Below, in pieces: positions 1 through 60,258 of a stretch of DNA of 60,258 nucleotides; the first letter of the stretch is position 1; every line of letters begins with the position of its first letter. The translations under genes were made by a program, and so were the position numbers. Source of the DNA: Bacteroidia bacterium (GTDB lineage Bacteria > Bacteroidota > Bacteroidia > AKYH767-A > OLB10); the NCBI GenBank assembly GCA_016788065.1, contig JAEUTI010000049.1, forward strand, positions 1 through 60,258, written 5' to 3'. The notes below the pieces were generated by a model. That model did not search any database. It had not been told where the DNA came from and saw only the letters and a list, made by a program, of their open reading frames with translations.

Positions 1-373
1 AAAAATTAATAACGGCATTAGTTTTCTATTCAGAGTTCAGTGTTTTTCACTTTTAATTTTTAAGAATTATGTTTTTACTTATAAATATAATTGCTCAGGA
101 AAATCTCTTTTCGTCCTCAAATTGTTTTTATTGAATGTTGATTAACAAGAAATGAATATTGAACAATGACATTTATGCCGAGTGACACATTGATTTTGCG
201 AAGAATGCCATCTAAAATTTATCATCTATAATTTATCATCATCACGAAATTTATTTCTGCGATGGTTTAAATCTATCATTTATCAACATAACAGATTTCC
301 TATTGAGCAGAAACATATTCTTCGCACACTGAACCCAGGTCCCCGCAAGGAGCCCTGAAGTTTGCTTCAGTGG
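1..373. other. Non-coding left edge with short repeats
   Basis: No credible gene is visible here. The stretch is AT-rich, with near-repeats of the type aatttatcat between about 215 and 290. A 10-base inverted repeat, tgcgaagaat at 197-206 and attcttcgca at 317-326, encloses it. The right end runs into the stem-loop that overlaps the pdxJ stop codon. The window edge may cut a larger intergenic region. Confidence 0.5.
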
Positions 374-386
374 CTATGATGCGGGG
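341..386 (-). terminator. Branched stem-loop over the pdxJ stop codon
   Basis: Three nested pairings are visible: ccccgc (341-346) with gcgggg (381-386), agcc (351-354) with ggct (372-375), and ctgaag (355-360) with cttcag (365-370) around a tttg loop. The pdxJ stop codon (376-374) lies inside. There is no clear U-run after it on the minus strand, so it may be an mRNA 3' end structure rather than an intrinsic terminator. Confidence 0.35.
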
Positions 387-1105
387 TCATTTATCATCAT
401 TTTCCTCTTATACATTTGAATCGTATTCTCAAGTCCATAATAAAGTGCATCACTAATTAGTGCATGTCCAATAGATACCTCCTGAAGATGAGGAATGTTT
501 TGCGCGAAGAAAGCCAGATTTTCGAGACTTAAGTCGTGACCTGCGTTTAGACCCAGACCGTTAGCATGGGCTGCTTCTGCTGCAACAATAAATGGTGCAA
601 TTGCTTTTTCCTTATTTTCTTTATAGCCAACAGCATAAGTTTCTGTGTATAACTCAATGCGATCGGTTCCTGTTTCGGCTGCATGTTTTATAAGTTCCGA
701 ATCGGGATTCATAAATACTGAAACACGTAGTCCCGCAGCTTTTAATTCACCGATAATTTTTTTCAAAAGCGATTTTTGTTCAATGGTATTCCAGCCGGCA
801 TTGGATGTCAATACATCTGGTGGATCGGGAACCAGTGTTACTTGCGCAGGCCTGATGGCCAGTACGAGTTTCATGAACTCCGGAGAAGGATATCCTTCAA
901 TATTAAATTCAGTTGTTACTACTTTTTTCAGTTCCACAACATCGCTATACCGGATATGTCTTTCATCGGGCCGGGGATGTACCGTTATGCCATCAGCGCC
1001 AAAGCGTTCGCAATCAATTGCAACTTGAATCACATTGGGTGTATTGCCTCCGCGGGCATTTCTGAGAGTGGCTATTTTGTTTATATTAACACTTAACTTG
1101 ATCAT
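374..1105 (-). CDS. pdxJ: Pyridoxine 5'-phosphate synthase PdxJ
   Basis: PdxJ condenses 1-deoxy-D-xylulose 5-phosphate with 3-amino-2-oxopropyl phosphate to give pyridoxine 5'-phosphate, the last ring-forming step of the DXP-dependent vitamin B6 pathway, in the cytosol. The 243-residue length is normal for this TIM-barrel family. Seen directly: the N-terminal [14 protein letters not shown] segment, the phosphate and active-site stretch [10 protein letters not shown] with His43, the NIEGYPS segment with Glu70, and [12 protein letters not shown] with His190. These match the His/Glu/His positions known as catalytic in the family. It reads away from the rightward envelope genes. A TACATTTG -7 element (1148-1141) lies about 35 bases upstream of the ATG. 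The family call is secure. Confidence 0.97.
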
Positions 1106-1435
1106 GCTTAACGAATTTAACGATTCAGGACTTTACACTGCAAATGTATCAGGTTCAAGAAACAAATACAGTAAAATATTTCAATTTATATTCTCAATGA
1201 ACTTGCTTTCAATACCGAGGTTGTGAAGGTTGTTACGGGTTTTTGGTCAAAGATTCACTATCAACATCCTGCCTAATTAATTCATTGAGAAATAGATGCT
1301 TTGTTTTGAGCAATCGAAAAGAACTTAAGTAGGCTGTAGCAATTGAACGTTATTGCTGTCATAAACGGAATTCTTCATATCTTTCGAAACAACAGTATTT
1401 TTATCCGCCAAGAAATTTGAAGTTTATAGAAATTC
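1106..1435. other. Intergenic region between pdxJ and the sulfotransferase
   Basis: This 330-base AT-rich spacer separates two divergent genes. It holds the pdxJ -7 element near its left end. I see no ORF with coding character, no strong hairpin and no clear promoter for the rightward gene. Confidence 0.5.
1141..1148 (-). promoter_or_regulatory. Putative -7 element for pdxJ
   Basis: On the minus strand this reads TACATTTG, an exact match to the Bacteroidota -7 consensus TAnnTTTG. It ends 35 bases before the pdxJ start codon. A well-spaced TTG -33 element is not obvious. Confidence 0.45.
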
Positions 1436-2338
1436 ATGTCTGATCTTCCAAATCTTTACATACCCGGAGCCATGAAATCAGGGACCAGCTCCCTGTGGAA
1501 GTATTTAGACAAGCATCCTGATATTTTTATGTCTGAAATCAAAGAACCCAGTTTCTGGATTGATGATAAAAAATATCCTGATCTTGAATCGTACAGAATG
1601 TTATTCAGGAACGGTAGCAATCATTTATACCGTGGAGACGCCAGTGCCATGTATATGGCATTTGATACTTTTGCTGAAAGGATTAAAATCCATACTCCTG
1701 ATGCAAAATTAATTTGTATCCTTCGCAATCCCATTGACCGCGTTTGGTCGCATTACTGGTTTCTCAGAGGAAGAGGCTTTGCTCGTATGCCTTTCAAAGA
1801 AACATTTTTGGAAAGCGTGAATGCAACCCCTGATTTCAGTCAACTCTCCATTACCGATAAAGGACAATACTATCACAGTTTTGGTCTTTATGGTAGATCA
1901 CTTTCCAGAATCTATGATAAATTCGATCGTACCAATATCCTGATTCTTGAAACCAATCAATTAAAAAACTTTCCTCTTGAAACAGTGAATTCATGTTTCA
2001 GATTTTTGAATCTTTCCGAATTAAATGAAATTACAGAAGAAAATCTTAATCCGACTATACTGTTATCAGACCCCGATGCATACTATAAGAGATTGAATTT
2101 TATGTATGGAAATAATCCTTTTAAGAGGTTACTGAAGCATATTATTCCAAAGTCGTTTGGTCAAAAGTTCAGAAAAGGAATTTCAGATACTATGTACGCT
2201 GCGATGACAACCAAACAAGCTTACCCTGCGATGACAGTAGAAGAAAGGAATTGGGTAGCATCCTATTACAGGGATGATGTCGCTTTATTGAAGCAAGTTA
2301 CAGGCATGTCATTCCCGGAATGGCAGGATTTTATCTGA
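1436..2338 (+). CDS. Sulfotransferase domain protein
   Basis: This is a likely PAPS-dependent sulfotransferase that moves a sulfate group from 3'-phosphoadenylyl sulfate to an acceptor I cannot identify. The N-terminus has the 5'-phosphosulfate-binding loop (GAMKSGTSSLWKYL, residues 11-24) and residues 97-108 carry the 3'-phosphate motif RNPIDRVWSHYW. The C-terminal EERNWVASYYRDDV stretch is typical of heparan-sulfate-type and related bacterial enzymes. No signal peptide is visible, so the protein is probably cytosolic. It stands alone between pdxJ and the CBS gene with long gaps on both sides, and no PAPS-synthesis or glycan genes are nearby. Likely targets in such bacteria are surface glycans or small metabolites, but that is inference. 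Confidence 0.88.
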   Translation: MSDLPNLYIPGAMKSGTSSLWKYLDKHPDIFMSEIKEPSFWIDDKKYPDLESYRMLFRNGSNHLYRGDASAMYMAFDTFAERIKIHTPDAKLICILRNPIDRVWSHYWFLRGRGFARMPFKETFLESVNATPDFSQLSITDKGQYYHSFGLYGRSLSRIYDKFDRTNILILETNQLKNFPLETVNSCFRFLNLSELNEITEENLNPTILLSDPDAYYKRLNFMYGNNPFKRLLKHIIPKSFGQKFRKGISDTMYAAMTTKQAYPAMTVEERNWVASYYRDDVALLKQVTGMSFPEWQDFI

Positions 2339-2433
2339 TTTATTTTTTGTTTGATTATTCGGCTTGCCTTTTGCAGAGATACTTTCCGATCTGAAATAAA
2401 TTAATAATGCCACTATTCGTCATACAAATGTAT

Positions 2434-2480
2434 TATGTTTGCGGCGGTACAACCATTCCACTGTTTCAATCGTATATTTA
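2434..2480 (+). promoter_or_regulatory. Putative promoter(s) before the CBS gene
   Basis: TATGTTTG at 2434-2441 matches TAnnTTTG exactly and would give a leader of roughly 45 bases. A second, weaker element TATATTTA at 2473-2480 ends four bases before the ATG at 2485. No convincing -33 TTG was found for either. Confidence 0.4.
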
Positions 2481-2484
2481 CTGA

Positions 2485-3147
2485 ATGTTACTAAGAAATC
2501 TCATAAAGGATCTGATTCCGCCACTCAAGACTACCGATACAGCCCGGCAGGCATTGAGGTGGATGGCTGAATTCAGACATAGCAACCTGCCGGTCATTGG
2601 CCGCACAGGTTATATGGGATTGGTTTACGAGACCGATTTGCAGAAACTCGAAAACCTGGATGTGCCGCTTCACAGCCTTTCAATTCCCTTTAACCGATTG
2701 TTTGTGAATGAGTACCAGCATATTTTTGATGCTATTAAGTTTGCCGCTAACAACGACTTTTCCGTTATTCCCGTGCTCAACGACAAAGATCAGTACATCG
2801 GTTTAGTTACTATTTTCGATATCATCCATGCTTTGGCAGAAGCCAATTCGGTTCAAAATCCCGGAGGTATTGTGGTTTTGGAAGTCGATCGCAAAGATTA
2901 TTCTTTGGGAGAAATTTCCCGAATTGCAGAATCGGAGGGAGCCCAGATATTAAGTGCCAGTGCTATTGTAACTGCTGATCCTGACCGCATTGAAGTTACT
3001 TTAAAAATCAACCGCATCGATCTTACCCGTATTTTGGCAGGATTTTACCGCAACAATTACGATGTGAAAGCATCTTATCATCAAAGTGAATTTCAGCAGG
3101 ATCTGCAATCACGCTATGATGCTTTCATGAACTATCTCAAAATGTAA
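2485..3147 (+). CDS. CBS-pair protein with C-terminal ACT-like domain
   Basis: This is a 220-residue soluble protein. Residues about 1-120 form two CBS motifs; the second ends in YIGLVTIFDIIHALAE, typical of a CBS strand-helix. Residues about 130-205 look like an ACT-type ligand-binding domain. CBS pairs bind adenine nucleotides and ACT domains bind small ligands, so the protein is probably a metabolite-sensing regulator; its partner is unknown. It opens a tight rightward run with the BamA-like gene (21-base gap) and nadK (14-base gap), so it may respond to nucleotide state alongside NAD kinase. That last point is inference. No catalytic domain is visible. Confidence 0.85.
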   Translation: MLLRNLIKDLIPPLKTTDTARQALRWMAEFRHSNLPVIGRTGYMGLVYETDLQKLENLDVPLHSLSIPFNRLFVNEYQHIFDAIKFAANNDFSVIPVLNDKDQYIGLVTIFDIIHALAEANSVQNPGGIVVLEVDRKDYSLGEISRIAESEGAQILSASAIVTADPDRIEVTLKINRIDLTRILAGFYRNNYDVKASYHQSEFQQDLQSRYDAFMNYLKM

Positions 3148-3152
3148 CTTTG
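3145..3152 (+). promoter_or_regulatory. Putative -7 element before the BamA-like gene
   Basis: TAACTTTG overlaps the last codon and stop of the CBS gene and ends 16 bases before the ATG at 3169. It matches TAnnTTTG and may give an internal start within the operon. Confidence 0.4.
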
Positions 3153-3168
3153 CTGCAATTTATAGCAG

Positions 3169-4608
3169 ATGAGATTTACCGGAATATTCTTATTCTTTGC
3201 TTTTGTATTTTCCTTTGCGGGAAGAAGTGCTGAATCGTTCCCACTCAATCATTCTTCGGAAGCCGATACGCTTTTAACCGACAACGATACCATCATTATT
3301 TCGCAGCTCATCATTACCGGAAATCAGGTAACACGCATGAGTATTATTCAACGGGAACTGGTAATTCATGAACTTGATACGCTGCCCAGAATTGTTTTTG
3401 AACGTGCTATTGAACGTACGAAGGAGAATCTGATGAATACCAATCTCTTCAATTTCGTTACCATTCAACACCAGAAACTATCGAAAACGGAATATGCGGT
3501 AATTATTGATTTGAAAGAGCGCTGGTATGTTTTTCCGGTTCCAATTTTCGAGTTGGTGGATAGGAATTTTAATGAATTTGTGAAGTCGGGTGACTGGTCG
3601 AGGATCAATTACGGAGCTTATCTGAACTGGGATAATTTCAGAGGTATGAATGAATCATTACGATTGCTTTTTCGCTGGGGATACTCACAAAGAATAGGTG
3701 TTTCGTATGCTATTCCTTTTATCAATAAAAACCAGGAAGAAGGTTTAATTGTAGGTGCAAGCTATTCGCGTAACAGAGAAGCCGGATATAAAGTTGATGA
3801 AAGTAAATTGATTTTATTTAAGGATGAAAATGATTTTGTGAGAAAAGAAATTGCTGCAGGAATCAGATATACACATCGAAATGGTTTTTACGATACCGGA
3901 AGTTTTGCGGCAGAGTATCGATACAACAGTATCTCGGATACCATCGCACAACTTAATCCGGAATTTCTTGGACAAGGACGAACCCGACAAGAATTAATCA
4001 CACTGTCCTGGCAATTTCGCCGCGATCACCGCGATTTTAAAATCTACCCGTTGAAAGGATATTTATTTGATGTGGATGTAGTGAAGCAAGGCATTGGTGT
4101 ATTGGCTAATGAACCCGATTTGCTCTATCTCGCTGCACAGGTAAAATACTTCAAACAACTGGCACCAAGATGGTATACAACACACACTGTTAAAGGAAAA
4201 TTATCGGGACAAAGTGATGCTTCATTTTTCAATACCCGCGGGTTTGGTTATGGCAATGAACTGGTTCGTGGCTATGAGTTTTATGTAATACCCGGACAAA
4301 ATTATCTGCTATCAAGAAATAGTTTCAAATTTGCTTTATTACCTACAAGAGTGCTTGCTTTGCCATTTAACTTCCTGGAAAAATTCAGAACCATTCCCTA
4401 TGCATTTTATCTCAATGCAAATTTTGATTTGGGATATGTACGTGACCGGCAAACCCGGGGATTAAATCCGCTGGCTAACACTTTACAGTTAGGTTATGGG
4501 GTGGGATTAGATTACGTGACTTACTACAATCTTGTTTTCAGAATGGAATATTCATTCAATAAATTTGGTGAAAACGGATTTTTTCTGCACTTTACAGCAC
4601 CTATTTGA
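3169..4608 (+). CDS. BamA/TamA-like outer-membrane protein, short form
   Basis: The protein has 479 residues with a signal peptide (about residues 1-22). It then carries one clear POTRA-like module beginning near IIISQLIITGNQVTRMSIIQ and a C-terminal 16-stranded-type barrel of the bacterial surface antigen family. The barrel contains GFGYGNELVRGYEFY near residue 355, which resembles the conserved VRGY/F loop (L6) of Omp85 proteins. It is much shorter than BamA (862 residues in this window) and has few POTRA repeats, so it is better seen as an accessory Omp85 protein, perhaps for translocation or insertion of a specific client. It sits between the CBS gene and nadK in a likely operon. The client is unknown. 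Confidence 0.85.
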   Translation: MRFTGIFLFFAFVFSFAGRSAESFPLNHSSEADTLLTDNDTIIISQLIITGNQVTRMSIIQRELVIHELDTLPRIVFERAIERTKENLMNTNLFNFVTIQHQKLSKTEYAVIIDLKERWYVFPVPIFELVDRNFNEFVKSGDWSRINYGAYLNWDNFRGMNESLRLLFRWGYSQRIGVSYAIPFINKNQEEGLIVGASYSRNREAGYKVDESKLILFKDENDFVRKEIAAGIRYTHRNGFYDTGSFAAEYRYNSISDTIAQLNPEFLGQGRTRQELITLSWQFRRDHRDFKIYPLKGYLFDVDVVKQGIGVLANEPDLLYLAAQVKYFKQLAPRWYTTHTVKGKLSGQSDASFFNTRGFGYGNELVRGYEFYVIPGQNYLLSRNSFKFALLPTRVLALPFNFLEKFRTIPYAFYLNANFDLGYVRDRQTRGLNPLANTLQLGYGVGLDYVTYYNLVFRMEYSFNKFGENGFFLHFTAPI

Positions 4609-4622
4609 TTTAAGAACTTAAG

Positions 4623-5504
4623 ATGATGAAAATTGCGATTTATGGTCGTTCCGGTTCGGTAGCCGTTGTACCTTTTGTTGAGAATCTGCTTAAAGAACTG
4701 AAGCGGGTAGGATTAACAGGAGTGATTTATCATCCGTTTTTAAACTTTCTCAAACATAATTCAACCATCGATCTCAACTATGAAACGTTTTCATCCCATG
4801 ATGAAATAAGAGGTAAGGTCGATTTTTTATTTAGTCTGGGTGGTGATGGTACCATGCTGGATACCATTTCATTGGTCCGCGACAGTGGCATTCCGATTGT
4901 CGGAATTAATACCGGTCGCCTGGGTTTTCTTGCCGGAATTTCGAAAGATGCAATCGGAAGTTGCCTCGACAGTCTCATTCAGGGCAGATACGATCTCGAT
5001 CAACGGTCATTGATTCGTCTGGAAACAAACCGGTCACTTTTTGGGGAGGTGAACTATGCTTTGAACGAGATCACCATCCACAAAAAAGATAGTTCTTCCA
5101 TGATCATAATCCATACTTACCTGAATGGTGAGTATCTCAATAGCTATTGGGCAGATGGATTGATCATCGCAACTCCCACAGGATCAACTGGTTATTCATT
5201 AAGTTGTGGTGGTCCCATCATAGTTCCACAATCCGAAAATTTTGTCATTACGCCAATCGCTCCCCATAACCTTAATGTACGTCCCATCGTAGTATCGGAT
5301 AAGTATGTCATTTCGCTGGAAGTTGAAGGGCGCAGTCAGTATTTTCTGGCTTCCCTCGACAGCCGGTCGGTGACAATTGACTCCTCGATCCAGTTAGCTG
5401 CCCGGAAAGAAGATTTCATGGCAAAAATTGTCCGTTTACATGACCAGAATTTCCTGGTGACGCTGAGGGACAAGCTGATGTGGGGTTTGGATGCCAGAAA
5501 TTGA
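4623..5504 (+). CDS. nadK: NAD kinase
   Basis: This enzyme phosphorylates NAD to NADP in the cytosol using ATP or polyphosphate. Diagnostic motifs are present: GGDGTMLD at residues 73-80 (catalytic GGDGT loop), the NE pair at 148-149 that contacts the adenosine part of NAD, and ATPTGSTGYSLS at 183-194. The length of 293 residues is normal for bacterial NadK. The ATG at 4623 is followed directly by a second ATG; either would give essentially the same protein. It follows the BamA-like gene by 14 bases. The glutamine-dependent NAD synthase is also in this window (32.8-34.4 kb) but in a separate unit. Confidence 0.96.
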   Translation: MMKIAIYGRSGSVAVVPFVENLLKELKRVGLTGVIYHPFLNFLKHNSTIDLNYETFSSHDEIRGKVDFLFSLGGDGTMLDTISLVRDSGIPIVGINTGRLGFLAGISKDAIGSCLDSLIQGRYDLDQRSLIRLETNRSLFGEVNYALNEITIHKKDSSSMIIIHTYLNGEYLNSYWADGLIIATPTGSTGYSLSCGGPIIVPQSENFVITPIAPHNLNVRPIVVSDKYVISLEVEGRSQYFLASLDSRSVTIDSSIQLAARKEDFMAKIVRLHDQNFLVTLRDKLMWGLDARN

Positions 5505-5578
5505 CCTAAAAAAAGTAAAACCTAAATTTGTTATTAACAATATAATATTTATTTTTGTGGATAACGACTGAACTGATC

Positions 5579-6487
5579 ATGAAAAAAAGCTACATACTTC
5601 TCGTCCTTTCAATTTTGATTCTTCCAGGAATTGTGGAAGCACAACGTTACAAACAGCGCTGGAAATCATATCGTTCCGAATTACACTTCGGTATCGGGCC
5701 AAGTAACTTCCTGGGTGAACTAGGTGGTGCCGATCAGGTGGGAACCAATTATTTCAAGGATCTTGAATTTGGTCAAACACGTTTGGCTGTTGCGGCAGGA
5801 CTTCGTTACAAATTGAGTCAGATGCTCGCTTTGAATACCAAATTGTCATATGGTAAAGTTTCCGGAAGCGACGATTTAACCAAAGAATTCTTCCGTAACT
5901 ATCGTAATCTCGATTTCAAAACCAATATTTGGGAAGCAAGTACCAATCTGGAAATTGCATTTATTCGCGAGCAAGTTGGTCACCGCTACCGTTTGAAAGG
6001 TGTTCGCGGACAACGTGGTTTTGAGATTTCAGCTTATGGATTTATAGGAGTAGGTGTATTTTACTTCAATCCAAAGGGTTCATTAGGAAGCGAATACGTA
6101 AATTTACAATCGCTCGGAACAGAAGGACAGGGAATTTCAAGTACCCGTAAAAAATACAGCAAAGTACAATTAGCCATTCCTTTGGGAATTGGATTTAAGT
6201 ATGCAATCGATCGTCGCTGGGGAGTTGGTTTAGAATACGGTATCCGTAAAACCTTCACCGATTATATCGATGATGCCAGCAAAACTTATTATGACAATAA
6301 CGAAATTCTTTCTTTCAATGGTGCTGTAGCTGCGGCGATGGCAGATAAATCGGATCAGGAATTCCCTTATATCACTGCTGCCGGACAGCAACGTGGTGAC
6401 CCGAGAGATAAAGATGCTTATATGTTTGCTATCATTAGTATCAACTATAAAATCCGTACCGGTCGCTCAGCCTTCCCAATGTTCTAA
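5579..6487 (+). CDS. DUF6089-type outer-membrane beta-barrel protein, copy 1
   Basis: I place the start at 5579 because MKKSYILLVLSILILPGIVEAQ is a complete signal peptide; the longer frame from 5555 adds eight unlikely residues. The mature part alternates aromatic and polar residues as in a small beta-barrel. It shares several blocks with the next gene: FYFNPKGSLG, NLQSLGTEGQG, KYSKVQLAIPLGIGFKY and RKTFTDYIDD. These are features of the DUF6089 family found only in Bacteroidota. The function is unknown. Its place directly upstream of uppS-bamA-skp suggests a role in outer-membrane structure, but that is inference from context. Confidence 0.85.
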   Translation: MKKSYILLVLSILILPGIVEAQRYKQRWKSYRSELHFGIGPSNFLGELGGADQVGTNYFKDLEFGQTRLAVAAGLRYKLSQMLALNTKLSYGKVSGSDDLTKEFFRNYRNLDFKTNIWEASTNLEIAFIREQVGHRYRLKGVRGQRGFEISAYGFIGVGVFYFNPKGSLGSEYVNLQSLGTEGQGISSTRKKYSKVQLAIPLGIGFKYAIDRRWGVGLEYGIRKTFTDYIDDASKTYYDNNEILSFNGAVAAAMADKSDQEFPYITAAGQQRGDPRDKDAYMFAIISINYKIRTGRSAFPMF

Positions 6488-6542
6488 GGTATAGGTAATA
6501 TTTAAAAAGTTGCGGCGTTTCACATGCTGATATGCCGAAGTA

Positions 6543-7394
6543 ATGTTGATGCTGATCAGAATTAGATTCCTCTTATTTTTACTATTAATCACTACCGGAG
6601 TTGTGCATGCACAAAGTTCCGAGATGGGAATATTTTTGGGTACTGCAACCTACAAAGGAGAGATCAGCAATTCGCTGGTTAATGCGAAGTCGCTCAAACC
6701 TGCTGTTGGAATTTTATATCGCAGAAATCTGAATAGTCATTGGGCATATCGGATTGGAATCACCTATGGAACTCCAAATGCGAGTGATGCCGATTCCGAT
6801 GATCCTTACCAACAGCGTAGAAACCTGAGTTTCCGGTCCCGGACTTTCGATGGACATTTTTTGTGGGAGTTCAACTTCTTACCATACCAGATTGCCAATA
6901 ACAGAACCCGGTTTGCACCATTTATTTTTGGAGGATTATCGGTCTACCGCTTTAATCCGCAGGCAGAATTAGGTGACGATTGGTATAATTTGCAACCATT
7001 AGGCACTGAGGGTCAAGGTACTACTGCTTATCCCGATCGTGAAAAATACAAACGTTTGAAAGTGGCCATTCCATTTGGAGGTGGATTCAAATTTAAATTA
7101 TCGAGACGTTTTGGTATGACGGTTGAAGCCGGTGCGAGAAGGTTATTCACCGATTACTTCGATGATGTGAGTACAACCTATGCCGATAAGGATATTTTGC
7201 TGGCGGAAAATGGGGAATTGTCAGTTATTTTATCTGACAGGAGCATCGACGGTCAAGCATTGAACAATACCAACCGTCAGCGGGGAAATGCTTCCGATCG
7301 CGACTGGTATATGTTTACCGGAATTACCATCAATTACTCGCTTTCCAAAAAATACAACGATAATTGTACCCCTTTTCGTGGGAAACTGCGTTAA
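6543..7394 (+). CDS. DUF6089-type outer-membrane beta-barrel protein, copy 2
   Basis: This 283-residue paralog of the preceding gene starts with a signal peptide ending VVHAQ near residue 24. It repeats the family blocks YRFNPQAELG, NLQPLGTEGQG, KRLKVAIPFGGGFKF and RRLFTDYFDDVSTTY. The gap to copy 1 is 55 bases. The two proteins are clearly homologous but diverged, so the duplication is not recent. Both likely sit in the outer membrane. No enzymatic motif is seen and no function is known. Confidence 0.84.
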   Translation: MLMLIRIRFLLFLLLITTGVVHAQSSEMGIFLGTATYKGEISNSLVNAKSLKPAVGILYRRNLNSHWAYRIGITYGTPNASDADSDDPYQQRRNLSFRSRTFDGHFLWEFNFLPYQIANNRTRFAPFIFGGLSVYRFNPQAELGDDWYNLQPLGTEGQGTTAYPDREKYKRLKVAIPFGGGFKFKLSRRFGMTVEAGARRLFTDYFDDVSTTYADKDILLAENGELSVILSDRSIDGQALNNTNRQRGNASDRDWYMFTGITINYSLSKKYNDNCTPFRGKLR

Positions 7395-7421
7395 TGAGAA
7401 AAGCCATAAAGCTTATTTTAT

Positions 7422-7429
7422 TACCTTTG
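7422..7429 (+). promoter_or_regulatory. Putative -7 element before uppS
   Basis: TACCTTTG matches TAnnTTTG and ends 18 bases before the uppS ATG. No well-spaced TTG is visible upstream, so it may be weak or activated. Confidence 0.4.
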
Positions 7430-7447
7430 ACGCTTCCTTAAAAACTG

Positions 7448-8203
7448 ATGAGTTTCAAAGATCAAATCATTGCCGAAAAATTGCCTTTGCACGTTGCCAT
7501 TATTATGGATGGGAATGGCAGATGGGCTAAAAAGCAGGGGAAAATAAGAACATTTGGCCATAAAGGTGGCGTTTTAGCTGTTCGCGATACCGTTGAAGGA
7601 GCGGCGGAACTGGGAGTGAAATTCCTTTCATTATATGCTTTTTCCACTGAAAACTGGAAACGTCCCAGATGGGAAGTGGATGCCTTGATGGAACTGCTGG
7701 TGGACACCATCAGTAAGGAGACTAAAACGCTGATGGACAATAATATAAGTCTGCAAGCAATTGGTGACATGGATAGTTTGCCACCTAAATGCCGCCGACA
7801 ATTGAAGGATACCATAAATATTACCTCGGCTAATACACGAATGACTCTCATTCTTGCGTTAAGCTACAGTTCCAGATGGGAGATTGTGAATGCAACGCGA
7901 AAAATTGCATCTCAGGTTGCATCGGGACAATTGAAACCGGAGGAAATTGATGATGAAGTTTTTGCCAAACAGCTTTGTACCTCATTTTGCCCCGATCCGG
8001 AATTGTTAATCAGAACCAGCGGTGAACACCGTATCAGTAATTTTATGCTTTGGCAAATAGCTTATGCGGAATTATTTTTTACAGAGAAATTATGGCCTGA
8101 TTTCAGGCGCGAAGATCTCTTTGAGGCCATTGTTGATTTCCAAAAACGCGACCGCAGATATGGCATGGTCAATGAAAAACAATCTGATGATCAACATGCT
8201 TAG
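7448..8203 (+). CDS. uppS: Isoprenyl transferase (undecaprenyl diphosphate synthase)
   Basis: This cis-prenyltransferase adds isopentenyl units to farnesyl diphosphate to make the C55 lipid carrier used for peptidoglycan and surface glycans. The start of the catalytic domain reads HVAIIMDGNGRWAKK with the catalytic Asp21. FSTENWKRP follows near residue 75, and IRTSGEHRISNFMLWQ near 185-200 is the conserved substrate-binding segment. The length of 251 residues is normal. It overlaps the start of bamA, so carrier-lipid synthesis and outer-membrane assembly are encoded together. The 5' gap to the DUF6089 gene is 53 bases and carries a possible promoter. Confidence 0.97.
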   Translation: MSFKDQIIAEKLPLHVAIIMDGNGRWAKKQGKIRTFGHKGGVLAVRDTVEGAAELGVKFLSLYAFSTENWKRPRWEVDALMELLVDTISKETKTLMDNNISLQAIGDMDSLPPKCRRQLKDTINITSANTRMTLILALSYSSRWEIVNATRKIASQVASGQLKPEEIDDEVFAKQLCTSFCPDPELLIRTSGEHRISNFMLWQIAYAELFFTEKLWPDFRREDLFEAIVDFQKRDRRYGMVNEKQSDDQHA

Positions 8204-10682
8204 GAAGTACCTGCTGTTAACAGCTTTAATTTGTTGTTATACCGTTACCACATTTGCTCAGGTAGCAATTGGTGGCGATGATGATAATCTGATTGATTAT
8301 GCAAATCCCAAAGATTATGAAATCGGCGGCATTACTGTTACCGGAGTAAAATTTCTGGATGATAATGTACTGCGTACATTATCCGGATTATCAGTAGGAG
8401 ACAAAGTTCGTGTGCCTGGTGATAAAATTTCGAAAGCAATCGAGAACTTATGGAAACAGGGATTGCTTTCTGACATTAAAATTGTTGCTACCAAAATTCA
8501 GGATAAAAAAATATTCCTCGAGCTGCGCCTGCAAGAACGTCCTCGTTTATCAAAATTTTCTTTCACCGGAGTAAGTAAATCGGATGCAGATAAACTGCGT
8601 GAAAAAATTAAACTTGTTACCGGAAAAATCATTACCGAAAATTTAATTCAGACTACCGAGAATGAAGTCACCAAACATTTTGTTGACAAAGGTTTTCTGA
8701 ATGCTAAAACTAAAATTGATATCATTGATGAGCCTAAAGCTCCCAACAATCAGATGTTGGTCATCAATGTGATGAAAGGCCCCCGGGTAAAAATTAATTC
8801 TTTAACTTTTGCAGGAGTGACGCAATTTAAAGAGTCGAAATTCCGCAGAACTATGAAAGATACTAAAGTTAAACATTGGTATCGTTTGTTCAGCACTTCT
8901 AAGTTTATTGAAGATTTGTATGAGGAAGATCAATTAAAAGTTATTGCCAAATATCAGGATAAAGGATATCGTGATGCAAAAATTGTTTCTGATACTGTGT
9001 ACGCACATGATGCCAAGTCTGTAGACATTAGGGTAACCATTGATGAAGGTCCGCGATACTATTTCAGAAATATTAACTGGATTGGAAATACGAAATATGC
9101 AGCTCGTGATTTGGATCGTGTTTTGAATATTAAAAAAGGTGAAGTGTTTAATCAGGCGAAACTCGATGAGGCACTTTTTGGCAGTCAGTCGGGGCGCGAC
9201 ATTACTTCACTTTACATGGACAATGGATACTTGTTCTTTTCTGTAACTCCGGTTGAGGTTCAGGTGGTAGGTGACTCCATCGATTATGAAATGCGAATTT
9301 ACGAAGGCAAGCAGGCCATTGTAAACAAAATTACCATTGTTGGAAATACTAAAACAAACGACAAGGTTATCATGCGTGAAATTCGTACGAAGCCGGGTCA
9401 GTTGTTTTCAAGAAACGATATTATCAGAACACAGCGTGAGTTGGCGCAATTGGGATATTTTGATCAGGAAAAGCTTGGTGTAAATCCAAAACCAAATCCG
9501 GAAGAAGGTACTGTTGATATTGAGTATGTAGTTGAAGAACGTCCATCCGATCAGGTTGAATTATCAGGAGGATGGGGTGCCGGTCAGATTGTAGGAACAC
9601 TTGGTGTAACCTTCAATAACTTCTCAGCAAGAAACTTCTTCAAAGGAGCATCGTGGCAACCGTTGCCATCGGGTGATGGACAGCGATTGAGTTTACGAGC
9701 ACAAACCAATGGTAAATATTATCAGTCCTACAGTGCATCTTTCACAGAGCCCTGGTTAGGTGGTAAAAAACCAAATGCTTTGAGTGTTTCTGTCTTCAGA
9801 TCGGTTCAAACAAACGGATTGAAAAAATCAGATGAGAGTCGCCAATCGATCGCTATTAACGGGTTGTCAGTAGGATTAGGGCAGCGGTTAAATGTTCCTG
9901 ACGATTACTTTAACATTTACCATGAGGCCAGCTTCCAGCACTACGAACTCGACAATTACAGTTCCACATTCCTTTTCAGTGATGGATATGCCAACAACAT
10001 TAGTTTCCAGGAAACCATCAGCAGGAATTCAGTTGATGCACCAATTTATCCAAGGATTGGCTCACAGTTCTCATTCACTTTACAATTAACACCACCATAT
10101 TCTTTATTTTCCAATAAAGATTATTCCACAGCTACCGATCAGGAGAAGTACAAATTCATTGAGTATCACAAGTGGAAGTTCGGTGCGTCCTGGTTTACCC
10201 CTTTGGCATGGAACAAACTGGTATTAAATGTTAAGGCTAATTTCGGATTCTTAGGCTACTACAATAAAGGAATCGGCCAATCGCCATTTGAGCGTTTTTA
10301 CCTGGGTGGGGATGGATTATCAGGGTTCTCGCTGGATGGTCGTGAAATCATTGCACAGCGCGGTTATCCCAACAATTCCCTCAATCCGAACGGTGGTGGC
10401 ACAATTTATGATAAGTACACGATCGAAGTCAGATACCCCTTATCATTGAACCCATCAGCCACCATTTATGCCTTAGGATTTCTGGAAGCAGGAAATGCCT
10501 TCAGCCGGTTCCGGGAATACAGTCCTTTTAACGTAAAAAGGGCAGCCGGAGGAGGAGTTCGGATCTTCCTGCCAATGTTTGGTTTGCTGGGATTAGATTG
10601 GGGCTATGGTTTCGACAATTTACCGGGAACTACGGGCAAAAACGGAGGTGAATTCCACTTCACAATTGGTCAGCAGTTCTAA
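8187..10682 (+). CDS. bamA: Outer-membrane assembly factor BamA
   Basis: This is the Omp85-family core of the machine that folds beta-barrels into the outer membrane. I prefer the ATG at 8187 (or 8196), because both give a signal peptide ending TTFAQ and both overlap the uppS stop at 8201-8203; ATG codons at 8172 and 8064 would add a poor N-terminus. Residues about 45-430 hold five POTRA-type repeats, for example IGGITVTGVKFLDDNVLRTL, SLTFAGVTQFKESKFR and NKITIVGNTKTNDKVIMREI. The rest is the barrel, with the conserved L6-type motif seen as LGGDGLSGFSLDGREII. The length is normal for Bacteroidota BamA. The two Skp-like genes follow directly. Confidence 0.95.
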   Translation: MINMLRKYLLLTALICCYTVTTFAQVAIGGDDDNLIDYANPKDYEIGGITVTGVKFLDDNVLRTLSGLSVGDKVRVPGDKISKAIENLWKQGLLSDIKIVATKIQDKKIFLELRLQERPRLSKFSFTGVSKSDADKLREKIKLVTGKIITENLIQTTENEVTKHFVDKGFLNAKTKIDIIDEPKAPNNQMLVINVMKGPRVKINSLTFAGVTQFKESKFRRTMKDTKVKHWYRLFSTSKFIEDLYEEDQLKVIAKYQDKGYRDAKIVSDTVYAHDAKSVDIRVTIDEGPRYYFRNINWIGNTKYAARDLDRVLNIKKGEVFNQAKLDEALFGSQSGRDITSLYMDNGYLFFSVTPVEVQVVGDSIDYEMRIYEGKQAIVNKITIVGNTKTNDKVIMREIRTKPGQLFSRNDIIRTQRELAQLGYFDQEKLGVNPKPNPEEGTVDIEYVVEERPSDQVELSGGWGAGQIVGTLGVTFNNFSARNFFKGASWQPLPSGDGQRLSLRAQTNGKYYQSYSASFTEPWLGGKKPNALSVSVFRSVQTNGLKKSDESRQSIAINGLSVGLGQRLNVPDDYFNIYHEASFQHYELDNYSSTFLFSDGYANNISFQETISRNSVDAPIYPRIGSQFSFTLQLTPPYSLFSNKDYSTATDQEKYKFIEYHKWKFGASWFTPLAWNKLVLNVKANFGFLGYYNKGIGQSPFERFYLGGDGLSGFSLDGREIIAQRGYPNNSLNPNGGGTIYDKYTIEVRYPLSLNPSATIYALGFLEAGNAFSRFREYSPFNVKRAAGGGVRIFLPMFGLLGLDWGYGFDNLPGTTGKNGGEFHFTIGQQF

Positions 10683-10698
10683 AAAATTATTAATTTTG
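10666..10698 (+). promoter_or_regulatory. Putative promoter for the skp/ompH pair
   Basis: TTG at 10666-10668 is separated by 22 bases from TAATTTTG at 10691-10698, within the spacing known for Bacteroidota sigma factors. The -7 element ends 23 bases before the ATG at 10722, so the chaperones could be expressed apart from bamA. Confidence 0.5.
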
Positions 10699-10721
10699 CA
10701 AACCCTTAAAAACAGTTCATT

Positions 10722-11372
10722 ATGAAAAAGTTAACCGTGCTCTTCACCGTTCTGGCCACCATGCTGTCGGCTGGTTCATTTGCTCAGAAATATTGTTATG
10801 TCGATACCGAATACATCCTTGATAATATCACCGAGTATAAAGCGGCACAACAACAACTTGATCAGTTATCGGTGAACTGGCAAAAAGAGATTGAAGCCAA
10901 GTATGCTTTCATCGATAAATTATATAAAGATTTTCAGGCAGAGCAGATATTGCTTACTGATGAGATGAAGCGTAAACGTGAGAATGAAATTGTCACCAAA
11001 GAAAAAGAGGTGAAAGATTTTCAGAAAACTAAATTCGGTTATGAAGGCGAATTATTTAAGAAGAAGCAGGAACTGGTAAAACCAATCCAGGATAAAATTT
11101 ACAATGCCATCAAAAAAATGGCAACTGATCAGAGTTATGCAGTGGTATTCGACAAATCATCAGATCTGATCATGCTTTATGCAAATCCTAAATACGACAA
11201 GAGTGATGACATTTTAAATGCACTCGGTTATAAAACAGGTAATAAAGAAGGTGGCAGCGGTTCCGGTCCAAAGACAGGTTCAACTCCGGGAGGATCATCA
11301 CCAAAAACAACCCCTCCCGCAAGAGAAACACCACCATCTGATTCAGACAATTCCAATATCAAACCAAAGTAA
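10722..11372 (+). CDS. OmpH/Skp-family periplasmic chaperone, copy 1
   Basis: A signal peptide (residues 1-21, ending SFAQ) is followed by the Skp pattern: a short strand KYCYVDTEYILDNI, a long charged coiled-coil tentacle (about residues 40-125), and a closing strand YAVVFDKSSDLIMLYANPK. Skp trimers hold unfolded barrel proteins in the periplasm for BamA. A hydrophilic tail of about 40 residues rich in Gly, Ser, Thr and Pro (from about 175) is not part of the usual fold. It lies 39 bases after bamA and the paralog starts 38 bases later. The role follows from family and context. Confidence 0.92.
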   Translation: MKKLTVLFTVLATMLSAGSFAQKYCYVDTEYILDNITEYKAAQQQLDQLSVNWQKEIEAKYAFIDKLYKDFQAEQILLTDEMKRKRENEIVTKEKEVKDFQKTKFGYEGELFKKKQELVKPIQDKIYNAIKKMATDQSYAVVFDKSSDLIMLYANPKYDKSDDILNALGYKTGNKEGGSGSGPKTGSTPGGSSPKTTPPARETPPSDSDNSNIKPK

Positions 11373-11410
11373 TTTAACCCTAATCAAGTATAGTATTCAA
11401 AAATCAACCT

Positions 11411-11920
11411 ATGACAAAATCTATTAAACTGCTGGCTATTATTTTTATACTGGCTACAGGTGCAATTCAAGCGCAGACCCTTAAGTTTGGTCACATTAAC
11501 TCAACCCAGTTGCTTACGCAGATGCCGGAAACCAAAATGGCCGATTCTACATTACAAAAATTCGGAACCACATTGGAAGCACAGCTAAAAACTATGACCA
11601 ATGAATATCAGAGTAAAGTAACTGAATTCAGAGCTAATGAAGCTACTATGTCGGAGCCTATAAAAGAGGCAAAAGCAAAAGAAATCAATGATCTTGAAAC
11701 AAGAATCCAGGATTTCCAGGAGTCTGCACAAACTTCATTGCAAAAAAAGAAAGAAGAAATCTATACCCCAATTATTAAAAAGGCCGAAGATGCTATTAAA
11801 GGAATAGCAAAAGAAAAAGGATACTCCTACATATTCGACACAAGTGTTGGTGTTGTTCTTTATGCTCAGGAATCAGACGATGTTATGCCTTTGGTAAAAG
11901 CCAAACTTGGTTTGAAATAA
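11411..11920 (+). CDS. OmpH/Skp-family periplasmic chaperone, copy 2
   Basis: This second Skp-like protein has 169 residues, a signal peptide ending AIQAQ, the strand LKFGHINSTQLLTQMPE, a coiled-coil arm (about residues 40-130) and the closing strand YSYIFDTSVGVVLYAQESDD. It lacks the Gly/Pro-rich tail of copy 1. Tandem Skp genes after bamA are a common Bacteroidota arrangement. It is the last gene before a strong terminator, so the bamA-skp-skp unit ends here. Confidence 0.93.
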   Translation: MTKSIKLLAIIFILATGAIQAQTLKFGHINSTQLLTQMPETKMADSTLQKFGTTLEAQLKTMTNEYQSKVTEFRANEATMSEPIKEAKAKEINDLETRIQDFQESAQTSLQKKKEEIYTPIIKKAEDAIKGIAKEKGYSYIFDTSVGVVLYAQESDDVMPLVKAKLGLK

Positions 11921-11940
11921 TCCAGGGTTAAACCTTTGAA

Positions 11941-11970
11941 AAGCCATCTGTAAGGATGGCTTTTTTTGTT
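11941..11970 (+). terminator. Intrinsic terminator after the skp pair
   Basis: The inverted repeat aagccatc / gatggctt with a six-base loop is followed by a run of T. It lies 20 bases after the second skp stop codon. Confidence 0.85.
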
Positions 11971-12014
11971 TCCCGATATCGGTAAACACATATGTTTATT
12001 ATATTAGCAGCCAA

Positions 12015-12839
12015 ATGAAAGCATCCAAAACTGTTAAGTCGTCGAGTCCGATTGGAATATTCGATAGTGGTATTGGCGGATTAACTGTTGCCGATGCTAT
12101 CCATAAATTATTGCCTTCCGAAACTTTAATTTATTTTGGTGATACCGCCCATCTTCCATATGGCGATAAGGCTCCTGAATCTATCAGAGCCTATTCAGTA
12201 AGAATTGCTGATTTTTTGCTGGAGCATGGTTGCAAAATGATAGTTATTGCGTGTAATACTGCATCGAGTATTGCCTATGAAACAGTGAAGGAGCATGTAG
12301 GAGGAAGAGCAACTGTAATTGATGTAATAAATCCGGTGGTTGCTGAGGTTAGCAGTATGAAAAAGATTACTCATGTAGGAGTAATTGGTACCAGAGCTAC
12401 CATTCGTTCTAATGCATATGCCACCAGAATTGTCAGGCAGAATGAAAGTCTGAAAGTTTCTTCTCTGGCTACTCCTTTACTGGCACCAATGATTGAAGAA
12501 GGATTTTTCAATAATAAAATCAGTCGCACCGTAATCAACAGTTATTTATCGCGTCCAAAAATTAAAAAAATAGATGCACTCATTCTGGCATGCACTCATT
12601 ATCCGTTGATCAAAGCTGAGATAAATGAATATTACAAAGGGAATATTACCATAGTTGATTCTGCAGCCATTGTTGCCCGCTTTGTCAAACAATCGTTAGC
12701 AGCATCTAAATTACTTCACAGCGGAAAAGCCGGTAAGCACCGTTTCTACATTTCTGATTTTACGAAATCATTTGAGCAGAGTACCAAAATCTTTTTTAAG
12801 GATAAACTGAAGCTCGAACATAAAAATTTGTGGAAGTAG
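12015..12839 (+). CDS. murI: Glutamate racemase
   Basis: MurI converts L-glutamate to the D-glutamate used by MurD for the peptidoglycan stem peptide. The cofactor-free racemase motifs are complete: FDSGIGG with Asp17, the first catalytic cysteine in IACNTASS (Cys80), and the second in ACTHYP near residue 193. The length of 274 residues is typical. It begins 45 bases after the skp terminator, so it probably has its own promoter; TATATTAG just upstream of the ATG is a partial -7 match. Its last codon is two bases from the end of the convergent DUF3667 gene. Confidence 0.96.
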   Translation: MKASKTVKSSSPIGIFDSGIGGLTVADAIHKLLPSETLIYFGDTAHLPYGDKAPESIRAYSVRIADFLLEHGCKMIVIACNTASSIAYETVKEHVGGRATVIDVINPVVAEVSSMKKITHVGVIGTRATIRSNAYATRIVRQNESLKVSSLATPLLAPMIEEGFFNNKISRTVINSYLSRPKIKKIDALILACTHYPLIKAEINEYYKGNITIVDSAAIVARFVKQSLAASKLLHSGKAGKHRFYISDFTKSFEQSTKIFFKDKLKLEHKNLWK

Positions 12840-12841
12840 TT

Positions 12842-13861
12842 TTAATAAAGTACAAACATTACTATCATAATAAAAAGCAGTGAAAATATTGCTGCAATGG
12901 TATATAAAAACAGCAATATCATCATCTTTAAAATTGTTTTTAGATATGATTGTCCGTAAAAATTACGGAAAGCGAACAAGGTATAAATTGAAACAATTAA
13001 AAATAGCCATCCTGCTGCATCGCCACCCGTTAAATTCTCGTAAATGGTTTGAAGGATGAGTATCACGAATATAAATGAATACAGATGGAAGGAAAATATC
13101 AGATGATCTATATATAGAAATTTTCTTCTGATGTATAATATCTGGAGAACCAATGCGAAAATGGGAATGAGACAAAATATAATCCAGGGCAATTTGCTTG
13201 AAATATAATCCTTGAATTTATCGAAATCGGAATTGGCAAATTTTACCAATTCACCATAGTAAAAACGATTCCAGAAAGTATTTTCTATATTTAATGAATC
13301 CATAATTTCAACGGTGTTGATGTGGCCTCTTTTTACCATTGCTTTGATGTCTGCATATTTAGAGTCATCAATTACTAACTCGTCTTCACTAATATCCGAC
13401 GAATCAAGCAAAACTGCAGTAGCTTCATCTTTAATCTTGTAAGAAAACGGACCCTGCTCAATCACAATCATGGAATCAGTTTCAACATTTATTACTCCTG
13501 TTGTGTCATTAGCAATTAATTGGTCGATTTCCTTTTTCGGATCTTCATTCCCAAACGATGCAATCAGAAAATACAAAACAGTTACTGTAATAAACATTCT
13601 GATTGGATCGAGATAACGCTGTCGGCGCCCTCTCAAATATTCTTTCGAGAGTAATCCGGGACGGAAAAGTAGTGCTGGCACAGAATGGGTAAATCTTGAA
13701 TCTACCGATAAAAAATTGGTAATCAATTCAACCATTAATTTGCGAAAAGTCTGTCGTTTGTTATCGTTTTCCTGTCCGCATTCGGGACAAAAATTTTCCT
13801 GATGCGGAAGTTCTTTTCCGCAGTTGGTACAATAAGTAGACTTAATCCTTTCCCGGCGCAT
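12842..13861 (-). CDS. DUF3667-type zinc-ribbon membrane protein
   Basis: The N-terminus has a double CxxC zinc ribbon (YCTNCGKELP near residue 10 and CPECGQEND near 26). The family segment RFTHSVPALLFRPGLLSKEYL then RGRRQRYLDPIRMFI follows. A first membrane helix (about residues 92-108) is followed by an acidic soluble region with many Asp and Glu residues (about 110-210), then three or four hydrophobic helices to the end. DUF3667 proteins are common in Bacteroidota and their function is unknown. It lies six bases after the carbonic anhydrase gene in the same direction, so the two probably share a transcript. Confidence 0.85.
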   Translation of the reverse strand: MRRERIKSTYCTNCGKELPHQENFCPECGQENDNKRQTFRKLMVELITNFLSVDSRFTHSVPALLFRPGLLSKEYLRGRRQRYLDPIRMFITVTVLYFLIASFGNEDPKKEIDQLIANDTTGVINVETDSMIVIEQGPFSYKIKDEATAVLLDSSDISEDELVIDDSKYADIKAMVKRGHINTVEIMDSLNIENTFWNRFYYGELVKFANSDFDKFKDYISSKLPWIIFCLIPIFALVLQILYIRRKFLYIDHLIFSFHLYSFIFVILILQTIYENLTGGDAAGWLFLIVSIYTLFAFRNFYGQSYLKTILKMMILLFLYTIAAIFSLLFIMIVMFVLY

Positions 13862-13867
13862 TATCTT

Positions 13868-14386
13868 TTATGGTTGTTGATACCACTTAGAATAGAAAAG
13901 ATAATTCTTTGAAATCCGTTCATTAAATTCTTTGAAATGTTCGGGCGTCATTTGCTTCACTTTTTTTGCAGGAACGCCTGCCCAGATACTACCTGGTTCC
14001 ACAATGGTATTTTCAAGCACTACTGCTCCTGCTGCAATCATGGAATTTGCTCCAATCACAGCATTGTCCATTACAATTGCTCCCATACCAATAAGCACAT
14101 TATCTTCAACCGTGCAACCATGCACAATGGCAGCATGTCCGATAGAAACATTGTTACCAATTAAAGTTGCAGTTTTCTGATATGTACAATGTATAACAGC
14201 CTGATCCTGAATATTTACACGATTTCCAATGGTTATCGAATTCACATCTCCCCGAACGACTGCATTAAACCAAACGGAGCATTCATCTCCCATGATTACC
14301 TCGCCGGTAATGGTTGCATTATCAGCCAGATAGCAATCTTTACCAAAAACCGGTAAAATGCCTCTGACAGGTAAAATAAGTGCCAT
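13868..14386 (-). CDS. Gamma-class carbonic anhydrase family protein
   Basis: The protein is a left-handed beta-helix made of hexapeptide repeats, seen as runs such as ITGEVIMGDECSVWFNAVVR and NVSIGHAAIVHGC. Three histidines in the positions used for metal binding are present (one in VIHCTYQ, two in IGHAAIVHGC), so a zinc or iron site is likely. The family includes active gamma carbonic anhydrases and acyl-carrier relatives (YrdA, PaaY types). At 172 residues it is a short YrdA-type member with no signal peptide. The exact reaction cannot be decided from sequence. A TATCTTCG element (14414-14407) may be its promoter. Confidence 0.88.
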   Translation of the reverse strand: MALILPVRGILPVFGKDCYLADNATITGEVIMGDECSVWFNAVVRGDVNSITIGNRVNIQDQAVIHCTYQKTATLIGNNVSIGHAAIVHGCTVEDNVLIGMGAIVMDNAVIGANSMIAAGAVVLENTIVEPGSIWAGVPAKKVKQMTPEHFKEFNERISKNYLFYSKWYQQP

Positions 14387-14451
14387 AATTTTCAGTTATA
14401 TGGGAACGAAGATAACCAGTTCATTGGAAATTTTTGTAATTTTACGGAACG

Positions 14452-14934
14452 ATGCGAAACCGATCAATTTATTTGCTGTTTGTGGCGATGGCCGGATTGG
14501 CCTTACTGGCAGGTTGTCAGGATGAGGACGAATATTCAGATATTCCGGAGATTAAATTCGTGAGTCTTGAAAAATTCGATTACACAACTCCATTTGATTC
14601 GTTGTCACTTACTTTTTCTTTTACCGATGGTGATGGTGATTTGGGTGTTGCTTCCAATGACACTGCAACTCGTGATGTTATTGCGACCATGTATGAAATG
14701 AAAAATGGTGTTTTTGTGCCTTGGGATGATGGCAATCCGTTTTTGAAATATGCTCTTCCTTACATGGAACCTCGTGGAAGTAATGCATCGTTGAAAGGTG
14801 ATATTTCCATTTCGATGAGCTTTAATTTACTCCAGCCAAACGACACCATTAAATATGATGTGTATATTTTAGATCGTGCCGGAAATAAAAGCAACACCAT
14901 TACAACTTCTACAGTAATTACACAGGTGCAGTAA
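14452..14934 (+). CDS. Putative small lipoprotein
   Basis: This 160-residue protein has a clear lipoprotein signal peptide with lipobox LLAGC near residue 22, followed by Asp/Glu residues. The mature part holds an Ig-like or calcium-dependent-looking segment, FSFTDGDGDLG, at about residues 54-64. I do not recognise a named family. It is divergent from the carbonic anhydrase gene; TAATTTTA at 14437-14444 is a possible -7 element. Its stop codon abuts the stop codon of asnB on the other strand with no base between them. Confidence 0.75.
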   Translation: MRNRSIYLLFVAMAGLALLAGCQDEDEYSDIPEIKFVSLEKFDYTTPFDSLSLTFSFTDGDGDLGVASNDTATRDVIATMYEMKNGVFVPWDDGNPFLKYALPYMEPRGSNASLKGDISISMSFNLLQPNDTIKYDVYILDRAGNKSNTITTSTVITQVQ

Positions 14935-16833
14935 TTATTCCATCCAGCGTTTGTACCACATCTGGAAAACAAAAATTTCATAGATCCTGTCGAAGCAATG
15001 TTCATTGCCAGCCATGTAGTATTCGTATAATCCACGAACTTTCTTAACAGAAAATATTTTCTGACGACGTAAAAATGCCGGATCAAAGGCTTCGTCAAAT
15101 AAAGGCTTCAGTTCTTTCAATCCCCAGGTACTTATTGGTAGACCAAATCCTTGTTTTGGCCTGTCGACTAATTCTTTAGGAATGTGTCGGTGCACCACAT
15201 TGCGGAGGATAGCTTTTCCTACACCATTTCGCATTTTATAATCGGCAGGCAATGTTGCGGCGAATTCTGCGATTCTGTGATCGAGAAGAGGCTCGCGTCC
15301 TTCTAAGCTTAGAAAAGATGTTGCTCTGTCGACTTTCGCCAGGATATCATCAACCAAATAGGTTTGATAATCGATTGCAATTACCCGGTCAATTTCTTCA
15401 TTGTTTTTATTCAGCAAGTGCCCATTCATGAACTTGCTGTATAAATGTTTTGTTTTTATCTTAAGAAAAGAACTTATTTCTGCTTCTGTGAAAGTCTGAT
15501 TCAGAGCATTCAGCATCATCGCACCATCACGTGCCTGTAGATAACTTTGAACTCTGCTTAATCTATCTACATGATGAATAGATTTGGTTCGGAACCTGTT
15601 GATGAATTCAATAGTTTTTGCTCCGCCCCGTTTTACAATATCAGGCAAATTAATAAAGCGTTCAATTTGTTTGTGAGCCTCAAAATATTTCGAATAACCT
15701 GCAAAAACTTCATCACCACCATCTGCGCTAAGCACCACTTTCACATGTTTACCGGCAAGTTTGCAGACTAAGATGTTAGGAATTGCACCACCATCGGCAA
15801 GAGGTTCATCATATACATCAGGCAGGTCCTGAATTATTTCGGTAGCTTCTTTTTCGCTGCATAAATATTCGTGGTGATCTGTTCCCAGGTAATTTGAAAC
15901 ACCTTTTGCAAAATGCGATTCGTTGAATAATTCATTCTCGAACCCAATAGTAAAAGTCTTTAGTTTCTGAGTTTGATTTTTTTGAATCAGAGCCGTAACG
16001 CCGGAACTATCATAACCACCACTCAGGAAAACTCCCACAGGAACATCGGCAATCATCCGGTAGTTGAATGATGAAATCAGAAGTTTCTCGAGTTCATCAG
16101 TTGCTTCTTCGTAAGATATTTTTAGTTTTGGTTTATTGAATGCATCCAGGATATTCCAATAAGATTTCAATTCTATTTTTCTGCTTCTCAGATTAAATTC
16201 GAGATGTGAACCCGGACTTAGTTTCTGGGTATTTTTAAAAATAGAGTAGGGAGCCGGAATGTATCCATGATGGAAATACAGTCGCAACGAATCGAAATCT
16301 ATTTTCTTTTTAAAGCCAGGATGTTGATGAAAAGCTTTTAACTCCGATGCAAAAAGAAATAATGTGCCATCCCAATAATAATAAAGTGGTTTTACGCCTG
16401 CACGATCGCGGAATATGTGAACTTTATTGGCTGAAGGATTATAAATTACAATGGCAAACATGCCAATGAATTTATGGACGCATGCACTTCCCCATGCCTG
16501 GAACGATTTTAAAACTACTTCGGTATCTGAATGACTTTTGAATGAATGTCCTAATGCTTCCAGTTCTTTTCTGATTTCAGCATAATTGTACACTTCACCA
16601 TTGAAAACCAAAATATCACCATTGGTTTCATTCACCATTGGCTGATGTCCTAAGGGCGACAAATCGATAATCGACAACCTCCGGAAACCTAATCCTACCA
16701 ATGCATCACCAAATTGACGAATTTCAGCACCATCATCATCGGGTCCGCGATGCGCAATTGATCGGGTCATTTTCCCAAGAATTTCTTCATTGGAAGACCT
16801 CGAAAAGTCAATAAATCCAGCTAATCCACACAT
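14935..16833 (-). CDS. asnB: Asparagine synthase (glutamine-hydrolysing)
   Basis: AsnB makes asparagine from aspartate, ATP and glutamine. The N-terminal class II glutaminase begins MCGLAGF with the catalytic Cys2, followed by RGPDDDG near residue 33. The synthetase half has the ATP-pyrophosphatase P-loop SGGYDSS near residue 262, with Tyr where Val or Leu is more common. Length (632) is typical of the AsnB_1-type enzymes, many of which work on surface polysaccharide or antibiotic substrates, so a specialised amidotransferase role is possible. It lies about 100 bases downstream of the btuG-like gene, past a hairpin, so it is probably a separate unit. Confidence 0.92.
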   Translation of the reverse strand: MCGLAGFIDFSRSSNEEILGKMTRSIAHRGPDDDGAEIRQFGDALVGLGFRRLSIIDLSPLGHQPMVNETNGDILVFNGEVYNYAEIRKELEALGHSFKSHSDTEVVLKSFQAWGSACVHKFIGMFAIVIYNPSANKVHIFRDRAGVKPLYYYWDGTLFLFASELKAFHQHPGFKKKIDFDSLRLYFHHGYIPAPYSIFKNTQKLSPGSHLEFNLRSRKIELKSYWNILDAFNKPKLKISYEEATDELEKLLISSFNYRMIADVPVGVFLSGGYDSSGVTALIQKNQTQKLKTFTIGFENELFNESHFAKGVSNYLGTDHHEYLCSEKEATEIIQDLPDVYDEPLADGGAIPNILVCKLAGKHVKVVLSADGGDEVFAGYSKYFEAHKQIERFINLPDIVKRGGAKTIEFINRFRTKSIHHVDRLSRVQSYLQARDGAMMLNALNQTFTEAEISSFLKIKTKHLYSKFMNGHLLNKNNEEIDRVIAIDYQTYLVDDILAKVDRATSFLSLEGREPLLDHRIAEFAATLPADYKMRNGVGKAILRNVVHRHIPKELVDRPKQGFGLPISTWGLKELKPLFDEAFDPAFLRRQKIFSVKKVRGLYEYYMAGNEHCFDRIYEIFVFQMWYKRWME

Positions 16834-16874
16834 ATTAAATGATACTCAAACCTGTTGGTAAGGTTACATGAAAA

Positions 16875-16916
16875 CGCCGGTTTCCGCATATTGTTAACCT
16901 TTTATGCAGAAACCGG
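16875..16916 (-). terminator. Hairpin between the btuG-like gene and asnB
   Basis: A 14-base stem, gccggtttc then cgcat pairing with atgcagaaaccggc with one mismatch, surrounds a 14-base loop. On the minus strand it is followed by a short T-rich stretch. It probably ends the vitamin B12 transcript before asnB. Confidence 0.55.
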
Positions 16917-16932
16917 CTGTAAGTATTTTTAA

Positions 16933-18009
16933 TTACTTGAAAACGAAAAAGTTAGGGGCAATACCTACTTCCATTGAATCAATTACATTTCCTGATGACT
17001 GATATCTGAAGATATGGCCATTTTGCGTGAAACCGGGTACAAATCCGCCATAAATGGTTCCATAAACAGGATCCACTCCGAGGCCATAGAACGATTTATC
17101 TATTACCGGAACCAGCCCGCTTACCGAAGGATTGGCAATGCTTGTTTTACATACTTTTCCGGTATATGCATCAGAACCGTTTAAGAAATAAAGTTCTGTC
17201 CCGGCACCATTTTTAGTGAGTTTTATCGGATGCTCAAACTGACCCATTGGAAGACTAGTTTCAATAGTTTGATCGGAAGGGTTTAGTTTCCATAGTGAGC
17301 CTGCAATGTCATCGGCAGTACCACCTGTGAAATCGGGTCCGGTACTTCCGCTGCAAAGCACCCAGATTTTACCATTCGCATCGGTACAAATGCTATTAGG
17401 GTTCACGCCAACTGTAACTGTTGTTAAAACTGTTTCAGCTGTGAGATCAATCACAGTCACGGTGTTATCGGTGCCGAAACCACCAACGTTCACCACAAAT
17501 AATTTGTTAGAGTTAATGACCATTTGTTCCGGGCCATTTCCTGTTGGAATAGTGTTCGTAATGGTGTTTGTGGTAAGGTCAATTACTTTGATATTATTGT
17601 CGAACCAATCGCTTACATATCCTTTGTTATTAGATGATACGAAATAACGTGGACTTTGAAATCCGGAAATTGTGGCAACACTTTGCATATTGCTGAGGTC
17701 AACGACTTCAATCTTCTGCGAATTATTTACAACGATATACCCTTTATTATTCAGGATGGTCATTGACTGTGCCACATCACCCAGAGGAAAACCATTTGTA
17801 ATTTCGAATACATCATTCGACATGGTTCCTGATTGTAGATTCAGATAAGAAACAGATGAATTTCCTGCACCAAATGAACCTTCGTTTACGATGTAAACAC
17901 CGTTAGTCTGGTAATTTGCAGGAGTATCTTCCTTATCATCTTTAGAACAGGAAGAAAAAGTAATAACAGGAATAGTTATTAGTAGTAGAAGTTTTAAATT
18001 TAATTTCAT
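16933..18009 (-). CDS. BtuG-like beta-propeller lipoprotein (DUF5074/YncE type)
   Basis: A lipoprotein signal peptide ends TFSSC (Cys20), followed by an acidic stretch that suits export to the surface in Bacteroidota. The rest is a seven-bladed-propeller type sequence, with blades recognisable as VEVVDLSNMQ-, IKVIDLTTNTI- and VTVIDLTAET-like repeats. Proteins of this kind (BtuG) bind vitamin B12 with very high affinity at the cell surface and pair with the TonB receptor BtuB. That role fits well, because the gene lies 23 bases after a TonB receptor that is led by a cobalamin riboswitch. Ligand binding is inferred from context; many propeller lipoproteins bind other things. Confidence 0.82.
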   Translation of the reverse strand: MKLNLKLLLLITIPVITFSSCSKDDKEDTPANYQTNGVYIVNEGSFGAGNSSVSYLNLQSGTMSNDVFEITNGFPLGDVAQSMTILNNKGYIVVNNSQKIEVVDLSNMQSVATISGFQSPRYFVSSNNKGYVSDWFDNNIKVIDLTTNTITNTIPTGNGPEQMVINSNKLFVVNVGGFGTDNTVTVIDLTAETVLTTVTVGVNPNSICTDANGKIWVLCSGSTGPDFTGGTADDIAGSLWKLNPSDQTIETSLPMGQFEHPIKLTKNGAGTELYFLNGSDAYTGKVCKTSIANPSVSGLVPVIDKSFYGLGVDPVYGTIYGGFVPGFTQNGHIFRYQSSGNVIDSMEVGIAPNFFVFK

Positions 18010-18032
18010 TTTCTAGGTAGTGTTTATGTGTG

Positions 18033-19949
18033 TTAGTAGTGATTTAAATTCCATGTTATTCCGGTGCTGATCCATCTACCTGGCATTGGTCGGTAAGCCA
18101 TTACCTGATATTGGGTATCAAAAAGATTCATAACACGGAAATACAATCGGATTCCTGTTTTTTGAATATTGATATTTTTAGAAAGGGTCACATTGGCAGT
18201 TGCATAATCGTTCAGATGACTATTATTGTCAGCAGTTGTGTATGTTATTCCGGTGAAATTTTGCTGGTAGGCGAGCATAAACTGATGCCAATGCAAATAG
18301 ATTGATCCTGCAATACGATGTTCAGGTATGTATGGAATTTGTTTGTCGATTATTGCGGCACTATGTGGATTCTCAGATGCAACAATGGCAGAAATATTCC
18401 AGGAATAATTTGCATTAAAAGTAATCATCAGATTGCCTGTTGATTTAGTCCATGACATTTGAGCTTCCACACCTTTAATCTGCACTTGCTGTAAATTATC
18501 GGGTGAATGAATTCCTCCGGTTGTTGGTTGCCAGCGTATCCAGTTATCGACATTACTTAGGAAGCCAGTAATTCGGAAGTGCGGTAAAACTGAATCACCC
18601 GGAAACAGTGATATGCCGGCTTCGTGACTAAATGCTGTTTCTGTTTTTAAGTGTGCATTTCCTCCGGGAATCCAGTATAAATCATTCATGGAAGGAATAC
18701 TGTAACTGATTCCGGAATTAGCAACTAAATACAATTTGTTCTTTAGCAAATTTCCACTGAATCCGATTGAAGGCGCTATAGGAGGGTTTTGTACATTGGT
18801 AAATTCTGCTCTTAAAGAAGCATTAAAATTCCATCCTGAAAAAGGCCGAAATGAAATTCCGGAAAATAGGGAAGTTGTATTTCTTTGTCGTTGCTGATCA
18901 TATTCTTTGAAAGAAGCTTGTGCAAGGCTATAGCTTACTCCTGAATTGATGGTGATTTTATCGTTGTGAAAATATCTCCATTCAATTTCGCCATTGTAAT
19001 TTCTTACTAAATAATCGAGGTCGAGTGCTGACTTAGGATCCACATAAAACTGATATTCCTGAAACCATCCGGCACTTATTTTAAAGCTATGTTTATTAAC
19101 TAAAATTCTGTAGTTAAGATAGGTTCTCAGTACACTATCGCGTTGTTCTGCATGACTCTCCGGAACGGTCATTAAGGGAGGGATTTCGCGATTAGTGAAC
19201 TGATACCAAATACCAGCACTTATATATTGGTTAGATCCAGTTTTAAAACAGAAATCCTGCAACAAACCATAACCGGAAACAGCACCATGTGATTGTTTAA
19301 CTTCCGGCTTCAGCCGATGTGTTGTGTTGATGTAAGTAAAGTCGTTTTCGGAAGTATGATAAAATATTCTGGTTGCTGATGTAAGGTGCTTGTTGGCAAG
19401 AGATACTGATGCATTCCCCTGATAGTTGCCAAAACTTCCGGTTTCAAAATTCAGCATCGATTTAAATGCTTTTTTAAATTCCGGTTTGTTGTTATTCAGT
19501 ATTAATGTGCTACCCAAAGCAGCATTACCATTCACCGGCGATGAACCACCATGAACCAGTTGTATATTGTCGGTGATAAATGATGGAATGATTGAAAGGT
19601 CACTTAATCCCAGACTTGCAGAATTAATATTAAAACCATTCCAAAGTACATTATTATGCCTGGCTTCGGTACCTCTGGCCGAAATTACTGCAACTCCACC
19701 GGCACCATAACTCTTAATAAACATAGCAGAATTTTGCTGCAACAGCTCTGCAATAGTTTGGTTGGGTGCAAGTGAAATAGTTGACGAATCAATTTTGGTG
19801 ATGTGTGTACCCTGATCAAAAAGTTTGTTGCGGTCGGAATGAATTTCAACTTCTTTCAATCGGATAGTATCAGATGTTTGTGCAACACTATTTAATACAG
19901 GAATTAATCCTGTAACAGTGAAGAAGCAAAACATCCTGAACAATGACAT
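18033..19949 (-). CDS. btuB: BtuB-like TonB-dependent receptor for cobalamin
   Basis: The protein has a signal peptide (ending SVAQ near residue 24), an N-terminal TonB-box region (DTIRLKEVEIHSDR) and a plug domain (TIAELLQQNSAMFIKSYG, then ARGTEARHNNVLWNGF). A 22-strand-type barrel follows, ending with a final aromatic-rich strand, GRWISTGITWNL. TonB receptors import large ligands across the outer membrane. The substrate is assigned as cobalamin because a B12 riboswitch precedes the gene and a BtuG-like lipoprotein follows it. At 638 residues it is a compact receptor. It lacks the carboxypeptidase-like N-terminal domain of SusC proteins, which agrees with a BtuB-type role. Confidence 0.88.
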   Translation of the reverse strand: MSLFRMFCFFTVTGLIPVLNSVAQTSDTIRLKEVEIHSDRNKLFDQGTHITKIDSSTISLAPNQTIAELLQQNSAMFIKSYGAGGVAVISARGTEARHNNVLWNGFNINSASLGLSDLSIIPSFITDNIQLVHGGSSPVNGNAALGSTLILNNNKPEFKKAFKSMLNFETGSFGNYQGNASVSLANKHLTSATRIFYHTSENDFTYINTTHRLKPEVKQSHGAVSGYGLLQDFCFKTGSNQYISAGIWYQFTNREIPPLMTVPESHAEQRDSVLRTYLNYRILVNKHSFKISAGWFQEYQFYVDPKSALDLDYLVRNYNGEIEWRYFHNDKITINSGVSYSLAQASFKEYDQQRQRNTTSLFSGISFRPFSGWNFNASLRAEFTNVQNPPIAPSIGFSGNLLKNKLYLVANSGISYSIPSMNDLYWIPGGNAHLKTETAFSHEAGISLFPGDSVLPHFRITGFLSNVDNWIRWQPTTGGIHSPDNLQQVQIKGVEAQMSWTKSTGNLMITFNANYSWNISAIVASENPHSAAIIDKQIPYIPEHRIAGSIYLHWHQFMLAYQQNFTGITYTTADNNSHLNDYATANVTLSKNINIQKTGIRLYFRVMNLFDTQYQVMAYRPMPGRWISTGITWNLNHY

Positions 19950-20054
19950 ACGAAAGTAATTTTCCGAATTCGATGAAATGGCAAGCGGATATGATTCAGG
20001 TTAATGAATCGTTTCAACTCACTGCTTTTCCTCCGAAAGACTGTTTAAGTTATA

Positions 20055-20215
20055 GTAATATGGCAGGTCTTCTGACTCACCTTCCTTTTGGGTGCCTTCC
20101 CGGATTTTTGAGAAATCCAGTGGCATGAATACCCTAAAGGTTCAATTCAGGCTTACAGCAGCGGGGACTGTTCCGGATTTTCACCGGGATTCCCTTTTAA
20201 TAACCGGAATTGAAT
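20055..20215 (-). ncRNA. Cobalamin riboswitch
   Basis: On the minus strand the core elements follow in order: a GGGAA then CGGTG segment (about 20194-20182), AATCCGG, the highly conserved GTCCCCGCtgCTGT core (about 20170-20155), and the B12 box AGTCAGAAGACCTGCC at 20077-20062. This is the canonical adenosylcobalamin aptamer arrangement. The leader continues about 110 bases to the btuB start, where the expression platform must lie. High cobalamin would be expected to switch off btuB and the downstream lipoprotein gene. Confidence 0.95.
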
Positions 20216-20342
20216 CCGATTAACCATATTTTGTGCAATAATAGTATTTAAAAGTTAAACAAAACTAATTCCTTAAAAGTTTTTTGACCCCTTTAATCGG
20301 GGAAATAGTACTTTTAGGGTTTGGAATAAATTGTCTAATTCT

Positions 20343-20999
20343 ATGATAAAGAAGTATTTACTTGTAATTCTGCTGTTTAGTTGTGCTCAAACCATGGCTC
20401 AGAAAGTCAACTTATCGTTTACAGGCGGATATATGGTTGGAGATAAGTTTGATTCTTTTTATGAAGACGATTCCTATTATTTCAGTAAAGTTTCGGATGG
20501 CTTGCAGGTTGGTACCGGAGTTGAATACGTGATGCCGACGAATTACAGCATCGATTTCAATTATTTTTTCCAATCCACAACTGCTCCAACAACATTTAGT
20601 ATTGATTCGTCAAGGGCCTTTGCTGATTTTGATTTGACACTTCACAACGTGGTATTTGGTTTCAACAAACATTTAGCTTCTGACAATGGTTTGTACGATG
20701 TTTATGGTGGGATAACAACAGGTATTCTGTTTGCAGCCATCAGTGAAGATGCATCTTCTTATGATGCGAGTTCCGTGAATTTCACCTGGGGTGCCAAGGC
20801 TGGTTGCAATCTTTTTCTTTCACCTGTAGTGGGATTGAAATTGCAAACGCAATTAATAACAGCAGTACAAGCTATGGGGGGTGAACTTTATTTCGATGAA
20901 GCCGGAAAATTACCTGGTTTAAAAACGAAATCTAACCTCTATCAATTTTCAGTTTTAGGCGGAATAGTTTTTAAATTAGGAAAGCAATCGCAAAACTAA
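20343..20999 (+). CDS. Outer-membrane beta-barrel protein
   Basis: I place the start at the ATG at 20343; a TTG at 20331 adds four residues. Residues 1-20 form a signal peptide ending TMAQ. The rest is rich in alternating aromatic and small residues, with strands such as VNLSFTGGYMVG and YQFSVLGGIVFKLG at the C-terminus, as in OmpW/OprF-like porin folds. No family name can be given with confidence. It is a single gene beside the riboswitch, in the opposite direction to btuB, and converges on the glycosyltransferase gene with 20 bases between them. Confidence 0.75.
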   Translation: MIKKYLLVILLFSCAQTMAQKVNLSFTGGYMVGDKFDSFYEDDSYYFSKVSDGLQVGTGVEYVMPTNYSIDFNYFFQSTTAPTTFSIDSSRAFADFDLTLHNVVFGFNKHLASDNGLYDVYGGITTGILFAAISEDASSYDASSVNFTWGAKAGCNLFLSPVVGLKLQTQLITAVQAMGGELYFDEAGKLPGLKTKSNLYQFSVLGGIVFKLGKQSQN

Positions 21000-21019
21000 A
21001 ATCGGTATTTCAAATTACC

Positions 21020-22090
21020 TTATTTTTTCAGGAATTCTGTAAGAACAAAATGTAGTTCCTGATTTTGTATAGGTTCAAAAACGGCATTCGGAATAGATGC
21101 AAAATCGGGTAATGATTGACTCTGTTGTATATAACGGATTCCGTATATATGAAATATGTGTGCAGCCAGATATTCCTGTTCGGTTTGTCCGGGAGTAGGA
21201 ATGGTAACTATTCGCGGATGTTGCAATGCAAGCAGGTCCATCAGCGTGGAGTAACCGGGTCTGCAAATTACCCATGTTTCGGGATGTAAAATGGTGAGCA
21301 GTTGTTCATCACTAATTGCAGAAATGGTGGTGCAGTTTGCAACCGTTTGAGTGGAGTTAGTTTCGGGTTTTCCCTGGATGATCAATGATGGTAGTCCGCA
21401 ATTCTGAAAGTAGTTTTGCAATTTATTTTCAAGCAAGGTTCGTTGTGGCTCGACACCTGAAAGCAGTGCTATGAAGTGATATTTTTTTTCAGCTGGCTTT
21501 GGTAAGGATGTGAATCTCGATAAAAGGCCGATATGTTTGTGGGGCAGATCATCTTCATCTATTTCAGAAAGCTTTCCGGAAAGATTGTGTGGTGGTTTGA
21601 GATCAGGAATCCACAATTCATCAAATTTTTGCAAGCGATTTTTGTGTAATCGTAGTAGGAGAGGTTCCAGGAATCGTAGTGATTTTCCTGCCTGAATATT
21701 TATCTGGTGACAGATAATAGCAGCAGGAATTTCAGGATGATGCAAACCATAGCGGTTATCGGAAATTATATGCGTGAAACCATGTTCCTGAATCAGATGC
21801 AGTAATGCTTCATGTTCCTTTTCAATAGCCTTCAAAATGGAAGGAAATTGTCTGGCAATTGCCATGGTCATGGAACCCTTTTCGGGATAAGAAATTCGTA
21901 TTCCCGGCAATGTAACAAACAATAAATTCGGAAAAGTCTGTTTAAGAATTGCGTGTCCGCCATCTTCGGCAGCAATGCCAACTTCACAACCCATGTTTAC
22001 TAATTCCCTGATCACAGGAATCATGCGGGTGGCATGACCTAATCCCCAGTTTAGAGGGGAAACCAGAACTTTTGGTTGCTTGGATGGCAT
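21020..22090 (-). CDS. MurG-like glycosyltransferase family protein
   Basis: I start it at 22090 because the next frame segment (MPSKQPKVLVSPLNWGLGH) carries the family N-terminus and a -7 element TACTTTTG ends four bases upstream of this ATG. The 356-residue protein has a GT-B fold look: an N-terminal Rossmann start VLVSPLNWGLGHATRMIPV and a C-terminal donor-binding part with ICRPGYSTLMDLLAL near residue 290 and PTPGQTEQEYLA. Related proteins are annotated as UDP-N-acetylglucosamine-dependent glycosyltransferases. Substrate and product are unknown. It is divergent from trmB. Confidence 0.8.
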   Translation of the reverse strand: MPSKQPKVLVSPLNWGLGHATRMIPVIRELVNMGCEVGIAAEDGGHAILKQTFPNLLFVTLPGIRISYPEKGSMTMAIARQFPSILKAIEKEHEALLHLIQEHGFTHIISDNRYGLHHPEIPAAIICHQINIQAGKSLRFLEPLLLRLHKNRLQKFDELWIPDLKPPHNLSGKLSEIDEDDLPHKHIGLLSRFTSLPKPAEKKYHFIALLSGVEPQRTLLENKLQNYFQNCGLPSLIIQGKPETNSTQTVANCTTISAISDEQLLTILHPETWVICRPGYSTLMDLLALQHPRIVTIPTPGQTEQEYLAAHIFHIYGIRYIQQSQSLPDFASIPNAVFEPIQNQELHFVLTEFLKK

Positions 22091-22094
22091 CCTG

Positions 22095-22148
22095 CAAAAG
22101 TAGGATAATGTATCGTGATTGCACAACGGAATGAAATGTGTATTTTCG
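22095..22148. promoter_or_regulatory. Divergent promoters for the glycosyltransferase and trmB
   Basis: On the minus strand, TTG (22126-22124), 21 bases, then TACTTTTG (22102-22095) ends four bases before the glycosyltransferase ATG. On the plus strand, TTG (22119-22121), 19 bases, then TATTTTCG (22141-22148) precedes the trmB GTG at 22167 by 18 bases. The two -33 regions lie within eight bases of each other, so the polymerase sites should compete. Confidence 0.6.
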
Positions 22149-22166
22149 CGGCAAAATTCAGCAGTA

Positions 22167-22832
22167 GTGGGAAAGGATAAATTAAGGCGATTTGCAGAAC
22201 TGGAAACTTTAGACCGGGTTTTTCAGCCAAAGGGATTATTTCTAGATAAAGACTTTGAATTGAAAGGCAAGTGGGGCAATGAGGTCTTTGGGAATAGCAA
22301 GCCAATTGTAGTGGAGTTGGGATGTGGTCGTGGGGAATATACAGTGGCACTCACCGGTTTTTATCCCGACAAAAATTTCATTGGAATCGATATTAAAGGA
22401 GCTCGCTTATGGCGTGGTGCTAAAACGGTTAATGAAGAGCAAATTCTGAACGGCGCGTTTCTTCGCACGCAAATAGAGCAACTAGCTGCATTTTTTGCAC
22501 CGGGTGAACTCAGTGAAATCTGGATTACTTTTCCTGATCCGCAGCCAAAGAAAACCAGAGAAAACAGAAGGCTTACATCACCACGTTTTTTAGCTATGTA
22601 CCGTTCCTTGCTGGTGCCGGGAGGTATAGTGCATTTAAAAACTGATAATCGCACTTTTTACGATTACACTTTGCTGAAACTTGCGGCCGACAACGTAACT
22701 ATTCACAGGCAATCGACCGATGTACACACTGAATTTCCTGATGATCCGTTAATGGCAGTGCAAACTACGTATGAAAAAAAATTCAGGGATCAGGGATTTT
22801 CTATTTGTTATGTTTCCTTTTCATTCCAATAA
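22167..22832 (+). CDS. trmB: tRNA (guanine-N7)-methyltransferase
   Basis: TrmB methylates guanine 46 in the tRNA variable loop using S-adenosylmethionine. I choose the GTG at 22167, giving MGKDKLRRFAELET, because family members in this phylum start this way and because a TATTTTCG -7 element sits at 22141-22148, downstream of the earlier ATGs at 22119 and 22131. The SAM site VELGCGRGEYTVAL is near residue 52, followed by FIGIDIKGARLWRGA and the RNA-binding or catalytic stretch EIWITFPDPQPKK near residue 118. The length of 222 residues is normal. It is followed by a terminator shared with the convergent Omp28-like gene. Confidence 0.94.
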   Translation: MGKDKLRRFAELETLDRVFQPKGLFLDKDFELKGKWGNEVFGNSKPIVVELGCGRGEYTVALTGFYPDKNFIGIDIKGARLWRGAKTVNEEQILNGAFLRTQIEQLAAFFAPGELSEIWITFPDPQPKKTRENRRLTSPRFLAMYRSLLVPGGIVHLKTDNRTFYDYTLLKLAADNVTIHRQSTDVHTEFPDDPLMAVQTTYEKKFRDQGFSICYVSFSFQ

Positions 22833-22865
22833 AAAACGCCACAGTTTTAGCTGTGACGTTTTTAT
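22831..22865. terminator. Bidirectional terminator between trmB and the Omp28-like gene
   Basis: The inverted repeat aaaaacgccacag / ctgtgacgttttt (one mismatch, six-base loop) carries an A-run on the left and a T-run on the right, so it can act on both strands. It lies between the two convergent stop codons. Confidence 0.85.
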
Positions 22866-22884
22866 TTAGTATCAAAAAATCGTA

Positions 22885-23988
22885 TCAGTCTTTGATAAAT
22901 TTCTTAACCATATTTTTAGATCCGGCTGTAACATTCACAAAATAAACACCGGCAGGAAGTTTAGAAATATCTGCTTTAATCTGATTCTCATAATTATCAA
23001 ATTCAAGTACCGTTTTACCTATAACATTCACCACTTTTACCTGAGAAGCATTTGCAGGAATTCCTGAAATATACAAATCATCGGATGCAGGGTTAGGGTA
23101 AACAGCCAGTCGGCTGGAGGAATTTGCTTCTGCAACTCCTGTTGTTCCATTTTTTGCAGGAATTGAAATTCCGGTGTGCGTATTTTTATTATCGCTTTGC
23201 GTAACAAAAACATTGATGTCGCAATTATCGATATTAAAATTAGCAGGCACGGTGTAAGAGTAGGTTCGGGTAACCAGCGTTCCCTGTGAAACAGTAGTTA
23301 TAGTTTCACCCCACTGACCGGTGAGTAAATTCCGGAGAATATGGTTGTGCGTATAATTTGCACCACCACCGGATTGATAACCGATGACACCACTTTCAGT
23401 GAAGGCAACATTCAGTTTATTGTCCTGGCTTTCGGAAGCGGTATAATAAAGCTCAACAGTCACCGATAATTCGCGTGTTGTTGCATTCCAGGAGGTAGCG
23501 GCACCAATGTTGACCGGTGAATTTCCGCCATTTAGAATAATGTATGCTCCGGCACCCTGATTAGGATAGGCGGTATCCCACCAACCCGGACGGCGGATAG
23601 CGAGATTATTTGGAGGATTTTGAGGAAAATATGGGGGCGCATTGTATGCACCGGACCAAACCACCCTATTCATGGTTCCACTTGGATAAGCTGCTACACC
23701 GGCAAAGGCATCAATTGGGTTGCCCCAGGGAGTGCGGAAATCGGGTTGACCCGCAGAGGGATTTGCAAATGATCCGGAATGAACATTAATCAGAACAACA
23801 CGACCGGGGAAAGCGTTATACAACTGATTGGCCCGGAAATGTCCGTCGGGACAATTCACGCAATTCACACCGGTAAACTCTTCCAGCACCGCATTTCGGG
23901 GCTGAACAGCTGTAGTAACCAGTGTTTGAGCGAATGTGGGCAATGCTGCAAGCAGGGCAATTAGGGTAGGAGTAAAGAACTTTTTCAT
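22885..23988 (-). CDS. Omp28-like protein with T9SS type A sorting domain
   Basis: The start is set at the ATG at 23988 (a TTG six bases earlier is less likely); residues 1-20 are a signal peptide ending TFAQ. The N-terminal part has a thioredoxin-like fold with VLEEFTGVNCVNCPDGHFRA, a CxxC motif shared with Omp28 and related Bacteroidota proteins. The last 75 residues (from about YPNPASDDLYISG to KKFIKD) form the type A C-terminal sorting domain that targets cargo through the type IX secretion system. The protein is therefore predicted to be secreted or attached to the surface. Its ligand or activity is not known; the CxxC suggests a redox or folding role but that is a guess. Confidence 0.88.
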   Translation of the reverse strand: MKKFFTPTLIALLAALPTFAQTLVTTAVQPRNAVLEEFTGVNCVNCPDGHFRANQLYNAFPGRVVLINVHSGSFANPSAGQPDFRTPWGNPIDAFAGVAAYPSGTMNRVVWSGAYNAPPYFPQNPPNNLAIRRPGWWDTAYPNQGAGAYIILNGGNSPVNIGAATSWNATTRELSVTVELYYTASESQDNKLNVAFTESGVIGYQSGGGANYTHNHILRNLLTGQWGETITTVSQGTLVTRTYSYTVPANFNIDNCDINVFVTQSDNKNTHTGISIPAKNGTTGVAEANSSSRLAVYPNPASDDLYISGIPANASQVKVVNVIGKTVLEFDNYENQIKADISKLPAGVYFVNVTAGSKNMVKKFIKD

Positions 23989-24156
23989 AGGCAAAATGGA
24001 TTTAAGAAGTAAATTTAGAAAAAAAATGGGAAAATGACAAGAATCATTAAAAAATAAGTGACTGAAAAGCAGTTATTTGCGTTTTTTTATGGTGCTTGCC
24101 AACAGGTGTTTACAATTTGATTTAAGCTATCATGCCGAGGGGATTGTATTTCACAG

Positions 24157-24164
24157 TATTTTTG
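24157..24164 (+). promoter_or_regulatory. Putative -7 element for korAB
   Basis: TATTTTTG matches TAnnTTTG 48 bases upstream of the korA ATG. No TTG with normal spacing was found upstream. Confidence 0.35.
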
Positions 24165-24211
24165 CATTTTAAGCGACTATTAGACGATTAACAACCATAA
24201 TTTCATAAATA

Positions 24212-26056
24212 ATGGAGCATACAACAGATACCCTGGAGCGGGTTATCATCAAGTTTGCCGGAGATTCCGGTGATGGAATGCAATTGACAGGTACGCAGTT
24301 CACGAATACTGCGGCTTTATTTGGTAACGATATCAGTACGTTTCCTGATTTCCCGGCTGAAATCAGGGCTCCTCAGGGAACACTGGCTGGTGTATCGGGT
24401 TATCAGTTGCACTTTGGAAGTACGAACATTTATTCGCCCGGCGACAAGTGTGATGTTTTAGTGGTAATGAATGCTGCGGCATTGAAAGCCAACTTACGTC
24501 AGTTGAAGCCCGGTGGAACTATCATAGCCAATACGGAAGGTTTTGATTCCAAGAATCTGCGTTTGGCAAATATTGCAGAAACAGATCATCCATTAGAAAA
24601 TGGTTCACTGGATAAATTCCGGGTTATAAAAATTGATGTCACCAAAATGACCCGTGCGGCATTAACTGATTCGGGATTGGGAGTAAAAGAAATTGATCGT
24701 TCCAAGAACATGTTTGTACTTGGCTTTTTGTATTGGATGTACAACCGTTCACTCGACAACTCAATTCGTTTTCTGGAAGAGAAATTTTCAAAGAAGCCGG
24801 ATATCCTGAATGCAAATATTAAAATTCTGAAAGCCGGATATAGCTACGGTGATACTACGGAAACGATCATGACCCGTTACGTAGTAAATCCTGCGAAGAT
24901 GATTCCAGGTGTTTACCGTAACATGATGGGAAATCAGGCTACTGCTCTGGGATTAATTGCTGCTGCGAAAAAATCAGGATTGCAATTATTTTTCGGAACA
25001 TATCCTATTACACCTGCATCCGACATTCTGCATGAACTGGCAAAATATAAAAACTTTGGTGTTCGAACATTTCAGGCTGAAGATGAAATCGCAGCTATTG
25101 CTTCGGTAATTGGTGCTTCGTTCGGCGGTGCCTTAGGAGTTACTGCTTCTTCGGGACCGGGAATTGCTTTGAAAGGTGAAGCAATGGGACTGGCAGTAAT
25201 GCTGGAACTTCCTGTAGTAATTATCAACGTTCAGCGTGGTGGTCCATCTACAGGATTACCAACTAAAACGGAACAATCGGATTTAATGCAGGCATTATAC
25301 GGTAGAAATGGTGAAGCACCAATGCCGGTAATTGCTGCTTCTTCACCTGCAGATTGTTTTGAAACGGTATTCGAAGCAACCCGTTTGGCAATTGAGTTCA
25401 TGACTCCGGTGTTATTCCTCTCGGATGGATATATCGCTAATGGTGCTGAGCCATGGAGATTCCCAAAGAGTGCAGATCTGAAAGAGATTAATGTAAAATT
25501 TGCAACAGAGAAAAACGGTGAAAAATATCTTCCATACAAGAGAGATGAAAAATTATCGCGTCCATGGGCAATTCCGGGAACGAAAGGATTAGAGCATCGT
25601 ATCGGAGGAATTGAAAAGCAACATGAAACAGGTAATATCTCTTACGATTCCGAGAATCATGAATTCATGGTTCACATGCGTGAGAATAAGGTTGAAGGTA
25701 TTGCAAATCATATTCCATTGCAGACTATTGACACCGGCACTGAAAAAGGAAAGTTGTTAATTTTAGGATGGGGTTCAACTTACGGTGCTATCAAAACTGC
25801 CGTGCTTGAAGCCCGTGCAGCAGGTTATGATGTTTCTCATGCTCATGTTCGTTATCTGAAACCATTCCCGAAAAATCTGGGTGAGGTACTGTATAATTTC
25901 GAACATGTATTGATTCCTGAAATGAATAACGGACAACTGGTAAAAGTAATTCGTGATAAATACATGATACCTGCAATTGCTTACAATAAAATTCAGGGAT
26001 TACCATTCAATGCCGGTGAAATCAGAGAGAAAATCGAAAGTATCCTGGGTAAATAA
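24212..26056 (+). CDS. korA: 2-oxoacid:acceptor oxidoreductase, alpha subunit
   Basis: This subunit works with KorB to oxidise a 2-oxoacid (most likely 2-oxoglutarate) to acyl-CoA and CO2 while reducing ferredoxin. The gamma-type domain is fused at the N-terminus ([20 protein letters not shown], residues about 10-29, to about 195). The alpha domain follows with [17 protein letters not shown] near residue 265 and [17 protein letters not shown] near 315. A C-terminal segment for the interface, with RYLKPFPKN near 548, completes it. The length of 614 residues fits the fused KorA type. No ferredoxin or delta subunit is next to it. Specificity for 2-oxoglutarate is inferred from family habit in aerobic Bacteroidota. 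Confidence 0.93.
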
Positions 26057-26086
26057 TTAATTCGAAACAAAAAAAATCTGTATAAA

Positions 26087-27130
26087 ATGTCAGAAGTAAC
26101 AACAACTCCCGCACAACCATCATTTACTGCGAAAGATCTGGTAACCGATCAGGATGTGAGATGGTGCCCCGGCTGCGGTGATTATTCTATATTAAAACAG
26201 GCACAAACTGTAATTCCTGAATTGGGAATTCCACGCGAAAATATTGTATTCATTTCCGGAATCGGATGTTCCTCACGTTTTCCATATTACATGGAGACCT
26301 ACGGTATGCACAGTATTCACGGTCGTGCAGCAGCATTTGCCAGTGGATTAAAAGCAACCCGTCCAGAACTTAGCGTTTGGATGATTTCCGGTGATGGTGA
26401 TTCGTTATCAATTGGTGGAAATCACTTCATTCATTTATTACGCCGTAATTTTAACATAAATCTGTTGCTTTTCAACAACGAGATTTACGGATTAACAAAG
26501 GGCCAATATTCTCCAACTTCAGAAGAAGGAAAAGTTACCAAATCAACGCCATTCGGTTCTATTGATCATCCGTTCAATCCTGCAGCTTTGGCTTTAGGTG
26601 CTGATGGAACTTTTATTGCACGTTCCATGGATCGTGATCCGGTGCATTTGAAAGATATTCTTCGTCGTGCAAACGCACACCAGGGAACATCGTTCGTTGA
26701 AATTTATCAGAACTGTAACGTGTTTAATGACGGTGCATTCGAAATCTTCACCGATAAGGAAACGAAGAAACTGGAGACCTTGTTTGTGGAGAATGGAAAA
26801 CCATTGGTTTTTGGTGCGAACAACGATAAAGGTGTGAAGCTGGATGGTTTCAAACCTGTCATTGTAAATCTTGCGGAAGGTCATTCTGCAAATGATTTAT
26901 GGATTCACGATGAAACAGATCGCGTGAAGGCAGGAATTCTAAGTCGCTTCTTCGATAATCCTAAAAAAGGTGGAGATCACTTCCCACGTCCGTTTGGAGT
27001 ATTTTATACCGAGCAACGTGCATGTTATGAAGATGGATTGAATGCGCAGATTGCTGCTGCACTGGCACAAAAAGGTGAGGGCGATCTCGATAAATTATTA
27101 AAAGGTCGTGATGTTTGGGAGATTCATTAA
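26087..27130 (+). CDS. korB: 2-oxoacid:acceptor oxidoreductase, beta subunit
   Basis: The thiamine-diphosphate-binding subunit of the KorAB enzyme. Cysteines suited to hold a [4Fe-4S] cluster are seen: Cys27 and Cys30 in WCPGCGDYSIL, Cys61 in GIGCSSRFPYY, and one in QNCNVFN near residue 209. The ThDP motif GDGDSLSIGGNHFIH (near 104) with NNEIYGLTKGQYSPTS follows. The length of 347 residues is typical. It starts 30 bases after korA and is closed by a strong terminator, so the two form one unit. Confidence 0.94.
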   Translation: MSEVTTTPAQPSFTAKDLVTDQDVRWCPGCGDYSILKQAQTVIPELGIPRENIVFISGIGCSSRFPYYMETYGMHSIHGRAAAFASGLKATRPELSVWMISGDGDSLSIGGNHFIHLLRRNFNINLLLFNNEIYGLTKGQYSPTSEEGKVTKSTPFGSIDHPFNPAALALGADGTFIARSMDRDPVHLKDILRRANAHQGTSFVEIYQNCNVFNDGAFEIFTDKETKKLETLFVENGKPLVFGANNDKGVKLDGFKPVIVNLAEGHSANDLWIHDETDRVKAGILSRFFDNPKKGGDHFPRPFGVFYTEQRACYEDGLNAQIAAALAQKGEGDLDKLLKGRDVWEIH

Positions 27131-27150
27131 TCCCTTATCATTATCAACAT

Positions 27151-27180
27151 AAAAAGCCCCGCAATTGCGGGGCTTTTTCA
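27151..27180 (+). terminator. Intrinsic terminator after korB
   Basis: A perfect stem aaaaagccccgcaa / ttgcggggctttttc closes 20 bases after the korB stop codon. Its flanking A- and T-runs allow action for the convergent barrel gene as well. Confidence 0.92.
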
Positions 27181-27217
27181 TTGGTTATAGAAGGGGAAAA
27201 GGGGGTCGGAGATAATA

Positions 27218-27772
27218 TCAGAATTTGAATGCAGCACCCAGAGTCAGCCAAGATACACCATATCCAACTTCACCGAAAGCGGCAACTTCAGGTGTGAAGT
27301 AATATTTGGCTCCTGCAAATACGGAAGCATAAGCTGAACTTGAATAATTCGTGTTTACCAACACATTATTCGGAATATCATCGGAATAGTTAAGCACATA
27401 ATAGGCCAGCATAATTCCGGCATAAGTATCGAGCTCTTCTACTTCAAATACATCGTAGTGAAAGGTTCCGCGGGCACCAACCATGAAGTAGTTCCATTTT
27501 TGGCGGTACTTATCAATTTTATAAACGAATCCTTTGTAACCAACATAGCCACCCACACCAATGGTACCACCACCATCGAGATCCACAATACCATGGTCGA
27601 AATGCGCTCCGAAGGCAGGTGTTGTAGTTGAAAAGGAATTAAGTCCATAAGCACCTCCGAGTCCGAAGCCCACACCAATGTTACTGGTACCTTTCGAAAA
27701 GGTGCCATCCTGACCATATGATTGAAGGATGCCGGTGAAAAGGATAAAAGCAATAAGAACTAATTTTTTCAT
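27218..27772 (-). CDS. Small outer-membrane beta-barrel protein
   Basis: The start is placed at 27772, giving a signal peptide that ends QSYGQ near residue 21; the longer frame adds seven residues before it. The mature protein (about 160 residues) is rich in glycine and aromatic residues, with alternating strands such as GTIGVGGYVGYKGF and SAYASVFAGAKYYF, and ends in the aromatic strand YGVSWLTLGAAFKF, typical of a membrane-inserted barrel. No specific family is recognised. It converges on korB across a terminator. Confidence 0.75.
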   Translation of the reverse strand: MKKLVLIAFILFTGILQSYGQDGTFSKGTSNIGVGFGLGGAYGLNSFSTTTPAFGAHFDHGIVDLDGGGTIGVGGYVGYKGFVYKIDKYRQKWNYFMVGARGTFHYDVFEVEELDTYAGIMLAYYVLNYSDDIPNNVLVNTNYSSSAYASVFAGAKYYFTPEVAAFGEVGYGVSWLTLGAAFKF

Positions 27773-27932
27773 GTTTTTAAAAATGTGTTTCATAGTGCAA
27801 AATAAGTCTGTTCTGAGCCAATAAAGGAGAAAGATCAGATTCTTTTATCAACATTGCCCTGTTATTTAATTAAATGAAGGTGGGAATTGTGTTTAATAAC
27901 AGGTATGAATGTCATTTTAGGCATCAATTTTG

Positions 27933-27940
27933 TAAATTTG
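27933..27940 (+). promoter_or_regulatory. Putative -7 element for the LolA-like/YidD-like operon
   Basis: TAAATTTG matches TAnnTTTG and ends 20 bases before the ATG at 27961. This supports the start at 27961 instead of the earlier in-frame ATG at 27874. Confidence 0.45.
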
Positions 27941-27960
27941 TCGCCTCTTTAACCTCAGAT

Positions 27961-28692
27961 ATGAAATATCAGATGCCTAAATCAGTATTAGTTTCATTAC
28001 TGCTAATTTTCAGTGTTTCGCTCACCAGTTTCCTGCCACAGCAGCAAATTGAGCGAATGAGTATGCAGGTTGTTTCCAAATCGTTGAAAAAAGGGCAATC
28101 GGTAACCACGGAAGCCATGGTGTATTATACATCAGAAGATGGTGGACACATGACCACCAAAACACTGAAACCTTTTTTGAGTTACATGATGATTAATTCA
28201 AAGGGTGAATTAAAAATTTACGATCCGAAAGCAAATACCATCCTGATTAAACCGAACAGTGGCATATCATCGCAATCGAGTTTTATGTATTTTATTTTAA
28301 ATGGTCATGCCGGCGATATGGGTTTAAAAGCAGCAGGCTTTAGCATCGGCGACACGCGTTTTGAAAATGGTATGGTGATAACAACCTGGCTGCCTCCTTC
28401 TGTACTGGTTGGCGCCATGGGCAAAGTAGAGTTGGTACACGAAAAATATCTCCCGGTTTATATGGCTTATTTTGATTCCAAAAATGAGCCTTTGCTGAAA
28501 GTATATTACAGTAATTATACGAAAGTAAAAGATGTCAGTTTTCCGTTATCTGTGACTGAATTCCGGTTTACATCACCGGTCGATTCCACCATTGAAAAGA
28601 AGGTTTACTCCAATATAAAAACCAATGAGGCGGTTGATGATACTCAGTTGAATTTTAAAATTCCTTCCAATGCGCAGAGTGTACAGCAGTAA
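27961..28692 (+). CDS. LolA-like outer-membrane lipoprotein carrier homolog
   Basis: I start the gene at 27961, where MKYQMPKSVLVSLLLIF begins a signal peptide; a TAAATTTG element lies just upstream. The 243-residue protein has the half-open beta-barrel pattern of LolA-type proteins: repeated strands with amphipathic spacing, KGELKIYDPKANTILIKP near residue 90, and a final LNFKIPSNAQ, a close relative of the LolA terminal motif. LolA carries lipoproteins through the periplasm, but many distant relatives bind other lipids. The last codons overlap the yidD-like gene by 23 bases, so the two are translated as a pair. Its cargo is unknown. Confidence 0.68.
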   Translation: MKYQMPKSVLVSLLLIFSVSLTSFLPQQQIERMSMQVVSKSLKKGQSVTTEAMVYYTSEDGGHMTTKTLKPFLSYMMINSKGELKIYDPKANTILIKPNSGISSQSSFMYFILNGHAGDMGLKAAGFSIGDTRFENGMVITTWLPPSVLVGAMGKVELVHEKYLPVYMAYFDSKNEPLLKVYYSNYTKVKDVSFPLSVTEFRFTSPVDSTIEKKVYSNIKTNEAVDDTQLNFKIPSNAQSVQQ

Positions 28693-29137
28693 ATTCATTG
28701 TTTTAATTGGAATACTCGGACTCTTTTTCATTTCTGAAACTGTGCATGCGCAATTGAGTTCAGGTGATCTGGGATTAATAGGAGCTCAAAAATTTGAAGA
28801 GGCACAATACAAAAAAAGGGAGATACACTTTCTTACTTCCAAGAGTAAAAGTCCGTTAGTAAAGTACAATCCTGTGACTTTATTTTTCGGATCCATGATG
28901 TATTTTTATCAGGCAGCATTAAGTCCGCAAATTTCTGCCGAATGCCGTTTCCAGTTGAGTTGTTCCAATTTCAGTAAGCAATCGATTTCCCGTTTCGGAT
29001 TATTAAAAGGAATTGCATTGTCGGCTGACAGAATTATGAAATGTAATCGTGTGGCCATGATTGATGCCCGTCCCGGAGATTACGATGTAAATTTCAGAAT
29101 GTTTGACACACCTTCCAAATATCATATTCATCGGTGA
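28670..29137 (+). CDS. Exported YidD-like protein
   Basis: Residues about 60-130 match YidD, the membrane protein insertion efficiency factor: FFGSMMYFYQAALSPQ, then the conserved cysteines Cys92 and Cys98 in CRFQLSCSNF, and Cys125 in IMKCNR. Unlike the usual YidD of about 80 residues, this one has an N-terminal signal peptide (ending VHAQ near residue 28), a charged linker and a C-terminal extension of about 25 residues. That places it outside the cytoplasm or anchored in the periplasm, so it cannot do the usual job next to YidC in the cytosol. It overlaps both neighbours. The function is unknown. Confidence 0.8.
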   Translation: MRRVYSSKFIVLIGILGLFFISETVHAQLSSGDLGLIGAQKFEEAQYKKREIHFLTSKSKSPLVKYNPVTLFFGSMMYFYQAALSPQISAECRFQLSCSNFSKQSISRFGLLKGIALSADRIMKCNRVAMIDARPGDYDVNFRMFDTPSKYHIHR

Positions 29138-30045
29138 GGTTGCTGCTGCTATATTTTTTATTTTTCCCCTTGTTGCTTTCTGCTCAGCAGGATTCCATAG
29201 CACCACTAACATCTGTTGATTCTATTGAAACTATTTTACCGGTAGATTCCATTCAACAGGAGTTGAATTTTATTGCTTACTTAAACAACAGAGGAGAAAA
29301 CCGGGATGCATTGCTTGCACTGAAGCGATTGACAATGACCGGAACAACTTTCAGTGCAGGTCGTACCGATACCATTAATTTTTTTACAGCGTGGAATTTA
29401 CACCAGATCAGGAACAGTGACAGTGCTATATTTTATTTTGATCGCATTTCGGCATCATCCGGATTTTATGATCCTTCATTTTTTTATGGTGTGTTGAACA
29501 GAATTTATTCCAAGCAGTATGAAGAATGCCGCAGCCGGTTAATGGCCTATCAAAACAAAGAATATCAATCGCTCACCAATTTAAATCTTGCAGCACTTGC
29601 TTTGCTTGAAAAAGATTTACCCGCATTCGATAGTTTGGCGAAATCGTTTGATTATAGTTTTTATGCTATCAGTGAAGAGCAAAAGAGTCTGAAGTTATAT
29701 GCCGATACCATTCGCAATTACCCGAAGCGTTCAGCAGTTGTTGCAGGAGTTCTTTCGGCAATAATTCCGGGAGCGGGGAAGGTATATTCAGGAAAGTTAG
29801 GTCAGGGACTGGCAGCATTTCTAGAAATAGCAGCTCTGGGAGGTGCCACAGCTGAGTATTATTTCCGGTCGGGGCCGGAAAGTGCCGGGTTTATCATATT
29901 CGGGACCTTATTCTCTTTATTCTATGTAGGAAATATATGGGGCAGTGCCCTTTCAGTTCATGTAAACAGAAATGATTTTTACCAACGCATCGACAACAAC
30001 ATCATGGTGGATTTGCATATTCCTTTGCGCCGGATTTTTCGTTAA
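29134..30045 (+). CDS. TPR-like protein with C-terminal PGxGxxYxG membrane domain, copy A
   Basis: The start is a GTG in the overlap GTGA with the yidD-like stop. Residues 1-17 are a signal peptide (ending LLLSAQQ). The middle (about residues 40-200) is helical with tetratricopeptide-like spacing. The C-terminal part has hydrophobic helices with the motif IIPGAGKVYSGKLGQGLAAF near residue 212, like those in DUF5683-type proteins. The next gene has the same architecture. A four-gene overlapping array with YidD and a LolA homolog points to one membrane-associated process. No function can be assigned from sequence. Confidence 0.7.
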   Translation: MRLLLLYFLFFPLLLSAQQDSIAPLTSVDSIETILPVDSIQQELNFIAYLNNRGENRDALLALKRLTMTGTTFSAGRTDTINFFTAWNLHQIRNSDSAIFYFDRISASSGFYDPSFFYGVLNRIYSKQYEECRSRLMAYQNKEYQSLTNLNLAALALLEKDLPAFDSLAKSFDYSFYAISEEQKSLKLYADTIRNYPKRSAVVAGVLSAIIPGAGKVYSGKLGQGLAAFLEIAALGGATAEYYFRSGPESAGFIIFGTLFSLFYVGNIWGSALSVHVNRNDFYQRIDNNIMVDLHIPLRRIFR

Positions 30046-30877
30046 TCCGGGACAAACGCGTGCACAGTTCAGCAGAAATGCCGATTCACTTTTTGCAAAA
30101 GGGGAGTGGCAGGATGCTGCATTGGAATATGAACGCCGGATATATTCAGGTGGTGATGCTGTAGATCGTACGTATGCTTTACTTGGGAAGGCGGAATGCT
30201 TAAAACAGACGGGTGATTATGTAGGTGCATTTAAAACTATTGCACGAGTTCCGTACAGCGAAATTAGTGATTCACTGATGGTAGCAGCACGTTTTCAGGC
30301 TGCATTGGTTTCATACCTGGACCGCGATTTTAATCAGGCACATTCGGAGTTGTTACAGATGTCCTTTTTTGCTAAGGATAGCTTGCTGTACAGAGAAACA
30401 CTTTTTCTGCATGTATTGGTTTTAAATGAAATGCGGAAATGGAATGAAGCAAAAACAATTGCTCAAAAAATGGTATTGTGGTCGGATGCTCCATCAGCGA
30501 TAAAAGATTCCTTATTACTTATTGTAAATACAACTTATAATGAATTGAATTATCCAAAGCTCAAGGATAAAAACAAAGCAATTAAATGGGCTACATTTTT
30601 ACCTGGAAGCGGCCATATTTATGCAGGCTATACCGGAGAAGGCATTATGAATTTAACGCTTCAGGCAGCATCTTTAGGATTCATAGGATATCATATTTAT
30701 ATCAGTCATTTTGTGAGTGCATTCACTATTGGTTCCGGTATGTTTCAGCATTTTTATTTTGGTGGGATAAATAGGGTGCAGTTTTTAGTAGATAAGAGGA
30801 ATTATATCAATAACCGGAAGTTTAATGATCCGGTGAAGGATATGGTTGTTGGGATACAGATGTTTTTATATAAATGA
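29972..30877 (+). CDS. TPR-like protein with C-terminal PGxGxxYxG membrane domain, copy B
   Basis: This 301-residue protein begins inside the end of copy A (74-base overlap); the first 31 residues look like a signal peptide ending TRAQ. TPR-type helices follow, with DSLFAKGEWQDAALEYERR near 39 and LGKAECLKQTGDYVGAFKT near 70. The C-terminal membrane part has TFLPGSGHIYAGYTGEGIMN near residue 208, the same motif as copy A. The large overlap with no nearer ATG supports this start but leaves it somewhat open. It is the last gene before the repeat island. Function unknown. Confidence 0.7.
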   Translation: MIFTNASTTTSWWICIFLCAGFFVNPGQTRAQFSRNADSLFAKGEWQDAALEYERRIYSGGDAVDRTYALLGKAECLKQTGDYVGAFKTIARVPYSEISDSLMVAARFQAALVSYLDRDFNQAHSELLQMSFFAKDSLLYRETLFLHVLVLNEMRKWNEAKTIAQKMVLWSDAPSAIKDSLLLIVNTTYNELNYPKLKDKNKAIKWATFLPGSGHIYAGYTGEGIMNLTLQAASLGFIGYHIYISHFVSAFTIGSGMFQHFYFGGINRVQFLVDKRNYINNRKFNDPVKDMVVGIQMFLYK

Positions 30878-30994
30878 GAGAAGATTGATAGATTGCTGCT
30901 CTCAAAATAATTTCCACAGCTGCCTCTGAATCAGTTTTTTGTTCTCATTCTGCTTCTGCTTCTCATTCTGTTTTGCATCTGCCATGCAGGCTTT

Positions 30995-31022
30995 GTTACT
31001 TTTTGCTTGACCAAAAAGTAAC
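30995..31022. repeat. Perfect 11-base-pair hairpin
   Basis: gttactttttg (30995-31005) pairs without mismatch with caaaaagtaac (31012-31022) around a six-base loop. A partial further copy of the right arm (ccaaaaagtc) follows at once. It is the left flank of the nested palindrome. Confidence 0.8.
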
Positions 31023-31033
31023 CAAAAAGTCAA

Positions 31034-31234
31034 GAACAGCATCAGGCACTGTCCTTCCGTGTCTTGTTGTTTTTAGTGAATTATGTTTTACCTTATTGAT
31101 ACTAAGCTGTTGGTGGTTTGCCGTGCGCTGCTTTTTACTAAGACAGTTTTTTTCTAAGAAAAAACTGTCTTGTAAAAAAAGGCGCGAGTCACGGCGCCAG
31201 ACGGCAAACCACCAACACGTGCTGGATGCTGTTC
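31034..31234. repeat. Nested palindromic element
   Basis: Three inverted-repeat layers share one centre. The outer arms are gaacagcatcaggcac (31034-31049) and gtgctggatgctgttc (31219-31234), 14 of 16 paired. The middle arms are tgttggtggtttgccgt (31108-31124) and acggcaaaccaccaaca (31201-31217), a perfect 17. The inner arms are aagacagtttttt (31140-31152) and aaaaaactgtctt (31159-31171), a perfect 13 with a six-base loop. It looks like a MITE/REP-type element or a long structured RNA. Confidence 0.8.
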
Positions 31235-31285
31235 GGTCATTTTAAATGACTGCTCAGAAAATATGCTTAGGGCGGACGGATTATG

Positions 31286-31325
31286 AATTAAGGATTAAGA
31301 ATTAAGGATTAAGGATTAAGGATTT
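31286..31325. repeat. Heptamer array 1, [GA]ATTAAG
   Basis: Five full copies and a partial copy of the seven-base unit aattaag or gattaag. The same unit recurs at 31559, 31783 and 49454. Confidence 0.9.
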
Positions 31326-31558
31326 GGATTCTAGCCGAATAGTAAGTCATTATTCAATTCTCACTTCTTGCTCCTCACTATTCAATAAAAGTATCATGAA
31401 GACAGGCAGAACTATAATTCAGCAGTAGAAATATTAAATTGTGTCCTATAGCAGTTTCAAAATATTGAATAACAAATATTGAATATTACAAATTGAATAA
31501 GGACATAGGGAGCAAAATATTATTCAATTCTCACTTCGTGATGGTCAATATTCAATAG

Positions 31559-31591
31559 GATTAAGGATTAAAGATCAAGGATTAAGGATTT
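31559..31591. repeat. Heptamer array 2
   Basis: Four copies of gattaag with small changes (gattaaa, gatcaag) and a partial copy, followed, as after array 1, by gattt and a sequence like agccnaatag. Confidence 0.85.
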
Positions 31592-31721
31592 TTGGTTACA
31601 GCCTAATAGTGTATCATTCTTCAATATTCAATTCATGCTAATCAAGGATCAATAGAAATATCTTGATAACTTCGAACCAAAAACTTTAGCATCTCCAGTT
31701 TTTCGCACCTCCTCACCCCGG

Positions 31722-31773
31722 CCCTCTCCAGCATAGGCATCCTCCTCCGTGGAGCATTTCGGGCTGGAGAGGG
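31722..31773. repeat. GC-rich palindromic repeat
   Basis: ccctctccagc (31722-31732) pairs perfectly with gctggagaggg (31763-31773) around a 30-base loop that has its own short pairing. Its GC content differs sharply from its surroundings and it resembles dispersed REP-type palindromes seen in many genomes. Confidence 0.75.
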
Positions 31774-31782
31774 AGAGACGCG

Positions 31783-31815
31783 GATTAAAAATTCAGGATT
31801 AAGAACTAAGGATTT
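31783..31815. repeat. Heptamer array 3
   Basis: Degenerate copies gattaaa, aattcag, gattaag, aactaag and a partial copy, beginning just after the GC-rich palindrome. Confidence 0.75.
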
Positions 31816-31972
31816 TTTGTTTGAAGCCAAATAGCTTATCACAATTCAATTTTCAATTCTTGTTAATCATTATTCAATAAAACCATCTTGAAGACGAGAA
31901 ACTACAAACTTTAGCAGCCCCAAAAGAGATCATAAGTGAAAAACGAAATCTTGAAATTTATTTCCCAAACTG

Positions 31973-32028
31973 TGATCGCTGAATACTGATCACTGAGTAC
32001 TGGTCACTCATAACTGATCACTGAAATA
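31973..32028. repeat. 14-base tandem repeat
   Basis: Four consecutive units resemble tgatcactgagtac (31973, 31987, 32001 and 32015), each differing at a few positions. Confidence 0.8.
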
Positions 32029-32135
32029 AGCAGTCATATCTTTTTACAGAGGAACAAAAAATTACCAAATCATCAAATTACCAAATCACCAAATCGATAG
32101 CAGTTACATCTTTTTACTCAGGAATAATAATTAGC

Positions 32136-32157
32136 ACCCTTCGGCTGAGCTCAGGGT
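32136..32157. repeat. Short palindrome with accct/agggt ends
   Basis: accct (32136-32140) pairs with agggt (32153-32157) around tcggctgagctc. The sequence is like a widely dispersed short repeat and its GC content stands out from the AT-rich flanks. Confidence 0.5.
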
Positions 32158-32190
32158 AGCGCATCAGCACATTACCACATCAATAAATTA

Positions 32191-32224
32191 AAAAAGGCCA
32201 TCTCGTTGGAGACAGCCTTTTTTA
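32191..32224 (-). terminator. Terminator downstream of the TM2 gene
   Basis: aaaaaggccatctc pairs with gagacagccttttt with two mismatches around a four-base loop, with A- and T-runs on the flanks. It lies 20 bases past the end of the minus-strand TM2 gene. Confidence 0.8.
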
Positions 32225-32243
32225 TTTGGTTCAGGGTAATTGA

Positions 32244-32678
32244 TTACCACATGAAGAATTTCGGATTATCGATGTACTTATCGATGTCATCATTGATGGT
32301 TCCGATAAGAAGCAGAATCCAGTCAACAAAAGATACGATACCAAGACCACCACAGGTAAGGATGTATCCAATTCCTGTCATGGTTTTAGTTCCCATGTAG
32401 AAACGGTGAATACCAAGTCCACCCAGAAAGAATGCCAAAATGAAGGCAACGATCGGGCTTTTCCCAGCCACCATAGCACTAGCGCTAGATGCAGCAGGAG
32501 CCGCAAATGACGCAAAAGACAAATCTGCAGCACCTGACATCAGGTTTGCAGTTACATCAGTCGACTGTTCAAACATCATATCGATCTTTGCGTCGTCGAG
32601 TTTGTAAGCCTGCGTATCAGCGTATGCGCATACACTGAAAATGCTCAGCAGGAAAGAGAACACGAGTAATTTTTTCAT
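32244..32678 (-). CDS. TM2 domain-containing protein
   Basis: I set the start at 32678 because MKKLLVFSFLLSIFSVCAYA is a signal peptide and a good promoter lies 31 bases further upstream. The 144-residue protein has an exported N-terminal part with no recognised domain. At the C-terminus there is a TM2 domain: two hydrophobic helices joined by GGLGIHRFYMGTK, then GIGYILTCGGLG and VSFVDWILLLIG. TM2 domains are found in many bacteria; their function is not settled. It stands alone with its own promoter and terminator. Confidence 0.88.
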   Translation of the reverse strand: MKKLLVFSFLLSIFSVCAYADTQAYKLDDAKIDMMFEQSTDVTANLMSGAADLSFASFAAPAASSASAMVAGKSPIVAFILAFFLGGLGIHRFYMGTKTMTGIGYILTCGGLGIVSFVDWILLLIGTINDDIDKYIDNPKFFMW

Positions 32679-32708
32679 AATTGAACAGTTTTTTATGTTA
32701 TAACGCCA

Positions 32709-32738
32709 CAAATATAATCACGGTTCTGTACAATACAA
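32709..32738 (-). promoter_or_regulatory. Promoter of the TM2 gene
   Basis: On the minus strand TTG (32738-32736), 19 bases and TATATTTG (32716-32709) match the Bacteroidota promoter consensus in both boxes and in spacing. The expected leader is about 25-30 bases. This is the best promoter match in the window. Confidence 0.7.
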
Positions 32739-32777
32739 TGATTTTTTTATTTTTTTTGAAGATGGATTAACCGGTCA

Positions 32778-34412
32778 TTAGCTCAGATATCTGGCTACCA
32801 ATGGCATTCGTCGGCCCCTGCCGAAAGCTTTTGACGATACACGCAACACCGGAGCAAACTGAAAACGTTTGTACTCATTGATATTCACCATTTTAAGTAT
32901 CCTTTTGACCAGCATTTCATCGAAACCATCATCAATAATCTGATCGGGTCCTTTATGTAGTTCAATGTATTGATAAAGAATCTGATCCAGAATATCGTAA
33001 TCAGGGAGCGAATCGCTGTCTTTTTGACCGGGCCGAAGTTCGGCTGATGGTGGTTTGGTGAGAATATTCTCGGGAATTAATTCACCATTGCGGTTAATGT
33101 ATCGGCAAAGACCGTAAATGTCGGTTTTATACAAATCGCCAATAACTGATAAGCCGCCACACATATCCCCGTAAAGGGTTCCATAACCAACAGCCAGTTC
33201 ACTTTTGTTAGATGTGTTTAGTAAAATGTAGCCGTGTTTATTCGACAAGGCCATTAATAACGTTCCGCGCGTACGTGCCTGAATATTTTCTTCAGCAACA
33301 TTAAATGGTTTTCCTTCAAAAGCCGTTGAAGTTGCATCAATAAAACTATCATAAATAGTATGAATAGGAATTTTCAGTGTTTTCACTCCTAATCTTTCAG
33401 CAAGCACTTCAGAATCGGAAACAGAATGATCAGAAGAAAAATGAGATGGCATCATCACCGGAATTACATTTTCAGCTCCAAGTGCTTCGGCGGCCAATGC
33501 AAGTACCAATGCTGAGTCGACACCACCCGACAAACCCAGAGTCGCCTGTCTGAATCCCATCTTTTGAAAATAATCGCGGATACCCATAATTAGCGCATGG
33601 TATAATTTTTCCATTTTCCCCATTTCATCTATTGTCGCAGGAATACGGAATTCATCAGATGAAGTATCTACAATAGCAAAGTCAGCAGCAAAATAACCCA
33701 ACTGTTTTACCAGAGCGCCATCTTTATTATATGCCATCGAACCTCCATCAAACAACAAGTCGGTTTGGGCTCCGGCAAAATTCACGTAGATAAGTGGAAG
33801 TCCATATTTGGAGACATTCCGTTGTAAAATGGCTTTCCTTTTTTTGTCGTGGTTGTAATCGAATGGAGAAGCCGCAATATTTACAATAATTTCAGGCTGT
33901 TGCCGGATGAGTTCCTCCATAGGTGAATGGACATATAGCGGATCATCTTCTTCATTCCATAAATCTTCGCATATAGTAAGAGCAACCTTACGACCTTTAA
34001 CAGTTACCGTATGAAAATTACTGTTTGGTTCAAAGTAGCGGTATTCATCGAACACATCATAAGTTGGAAGCAATGTTTTATGAACGACATCAGTTACTTT
34101 ACCATCTTCAATTACAAAAGCGGAATTAAATAAATTTTTCCCTTTAAGAACAGGATTTACGGAAGGGCTACCAATGATAACTGCCATAGAGCCTGAATGA
34201 GCTGCGATTTTATCGATTGCATCCCGACATTGGGTAGTAAAGTGAGAAAATTCGAGGAAGTCGAGTGGGGGATAACCGCAAATGGCTAGTTCCGGAAAAA
34301 CGATCAGTTCAGCACCGGCTTTTTCTGCTTTCCGGATAGCATCAATGATGGTAGCGGTGTTACTTTCAAAATTGCCAATATGGCTGTTGATTTGTGCCAG
34401 TGCTATTTTCAT
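32778..34412 (-). CDS. nadE: Glutamine-dependent NAD synthase
   Basis: This enzyme makes NAD from nicotinic acid adenine dinucleotide using glutamine as nitrogen source. I start it at 34412 (MKIALAQINSHIGNFESN) because this matches the start of the nitrilase-type domain; the upstream frame lies in a -7 element and a terminator. The glutaminase triad is Glu41 (FPELAICGYPP), Lys112 (HKTLLPTYD) and Cys148 (ICEDLW). The synthase half has the P-loop LSGGVDS at residues 294-300. Length 544 is normal. TACCTTTG ends four bases before the ATG, so the mRNA may have almost no leader. Confidence 0.96.
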   Translation of the reverse strand: MKIALAQINSHIGNFESNTATIIDAIRKAEKAGAELIVFPELAICGYPPLDFLEFSHFTTQCRDAIDKIAAHSGSMAVIIGSPSVNPVLKGKNLFNSAFVIEDGKVTDVVHKTLLPTYDVFDEYRYFEPNSNFHTVTVKGRKVALTICEDLWNEEDDPLYVHSPMEELIRQQPEIIVNIAASPFDYNHDKKRKAILQRNVSKYGLPLIYVNFAGAQTDLLFDGGSMAYNKDGALVKQLGYFAADFAIVDTSSDEFRIPATIDEMGKMEKLYHALIMGIRDYFQKMGFRQATLGLSGGVDSALVLALAAEALGAENVIPVMMPSHFSSDHSVSDSEVLAERLGVKTLKIPIHTIYDSFIDATSTAFEGKPFNVAEENIQARTRGTLLMALSNKHGYILLNTSNKSELAVGYGTLYGDMCGGLSVIGDLYKTDIYGLCRYINRNGELIPENILTKPPSAELRPGQKDSDSLPDYDILDQILYQYIELHKGPDQIIDDGFDEMLVKRILKMVNINEYKRFQFAPVLRVSSKAFGRGRRMPLVARYLS

Positions 34413-34416
34413 AATG

Positions 34417-34424
34417 CAAAGGTA
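34417..34424 (-). promoter_or_regulatory. -7 element four bases before the nadE start
   Basis: On the minus strand the order is TACCTTTG, catt, ATG. Transcription would be expected to start at or next to the start codon. No clear TTG lies upstream, where the terminator hairpin of the next gene is found. Confidence 0.5.
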
Positions 34425-34430
34425 GAAAAT

Positions 34431-34456
34431 AAAAAATCCCGCCATAAGCGGGATTT
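34431..34456 (-). terminator. Terminator downstream of the barrel gene
   Basis: aaatcccgc and gcgggattt form a perfect stem with a four-base loop, with an A-run on the nadE side that becomes a T-run on the minus strand. It ends the minus-strand barrel gene just upstream of nadE. Confidence 0.85.
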
Positions 34457-34475
34457 GAATGAAGAAATAAGTTGT

Positions 34476-35138
34476 TTAGAAGAATACTCCCAGATTTAAA
34501 GAAATACAATCTGTATTCATTTGGGCATCTTTCTCTTTAAGAATATCAATAATACCATTGTTGTAAGTAATTCCCGCAGTAATGCTGGTTTTACCACCTA
34601 AATTATATTCTGCACCTGCACCAACCAGTAATCCGATGTTAAACACCGTGAAATCACTCTGATTACTGCGGTTACTGCGATCCTCCACAAATGGACTTTC
34701 AGAGTCAATTGACTCGGTAGCTTTAATGATTACCCCTGGTAAAAAACCAAATGTTCCATAATACTTCATGTATCCAATTTCATTGGTTCTTAATTTCAAT
34801 GCAACCGGCACATCCAGAAATTGCAGCTTCTGAGTGAAGGATACATCGTCATTACCTAAGCTGTATTTAAACTTCCCGCCACGGTAAGAAACATCGATTC
34901 CGGTGGCAAAAGCATAATTGGAAGAAAACTTAAATTCAGTAACTAATCCATAAGTAAATCCGATTCGGATGCCATCATTGGATATTCCATCGGCATCAAC
35001 ACGTAGCCAACTAATTGTGGGAGTAGCCTTTAGACCAAAATTGAAAGTTTGGTCATCGTATGAACCGGTTATTTCCTGAGCTGATAAATTCGTTGATAAT
35101 GCTCCTATAAGCATCGCAGACAAGACAAGTTTCTTCAT
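34476..35138 (-). CDS. Porin-family outer-membrane beta-barrel protein
   Basis: The protein has 220 residues: a signal peptide ending LSAQ, then barrel-like strands such as FNFGLKATPTISWLRV, YAFATGIDVSYRGGKF and FDVPVALKLRTNE-like LDVPVALKLRTNEIGY. It ends in the typical strand CISLNLGVFF. This pattern is that of the outer-membrane protein beta-barrel (PorT/OmpA-like) families common in Bacteroidota. No exact family can be named. A -7 element TAATTTTG overlaps the gldB start codon on the other strand. It lies between nadE and gldB. Confidence 0.8.
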   Translation of the reverse strand: MKKLVLSAMLIGALSTNLSAQEITGSYDDQTFNFGLKATPTISWLRVDADGISNDGIRIGFTYGLVTEFKFSSNYAFATGIDVSYRGGKFKYSLGNDDVSFTQKLQFLDVPVALKLRTNEIGYMKYYGTFGFLPGVIIKATESIDSESPFVEDRSNRSNQSDFTVFNIGLLVGAGAEYNLGGKTSITAGITYNNGIIDILKEKDAQMNTDCISLNLGVFF

Positions 35139-35168
35139 AATTTTGGCGTTTTAAAGTGCAATTTTACG

Positions 35169-35176
35169 CAAAATTA
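35169..35176 (-). promoter_or_regulatory. -7 element of the barrel gene, overlapping the gldB start
   Basis: TAATTTTG on the minus strand lies 30 bases upstream of the barrel gene ATG. The last base of the element is the first base of the gldB start codon, so the two divergent genes share this region. Confidence 0.45.
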
Positions 35177-36192
35177 TGATGAAGAAGGGGATATATTATT
35201 TTCTGGTTGTTGTTTTAGCATTGATTTCGGCATGCGGAAGCAACAAGCATGATGTTGATTTAGAGGGTATTGAAGTGAGTTTTAATGTCGAGCGGTTCGA
35301 AAAAGATCTTTTTTCGAAAGGCTCTGAAATTACGGCTTCCGATGTTGAAAGGCTGCGCAAAAAGTATGGCTCTTTTGCTGATATTTTCTTTTTCAACATG
35401 ATCCGATTACCTGAAGGGCCCGATTCATCGGTTGCAACCGGTCTCAATATGTTTGTAAATGATGCCGAAATTAAAGATGTGGCACGACTAAGTGACAGTG
35501 TATTCACGGATGTAACCGAAATAAAAGAGGGCATTGAAGGATTTTACCTGCATCATAAATATTACTTTCCGGAGCGACATTTGCCGGAGGTGGTAACATA
35601 TATATCAGCATTTAATTATGCTGTAATTACAACCGACTCTGTTATTGGTATTGGACTGGATATGTTTTTAGGACCAACTATCAACTATTACCCACGAATG
35701 GGAATTCCAAAATATATGTTTAGTCGGTTTAGCCGGGAATATATTATTCCTTCGGTGGTGAAAGCCTGGTTTCAGAGTGATTACGATATATCAATGGTGA
35801 AGAATGAATTGTTGAGTCAGATGATTTATCAGGGTAAGCAATTGTATTATATGAAAGCCATGTTACCGGAAATGCACGACTCATTGCTGACAGGATTCAC
35901 CGGTGAACAATTGAAGTGGTGTGAAGGAAATGAAACGGAGATGTGGTCGTTTTTTATTGAAAATAAATTGCTGTTCAGCACCGATCAGGCTGCATATTCG
36001 AAATATATAAATGACGGACCAACTACCAATGGATTTCCAAAAGAATCGCCTGCAAAAATAGGAGCATGGATAGGCTGGAGAATTGTGAACACTTACATGG
36101 AAAAATCTAAAAATATTAATTTAACCGACTTACTACGGGAGCGTGATGCGCAAAAAATTCTGGAAGTATCGGGATATAAACCAGAAAAATAA
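35176..36192 (+). CDS. gldB: Gliding motility lipoprotein GldB
   Basis: GldB is a lipoprotein needed for gliding and type IX secretion in Flavobacterium. The lipobox is ALISAC with the lipidated Cys near residue 21. The conserved FNVERFEKDLFSK segment is at about residues 36-48, and the long family region includes YVSAF-like TYISAFNYAVITTDS and PRMGIPKYMFSRFSREYI. The protein sits in a membrane facing the periplasm. It is followed by gldC after four bases, a known order (gldB-gldC). The length of 338 residues is normal. Confidence 0.92.
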   Translation: MMKKGIYYFLVVVLALISACGSNKHDVDLEGIEVSFNVERFEKDLFSKGSEITASDVERLRKKYGSFADIFFFNMIRLPEGPDSSVATGLNMFVNDAEIKDVARLSDSVFTDVTEIKEGIEGFYLHHKYYFPERHLPEVVTYISAFNYAVITTDSVIGIGLDMFLGPTINYYPRMGIPKYMFSRFSREYIIPSVVKAWFQSDYDISMVKNELLSQMIYQGKQLYYMKAMLPEMHDSLLTGFTGEQLKWCEGNETEMWSFFIENKLLFSTDQAAYSKYINDGPTTNGFPKESPAKIGAWIGWRIVNTYMEKSKNINLTDLLRERDAQKILEVSGYKPEK

Positions 36193-36195
36193 CTT

Positions 36196-36525
36196 ATGAA
36201 AAAATCAGATATTAATTTTAGTATTACACTTAATGAACAAAAATTTCCTGAAAGAATTCAGTGGAAAGCTGATGATTCAGGAATTGAAGGTGAAAAAGAT
36301 TGCAGTGCTGTAATGATTTCCATCTGGGATGGGAAAGATAAAAGTACTTTGCGCATTGATTTGTGGACGAAGGATATGATGGTTGAGGAAATGCAGCATT
36401 TATTTTATGAAACATTCCGGAGTATGGCAGATACTTATTTACGTGCCACCAATGATACCAAAGCATCGGAAGCGATCACTGCATTTGCGCAGCAATTCGG
36501 AAAAATAAACGGAGTAGTAAAGTAA
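36196..36525 (+). CDS. gldC: Gliding motility protein GldC
   Basis: GldC is a small soluble protein (109 residues) encoded next to gldB; in Flavobacterium its loss only lowers motility. Conserved blocks seen are MKKSDINFSITLNEQKFPER at the start, then ISIWDGKDKSTLRIDLWTKDM (about 45-65) and the Thr/Ala-rich DTYLRATNDTKASEAIT. No signal peptide or membrane helix is visible. The gene is four bases after gldB and six bases from the end of the convergent engB gene. Confidence 0.93.
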   Translation: MKKSDINFSITLNEQKFPERIQWKADDSGIEGEKDCSAVMISIWDGKDKSTLRIDLWTKDMMVEEMQHLFYETFRSMADTYLRATNDTKASEAITAFAQQFGKINGVVK

Positions 36526-36531
36526 GGATGT

Positions 36532-37131
36532 TTATTCGAACAATGGAATTGTAGTTTCAATATAACTAAGAATTTCCATTGTTCCTGTTCCCGATTCTGA
36601 TGAGGTTATAAAACGTTCCGGGATCTGCTCCCACGACTCAAGTAATTTCTTTTCATAGGCAACCATATTCCTGTGCAGCTCATTTTTAGTGAGCTTATCG
36701 GTTTTGGTGAATGCAATAGCGAAAGGGATGTTGTGATTTCCCATCCAGCTCATAAATTCCAGATCAATAGTCTGTGGTTTTATTCTGGAATCGATAAGTA
36801 CAAAAGTGGTCAACAAGTTGGTCCGGTGAACGAGATATTCCCGAATCATTTGTTCCCATTTTTCGCGGTTGGTGAGAGAAGTTTTTGCGAAACCATATCC
36901 TGGTAAATCGACCAGATACCAGGCTCCGTTAATTATAAAATGATTGATGACCTGTGTTTTTCCCGGTGTGCCGGATGTTTTAGCCAGTCCTTTACGATTA
37001 GTGAGCGTATTTATGAGGGAAGATTTTCCAACATTGGATCGACCGATAAAAGCAAATTCAGGTTTGTTAGGTTCGGGACATTTCCGGTAATTGGTATTGC
37101 TGCATACAAACTCTGCCGATTGAATATTCAT
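36532..37131 (-). CDS. engB: Ribosome biogenesis GTPase YsxC/EngB
   Basis: EngB is a small essential GTPase needed to mature the large ribosomal subunit. GTP-binding motifs are complete: G1 GRSNVGKSS at residues 30-38, G3 DLPGYG at 75-80 and G4 TKTD at 142-145. The 199-residue length is normal. It starts two bases after the stop of glsB in a three-gene minus-strand unit, an unrelated grouping of lipid and ribosome genes. It converges with gldC. Confidence 0.96.
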
Positions 37132-37133
37132 AG

Positions 37134-38066
37134 TTAAACCGGCTTGTTATAAGTTGCGATATGCCGTTCTTTTTTAGTTGGATAAATTTCGTCGATGGTG
37201 ACCATAATTCCGGTTTCTTCAACTTCACCGAAGTGATCGTTGAGAGAAGTGCCAAAAGTTTTCATGGTTGCACTCAGGTTCATGTAAGAATTCACCAGTG
37301 GTGGTATGTTTTCATGCAATGATCTTACATGTGCATTCAGAATGCGGTGGCCATCCTTATAATTCATGTCTTTAATTTCCTGCAGGAAAGCAGACATATC
37401 ATGTGTAACAGGTAGTGGATGAATTGGCTTCACCAGATTTTCAGTATCCGGAAAATAATAATTCATAAATGTCAGAATCATATCGCGTGCCACCTGATTG
37501 AAATGGCGGTACATGGTTACTTTTCCGAAGAAATAACGGATATGCGGATGATCAACAACAATTGCACCCAGTCCATCCCAGAGATTATCGAGTGAAAACA
37601 GGCCTTTACGATTCTCGTTGCTTGGCTGATATTTTGGTTGAACAAAAGATCTGCCTAATTCAATCGTAAACGGCACATAATTTTTATTGAATGCATCAGA
37701 AAATTCGAATAGTTCGGTGGTAGCCAGCTTAGCTTTTCCATCAGGCCATTTCGGAGCTTTGCCACATTCGATATACCGGTAACCTCCAACAATTTCTTTT
37801 TCGGCAGGATTCCAGACAATGAGTTGTTTGTACGGAGCGTCTGCAATATCATAATCGTCGATATCGCATGCCAGTCCCGTGCCACCTCCGGCAGCGCGGA
37901 AAGTAACTTCACGCAAGCGACCAATTTCCTGCATTACATTTGGAGAGTCGTGGTGCGTAATGGTATAAATAATGTTCGATCCATTGTTGGTATGACGCAC
38001 CAATTTGGATGTCGTTAACTCGGCTTCGAGTACTTCCTTTGAAATCGGATCAATAATAGCCTGCAT
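37134..38066 (-). CDS. glsB: GNAT-type N-acyltransferase, glycine-lipid synthase GlsB-like
   Basis: GlsB-type proteins join a 3-hydroxy acyl chain to the amino group of glycine, the first step of glycine-lipid synthesis in Bacteroides. The 310-residue protein has an acyltransferase core with [19 protein letters not shown] near residue 48, [12 protein letters not shown] near 93, [15 protein letters not shown] near 132 and the C-terminal [16 protein letters not shown]. Such proteins are often labelled hemolysin or GNAT acetyltransferase. The GlsA-like gene lies six bases upstream in the same unit, the pairing described for Bacteroides glsB-glsA. The amino acid used here (glycine, serine or other) is not shown by sequence. 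Confidence 0.85.
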
Positions 38067-38072
38067 AAATAC

Positions 38073-38927
38073 TCAGGAAATTTTCATCGTTCGTTGATGA
38101 CCTTCTTCGGCAATGCAATATACATGTTCTTTCACTAATTGCGCCCATTCCTGATCAGTTCTCGATTTATCGAACATCTGATATGGAATTGGTTTGCCAA
38201 AGATAACGGTTATTGTCTGATTTTTTTGGCGATACATTTCATCTGCGAGATAAAGCATCTCGATATTGGCTTTAATACCAATTCTTTCCCGGAAACGGGC
38301 CAAATTGTAGAAAAACTCCGAGTTTTTTCCTTTGATAAAAACCGGGATTACATCAAGTTCATTTTTGCGGGCTTTGGTGATGAAGCTTTTACGCCATTCG
38401 AGGTCACGAATTTTACCGTTTCGCTTCCTGGAAACCAGTCCCGCCGGAAAAATTAACACACCACTTCCGGAAGCATAAAGGTCATCGAGATTGGCATAAA
38501 TATCGGGGGTGTTTTTTCCATGCTTGTTTACCCCGATAAAAATCCCTTTCAGATTTTTCAGCTGCAGCAGGATATCATTTACAATAAACCGGATGTCTTT
38601 ACGGGTACGACCAACAATTTGTACCAAAGCCATTGCATCGAGTCCACCGAGTGGGTGATTGGCAGCGAAAATACAACCTCCTGTTTTCGGGATGTTTTCA
38701 GTGCCTGCAACCTCTATGTGAGCTCCGAATTCATCGACAATGGCATCTACAAAATCGAATTCTTGCCGGTGTCCGTGTCGGCGGATAAAATCATTGATGT
38801 CGTCTTGATGGGCAACCCTTTTTAAATAGGAAAATATAAAACGGGGCAAAATCCGGTATAAGCCGGGATTTTTCGCCTTAAAAATCGCATCAATATCTAT
38901 AAACTTCTTATTTTCAGCACTTTGCAT
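38073..38927 (-). CDS. glsA: PlsC-type O-acyltransferase, GlsA-like
   Basis: This acyltransferase would add the second acyl chain to the lyso-glycine lipid. The fold marker is ANHPLGGLDAM, with His91 and Asp97, five residues apart instead of the usual four of PlsC HX4D; that spacing is seen in related hemolysin-type acyltransferases. FPAGLVSRKRNGKI (near 158) is the second conserved block. The protein has 284 residues with no predicted signal peptide. It opens the minus-strand operon glsA-glsB-engB. A TAACTTTG -7 element is 23 bases upstream of the ATG. Confidence 0.85.
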   Translation of the reverse strand: MQSAENKKFIDIDAIFKAKNPGLYRILPRFIFSYLKRVAHQDDINDFIRRHGHRQEFDFVDAIVDEFGAHIEVAGTENIPKTGGCIFAANHPLGGLDAMALVQIVGRTRKDIRFIVNDILLQLKNLKGIFIGVNKHGKNTPDIYANLDDLYASGSGVLIFPAGLVSRKRNGKIRDLEWRKSFITKARKNELDVIPVFIKGKNSEFFYNLARFRERIGIKANIEMLYLADEMYRQKNQTITVIFGKPIPYQMFDKSRTDQEWAQLVKEHVYCIAEEGHQRTMKIS

Positions 38928-38950
38928 AGAAATAATTCCCTGTGTGACTC

Positions 38951-38958
38951 CAAAGTTA
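38951..38958 (-). promoter_or_regulatory. Putative -7 element of the glsA-glsB-engB unit
   Basis: TAACTTTG on the minus strand matches TAnnTTTG and ends 23 bases before the glsA ATG. No TTG with normal spacing is seen. Confidence 0.45.
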
Positions 38959-39134
38959 CGTTTTTCTGTTCAGTCCATGAATTTATTTTTGTTCCACAAT
39001 TTCCCACTATTTTACAACTCCTGTAATAACCCCCTGAAACCCTCGTTATTATTGAGCGTATGACGAATCAGGCAATATTTTTTCAAGTCAGAAATACGCG
39101 CCAATAGAAAATTTATTAACAATTTAGCGTTTTG

Positions 39135-39168
39135 GTGGAAAAATGTGGGAAAATTTATTTTACCTTTA
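39135..39168 (+). promoter_or_regulatory. MraZ boxes and promoter of the dcw cluster
   Basis: Two direct repeats, gtggaaaaat (39135-39144) and gtgggaaaat (39145-39154), have the ten-base period and the TGG core known for MraZ operators. A -7-like element TACCTTTA follows at 39161-39168. The mraZ ATG is 63 bases further on. MraZ bound to these boxes would cover the -33 region, which suits autoregulation. Confidence 0.7.
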
Positions 39169-39231
39169 CCAACTGCTTCCGGAACCTGATCAAACGGGGA
39201 TAAAAACGGCAGTAAAAATCAATTCAGAGCG

Positions 39232-39693
39232 ATGCATTTCATAGGCGAATACGAGGTAAAAGTTGACGACAAGGGCAGGGTAATGGTACCCGTTGCCTTG
39301 CGGAAGCAATTACCACCCGATATGCAGGATCGCTTTGTGTTGCACCGCGGTTTCGAAAACTGTGTTGCCATGAGTCCCTATGCTGTTTTCATGAAGGAAG
39401 CCGAGCGCATTGCAAAAATGAACGACAAGAAAAAGTCGGTTCGTGAATATCAAAGGTTTTTTGTGGATGGGGCAGTGGAGATAACACTCGACAGCAATGG
39501 CAGGATGTTGATACCAAAACACCTGAAAGAATGGGCTGGTCTGGGTCGTGAAATTGTGATTGCAACGCGATTGAAGAAGATTGAAATCTGGTCGAAAGAA
39601 AAGAAACAAACACCGACAGCTGAGGATGGCGATAAATTCTCTGACATGGCAGAAGATCTGTTTGGTGATGAAGATGAGGATGGGGATAATTAA
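39232..39693 (+). CDS. mraZ: Transcriptional regulator MraZ
   Basis: MraZ is an AbrB-fold DNA-binding protein that controls the division/cell-wall cluster. Two swapped-hairpin modules are visible: YEVKVDDKGRVMVPVALRKQ (about residues 6-25) and VEITLDSNGRMLIPKHLKEW (about 79-98). The C-terminal tail is acidic. The length of 153 residues is normal. The gene begins the dcw cluster and ends directly at rsmH, with no base between the stop codon and the next ATG. Operator-like repeats lie upstream. Confidence 0.95.
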   Translation: MHFIGEYEVKVDDKGRVMVPVALRKQLPPDMQDRFVLHRGFENCVAMSPYAVFMKEAERIAKMNDKKKSVREYQRFFVDGAVEITLDSNGRMLIPKHLKEWAGLGREIVIATRLKKIEIWSKEKKQTPTAEDGDKFSDMAEDLFGDEDEDGDN

Positions 39694-40596
39694 ATGAGTT
39701 ACCATGAACCTGTCATGTTGCAGCAATGCATCGAGGGGCTTAACATCAGGCAGGACGGCACTTATGCCGATGTAACATTCGGGGGCGGGGGACATTCAAA
39801 GGCGATATTGGAACATCTGGGAGAAAAAGGGAGATTATTTGCTTTCGATCAGGATGAAGATGCACAGGTTAACAAGATTGCCGACCAAAGATTTACACTA
39901 ATAAGAGATAACTTCAGAAATATGCAGCAACACCTGAGCCAACAACAAGCACTTCCGCTTAGCGGAATACTTGCTGATCTTGGAGTGTCGTCGCACCAGT
40001 TTGATGAACCGGGACGTGGATTTTCAATCCGTTTCGATCATGATCTGGATATGAGAATGGATACCAGAACCGGTACTACTGCTCTTGAAATTCTGAATAC
40101 AGGTTCGGAAAAAGAACTGGTAGCAATTTTCTCGGGATATGGTGAAGTGAAAAATTCTAAAACGCTTGCTGCAGTAATTGTTCAGCAACGTAACAAACAA
40201 CCTTTCACCGATGCAGCTTCATTGCGAAATGCAATTGCTCATCTGGTACCAAAAGCAGCAGCTACTCAGTACATGGCTCAGGTGTATCAGGCTTTACGCA
40301 TTGAAGTGAATGATGAGTTGGCAGCTTTAAAAGATTTGCTTGTGCAAAGTGCAGCATCGCTCGAAAAAGGAGGAAGATTGGTAGTGATGTCATATCATTC
40401 ACTGGAAGATCGTCTGGTGAAAAATTTTATATCAAAAGGAAACTTCGAAGGAGACGACCATAAAGACATTTACGGAAACTCACTCGGTCTGGTATTTAAA
40501 TCACTTACCAAAAAACCGGTAGTTCCTGATGAATCAGAAATAAGCCGTAATCCGAGATCACGCAGTGCCCGGTTACGCATAGCAGAAAAACTTTGA
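39694..40596 (+). CDS. rsmH: 16S rRNA m4C1402 methyltransferase
   Basis: RsmH (MraW) methylates cytosine 1402 of 16S rRNA using S-adenosylmethionine. Motifs: HEPVMLQQCIEGLN at the start, VTFGGGGHSKAILEHL (SAM-binding, near residue 28), LADLGVSSHQFDEPGRGFS near 92 and VMSYHSLEDRLVKNF near 232. The length of 300 residues is typical. It is second in the dcw cluster, directly after mraZ, a near-universal position. Confidence 0.97.
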   Translation: MSYHEPVMLQQCIEGLNIRQDGTYADVTFGGGGHSKAILEHLGEKGRLFAFDQDEDAQVNKIADQRFTLIRDNFRNMQQHLSQQQALPLSGILADLGVSSHQFDEPGRGFSIRFDHDLDMRMDTRTGTTALEILNTGSEKELVAIFSGYGEVKNSKTLAAVIVQQRNKQPFTDAASLRNAIAHLVPKAAATQYMAQVYQALRIEVNDELAALKDLLVQSAASLEKGGRLVVMSYHSLEDRLVKNFISKGNFEGDDHKDIYGNSLGLVFKSLTKKPVVPDESEISRNPRSRSARLRIAEKL

Positions 40597-40600
40597 AACA

Positions 40601-41011
40601 ATGAACAGGGAAAAGAAAGCGGCACCGGCGCCAACACCGGAAAAAAAGAAAGCTCCCGGAAAAGGAATGGCTTCCGCACGCAAGTATGTGAAGTTCCTGA
40701 ATGTGTTCAATATGGTAAAGCGTGATATGGTTGTGCAGGCCATGCCATACATTTTTTTCCTGACTGTAATTGCTTTGGTTTATATAGCTAACAGTTACTA
40801 TGCTGAAAATACAATTCGTGAAATTGATAAAATAAATAAAGAACTGAAGACTTTGAAGTCGGAAGGAATAAGTGCGAGCTCAGAACTAATGATCAGAAGC
40901 AAACAATCGGAAGTAGCTCGTGCAGTTGCACCCATTGGTTTGGTAGAATCAACAGATGCCGCCCGAAAAATTGTAGTAAAGACTTCAGCTAACGAAACCA
41001 GGGAGGATTAA
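40601..41011 (+). CDS. ftsL: FtsL-like cell division protein
   Basis: This 136-residue protein has a cationic, Pro- and Lys-rich N-terminal cytoplasmic tail (residues 1-42), one membrane helix (about residues 47-65, IFFLTVIALVYIA) and a periplasmic coiled coil (ENTIREIDKINKELKTLKSE). This is the layout of FtsL, which joins FtsB and FtsQ in the septal complex. Sequence similarity in the family is low, so the assignment depends on its shape and its place between rsmH and ftsI, which is fixed in dcw clusters. Confidence 0.85.
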   Translation: MNREKKAAPAPTPEKKKAPGKGMASARKYVKFLNVFNMVKRDMVVQAMPYIFFLTVIALVYIANSYYAENTIREIDKINKELKTLKSEGISASSELMIRSKQSEVARAVAPIGLVESTDAARKIVVKTSANETRED

Positions 41012-41015
41012 CAGA

Positions 41016-43124
41016 ATGGGAGATACCAGAAAGGACATCTTATTCAGAGTTTATATTGTTTTCGCCTTCATTTGTTTGTTTGGTGGTGCCATTATATTTA
41101 AGGTATGGCATTTGCAAAATGTGGAGGGTGATCACTGGAGAGCTATGGCCGACAGTGTAACTACGAAAATGATGAATATTGAACCTGCGCGTGGCAATAT
41201 TTATGCAACCGATTTAAGTCCCTTAGCTACCAGTGTTCCCGTTTACGATTTACGTGTTGATATGCTTTCAGATGCTATCACCAATGAAGTTTTTAATTCA
41301 AAAGTTGATTCATTAAGTCAGGCTCTTGCCGGATTATTCCGCGATAAGCCTGCGAGCGAATACAAAAGGATGCTTCGAGAAGCCAGACGTGATGGAGAAA
41401 GATATTATTTGCTGAAGCGCGATGTGAGTCATTCAGATTTACAGAAAGTAAAGAAGTTCCCGATTTTTAAAATGGGACGTTATAAAGGCGGACTTATTGC
41501 TGATCAGAAAAATAAGCGTATCAAAACAAACGATATGCTTGCAGCCAGAACCATAGGTTATATTAAAGAAGGCGTTGAGCCGGTTGGAATTGAAGGAGCA
41601 TTCGACAAATACCTGAAAGGAAGAGAAGGATTCAGGATGATGCAACGTATTTCAGGGAATGTTTGGAAGCCTTTGTACCACGAAAATGAAGTGGAACCTG
41701 AAGAAGGAAAAGATGTTGTGACAACTATTGATCTGAACCTTCAGGACGTTGCACATCATTCACTCGAGACTCAATTAATGAAGCATAATGCGGATAAGGG
41801 TTGTGCTATTTTGATGGAAGTACAAACCGGATCAGTACTGGCGATTACCAATCTGAAACGTGGCAATGATGGTGTTTACCGTGAGGAATTTAATTTCGGA
41901 ATGGGTGAAAGCACAGAGCCTGGTTCTACTTTCAAACTGGCATCTATCATGGCTTTGCTTGAAGATGGCTATGTGGATCTTGATGACACTATTGATACGC
42001 AGGGCGGAGCAATTCGTTATGCCAATCGTGTTATGAAAGATTCTCATGAAGGTGGATACGGAAAAACTTCGATGCAACATGTATTTGAAGTGAGTTCTAA
42101 TGTTGGTATTTCGAAAGTTGTAAATAAATATTATTCAAAAAATCCACAGGCATTTATTGACCGGGTACGAGGTTTCGGTTTAGGAATGAAACTCGACCTG
42201 CAAATTCCAGGTGAAGGACGTCCGTTCCTGAAAAATACCGATGATAAATACTGGTCGAAAGTTTCGCTTCCATACATTTCAATTGGATATGAATGTTCAT
42301 TTACGCCACTTCAAGTGTTGACATTCTATAATGCAGTAGCGAATAATGGCAGAATGATGCGTCCACGTTTTGTAAAAGAAATTCGTTATCACGGTCAGGT
42401 TGTGCAGGAGTTTAAGCCGGTGATTTTGAAAGATAGTATTGCTTCTCCGGCAACTATCAGCAAAGCGCGTCAGGTGCTTGAAGGAGTCGTGGAACGAGGA
42501 ACAGCAACAAATTTGAAACACGCACAATATAAAATTGCAGGGAAAACCGGAACAGCGCAAATTGCAAATGCGAATGAAGGTTACAAAGTAGGTAAAGTGC
42601 GTCACCAGGCATCATTTGTTGGATATTTTCCGGCCGATAATCCCAGGTATTCGTGCATTGTGGTAGTTTATGCGCCAAATAATAATGTGTATTATGCTGC
42701 ATCAGTTGCTGGTCCGATTTTCAAAGAAATTGCCGATAAAGTTTATGCTAGCAATCCCGAGCTTCACAAAGAGCTGAAGCTGGAGGAGGATGTTGAACAT
42801 AATTTGCCGATTGTTAAAGCAGGTCATTTCAAGCAGACTGAAAAAGTATTAACTGCATTATCGATTCCTGCAAAACTTCCTGCGAGTCGCGATAACTGGA
42901 TAGCATCAAAATCGAATTCTGAAACGCTTGATTTTGCTGGCATGAAATTCCGTCACGACCAGGTTCCTAATGTTTTGGGAATGGGATTAAGGGATGCTAT
43001 TTATATTCTGGAAAGTCGCGGTTTGCAGGTTCGCATAGTTGGGCGTGGCCAGGTAACCCGTCAATCAATTAATGCCGGTTCGAAAGTTGAAAAAGGACAG
43101 GAAATTGTAATTCAATTAGGCTGA
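41016..43124 (+). CDS. ftsI: Septal peptidoglycan transpeptidase FtsI (PBP3 type)
   Basis: FtsI crosslinks septal peptidoglycan. A signal-anchor helix (about residues 9-30) is followed by the dimerisation domain, then the transpeptidase with the active site STFK near residue 304, SSN near 359 and KTGT near 510. A C-terminal PASTA-type domain (about 650-702, with VPNVLGMGLRDAI) follows, which is usual in this phylum but not in E. coli. The length of 702 residues is normal here. Its last base is the first base of murE (TGATG junction), so translation is coupled. Confidence 0.96.
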   Translation: MGDTRKDILFRVYIVFAFICLFGGAIIFKVWHLQNVEGDHWRAMADSVTTKMMNIEPARGNIYATDLSPLATSVPVYDLRVDMLSDAITNEVFNSKVDSLSQALAGLFRDKPASEYKRMLREARRDGERYYLLKRDVSHSDLQKVKKFPIFKMGRYKGGLIADQKNKRIKTNDMLAARTIGYIKEGVEPVGIEGAFDKYLKGREGFRMMQRISGNVWKPLYHENEVEPEEGKDVVTTIDLNLQDVAHHSLETQLMKHNADKGCAILMEVQTGSVLAITNLKRGNDGVYREEFNFGMGESTEPGSTFKLASIMALLEDGYVDLDDTIDTQGGAIRYANRVMKDSHEGGYGKTSMQHVFEVSSNVGISKVVNKYYSKNPQAFIDRVRGFGLGMKLDLQIPGEGRPFLKNTDDKYWSKVSLPYISIGYECSFTPLQVLTFYNAVANNGRMMRPRFVKEIRYHGQVVQEFKPVILKDSIASPATISKARQVLEGVVERGTATNLKHAQYKIAGKTGTAQIANANEGYKVGKVRHQASFVGYFPADNPRYSCIVVVYAPNNNVYYAASVAGPIFKEIADKVYASNPELHKELKLEEDVEHNLPIVKAGHFKQTEKVLTALSIPAKLPASRDNWIASKSNSETLDFAGMKFRHDQVPNVLGMGLRDAIYILESRGLQVRIVGRGQVTRQSINAGSKVEKGQEIVIQLG

Positions 43125-44587
43125 TGAAGGTTCTTAAAGACATACTTTACAAAGCAGGATTACAGGAGATTCTGGGAACTACTTCGGTGGAAGTGAATTC
43201 TGTGAAATTCAGTTCCCGTGAAGTGGAGAAGGGTTGTCTCTTTGTTGCTGTGCGTGGCACTGTGACCGATGGTCATGAATTTATTCAGCAAGCTGTTGAT
43301 GCAGGTGCTGCTGCAATTGTCTGCGAATCTTTTCCCAAGATGATCCGTCAGGGTGTCACCTATGTGAGAGTAAGCGACAGTGCCGTTGCTCTTTCTGTTA
43401 TATGTGGTAATTTTTTTGATAATCCTTCTGCTAAGTTAAAACTTATTGGTATCACAGGTACCAATGGTAAAACGACAACTGCTACACTTTTGTTTCATTT
43501 ATTCAGAAGATTAGGATACCGTTGCGGATTAATTTCTACTGTACAAAATCAGGTTAACGAAGAAGTTTTACCTGCTACTCATACAACCCCTGATCCGGTT
43601 AAATTAAACGGATTGTTATACATGATGGTTCGTGAGAACTGCGACTATTGTTTCATGGAAGTGAGCTCGCATGCGGTTGCTCAGCATCGTATTGCGGGGT
43701 TGACTTTCCGCGGTGGTATTTTCACCAATATCACACATGATCATCTCGACTATCACAAAACATTTGATGAATATATCAGAGCTAAGAAGGGATTTTTCGA
43801 TATGTTGGGTGAAGATGCTTTTGCTTTGTATAATGCTGACGATAAGAATGGAAAAATAATGGTGCAGAACTGCAAAGCACAAAAGCACAGCTTTGCATTG
43901 AAATCGATGGCCGATTTCAGAACACGTGTTATCGAAAATAGTTTTGGTGGCCTTTTGCTGAATATTGATAACAACGAAGTACTATGTCGCCTAATAGGAA
44001 GTTTTAATGCTTATAACATCACCGGTATTTATGGTGCTGCAATTTTACTGGGTGAAGAAAAATTAAATGTATTAACAGGAATCAGCAGTCTGACACCCGT
44101 TGAAGGACGCTTTGAATATATAGTATCTGAAAGTAAAGTAATAGGGATTGTTGATTATGCGCACACTCCCGATGCATTACAAAATGTGTTGAGTACAATT
44201 GGCGACATCAGAACCAGAAACGAAAAAGTAATAACAGTGGTTGGTTGTGGTGGCGACAGAGATGCGGCCAAACGTCCGTTGATGGCAAAGATTGCCTGTG
44301 AAATGAGTGATAAAGTTATTCTTACTTCCGATAATCCCCGTTCAGAAGAACCTGAAAAGATTATTGAAGAAATGAAAACCGGTGTTCAGCCTCAGCACTA
44401 CAAAAAAGTGTTGTCGGTAACCGACAGAAGAGAAGCGTTAAGAGTTGCCTGCAGTTTAGCTGCTCCCGGAGATATTATTCTTGTAGCAGGAAAAGGCCAT
44501 GAAAAATATCAGGATATAAAAGGTGTAAAGCACCCGTTTGATGATAAACAAGTACTGGAAGATTCATTTAAAATAATCGAAAGCTGA
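43124..44587 (+). CDS. murE: UDP-MurNAc-tripeptide ligase MurE, meso-DAP type
   Basis: MurE adds the third amino acid to the UDP-MurNAc-dipeptide. The ATP loop [11 protein letters not shown] is near residue 111, and the specificity motif DNPR near residue 403 marks meso-diaminopimelate as the amino acid added. GKGHEKYQ is near 453. At 487 residues the length is typical. It overlaps ftsI and mraY by one base each (TGATG in both cases). The expected next ligase, MurF, is missing between murE and mraY. Confidence 0.97.
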
Positions 44588-45846
44588 TGCTCTATTATCT
44601 TTTTGAATACCTCGATAAAACATTTGATCTGCCGGGAGCGGGATTGTTCCGTTACCTTTCATTCCGGGCGGCAATGGCGATTATTGTTTCGTTATTCATA
44701 ACCTTATTTTTGGGAAAAGGAATCATTCGCCTGCTGTTAAGAAAGCAAGTTGGTGAAACGATCCGTGATCTTGGTTTAGAAGGTCAGGCTAAAAAGCAAG
44801 GGACTCCAACAATGGGAGGATTGATTATTTTATCTGCGATACTAATTCCTGTTTTACTGTTTACCAAACTGAATAATATTTATGTGATCATCATGATTGT
44901 TTCAACCATCTGGCTGGGAGCAATTGGTTTTCTGGATGATTATATTAAAGTATTTAAGAAAGACAAAAAAGGACTTGCAGGTAAATTTAAAGTTATCGGA
45001 CAAATCGGTCTGGGATTAATCGTGGGTGCATTACTTTATTTCCATCAGGGAGTTGTAGTCAGAGAACGTATGCCAGACAATCCGATTGTAATGAAGAATA
45101 ATGCTGCCAATCTTATTGATGAAATTCAGGCAAGTGAAAATACCTTGTACTCATCGGAAGATGTAAAATCAACTGCAACCACCATTCCATTCATGAAGAA
45201 TAATGAATTTGATTATTCCAAACTGGTGGCATGGATGGGTGAAGGATCTGAAAAATACACGTGGATTGCTTTCATATTAATAGTGATATTAATTGTGACA
45301 GCTGTTTCAAATGGCGCAAACATCACAGATGGAATTGATGGACTGGCCACAGGAACATCGGCAATTATAGGAACAACGCTCGCAATTTTTGCATACGTAT
45401 CGGGTAACATGGTCTTTGCCGATTATCTCAATATTATGTATATCCCAAATGCCGGTGAGTTAATGGTATTCATGAGTGCATTCGTTGGTGCATGTGTCGG
45501 ATTTTTATGGTTCAATGCATATCCGGCTCAGGTATTTATGGGTGACACCGGTAGTCTCGCATTGGGTGGTATCATTGCTGTATTTGCAATTGCCATTCGT
45601 AAAGAATTATTGATTCCAATTATTTGTGGAATATTTCTGGTTGAGAATTTGTCGGTGATGATTCAGGTAAGTTATTTCAAATACACGAAGAAAAAATATG
45701 GTGAAGGAAGAAGAATCTTTAAGATGTCACCACTTCACCACCATTATCAGAAACTAGGATATCATGAAGCAAAAATTGTAACACGCTTCTGGATTGTCGG
45801 AATTATGCTTGCTGTATTAAGTGTTGTTACTTTAAAACTACGATAG
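44587..45846 (+). CDS. mraY: Phospho-MurNAc-pentapeptide translocase MraY
   Basis: MraY joins phospho-MurNAc-pentapeptide to undecaprenyl phosphate to form lipid I in the inner membrane. Ten membrane helices are indicated by hydrophobic runs. Catalytic Asp pairs are in [33 protein letters not shown] and [12 protein letters not shown], and the C-terminal motif [14 protein letters not shown] is present. At 419 residues the protein is longer than the usual 360, owing to a segment at about residues 155-215 that separates two helices; Bacteroidota MraY proteins often carry such an insertion. Confidence 0.96.
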
Positions 45847-45849
45847 TAC

Positions 45850-47193
45850 TTGAAAACAAATAAGAAAATAGCCATTCTGGGTGCCGGCGAAAGCGGGTAT
45901 GGAGCTGCTGTGCTTGCACGGAAGCAGGGCTATGAAGTATTTGTTTCTGATATGGGAGAAATTAAAGAAGAATACCGCACGCTTTTACAAAAAAATAATT
46001 TTGCTTTCGAAGAAGGAAAACATACGGAAGCAGAAATTCTGAATGCAGATGAAGTGATTAAAAGTCCGGGCATTCCCGACAAGGCACCATTAATCAAAAA
46101 ATTGCATGAAAAAGGTATTCCGGTAATTTCAGAAATTGAATTTGCTTCCCGTTATACCAATGCATTTAAAATTTGCATCACCGGAACAAACGGTAAAACA
46201 ACAACAACCATGTTAACCTACCATATCCTGCAAAAAGCCGGATTGCATGTAGGTTTGGCGGGTAATGTGGGTAAAAGTTTTGCTTTGCAGGTTGCAGAAA
46301 ACGACTTCACCCATTATGTGCTTGAATTAAGCAGCTTTCAGCTGGATGGTATGTTTGATTTTAAAGCAGAGGTAGCTATCCTCACCAATATTACTCCTGA
46401 TCATCTCGACCGTTATGGTTATGATGTAAATAATTATATCGATTCAAAATTCAGAATTACACGGAATCAGACCGGTGCCGATGCCTTTATCTATTGTGCC
46501 GATGATACTTTAACTACTGAAGCTTTGAAAACAAGAACTATAGCTGCTACTCAATACCCTTTCAGTATAAAGACCGAAGCGGGCATGACAGCATTCCTTA
46601 AAGAAGAAAACCTAAACATCAACCTAAATAACAATTTACTGCATATGTCAATATTCGATCTTGCTCTACAGGGCAAACACAACCTCTACAACACTATGGC
46701 AGCCGGCATCGCTGCAAGGATTATTGATATCCGTAAAGATGTAGTGAGAGAGAGTTTCTCAGACTTCAAAAATATTGAGCATCGCCTGGAGCATGTGATG
46801 ACTGTTCATGGAATCGAATTTATTAATGATTCGAAAGCCACAAACATCAATTCAACCTGGTATGCATTAGAGTGTATGCAAAAGCCAATTATCTGGATTG
46901 TTGGCGGCGTTGATAAAGGTAACGATTATGAATCGCTTAAAGATTTGGTGAAGACTAAAGTTAAGGCAATTGTATGTTTAGGTGCTGATAACGCAAAGAT
47001 CATTGAAGCTTACAAGGATATCGTTCCTGAAATAGTTGAAACAAGAAGTGCTTCCGATGCAGTAAAGGCTTCTTACGAAAAAGGCCGTAAAGGTGATGTT
47101 GTATTACTTTCTCCTGCATGTGCCAGTTTCGATTTGTTCAAAAATTACGAGGACCGCGGTTGGCAGTTTAAAAAAGCAGTTAAAGGTTTATAA
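45850..47193 (+). CDS. murD: UDP-MurNAc-L-alanine:D-glutamate ligase MurD
   Basis: MurD adds the D-glutamate made by MurI. The start is a TTG, which gives LKTNKKIAILGAGESGYGAA (read as Met); no closer ATG exists. [11 protein letters not shown] is near residue 110 and HRLEHVMTVHGIEFINDSKA near 317. The length of 447 residues is normal. It begins three bases after the mraY stop codon. A TTG start suggests a lower translation rate than for neighbours, unless coupling raises it. Confidence 0.95.
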   Translation: MKTNKKIAILGAGESGYGAAVLARKQGYEVFVSDMGEIKEEYRTLLQKNNFAFEEGKHTEAEILNADEVIKSPGIPDKAPLIKKLHEKGIPVISEIEFASRYTNAFKICITGTNGKTTTTMLTYHILQKAGLHVGLAGNVGKSFALQVAENDFTHYVLELSSFQLDGMFDFKAEVAILTNITPDHLDRYGYDVNNYIDSKFRITRNQTGADAFIYCADDTLTTEALKTRTIAATQYPFSIKTEAGMTAFLKEENLNINLNNNLLHMSIFDLALQGKHNLYNTMAAGIAARIIDIRKDVVRESFSDFKNIEHRLEHVMTVHGIEFINDSKATNINSTWYALECMQKPIIWIVGGVDKGNDYESLKDLVKTKVKAIVCLGADNAKIIEAYKDIVPEIVETRSASDAVKASYEKGRKGDVVLLSPACASFDLFKNYEDRGWQFKKAVKGL

Positions 47194-47215
47194 GATTTAA
47201 AAATTATTCAGCACT

Positions 47216-48376
47216 ATGAACATGTCATGGCTTGAAACATATTTTAAAGGAGATCGCACCATCTGGTTGACGGTGATCATTCTCTCTATTTTTTCAATTC
47301 TGGCTGTTTACAGTTCTACAGGAACACTTGCGTATAAATATCAATCGGGGAATACCGAGTACTATTTATTCAAGCACTTTTTCATTCTTGTTTTTGGATT
47401 TGGTTTGATGTATGCTGCTCATTTATTAAAATATACTGTTTATTCCAGAGTATCTAAAATTGCCATATTAGTTGCAATTCCGTTGTTGATTCTGACTCTG
47501 GCATTGGGAACAAATCTGAATGAAGCAAGTCGCTGGCTTACCTTGCCAATTGTGAATCTGAGTTTCCAGACTTCAGATTTGGCGAAGCTGGCACTCATAC
47601 TTTTTGTTGCCAGAGCTTTATCAAAACGTCAGGATACCATCAAAGATTTCAAAACCGGTTTTCTGCCAATCATGGGTCCGGTGGTATTAACCTGTATGTT
47701 TATTCTTCCAGCAAACTTCTCTACCGCAGCAGTATTGTTCACCACTTGTGTAATTCTGATGATCATCGGCAGGGTAGAGATAAAGTACATTATGATATTG
47801 CTTGGTACCGGTTTGGTGGCACTGGCACTATTCATTGGAATTGCAAAATTAGTGGGTTATGAAGGTCGTATTGATACGTGGGAAAAACGAATCGAGACTT
47901 TTATGAATGATGAAGGTGAAGGAAATTATCAGTCGGATCAGGCTAAGATTGCTATTGCAAAAGGACAATTATTTGGGATTGGTCCAGGTAACAGTTCACA
48001 GCGAAACTATCTTCCTCACCCATATTCAGATTTCATTTATGCTATTATTGTTGAAGAATACGGCTTGTTGGGAGGTGCATTAATTGTGATTTTATACCTG
48101 GTATTATTTTACCGGGCAATAAAAATAGCGCAAAATACTCCAAGAGCATTTGCAACGTTCCTTGCTATAGGATGTGCATTCAGTTTAACATTTCAGGCAA
48201 TGATTAATATGGCAGTAACCGTTAATTTATTTCCGGTAACAGGACAGCCACTTCCAATGTTAAGTATGGGAGGAACATCAATCTGGTTTACCAGTATTGC
48301 CATTGGAATAATATTAAGTGTTAGTCGTGATCTTGAAAAAGAGGAAGGAGTGAAAAAGGTTGAAGCAGTCGCGTAA
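47216..48376 (+). CDS. ftsW: Septal peptidoglycan polymerase FtsW
   Basis: FtsW is a SEDS-family glycosyltransferase that makes septal glycan strands with FtsI. About ten membrane helices are indicated. Family motifs are NEASRWLTLPIVNLSFQTSD near residue 101, the Asp/Arg-rich loop with NSSQRNYLPHPYSDFIYAII near 258, and GQPLPMLSMGGTSIW near 342. An ATG two codons downstream (47222) is an alternative start. The end overlaps murG by 17 bases. Confidence 0.96.
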   Translation: MNMSWLETYFKGDRTIWLTVIILSIFSILAVYSSTGTLAYKYQSGNTEYYLFKHFFILVFGFGLMYAAHLLKYTVYSRVSKIAILVAIPLLILTLALGTNLNEASRWLTLPIVNLSFQTSDLAKLALILFVARALSKRQDTIKDFKTGFLPIMGPVVLTCMFILPANFSTAAVLFTTCVILMIIGRVEIKYIMILLGTGLVALALFIGIAKLVGYEGRIDTWEKRIETFMNDEGEGNYQSDQAKIAIAKGQLFGIGPGNSSQRNYLPHPYSDFIYAIIVEEYGLLGGALIVILYLVLFYRAIKIAQNTPRAFATFLAIGCAFSLTFQAMINMAVTVNLFPVTGQPLPMLSMGGTSIWFTSIAIGIILSVSRDLEKEEGVKKVEAVA

Positions 48377-49466
48377 AGTGATCATCAGTGGTGGCGGTAC
48401 CGGGGGACATATTTTCCCGGCAATTGCTATTGCTAATGCGCTTCGGTCTATTGATCCCGGAATCGAAATTTTATTTGTTGGTGCAGAAGGCCGGATGGAA
48501 ATGGAAAAAGTTCCTGCTGCAGGATATAAAATTGAAGGGTTAAATATTACAGGATTTCAACGCAGTTTTAAGCTATCAAATCTTGCATTCCCATTCAGGG
48601 TAATTGCCAGTTTAATGAAAGCCGGAAGAATTATTTCCGGGTTCAATCCTCAGGTTGCAATCGGAGTTGGTGGGTATGCAAGTGGCCCCTTGTTATACAT
48701 GGCTACCCGCAAAGGAGTACCGGGATTAATTCAGGAACAGAATTCATATCCGGGAATTACCAATAAATTACTTGCATCACGGGTCAGAAAAATCTGTGTT
48801 GCTTACGATAATATGGATAAATTCTTTCCAGCATCAAAAATTATTTTAACCGGCAATCCTGTTCGGGAAGAGATGATTAAAATTGAAGGAAAGAAAACAG
48901 AAGCAGCTGCTTTCTTTGGAGTAAAAACCGACATCCCTACCTTATTGGTGGTTGGTGGTAGTCAGGGTGCAAGAAGTATTAATCATGCGATTGCAGGGAA
49001 CCTGGATGCTATTCACAAAGCTGGAGTTCAATTAATCTGGCAGTGTGGAAAACCATTCCATGAACAAGCACAAAAAGCAGTGGCTGCATTAGGCAGTGAT
49101 CGCATTAAGGTTTACGATTTCATTACCAGAATGGATTATGCTTATGCTATGGCAGATGTAATTCTGTCGAGAGCAGGAGCAAGTACCGTATCAGAACTGT
49201 GTATTATAGGCAAACCTGCTATTTTGGTTCCATTGCCAACGGCAGCTGAAGATCATCAGACTAAAAACTGTCAGGCATTGGTTGAAAAGAATGCAGCAAT
49301 TCTGATTAAAGATCAGGAAGCAATGACAAGTTTGGTACCAGAAGCTTTACGCTTGCTCAATTCTACTGAAGAACGTCAAACATTAAGTAATAATATATCG
49401 AAGCTGGCACTTCGCGATTCAGCAAAAGTTATTGCGGAACAAGTGCTGGGACTGATTAAGAATTAA
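48360..49466 (+). CDS. murG: Lipid II synthase MurG
   Basis: MurG transfers GlcNAc from UDP-GlcNAc to lipid I to give lipid II at the membrane face. The start is a TTG inside the ftsW end; it gives MKQSRKVIISGGGTGGHIFP with the acceptor-binding GGTGGHIFP loop. The donor site includes VVGGSQGARSIN near residue 198, SRAGASTVSELC near 272 and PTAAEDHQTKN near 294. The final codons and stop lie in the heptamer repeat that fills the gap to murC. Length 368 is normal. Confidence 0.95.
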   Translation: MKQSRKVIISGGGTGGHIFPAIAIANALRSIDPGIEILFVGAEGRMEMEKVPAAGYKIEGLNITGFQRSFKLSNLAFPFRVIASLMKAGRIISGFNPQVAIGVGGYASGPLLYMATRKGVPGLIQEQNSYPGITNKLLASRVRKICVAYDNMDKFFPASKIILTGNPVREEMIKIEGKKTEAAAFFGVKTDIPTLLVVGGSQGARSINHAIAGNLDAIHKAGVQLIWQCGKPFHEQAQKAVAALGSDRIKVYDFITRMDYAYAMADVILSRAGASTVSELCIIGKPAILVPLPTAAEDHQTKNCQALVEKNAAILIKDQEAMTSLVPEALRLLNSTEERQTLSNNISKLALRDSAKVIAEQVLGLIKN

Positions 49467-49500
49467 GGATTAAGGATTAAGAATTGAGGATTAAGAATTC
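49454..49500 (+). repeat. Heptamer array between murG and murC
   Basis: Six consecutive units, gattaag, aattaag, gattaag, gattaag, aattgag and gattaag, with aattc as a partial seventh, run from the last codons of murG to the base before the murC ATG. The unit is the same as in the arrays at 31.3-31.8 kb. The gag of unit five is the only Shine-Dalgarno-like sequence here. Confidence 0.9.
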
Positions 49501-50910
49501 ATGAGTGATTTGAAAACCATAAAGCATGTGTTTCTCCTGGGAATTGGAGGAATAGGCATGAGTGCTCTGGCCCGCTATTTTAAGTCGGCTGGCATGGACG
49601 TTTGTGGTTATGATAAAACACCAACACCACTTACAAAAGAGCTTGTTTCTGAAGGTATAAACGTTGTTTATGAAGACAGGGTTTCAGCATTGCCTGAATT
49701 TGTTTCCGGTCGTGGGGTGAATCCTGAAGCATTGGTTATTTTCACGCCTGCAATTCCAAAAGATCATCAGCAATACAATCATTTATTATCGTGTGGTTAT
49801 CGTTTGTGGAAACGTTCAGAAGTGCTGGGATTACTCACAAAAGGAGCTCCTACCATAGCAGTTGCCGGGACGCATGGAAAAACTACCACATCGACCATGG
49901 TGGCTCATATTTTACGATTTACCGGTGTGAATTGTACTGCATTCTTAGGAGGCATCTCGAAAAATTACGGTACTAATTTATTGCTGGGAAATCGTGAAAT
50001 TTCTGGTGAGATAATAGTGGTGGAAGCCGATGAATTCGATCGTTCCTTTTTAACTTTACATCCTGATATTGCAGTTATAACATCCTTAGATGCCGATCAC
50101 CTGGACATTTATGGGGATCATAATTCCATGGTTACCTCATACCGTCAGTTTGCCGGTCAGGTAAAGCCAACCGGAACGCTCATTTATAAATCAGGATTAC
50201 CACTTGGGGATGTACCGGTGAAGTCGATGACCTATTCAATTGAAGGGCAAGCCGATTTTATGGCAACCAATATAAGAGTTGAGAACAGCAATTATGTTTT
50301 CGATTTGACTCACAATGGCAAAACGATTCCTCAATTTATACTTTCCTGGCCGGGTCGTCACAATGTGGAAAATGCTCTGGCGGCTTCTGCTGCCTGTTAT
50401 TTGCATGGTATTCCATTTGAAGAAATAAGGTCGGCCATGTTTGCATTTTCTGGTGTTCATCGCCGTTTCGATTATCAGGTTCGCAATTCCGAAGTGGTTT
50501 ATATCGATGATTATGCACACCATCCGGAAGAATTAAAAGCGACCATTCTTTCCGTAAAGGAATTATATCCCGGCAAAAAGATTCTTGGGATCTTTCAACC
50601 GCATTTATACACCAGAACACGTGATTTTGCAGATGGCTTTGGGTCCAGTCTGTCGCTGCTGGATGAGTTGTTATTACTCGATATTTATCCGGCTCGTGAG
50701 TTACCCATTGAAGGTGTAACCTCCGAAATGATTCTGAACAGAGTGACCATCCCCGCAAAGGGAATAGTGAGTAAAGCTGACCTGGTTGCGCACGTGCTTA
50801 AATCAGATGCGAGTATTGTATTAACGCTTGGTGCAGGCGATATTGATACACTGGTAAATCCTCTAAAAAGTGCATTGGAAACGAAATTTCAAATAACAGC
50901 TGCCGGATGA
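49501..50910 (+). CDS. murC: UDP-MurNAc:L-alanine ligase MurC
   Basis: MurC adds the first amino acid, L-alanine, to UDP-MurNAc. The N-terminal Rossmann motif is FLLGIGGIGMSALARYF near residue 11; the ATP loop GTHGKTTTSTM is near 122; EADEFDRSFLTLHPD is near 176 and FSGVHRRFDYQV near 317. The length of 469 residues is normal. The start codon directly follows the heptamer repeat. It overlaps ftsQ by four bases (ATGA). Confidence 0.96.
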   Translation: MSDLKTIKHVFLLGIGGIGMSALARYFKSAGMDVCGYDKTPTPLTKELVSEGINVVYEDRVSALPEFVSGRGVNPEALVIFTPAIPKDHQQYNHLLSCGYRLWKRSEVLGLLTKGAPTIAVAGTHGKTTTSTMVAHILRFTGVNCTAFLGGISKNYGTNLLLGNREISGEIIVVEADEFDRSFLTLHPDIAVITSLDADHLDIYGDHNSMVTSYRQFAGQVKPTGTLIYKSGLPLGDVPVKSMTYSIEGQADFMATNIRVENSNYVFDLTHNGKTIPQFILSWPGRHNVENALAASAACYLHGIPFEEIRSAMFAFSGVHRRFDYQVRNSEVVYIDDYAHHPEELKATILSVKELYPGKKILGIFQPHLYTRTRDFADGFGSSLSLLDELLLLDIYPARELPIEGVTSEMILNRVTIPAKGIVSKADLVAHVLKSDASIVLTLGAGDIDTLVNPLKSALETKFQITAAG

Positions 50911-51731
50911 AAATCAACAAAAAAATAGTCGGTATAACGATGTGGTCGCTTGCGGGACTGGTGCTTATTGTGTCCTTGGGTTTTGCCGGTAAGGAGCAAT
51001 CTGCAGCAAAGTGCAAAGGCTTACGCATTCGGGTGGCTGATCAAACCGGAAATCTTTTTATTGAGCCTAAAGATGTAGTTGAAGTACTCAATACAAGAGG
51101 AAAACGAGTGAAAGGATCAGCTATGCAGGATATCAACACTTTACTGTTAGAAAAAATTGTCTATACAATTCCGTTCGTAGAGAAAGCAGAAGTATATTCA
51201 ACGATTGATGGTTACGTGAATATTGATGCCTGGCAACGTAATCCTGTGGTTAGGGTAATCAACAACGACAATGAACATTTTTACATAGATGAAAATGGGG
51301 AATTCATGCCGGTGACAGAAAAATTTACTAGTCCCGTGGTAGTAGCCAGCGGATTTATTTTCGATGATTATGCAGCGAAGAGCCTGAAGTATGCGGTGCC
51401 GCATCTCAACGATTCTACTGCGGTTCCGGTATTGATTCAGGTCAACGAAATAGCGCAATTCCTGAAAGGAAATGAGTTCTGGGATGCACAAATTGAACAG
51501 ATTTATGTGAATGAAAAATCAGAAATAGAACTTATCCCACGAGTGGGAAATCACAGCATATTATTGGGAAATACCAGCAATTTGAAAGAGAAAATGGATA
51601 ACCTGATGATATTTTATAAGGAAGGTGCCATTAAAACAGGATGGAACAGATACAGTATGATTAATCTGAAGTTTAAGGATCAGGTGATTGGTACTGTGAG
51701 AAATGCAAAGATTACCAATAAATCAAATTGA
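50907..51731 (+). CDS. ftsQ: Cell division protein FtsQ/DivIB-like
   Basis: FtsQ links FtsL/FtsB to the septal complex. A short cytoplasmic N-terminus is followed by a membrane helix (about residues 8-25, GITMWSLAGLVLIVSLGFA), a POTRA-like region (GLRIRVADQTGNLFIEPKDV, near 38) and a periplasmic beta domain ending near 270. The family diverges fast; the call depends on topology and on the position between murC and ftsA. It starts inside the murC stop (ATGA) and ends 27 bases before ftsA. Confidence 0.88.
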   Translation: MKINKKIVGITMWSLAGLVLIVSLGFAGKEQSAAKCKGLRIRVADQTGNLFIEPKDVVEVLNTRGKRVKGSAMQDINTLLLEKIVYTIPFVEKAEVYSTIDGYVNIDAWQRNPVVRVINNDNEHFYIDENGEFMPVTEKFTSPVVVASGFIFDDYAAKSLKYAVPHLNDSTAVPVLIQVNEIAQFLKGNEFWDAQIEQIYVNEKSEIELIPRVGNHSILLGNTSNLKEKMDNLMIFYKEGAIKTGWNRYSMINLKFKDQVIGTVRNAKITNKSN

Positions 51732-51758
51732 TATAAATAAAGTCAACAATAACAGTTA

Positions 51759-53057
51759 ATGGAAAATTCAGCAATCATAGTCGGACTTGATATCGGTACT
51801 ACAAAAATTTGTGCCATTGTAGGTAAGCGAAATGAAGTTGGTAAAATTGAAATTCTCGGGATGGGTAAGTCCGAGTCACTGGGCGTTATGCGTGGTGTAG
51901 TTGCCAATATCGAAAAAACCGTTAATTCAATTAAGGAAGCGGTTGCTGAAGCTGAAAATAAATCGAATGTTGTTATAGAAGAGGTTTATGTTGGTATTGC
52001 AGGTCAGCATATTAAAAGCCTCCAGCATCGTGGTATGATTACCAGATCTGATACTAAAGATGAAATAAGCAGAAAAGATATTGATGCTATCATCAAAGAC
52101 ATGTACAAGCTGGCCATGCCCCCGGGAGAAAATATTATTCATGTCATTCCTCAGGAGTATATCATCGACAATGAACAGGGAATTAAAGAACCTATCGGGA
52201 TGTCGGGTATTCGACTGGAAGCAAATTGTCATATTATCACCGGACTGGTTACTGCAGTTGAAAATATTCACAAATGTGTAATCAAAGCAGGCTTAAAACC
52301 TGTTGATCTTATTCTTGAACCTTTGGCATCTGCGGAAGCGGTGTTGACCGAAGAAGAGAAAGAAGCTGGTGTTGTGCTTGTCGACATTGGTGGCGGAACT
52401 ACAGATGTAGCTATTTTTCAGGATGGAATAATCAGGCATACTGCTGTTATTCCTTTTGGCGGTAATGTGATTACAGAAGATATTAAAGAAGGCTGTACTA
52501 TTATCAGAAGTCAGGCGGAGTTGCTGAAAATTAAGTTTGGTTCTGCATTATCCAAGCAAATGAAGGATAATGAAATTGTTTCAATTCCCGGCTTGCGTGG
52601 CAGAGAACCAAAAGAAATTTCAGTAAAAAATCTTGCAAGTATCATACAGGCAAGAATGGAAGAAATTATCGAGAATGTATACTATGAAATCCGCAATTCC
52701 GGATTCGAGAAAAAATTGATTGCCGGAATCGTAATCACGGGCGGAGGATCTCAATTAAAACACATTACCCAGTTGGTTGAGTACATCACCGGAATGGATA
52801 CCCGAATTGGATATCCCAATGAACATTTAGGTCAGGGATACGATGAGGTGAAAAGCCCTATGTATGCTACCGGAGTTGGATTGGTGATTAAAGGATTACA
52901 GGAATACGATAAAAATAACTTCGGCAAAGGTGGTGATAAAGGAACAACAACTTCAACTCCTGAAGCCCGTGAACGCAAAGGTGGTTGGTTTAAATTCTTT
53001 GTTGATAAGAGCAAAGAGCTTCTCAGCGATGAGAGTGATGATCCAACACTGAAATAA
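51759..53057 (+). CDS. ftsA: Cell division actin-like protein FtsA
   Basis: FtsA is an actin-fold protein that ties FtsZ to the membrane. Nucleotide motifs are IVGLDIGTTKICAIVG at about residues 7-22, VVLVDIGGGTTDVAIF near 204 and VITGGGSQLKHI near 325. A C-terminal amphipathic tail (GGWFKFFVDKSKELL, near 410) can act as membrane anchor. The length of 432 residues is normal. It lies directly before ftsZ with 48 bases between. Confidence 0.97.
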   Translation: MENSAIIVGLDIGTTKICAIVGKRNEVGKIEILGMGKSESLGVMRGVVANIEKTVNSIKEAVAEAENKSNVVIEEVYVGIAGQHIKSLQHRGMITRSDTKDEISRKDIDAIIKDMYKLAMPPGENIIHVIPQEYIIDNEQGIKEPIGMSGIRLEANCHIITGLVTAVENIHKCVIKAGLKPVDLILEPLASAEAVLTEEEKEAGVVLVDIGGGTTDVAIFQDGIIRHTAVIPFGGNVITEDIKEGCTIIRSQAELLKIKFGSALSKQMKDNEIVSIPGLRGREPKEISVKNLASIIQARMEEIIENVYYEIRNSGFEKKLIAGIVITGGGSQLKHITQLVEYITGMDTRIGYPNEHLGQGYDEVKSPMYATGVGLVIKGLQEYDKNNFGKGGDKGTTTSTPEARERKGGWFKFFVDKSKELLSDESDDPTLK

Positions 53058-53105
53058 AATCCATTTAGAAATTAACCCAGTTTCAATAATAAAACCCTAA
53101 TTATC

Positions 53106-54959
53106 ATGATGCAGTTCGAATTACCAAAAGAAAGACCATCTATCATTAAAGTGATTGGTGTAGGTGGAGGCGGCAGCAATGCTGTAAATTACATGTACCG
53201 TTTGGGAATAAAAGGAGTCGATTTTCTGGTGTGCAACACCGATCATCAGGCTCTTGATATCAGCCCGGTACCAACTAAAGTACAACTTGGACCAAGCCTG
53301 ACAGAAGGCCGTGGAGCAGGATCTATTCCTGAAGTTGGAAAGAAAGCAGCCATTGAGAATGTGGAAGAGCTTCGTGAGATATTGAATGAGAATACCAAAA
53401 TGGTTTTTATCACTGCAGGCATGGGTGGTGGAACAGGAACCGGTGCAGCGCCAATCATCGCAGGGATTGCACGCGACATGGGTATTCTTACCGTAGCAAT
53501 TGTTACGGTTCCTTTTGCTTTTGAAGGAAGAAAAAGAAAAGCTCAGGCAGATGCAGGAATTGAAGAGCTTAAGAAAAATGTTGACACCCTTTTGGTTATC
53601 TGCAACGATAAGCTTCGCGAAATTCATGGTGACCTGAAATTAACAGAAGCATTTGGTCATGCCGATAATATTCTGGCAATCGCAGCCAAGAGTATTGCGG
53701 AAATCATTACCACAACGCTTCATATCAACGTCGATTTTGCAGATATCCAAACTGTAATGAAAGACAGTGGTGTTGCTATCATGGGTGCTGCCTCCGCAGA
53801 AGGAGATAACCGTGCAATAAATGCTGTTAAAAGTGCCTTGGATTCGCCGTTATTAAATGACAATGAAATTGAAGGAGCCCGTTATATTCTTTTAAATATT
53901 ACTTCCGGTGATATTGAAGTTACCATGGATGAAATGGGTGAAATCAATGATTTTATCCAGGACCAGGCAGGAATGTCGGCTGAGGTTATCATGGGTGTTG
54001 GTAAGGATGATACACTTGGAGCAAGAATTGGAGTTACAGTTATTGCAACAGGATTTAAAACGAAAGAACAACTGGAGAGTTTTATTCCAAAGAAAGAAGA
54101 AGTTCGTGTTGTATATGATTTAAATGGCCAAATGCTGAATGCACCGGTTGAAAAAACTCCGGTTGCTGAGGTGGAGCCTGTAGCTAAAGTAACGCCGGTT
54201 GCAAATACTCCGGTGAATACACCTGTGATGGTGGCTCCATCTGCAAGACCCGCTTTAGTAAACACTGCGCCTCAACCTACAGTAATTCAACAATCAGTTA
54301 ATGTACCTCAGGCAAATCAGGTAAAACAAGAACCAGTTTCCTCGAACATATACAATGCAACGGCATCTGAAAATATTCCTTTGCCAGAACCAGAGAGGTC
54401 CGACTTAGTTATTCATGATTTGATGAGCGATGAAGAGATAAGTTCAACTGCAGCTTTCAATGATAATATGAATCAGCAACAAGAAGTTGAAGATGAGTTT
54501 ATGCCTCGATTGATTGTGAAAGATGAATATCCAACAATGGATGAAGCACCGACGTTCGAATTTGATATTCCTGCACCGGTTCCGGCACCAGAAATGCAGT
54601 CACCAATCATGTCGATACCTCCTGCAGTAAATTCAACTCCTGCTCCTGCACCGGTAATTTATCAGTTGCCTCCGGTTGAGAGTCCGAAAGCTCCTGTTGA
54701 ACAGGGTACTGATGAAGATCCGTTTCAACGTGCGAAAGATCGTATTCAGAAACTCAAAGAAATGAGCATGAGGATGAATACTCCAAATGGTCTCACCGAT
54801 TTGGAAAAGGAGCCTGCTTACAAACGTAAAAATGTGATGCTATCGGATATCCCTTCATCAATGGAAACACAGGTTTCCCGCTATACGTTGACCAGTGATC
54901 AGGAAAATAATACTGAAATCAAATCAAATAATAAGTTCCTTCACGATCGTGTAGATTAA
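53106..54959 (+). CDS. ftsZ: Cell division tubulin-like protein FtsZ
   Basis: FtsZ polymerises into the Z-ring. The GTPase core has GVGGGGSNAVNYMYR near residue 17 and the tubulin signature GMGGGTGTGAAP near 106. A long C-terminal linker (about residues 330-590) is rich in Pro, Val, Ala and Gln and low in complexity near 350-385. The last residues, NTEIKSNNKFLHDRVD, are the conserved Bacteroidota C-terminal peptide. At 617 residues it is about 230 longer than E. coli FtsZ. ATG codons at 53106 and 53109 are both possible starts. Confidence 0.97.
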   Translation: MMQFELPKERPSIIKVIGVGGGGSNAVNYMYRLGIKGVDFLVCNTDHQALDISPVPTKVQLGPSLTEGRGAGSIPEVGKKAAIENVEELREILNENTKMVFITAGMGGGTGTGAAPIIAGIARDMGILTVAIVTVPFAFEGRKRKAQADAGIEELKKNVDTLLVICNDKLREIHGDLKLTEAFGHADNILAIAAKSIAEIITTTLHINVDFADIQTVMKDSGVAIMGAASAEGDNRAINAVKSALDSPLLNDNEIEGARYILLNITSGDIEVTMDEMGEINDFIQDQAGMSAEVIMGVGKDDTLGARIGVTVIATGFKTKEQLESFIPKKEEVRVVYDLNGQMLNAPVEKTPVAEVEPVAKVTPVANTPVNTPVMVAPSARPALVNTAPQPTVIQQSVNVPQANQVKQEPVSSNIYNATASENIPLPEPERSDLVIHDLMSDEEISSTAAFNDNMNQQQEVEDEFMPRLIVKDEYPTMDEAPTFEFDIPAPVPAPEMQSPIMSIPPAVNSTPAPAPVIYQLPPVESPKAPVEQGTDEDPFQRAKDRIQKLKEMSMRMNTPNGLTDLEKEPAYKRKNVMLSDIPSSMETQVSRYTLTSDQENNTEIKSNNKFLHDRVD

Positions 54960-54978
54960 TTTTTAAAAACTCAAAATC

Positions 54979-55431
54979 ATGTCACTGGAAGAACAAATAA
55001 ATGCCGACTTAAAAGCGGCCATGTTATCGAAAAATGAGGCAGCACTCAGAGCTTTGCGCGCTGTAAAATCAGCTATTTTGCTTGCAAAAACTTCAGGTGG
55101 AAGCGCAGGTTCCATAAGTGCCGATGAAGAAATGAAATTGCTTCAAAAATTGGTGAAGCAACGTAAAGAATCTGTCGAGATTTATGAGAAACAGGGTCGT
55201 GAGGATCTTGCTTCAACTGAAAAGGAAGAAATTGCAATTATCAGCAAATATCTTCCGGCTCAAATGAGCGAAGATGCCATTCGTGAAGAATTAAAGAAAA
55301 TTATTGCTGCTGTAGGTGCAACATCTGCAGCTGAAACCGGAAAAGTCATGGGTGCCGCATCCAAAGCTTTTGCCGGTAAAGCCGATAATAAAATAGTGTC
55401 AGCCATTGTAAAAGAACTCCTGGCAGGGTAA
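54979..55431 (+). CDS. GatB/YqeY domain protein
   Basis: This 150-residue soluble protein belongs to the YqeY family, which resembles the tail domain of the GatB amidotransferase subunit. The first helix LEEQINADLKAAMLSKNEAA, the central KQRKESVEIYEKQGREDLA and the C-terminal MGAASKAFAGKADNKIVSAIVKELL are diagnostic. The family may bind tRNA, but its role is not settled. It lies 19 bases after ftsZ and is closed by a terminator, so it is the last gene of the cluster. Confidence 0.92.
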   Translation: MSLEEQINADLKAAMLSKNEAALRALRAVKSAILLAKTSGGSAGSISADEEMKLLQKLVKQRKESVEIYEKQGREDLASTEKEEIAIISKYLPAQMSEDAIREELKKIIAAVGATSAAETGKVMGAASKAFAGKADNKIVSAIVKELLAG

Positions 55432-55460
55432 TCGAAATTAGGGTTAATTTTCGGTTTATT

Positions 55461-55498
55461 TTAAACCGGTTCAACTGCGAATTGAACCGGTTTTTTTA
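55461..55498 (+). terminator. Intrinsic terminator at the end of the dcw cluster
   Basis: aaaccggttcaa (55464-55475) pairs perfectly with ttgaaccggttt (55483-55494) around a seven-base loop, followed by T residues. It lies 30 bases after the yqeY-like stop. Confidence 0.9.
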
Positions 55499-55670
55499 GC
55501 TCTGTAACCATGTAAGACCACTGTAAGATTTCACTCATTGCTACCCATCTTTTTCTAATCACTTCAGTAAAATGAATTGATAAGATCCGCATTCTCTGGA
55601 TTCAATACTCCGGAATAGCGGTCTTGTTTAATTTTATAATTAGTGGATAATCAATAAGATAAATAGATTT

Positions 55671-58600
55671 ATGCCCTTGCCTTACACCAATCGCCCTAAG
55701 GTGTTGTCAGGTACTCTCAGTAAGTGGTTCGCTTTAATTCTGATGTTGTTTTTTTTAACTGCATCAAAAAAGGCTGAAGCAACTCATGCTGCAGGTGCCG
55801 ATTTATCATACCGTTGTCTGGGTGGTTTAGTGTATGAAATTACTGCAACTTTTTACCGCGATTGTGGTGGTACTGCCGAACCCGGCAACATGACTATTTA
55901 CTACAAATCGGCTTCTTGCGGTTTCAACAGAACAGCTCTTGCCAATAAAATTCCAGGCGATAACGGTTCTGAAATTACTATGCCTTGTGCCACTGCTCCT
56001 TCAACATGCTCAGGTGGAAATTCGCCTGGTATTCAAAAATGGGTTTACAGAACAGTTGTTACACTACCTGCTGCATGCACCGACTGGGTATTCAGTTACA
56101 GGGTATGTTGCAGAAATTGTACTGTTACAACAATTCAATCACCATGCTCTGCCGGCTCGGAAATTTATGTCGAAGCAAAACTAAATAATATTGCTGCACC
56201 TCAGAATAATTCTCCGCGGTTTGGAAATCTCCCTGTGGCTTTTGTATGTCTCGGACAAAATTTTAATTACAATCAGTTTGCTTTTGATATTGATGGCGAC
56301 AGTGTAGTAACGGAATTAATTACTCCAAAAACAAGTGCAACAGGGCAGGTTACTTTTTTACCTCCCTATACTTCACAGGCTCCTTTGGCATCCTCAACCC
56401 CTTTCATTTTGGATCCTGTTACAGGAGATATTAATTTCACTCCTTCGCAATTGCAGATTGGTGTGTTAGCTATTCGTGCTAATGAATACCGGAACGGAAT
56501 TCTTATAGGAAGTACAATCAGGGATATTCAGGTATACACACAAAGTTGCTTCAATGCGCTCCCTACTGCAACTGGAATTAATGGTTCTGCTTTGTTTGCT
56601 GCTAATGCATGTCCCGGGCAACCACTGTGTTTTAATATTCAGACAGCGGATACTGATTCTTTGCAAATTACTGATGCAGTAGTGAATTCTAATATCCCGG
56701 GGGCTACCATAACTGTAGGTTCCGGTGCCAGGCCACAAATTAATTTTTGCTGGACACCCACTGGTGCAGATGTTCGGCCCGCACCCTATCAATTTACCAT
56801 AACTGTATTTGACAATGCATGTCCGTATATGGGAATGCAGACTTATTTGTATTCGGTATATGTGCATAAACCGTTAGTATCGGTAACAGTCGTCAACCCT
56901 GTTTGTCAGGGAAGCTCTGGAGGAAGCGCAACAGCAACTGTTTTACCGGTAGGAAATTATTCATATTTATGGAATACCCAACCTCCGCAATACAATGCAA
57001 CTGCAACCGGATTAACTCCGGGAACATATACGGTGATAGTTGCCGACTCAAGCGGTTGTTCAGATACTTCTTCTGCTGTAATAGCCAATTCACCGCAGCT
57101 AATTGCCGTGAATTGTAATGTTTCAGGAAGTATAACCTGTCAGTCAGGAAATGCAGGAAGCATTACAACAACGCTAACGGGTGGTACTGGTCCTTACAAT
57201 TATTTATGGAATACCGGTGCAACTACTGCTTCTATATCACAATTAGCAGCCGGTACTTACACCGTAACAGTTACGGATGCCGGCGGATGTACAGGATCCG
57301 CAACAGCAACAATCGTTCAGCCAAATGGATTGCCTGCAGCAGTTGCAACAGTAAATCCGGTTTCATGTTTTGGTGGTTCAAATGGTGCTATTAACATAAC
57401 TACTACAAGTGGACAACAGCCTCTACATTTTTTATGGAATAACGGCTTTACTACAGAAGACCTCACAGGATTAGCAGCCGGAAATTATACCGTTACTGTA
57501 AATGATGCCAATGGTTGTTCAGCTATAATTGCAGCATCAGTTACACAACCTCCTGCAATAATCAGTGCAGCCACAATTCACGATGTTGCATGTTATGGTG
57601 GGAATGATGGATTCATCTCTTTGAATATGTCTGGTGGAATGGCTCCATTCACTTTCACATGGAATAATGGTGCGTCATCTAATTCTTTGACAGGAATTTC
57701 ATTCGGAAATTACACAGTTCATGCAGTCGATGCAAATGGATGTATTCACGATACACTGGTATATATAGCTCAGCCTCAGCAACCATTAAATATTGTCAAT
57801 GCCACAGTGCAAAATGTGACATGTGTCACTTCTGCCTCCGGTTCTATTTCTTTACAAATTTCTGGCGGGACAATTCCATACAGTTATCAATGGAATAATG
57901 GTAGTATAACACCAACAATTTCTAATTTACTTTCAGGAATTTACAGTTGTCATATTACCGATGCAAAAGGTTGTATAATGGATACGACTATTACAATAGA
58001 GCCTTCATTAAACAGTCTGATTGTTTTGCCTGCAGAAGTTACATCAGTTTCCTGTGGGAATAATTCAGATGGAAGCATTAACATCACTATTGCAGGCGGA
58101 CAGTTACCATACACATATATGTGGAGTAATGGAAGTACGACTGAAGACCTTGTCAACATCCCGCAAGGAAGCTATACGGTAACTATTACAGATGGAAACG
58201 GATGTACTATTCAGTCATTATATACTGTAAATGGATCCGGAACAATAGAAGCTGTGGTTGGTGCTATTGGTCATGTTCAATGTTTTAATGGAAGTAATGG
58301 TTATATCGATATCAATGTTGCAGGAACAAATGCTCCTTATACATTTTTGTGGAGTAATGGTGCAATCACCGAGGATTTGCAAATGCTCAACGGCGGATTG
58401 TACACAGTTACAATTACCGATGCGTCGGGATGTGATACAGTGATGGTTGCAGCTATTAATCAACCGGCAGCTCCGCTAATTCCTGGTTTGCAGGTAACGA
58501 ATGGTTCCTGCAATCAGCCAATGGCATCCATGATAGTAATAGCAACAGGTGGAACACCACCATATTCCTATCAATGGAGCAATGGTCAGAATACAAGTTT

Positions 58601-59891
58601 GAATGGAAATTTGCAACCCGGTTATTACATGGTAACTGTCACTGATATGAATGGGTGCAATGCCATGATTGGGGATTCAATTTTAATTAATAGCGATCAG
58701 TTAGAAACAACAAATCAGATAAATTATAACAGCCCTTGTGATTCTGCTGCTTCCATTGTGATTAATGTGACAGGAGGATTATCGCCCTATCAATTTCAAT
58801 GGAGTACAGGATCTGTTTCCAATCATTCAGGTACCGTTTATCCCGGAAGTTACTCTGTTCAGATAACCGATGCCTCGGGATGTACAACAGTTAGCACTAT
58901 TGAAGTACCTGAGAATTCTAATGCCCTTCTTGTAGGTGGTGTTTTGCAACATGCAAACTGCTTATCAGGTTTGCTGGGATCAATTTCATTACAAACTTCG
59001 GGTGGAACTGGAAGTTATTCCTATACATGGAGTAATGGTTCCACAACTTCCGGTTTAACCGAACTCACTCCAGGAGTATATGTTGTTCAGGTTACCGATG
59101 CAAATGGTTGTTTGAGAACTCAGGAATTTGTGATCGAGAATACTACACCATTGATATTAAATAATAATAGTCAAATTGCATTGTGTACCGGCGAATTGGC
59201 ATTGTTATCAGCCGACTCTGTTCCTGGATTAACTTACCAATGGTATTATAATGGTGCGCCTTTGAATGGTGCTACAGGACATCAGTTCCTGACTCCGGCT
59301 CCCGGGAATTACTATGCAGTTGTAAATAGTGTTTGTGGACAGCTTCAGAGTAATAGCATCAATGTTTCTGTAAGTTCACTTGAGAGTGTAAGCATATCAA
59401 ATAACCAGATTATTTGTGCACCCGAGTCTGTTCAATTAAATGCTTCAGGTGGTATATCCTATCAATGGAGTCCGTCTTATGCTATGAATTTTACAAATAT
59501 TCCGGATCCAATAGTAAATCCCGAAATTACAACCACTTATAGTGTAGTGATCACTGATCAGAATGGATGCTCTGCTAAAATGGAAGTGCTGGTAGCAGTT
59601 ATTTGTGATTCCGTAATGGTGCCAAATGGATTTTCTCCAAATGGTGACGGAACCAATGATGGATATGTGATTGATGGTATTGAAAAATTTCCGGGAAATA
59701 AACTATGGATTTATAACCGATGGGGAAATCTGGTTTATAAAGCAAAGGATTACGATAATAAATGGAATGGTATCAGCAACATTTCTGGAGTCAGTATGGG
59801 ACAACGGGTTCCCGCCGGAACATATTTCTATATTCTTGATCTGAATGATGGCACCAAACCCAAATCCGGATTTTTAGTAATCAAACATTAA
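55671..59891 (+). CDS. SprB-repeat surface protein with T9SS type B sorting domain
   Basis: This is a 1406-residue secreted protein. A signal peptide (ending ATHA near residue 40) is followed by an N-terminal domain with AGADLSYRCLGG and FYRDCGGTAEP, common in gliding-associated proteins. From about residue 403 to 1155 ten SprB-type repeats of about 70-75 residues follow, each with a YxWSNGxTT-type core and a closing VTDxNGC motif. Two Ig-like modules come next. Residues about 1314-1406 are the type B C-terminal domain: VPNGFSPNGDGTNDGYVI, LWIYNRWGNLVY, GTYFYILDLNDG. It is a likely adhesin or gliding-type filament. The PorP/SprF gene follows ten bases later. A TAATTTTA element is at 55629-55636. 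Confidence 0.92.
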   Translation: MPLPYTNRPKVLSGTLSKWFALILMLFFLTASKKAEATHAAGADLSYRCLGGLVYEITATFYRDCGGTAEPGNMTIYYKSASCGFNRTALANKIPGDNGSEITMPCATAPSTCSGGNSPGIQKWVYRTVVTLPAACTDWVFSYRVCCRNCTVTTIQSPCSAGSEIYVEAKLNNIAAPQNNSPRFGNLPVAFVCLGQNFNYNQFAFDIDGDSVVTELITPKTSATGQVTFLPPYTSQAPLASSTPFILDPVTGDINFTPSQLQIGVLAIRANEYRNGILIGSTIRDIQVYTQSCFNALPTATGINGSALFAANACPGQPLCFNIQTADTDSLQITDAVVNSNIPGATITVGSGARPQINFCWTPTGADVRPAPYQFTITVFDNACPYMGMQTYLYSVYVHKPLVSVTVVNPVCQGSSGGSATATVLPVGNYSYLWNTQPPQYNATATGLTPGTYTVIVADSSGCSDTSSAVIANSPQLIAVNCNVSGSITCQSGNAGSITTTLTGGTGPYNYLWNTGATTASISQLAAGTYTVTVTDAGGCTGSATATIVQPNGLPAAVATVNPVSCFGGSNGAINITTTSGQQPLHFLWNNGFTTEDLTGLAAGNYTVTVNDANGCSAIIAASVTQPPAIISAATIHDVACYGGNDGFISLNMSGGMAPFTFTWNNGASSNSLTGISFGNYTVHAVDANGCIHDTLVYIAQPQQPLNIVNATVQNVTCVTSASGSISLQISGGTIPYSYQWNNGSITPTISNLLSGIYSCHITDAKGCIMDTTITIEPSLNSLIVLPAEVTSVSCGNNSDGSINITIAGGQLPYTYMWSNGSTTEDLVNIPQGSYTVTITDGNGCTIQSLYTVNGSGTIEAVVGAIGHVQCFNGSNGYIDINVAGTNAPYTFLWSNGAITEDLQMLNGGLYTVTITDASGCDTVMVAAINQPAAPLIPGLQVTNGSCNQPMASMIVIATGGTPPYSYQWSNGQNTSLNGNLQPGYYMVTVTDMNGCNAMIGDSILINSDQLETTNQINYNSPCDSAASIVINVTGGLSPYQFQWSTGSVSNHSGTVYPGSYSVQITDASGCTTVSTIEVPENSNALLVGGVLQHANCLSGLLGSISLQTSGGTGSYSYTWSNGSTTSGLTELTPGVYVVQVTDANGCLRTQEFVIENTTPLILNNNSQIALCTGELALLSADSVPGLTYQWYYNGAPLNGATGHQFLTPAPGNYYAVVNSVCGQLQSNSINVSVSSLESVSISNNQIICAPESVQLNASGGISYQWSPSYAMNFTNIPDPIVNPEITTTYSVVITDQNGCSAKMEVLVAVICDSVMVPNGFSPNGDGTNDGYVIDGIEKFPGNKLWIYNRWGNLVYKAKDYDNKWNGISNISGVSMGQRVPAGTYFYILDLNDGTKPKSGFLVIKH
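56878..59140 (+). repeat. Ten SprB-type coding repeats
   Basis: The coding sequence repeats about every 225 bases. Each unit encodes a short strand with one Cys, a Gly-rich strand, a WNNG or WSNG turn, and a closing TVTDxNGC-like strand. Units have diverged at the DNA level, so they are not recent copies. Confidence 0.85.
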
Positions 59892-59901
59892 CCAACAGAC
59901 T

Positions 59902-60258
59902 ATGAAAAAAATCTTCAATGCCCGGATAGATTTACTGCTATGCAAAATAGCTTGTCTGACTTTATTTGGAATAGGGGAGACGCAGGCCCAGTTCGAGCCA
60001 CAGTTTACTCAGTATATGTTCAATGAGATGTTCATCAATCCTGCCTATGCAGGATCCCGTGAACAGGTAGCCGCAACGATGCTGTACCGGAACCAATGGG
60101 TTGGACTCGAAGGAGCTCCCAAAACGCAAACAGCCAGCATTAACGGTCCGCTGATGAACAAAAAACTGGGACTTGGATTAACCATGATGAATGAATCTAT
60201 TGGAGTCACCAAACAGTTTGCGGTGTATGCGAGTTATGCATATCGCATTCAGGTAGGA
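59902..60258 (+). CDS. PorP/SprF family T9SS outer-membrane protein (5' part, cut by window end)
   Basis: The ORF starts with MKKIFNARIDLLLCKIACL, a signal peptide ending TQAQ near residue 32, then shows the family start QFTQYMFNEMFINPAYAGSR and YRNQWVGLEGAPKTQTASIN. These are the diagnostic blocks of PorP/SprF proteins, small outer-membrane barrels that help type B cargo cross or attach to the surface. Only 119 codons are inside the window and there is no stop. It lies 10 bases after the type B adhesin gene, the usual partner order. Confidence 0.92.
   Translation, partial: MKKIFNARIDLLLCKIACLTLFGIGETQAQFEPQFTQYMFNEMFINPAYAGSREQVAATMLYRNQWVGLEGAPKTQTASINGPLMNKKLGLGLTMMNESIGVTKQFAVYASYAYRIQVG

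Follow-up and report, generated by a model that had tools for sequence, protein, structure and literature searches.

What would a YidD-like protein do outside the cytosol, and with which partners? YidD is a small protein, normally cytosolic and without a signal peptide, which is very widespread among bacteria and poorly understood, its biochemistry being poorly known. The question is raised by four overlapping genes on the forward strand of the window (the whole stretch of 60,258 nt analysed here), which encode a LolA-fold protein (27961..28692; 243 aa, the ORF being also open from its first start at 27874), an exported paralogue of YidD, here called xYidD (28670..29137; 155 aa), and two mutually homologous proteins, P3 (29134..30045, with a GTG start) and P4 (29972..30877). 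The successive overlaps of 23, 4 and 74 nt listed in an earlier, sequence-only reading are exact in the window ORFs, and chance or a coding artefact was ruled out for them, the arrangement recurring in more than 70 loci. The same reading had proposed a dedicated and undescribed envelope system, together with conditions that would refute it, none of which was fulfilled for the neighbourhood, the co-occurrence, the cysteine core or, by a crude rule, the signal peptide. The conserved neighbourhood, the co-occurrence of the genes and the separate canonical copies of YidD and LolA support this proposal, and the notion of a dedicated set stands with two amendments: a fifth gene, for a small exported hairpin protein, had been missed, and the LolA-like protein is optional. 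There is good support for the genes forming a conserved envelope module of Bacteroidota, with secreted paralogues of familiar components as its parts; what the module does is untested.

The window copy of xYidD begins with what both visual inspection and the crude rule mark as a classical signal peptide (N-terminus MRRVYSSKFIVLIGILGLFFISETVHA-Q), followed by a YidD core matching PF01809 of Pfam (E=4.6e-16; 58.8 bits, cut-off 27) and TIGR00278 of NCBIfam (E=4.6e-16; 58.4 bits, cut-off 40). The signal peptide had been claimed before; 115 of 132 xYidDs pass the crude rule, compared with 201 of 547 neighbouring genes that carry no label, and many of the latter must truly be exported. The cysteine core, likewise described earlier, was found at 28943..29044 (+), with Cys92 at 28943-28945, Cys98 at 28961-28963 and Cys125 at 29042-29044; all three positions hold cysteine in each of the 122 aligned xYidDs, and certain distant lineages have lost the third cysteine or more of them. 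Canonical YidD (PF01809, TIGR00278) and xYidD are alike in the core region and its three cysteines, whereas xYidD has a signal peptide, is longer, lacks the HGHDPVP-like C-terminal end and falls on a separate branch: in a tree of YidD cores, built on a short alignment (64 columns), one branch parts the exported from the canonical copies (support 99/96). The genome of the window keeps a canonical YidD of 73 aa elsewhere, directly behind an rnpA-like gene (L037), unlike xYidD, which lies outside the rnpA-yidD-yidC neighbourhood. In the class as a whole, a second, exported-type YidD was present in 68 of 295 genomes from about 30 families (hand count; E<=1.7e-20). A plasmid-borne origin was rejected, since YidD matched plasmids only in part and at low identity. 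A sequence search of the PDB turned up no YidD relative with a solved structure, and no exported form of YidD was found in the bacterial YidD literature (open-access, without preprints).

The first gene of the cassette had been called a LolA homolog, an identification that is sub-threshold in sequence (13.2 bits for the LolA model TIGR00547, cut-off 112) and clear in fold. Its AlphaFold model (pLDDT 94.3) matched LolA of P. aeruginosa (Foldseek E=2.7e-11) and shared the LolA fold with the Lol proteins of Bacteroidota (PDB 9tp6, 9tpm), with Z 16.3 to LolB and 15.8 to LolA3 of P. gingivalis. The protein has a signal peptide I, as LolA does. A lipobox pattern occurred in only 2 of 104 LolA-like proteins and not in the window copy, and because it is absent from the other 102 the protein looks soluble and periplasmic; a LolB identity was rejected for want of the lipobox, although the fold ties with P. 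gingivalis LolB. It further differs from the known Lol proteins in being fixed in an operon with xYidD, P3 and P4. A canonical LolA is encoded elsewhere in the window genome, and since canonical YidD is also kept separately, xYidD and the LolA-like protein are dedicated paralogues. Specialised LolA2/LolB2 in flexirubin loci, as well as a LolA3 of unknown role, have been described in Bacteroidota (PMC11885536, PMC13103446), which makes dedicated LolA paralogues plausible; the term YidD is absent from both papers, and the former calls for an alternative to LolA-LolB in Bacteroidota.

A scan of GTDB genomes with a P3 profile yielded 522 related stretches, and dozens of Bacteroidota families share the order LolA-xYidD-P3-P4. 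Among the carriers are the cultivable Flavobacterium sp. SUN052 (L120), Runella zeae DSM 19591 (L149) and Siphonobacter aquaeclarae (L116). Among the best 80 of the 522 P3 loci, P4 was found in 79, xYidD in 74 (as a single copy in 71 of them), the LolA-like gene in 68 and a hairpin protein in 67. Along the order LolA-xYidD-P3-P4, the junctions overlap or are no more than 10 nt apart in 59 of 62, 65 of 72 and 78 of 78 cases, respectively. All records of these 80 loci are from Bacteroidota except one, the title of which is apparently misassigned. The cassette of L114 (JADCRZ010000056.1) is typical of Bacteroidota, while its record bears the title Williamsia sp.; this MAG has probably received a wrong label or is a mixture. 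In 61 near relatives (inspected loci with sufficient contig), P3 stands directly behind a long exported YidD and is followed by P4, and the neighbourhood proved conserved, with its order kept in many genomes. Across 80 genomes chosen as a panel, co-occurrence was near-perfect: P3 accompanied xYidD in 54 of 57 genomes and was found in none of the 23 without it (Fisher P=4e-17; the Fisher P values are uncorrected for relatedness). Outside class Bacteroidia, the trio xYidD-P3-P4 is kept in five loci (one other family), and the LolA-like gene was not seen in most of eight loci. As this gene is also found in only 68 of the 80 best loci, it is optional, and the core of the module is xYidD-P3-P4. One locus outside the class (L172) combines LolA, P3 and P4 with a hairpin-like small gene, without a recognisable YidD.

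Proteins in which xYidD is fused to a P3-like protein were encountered in a genome of the window's own family (405 aa; G020, L035), in rumen Bacteroidales (L148, L167; here the cysteines have decayed) and outside the class (400 aa; L173). Such natural fusions, in at least three lineages, provide strong and independent evidence, drawn from sequences, for the prediction that P3-like proteins are working partners of xYidD.

The homology of P3 and P4 extends from end to end (277 columns; hhalign E=3.5e-23). They had been described as having one design (a signal peptide, TPR-like helices and a membrane part with a PGxGxxYxG motif), of which the homology, the TPR and the hairpin hold, whereas the window P4 fails the crude signal-peptide rule. 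The TPR matches are sub-threshold in the window proteins and significant in relatives and in the profiles (5.6e-9 for P3 and 3.8e-15 for P4 versus the TPR consensus); the model of P3 (pLDDT 93.2) includes a TPR in its fold. The C-terminal membrane hairpin of P3, placed at 29734..29961 (+) on the basis of alignment and model, reads SPxxAGxLSAxxPGxGKxYxG ... FYxGNIWGS. PF05154 (TM2) did not match the window P3 or P4, two relatives of each reached about 0.005, and the likeness of the P3 hairpin to the TM2 type is weak (hhalign E=6e-4, prob 30%); some P4 relatives match DUF5683 (1.4e-6). Compared with TM2 and DUF5683 proteins, P3 and P4 add TPR arrays and signal peptides. Nothing relevant on DUF5683 or on TM2 in Bacteroidota was found in the open-access literature (without preprints). 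The two genes overlap out of frame at 29972..30045 (+; 74 nt), and an overlap of at least 20 nt, in one constant relative frame, was kept in 130 of 131 pairs (its exact length depends on mechanically called P4 starts); the last part of P3 therefore shares its DNA with the signal-peptide region of P4. The stretch shared with the P4 signal peptide encodes the HIPLRxxF end of P3.

The fifth part is a gene on the reverse strand, 1.4 kb beyond P4 (32244..32678, with the start ATG at 32678), for a protein with a signal peptide, a YKLDDxxIDxxF segment and a TM2 domain (PF05154; E=4.7e-18, 65.6 bits, cut-off 27.9). The 1.4 kb between them (30880-32240) is without convincing genes and contains AT-rich near-repeats of the type GGATTAAGGATTAAGG. 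In the loci that have it, the hairpin gene most often either follows P4 immediately, in opposite orientation, or lies ahead of LolA. Its relatives have in common, after the signal peptide, the segment Y-x-[LIV]-[DN]-[DE]-x-x-[IV]-[ED]-x-x-F (the evidence is partly biased, because rows were picked using a pattern), and a second hairpin type (alignment A8), for which sequence-level matches to Pfam were scattered and unconvincing, has the same signal peptide and segment (hhalign E=1e-8). The window protein thus shares a bona fide TM2 domain with other TM2 proteins, and differs by a signal peptide and segment that are absent from most TM2 matches of the control genomes. Full-length matches to either hairpin profile occurred in 33 of the 54 cassette genomes of the panel and in none of the 26 others (P=2e-8, ignoring relatedness); two control genomes gave weaker, full-length-like matches (2e-17, 2e-14). 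Exactly one copy was present in 57 of the 80 best loci and up to 6 were counted per locus, against the mostly single xYidD; in several genomes hairpin genes were located on other contigs, some of which may still be neighbours in these draft assemblies. The exported TM2-type hairpin gene belongs to the set. In two loci in which no TM2-type gene was seen (L173:4654-5124, L175:7165-7653), the neighbour of xYidD is, judged by eye, a lipoprotein that combines a PEGA-like domain with a G-rich, hydrophobic segment.

What might these five parts do together? They probably help to build part of the cell envelope, although no experiment has addressed this, and a handling of lipoproteins or membrane proteins, as suggested before, remains an inference. 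The reading that we prefer, tentatively and with somewhat less than even confidence, is that xYidD, P3/P4 and the LolA-like protein chaperone exported hairpin proteins or insert them in the envelope. All five proteins would be exported by Sec (export itself being inferred). P3 and P4 would be seated in a membrane, expose their TPR arrays to the periplasm and serve as docking and receptor subunits, and the LolA-fold protein would shield hydrophobic segments during transit, the TPR and LolA folds being suited to docking and carrier roles. xYidD, bound to P3, might then help the small exported proteins to insert or assemble their hydrophobic hairpins, taking on the outside the part that is ascribed to YidD on the cytosolic side. 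Judged by copy number and by the segment that they share, these small hairpin proteins are the likeliest clients, their destination membrane being unspecified. A more specific version is possible, though we rather doubt it: the set would be a pathway, so far undescribed, by which alpha-helical hairpin proteins are inserted or assembled either in the outer membrane or at the outer face of the inner membrane, with a periplasmic YidD at its centre and the shared N-terminal segment as client address. The parts are known families and the system as a whole matches none found: open-access papers contained no named system corresponding to the whole set, and a known anti-phage defence system was rejected (no PADLOC model match at E<=0.1). 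A YidD that works outside the cytosol and has both fixed partners and candidate clients would offer a clean way to probe the function of the YidD fold. Envelope assembly in Bacteroidota, about whose pathways little is known, would gain a dedicated route through the module, possibly one for helical proteins.

The client status of the hairpin proteins is inferred, and they could equally be subunits. The main rival accordingly regards the five proteins as one stable envelope complex, which would transport lipid, pigment or lipoprotein or act as a scaffold for them, with the hairpins as subunits. It is consistent with the related-looking G-rich hairpins of P3, P4 and the TM2-type proteins, with the many loci that have a single hairpin gene (57/80) and with the lipid-carrying function of LolA-fold proteins, of which a LolA2/LolB2 pair is found in flexirubin loci (PMC11885536). 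The weak likeness between the P3/P4 hairpin and TM2 (E=6e-4) fits co-assembly as well as recognition, and the client reading is further weakened by the loci that miss LolA and by the 21 of 54 cassette genomes of the panel without a full-length match to the two hairpin profiles. Unlinked and tandem extra copies of the hairpin genes are, however, unlike a fixed subunit, and the cassette has no recurrent neighbours that obviously form a biosynthetic or transporter gene set; we consider a stable complex unlikely without discarding it.

Another explanation, which we regard as improbable, likens the module to PpiD-YfgM: it would assist the Sec/YidC translocon from the periplasm and serve a broad range of clients. 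A review connects YidD with YidC/SecYEG (PMC8082313), and the TPR of P3 resembles that of YfgM in the PpiD-YfgM complex (8zht_B, Z 13.7), both being periplasmic and of similar curvature. This similarity is generic, however, as hundreds of chains reach Z>8. The PDB rows cover mainly the TPR part. Compared with the YfgM-PpiD accessory of SecYEG, there is no PpiD-like domain, the membrane part is different and no sequence relation has been shown. Against this reading also stand the module's presence in only 68 of 295 genomes of the class and its tie to one protein family. For an envelope-stress or other sensing system, with the LolA-like protein as an RseB-like sensor, little speaks beyond the LolA fold of RseB/MucB (Z about 9): no anti-sigma factor is among the recurring neighbours and a sensor-kinase-like family, upstream in 13 loci, is not general, which leaves this very improbable. 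That the genes are neighbours by shared ancestry alone, without joint function, could appeal to the uncorrected Fisher tests and was already disfavoured, and it is scarcely credible in view of the same order in dozens of families and other classes, the xYidD-P3 fusions in at least three lineages and the P3-P4 frame kept in 130 of 131 pairs.

Two further families were observed near the cassette. In the window, a gene for an outer-membrane beta-barrel-like protein (27218-27793, reverse strand) points away from the cassette. A family of outer-membrane barrels, of which the window copy has not been shown to be a member, is near the cassette in 14 loci and directly upstream in 8. An exported-looking protein of about 300 aa, TPR-like by eye (e.g., L115:6608-7522), lies near the cassette in 28 loci, directly after it in 13, and is possibly a sixth part.
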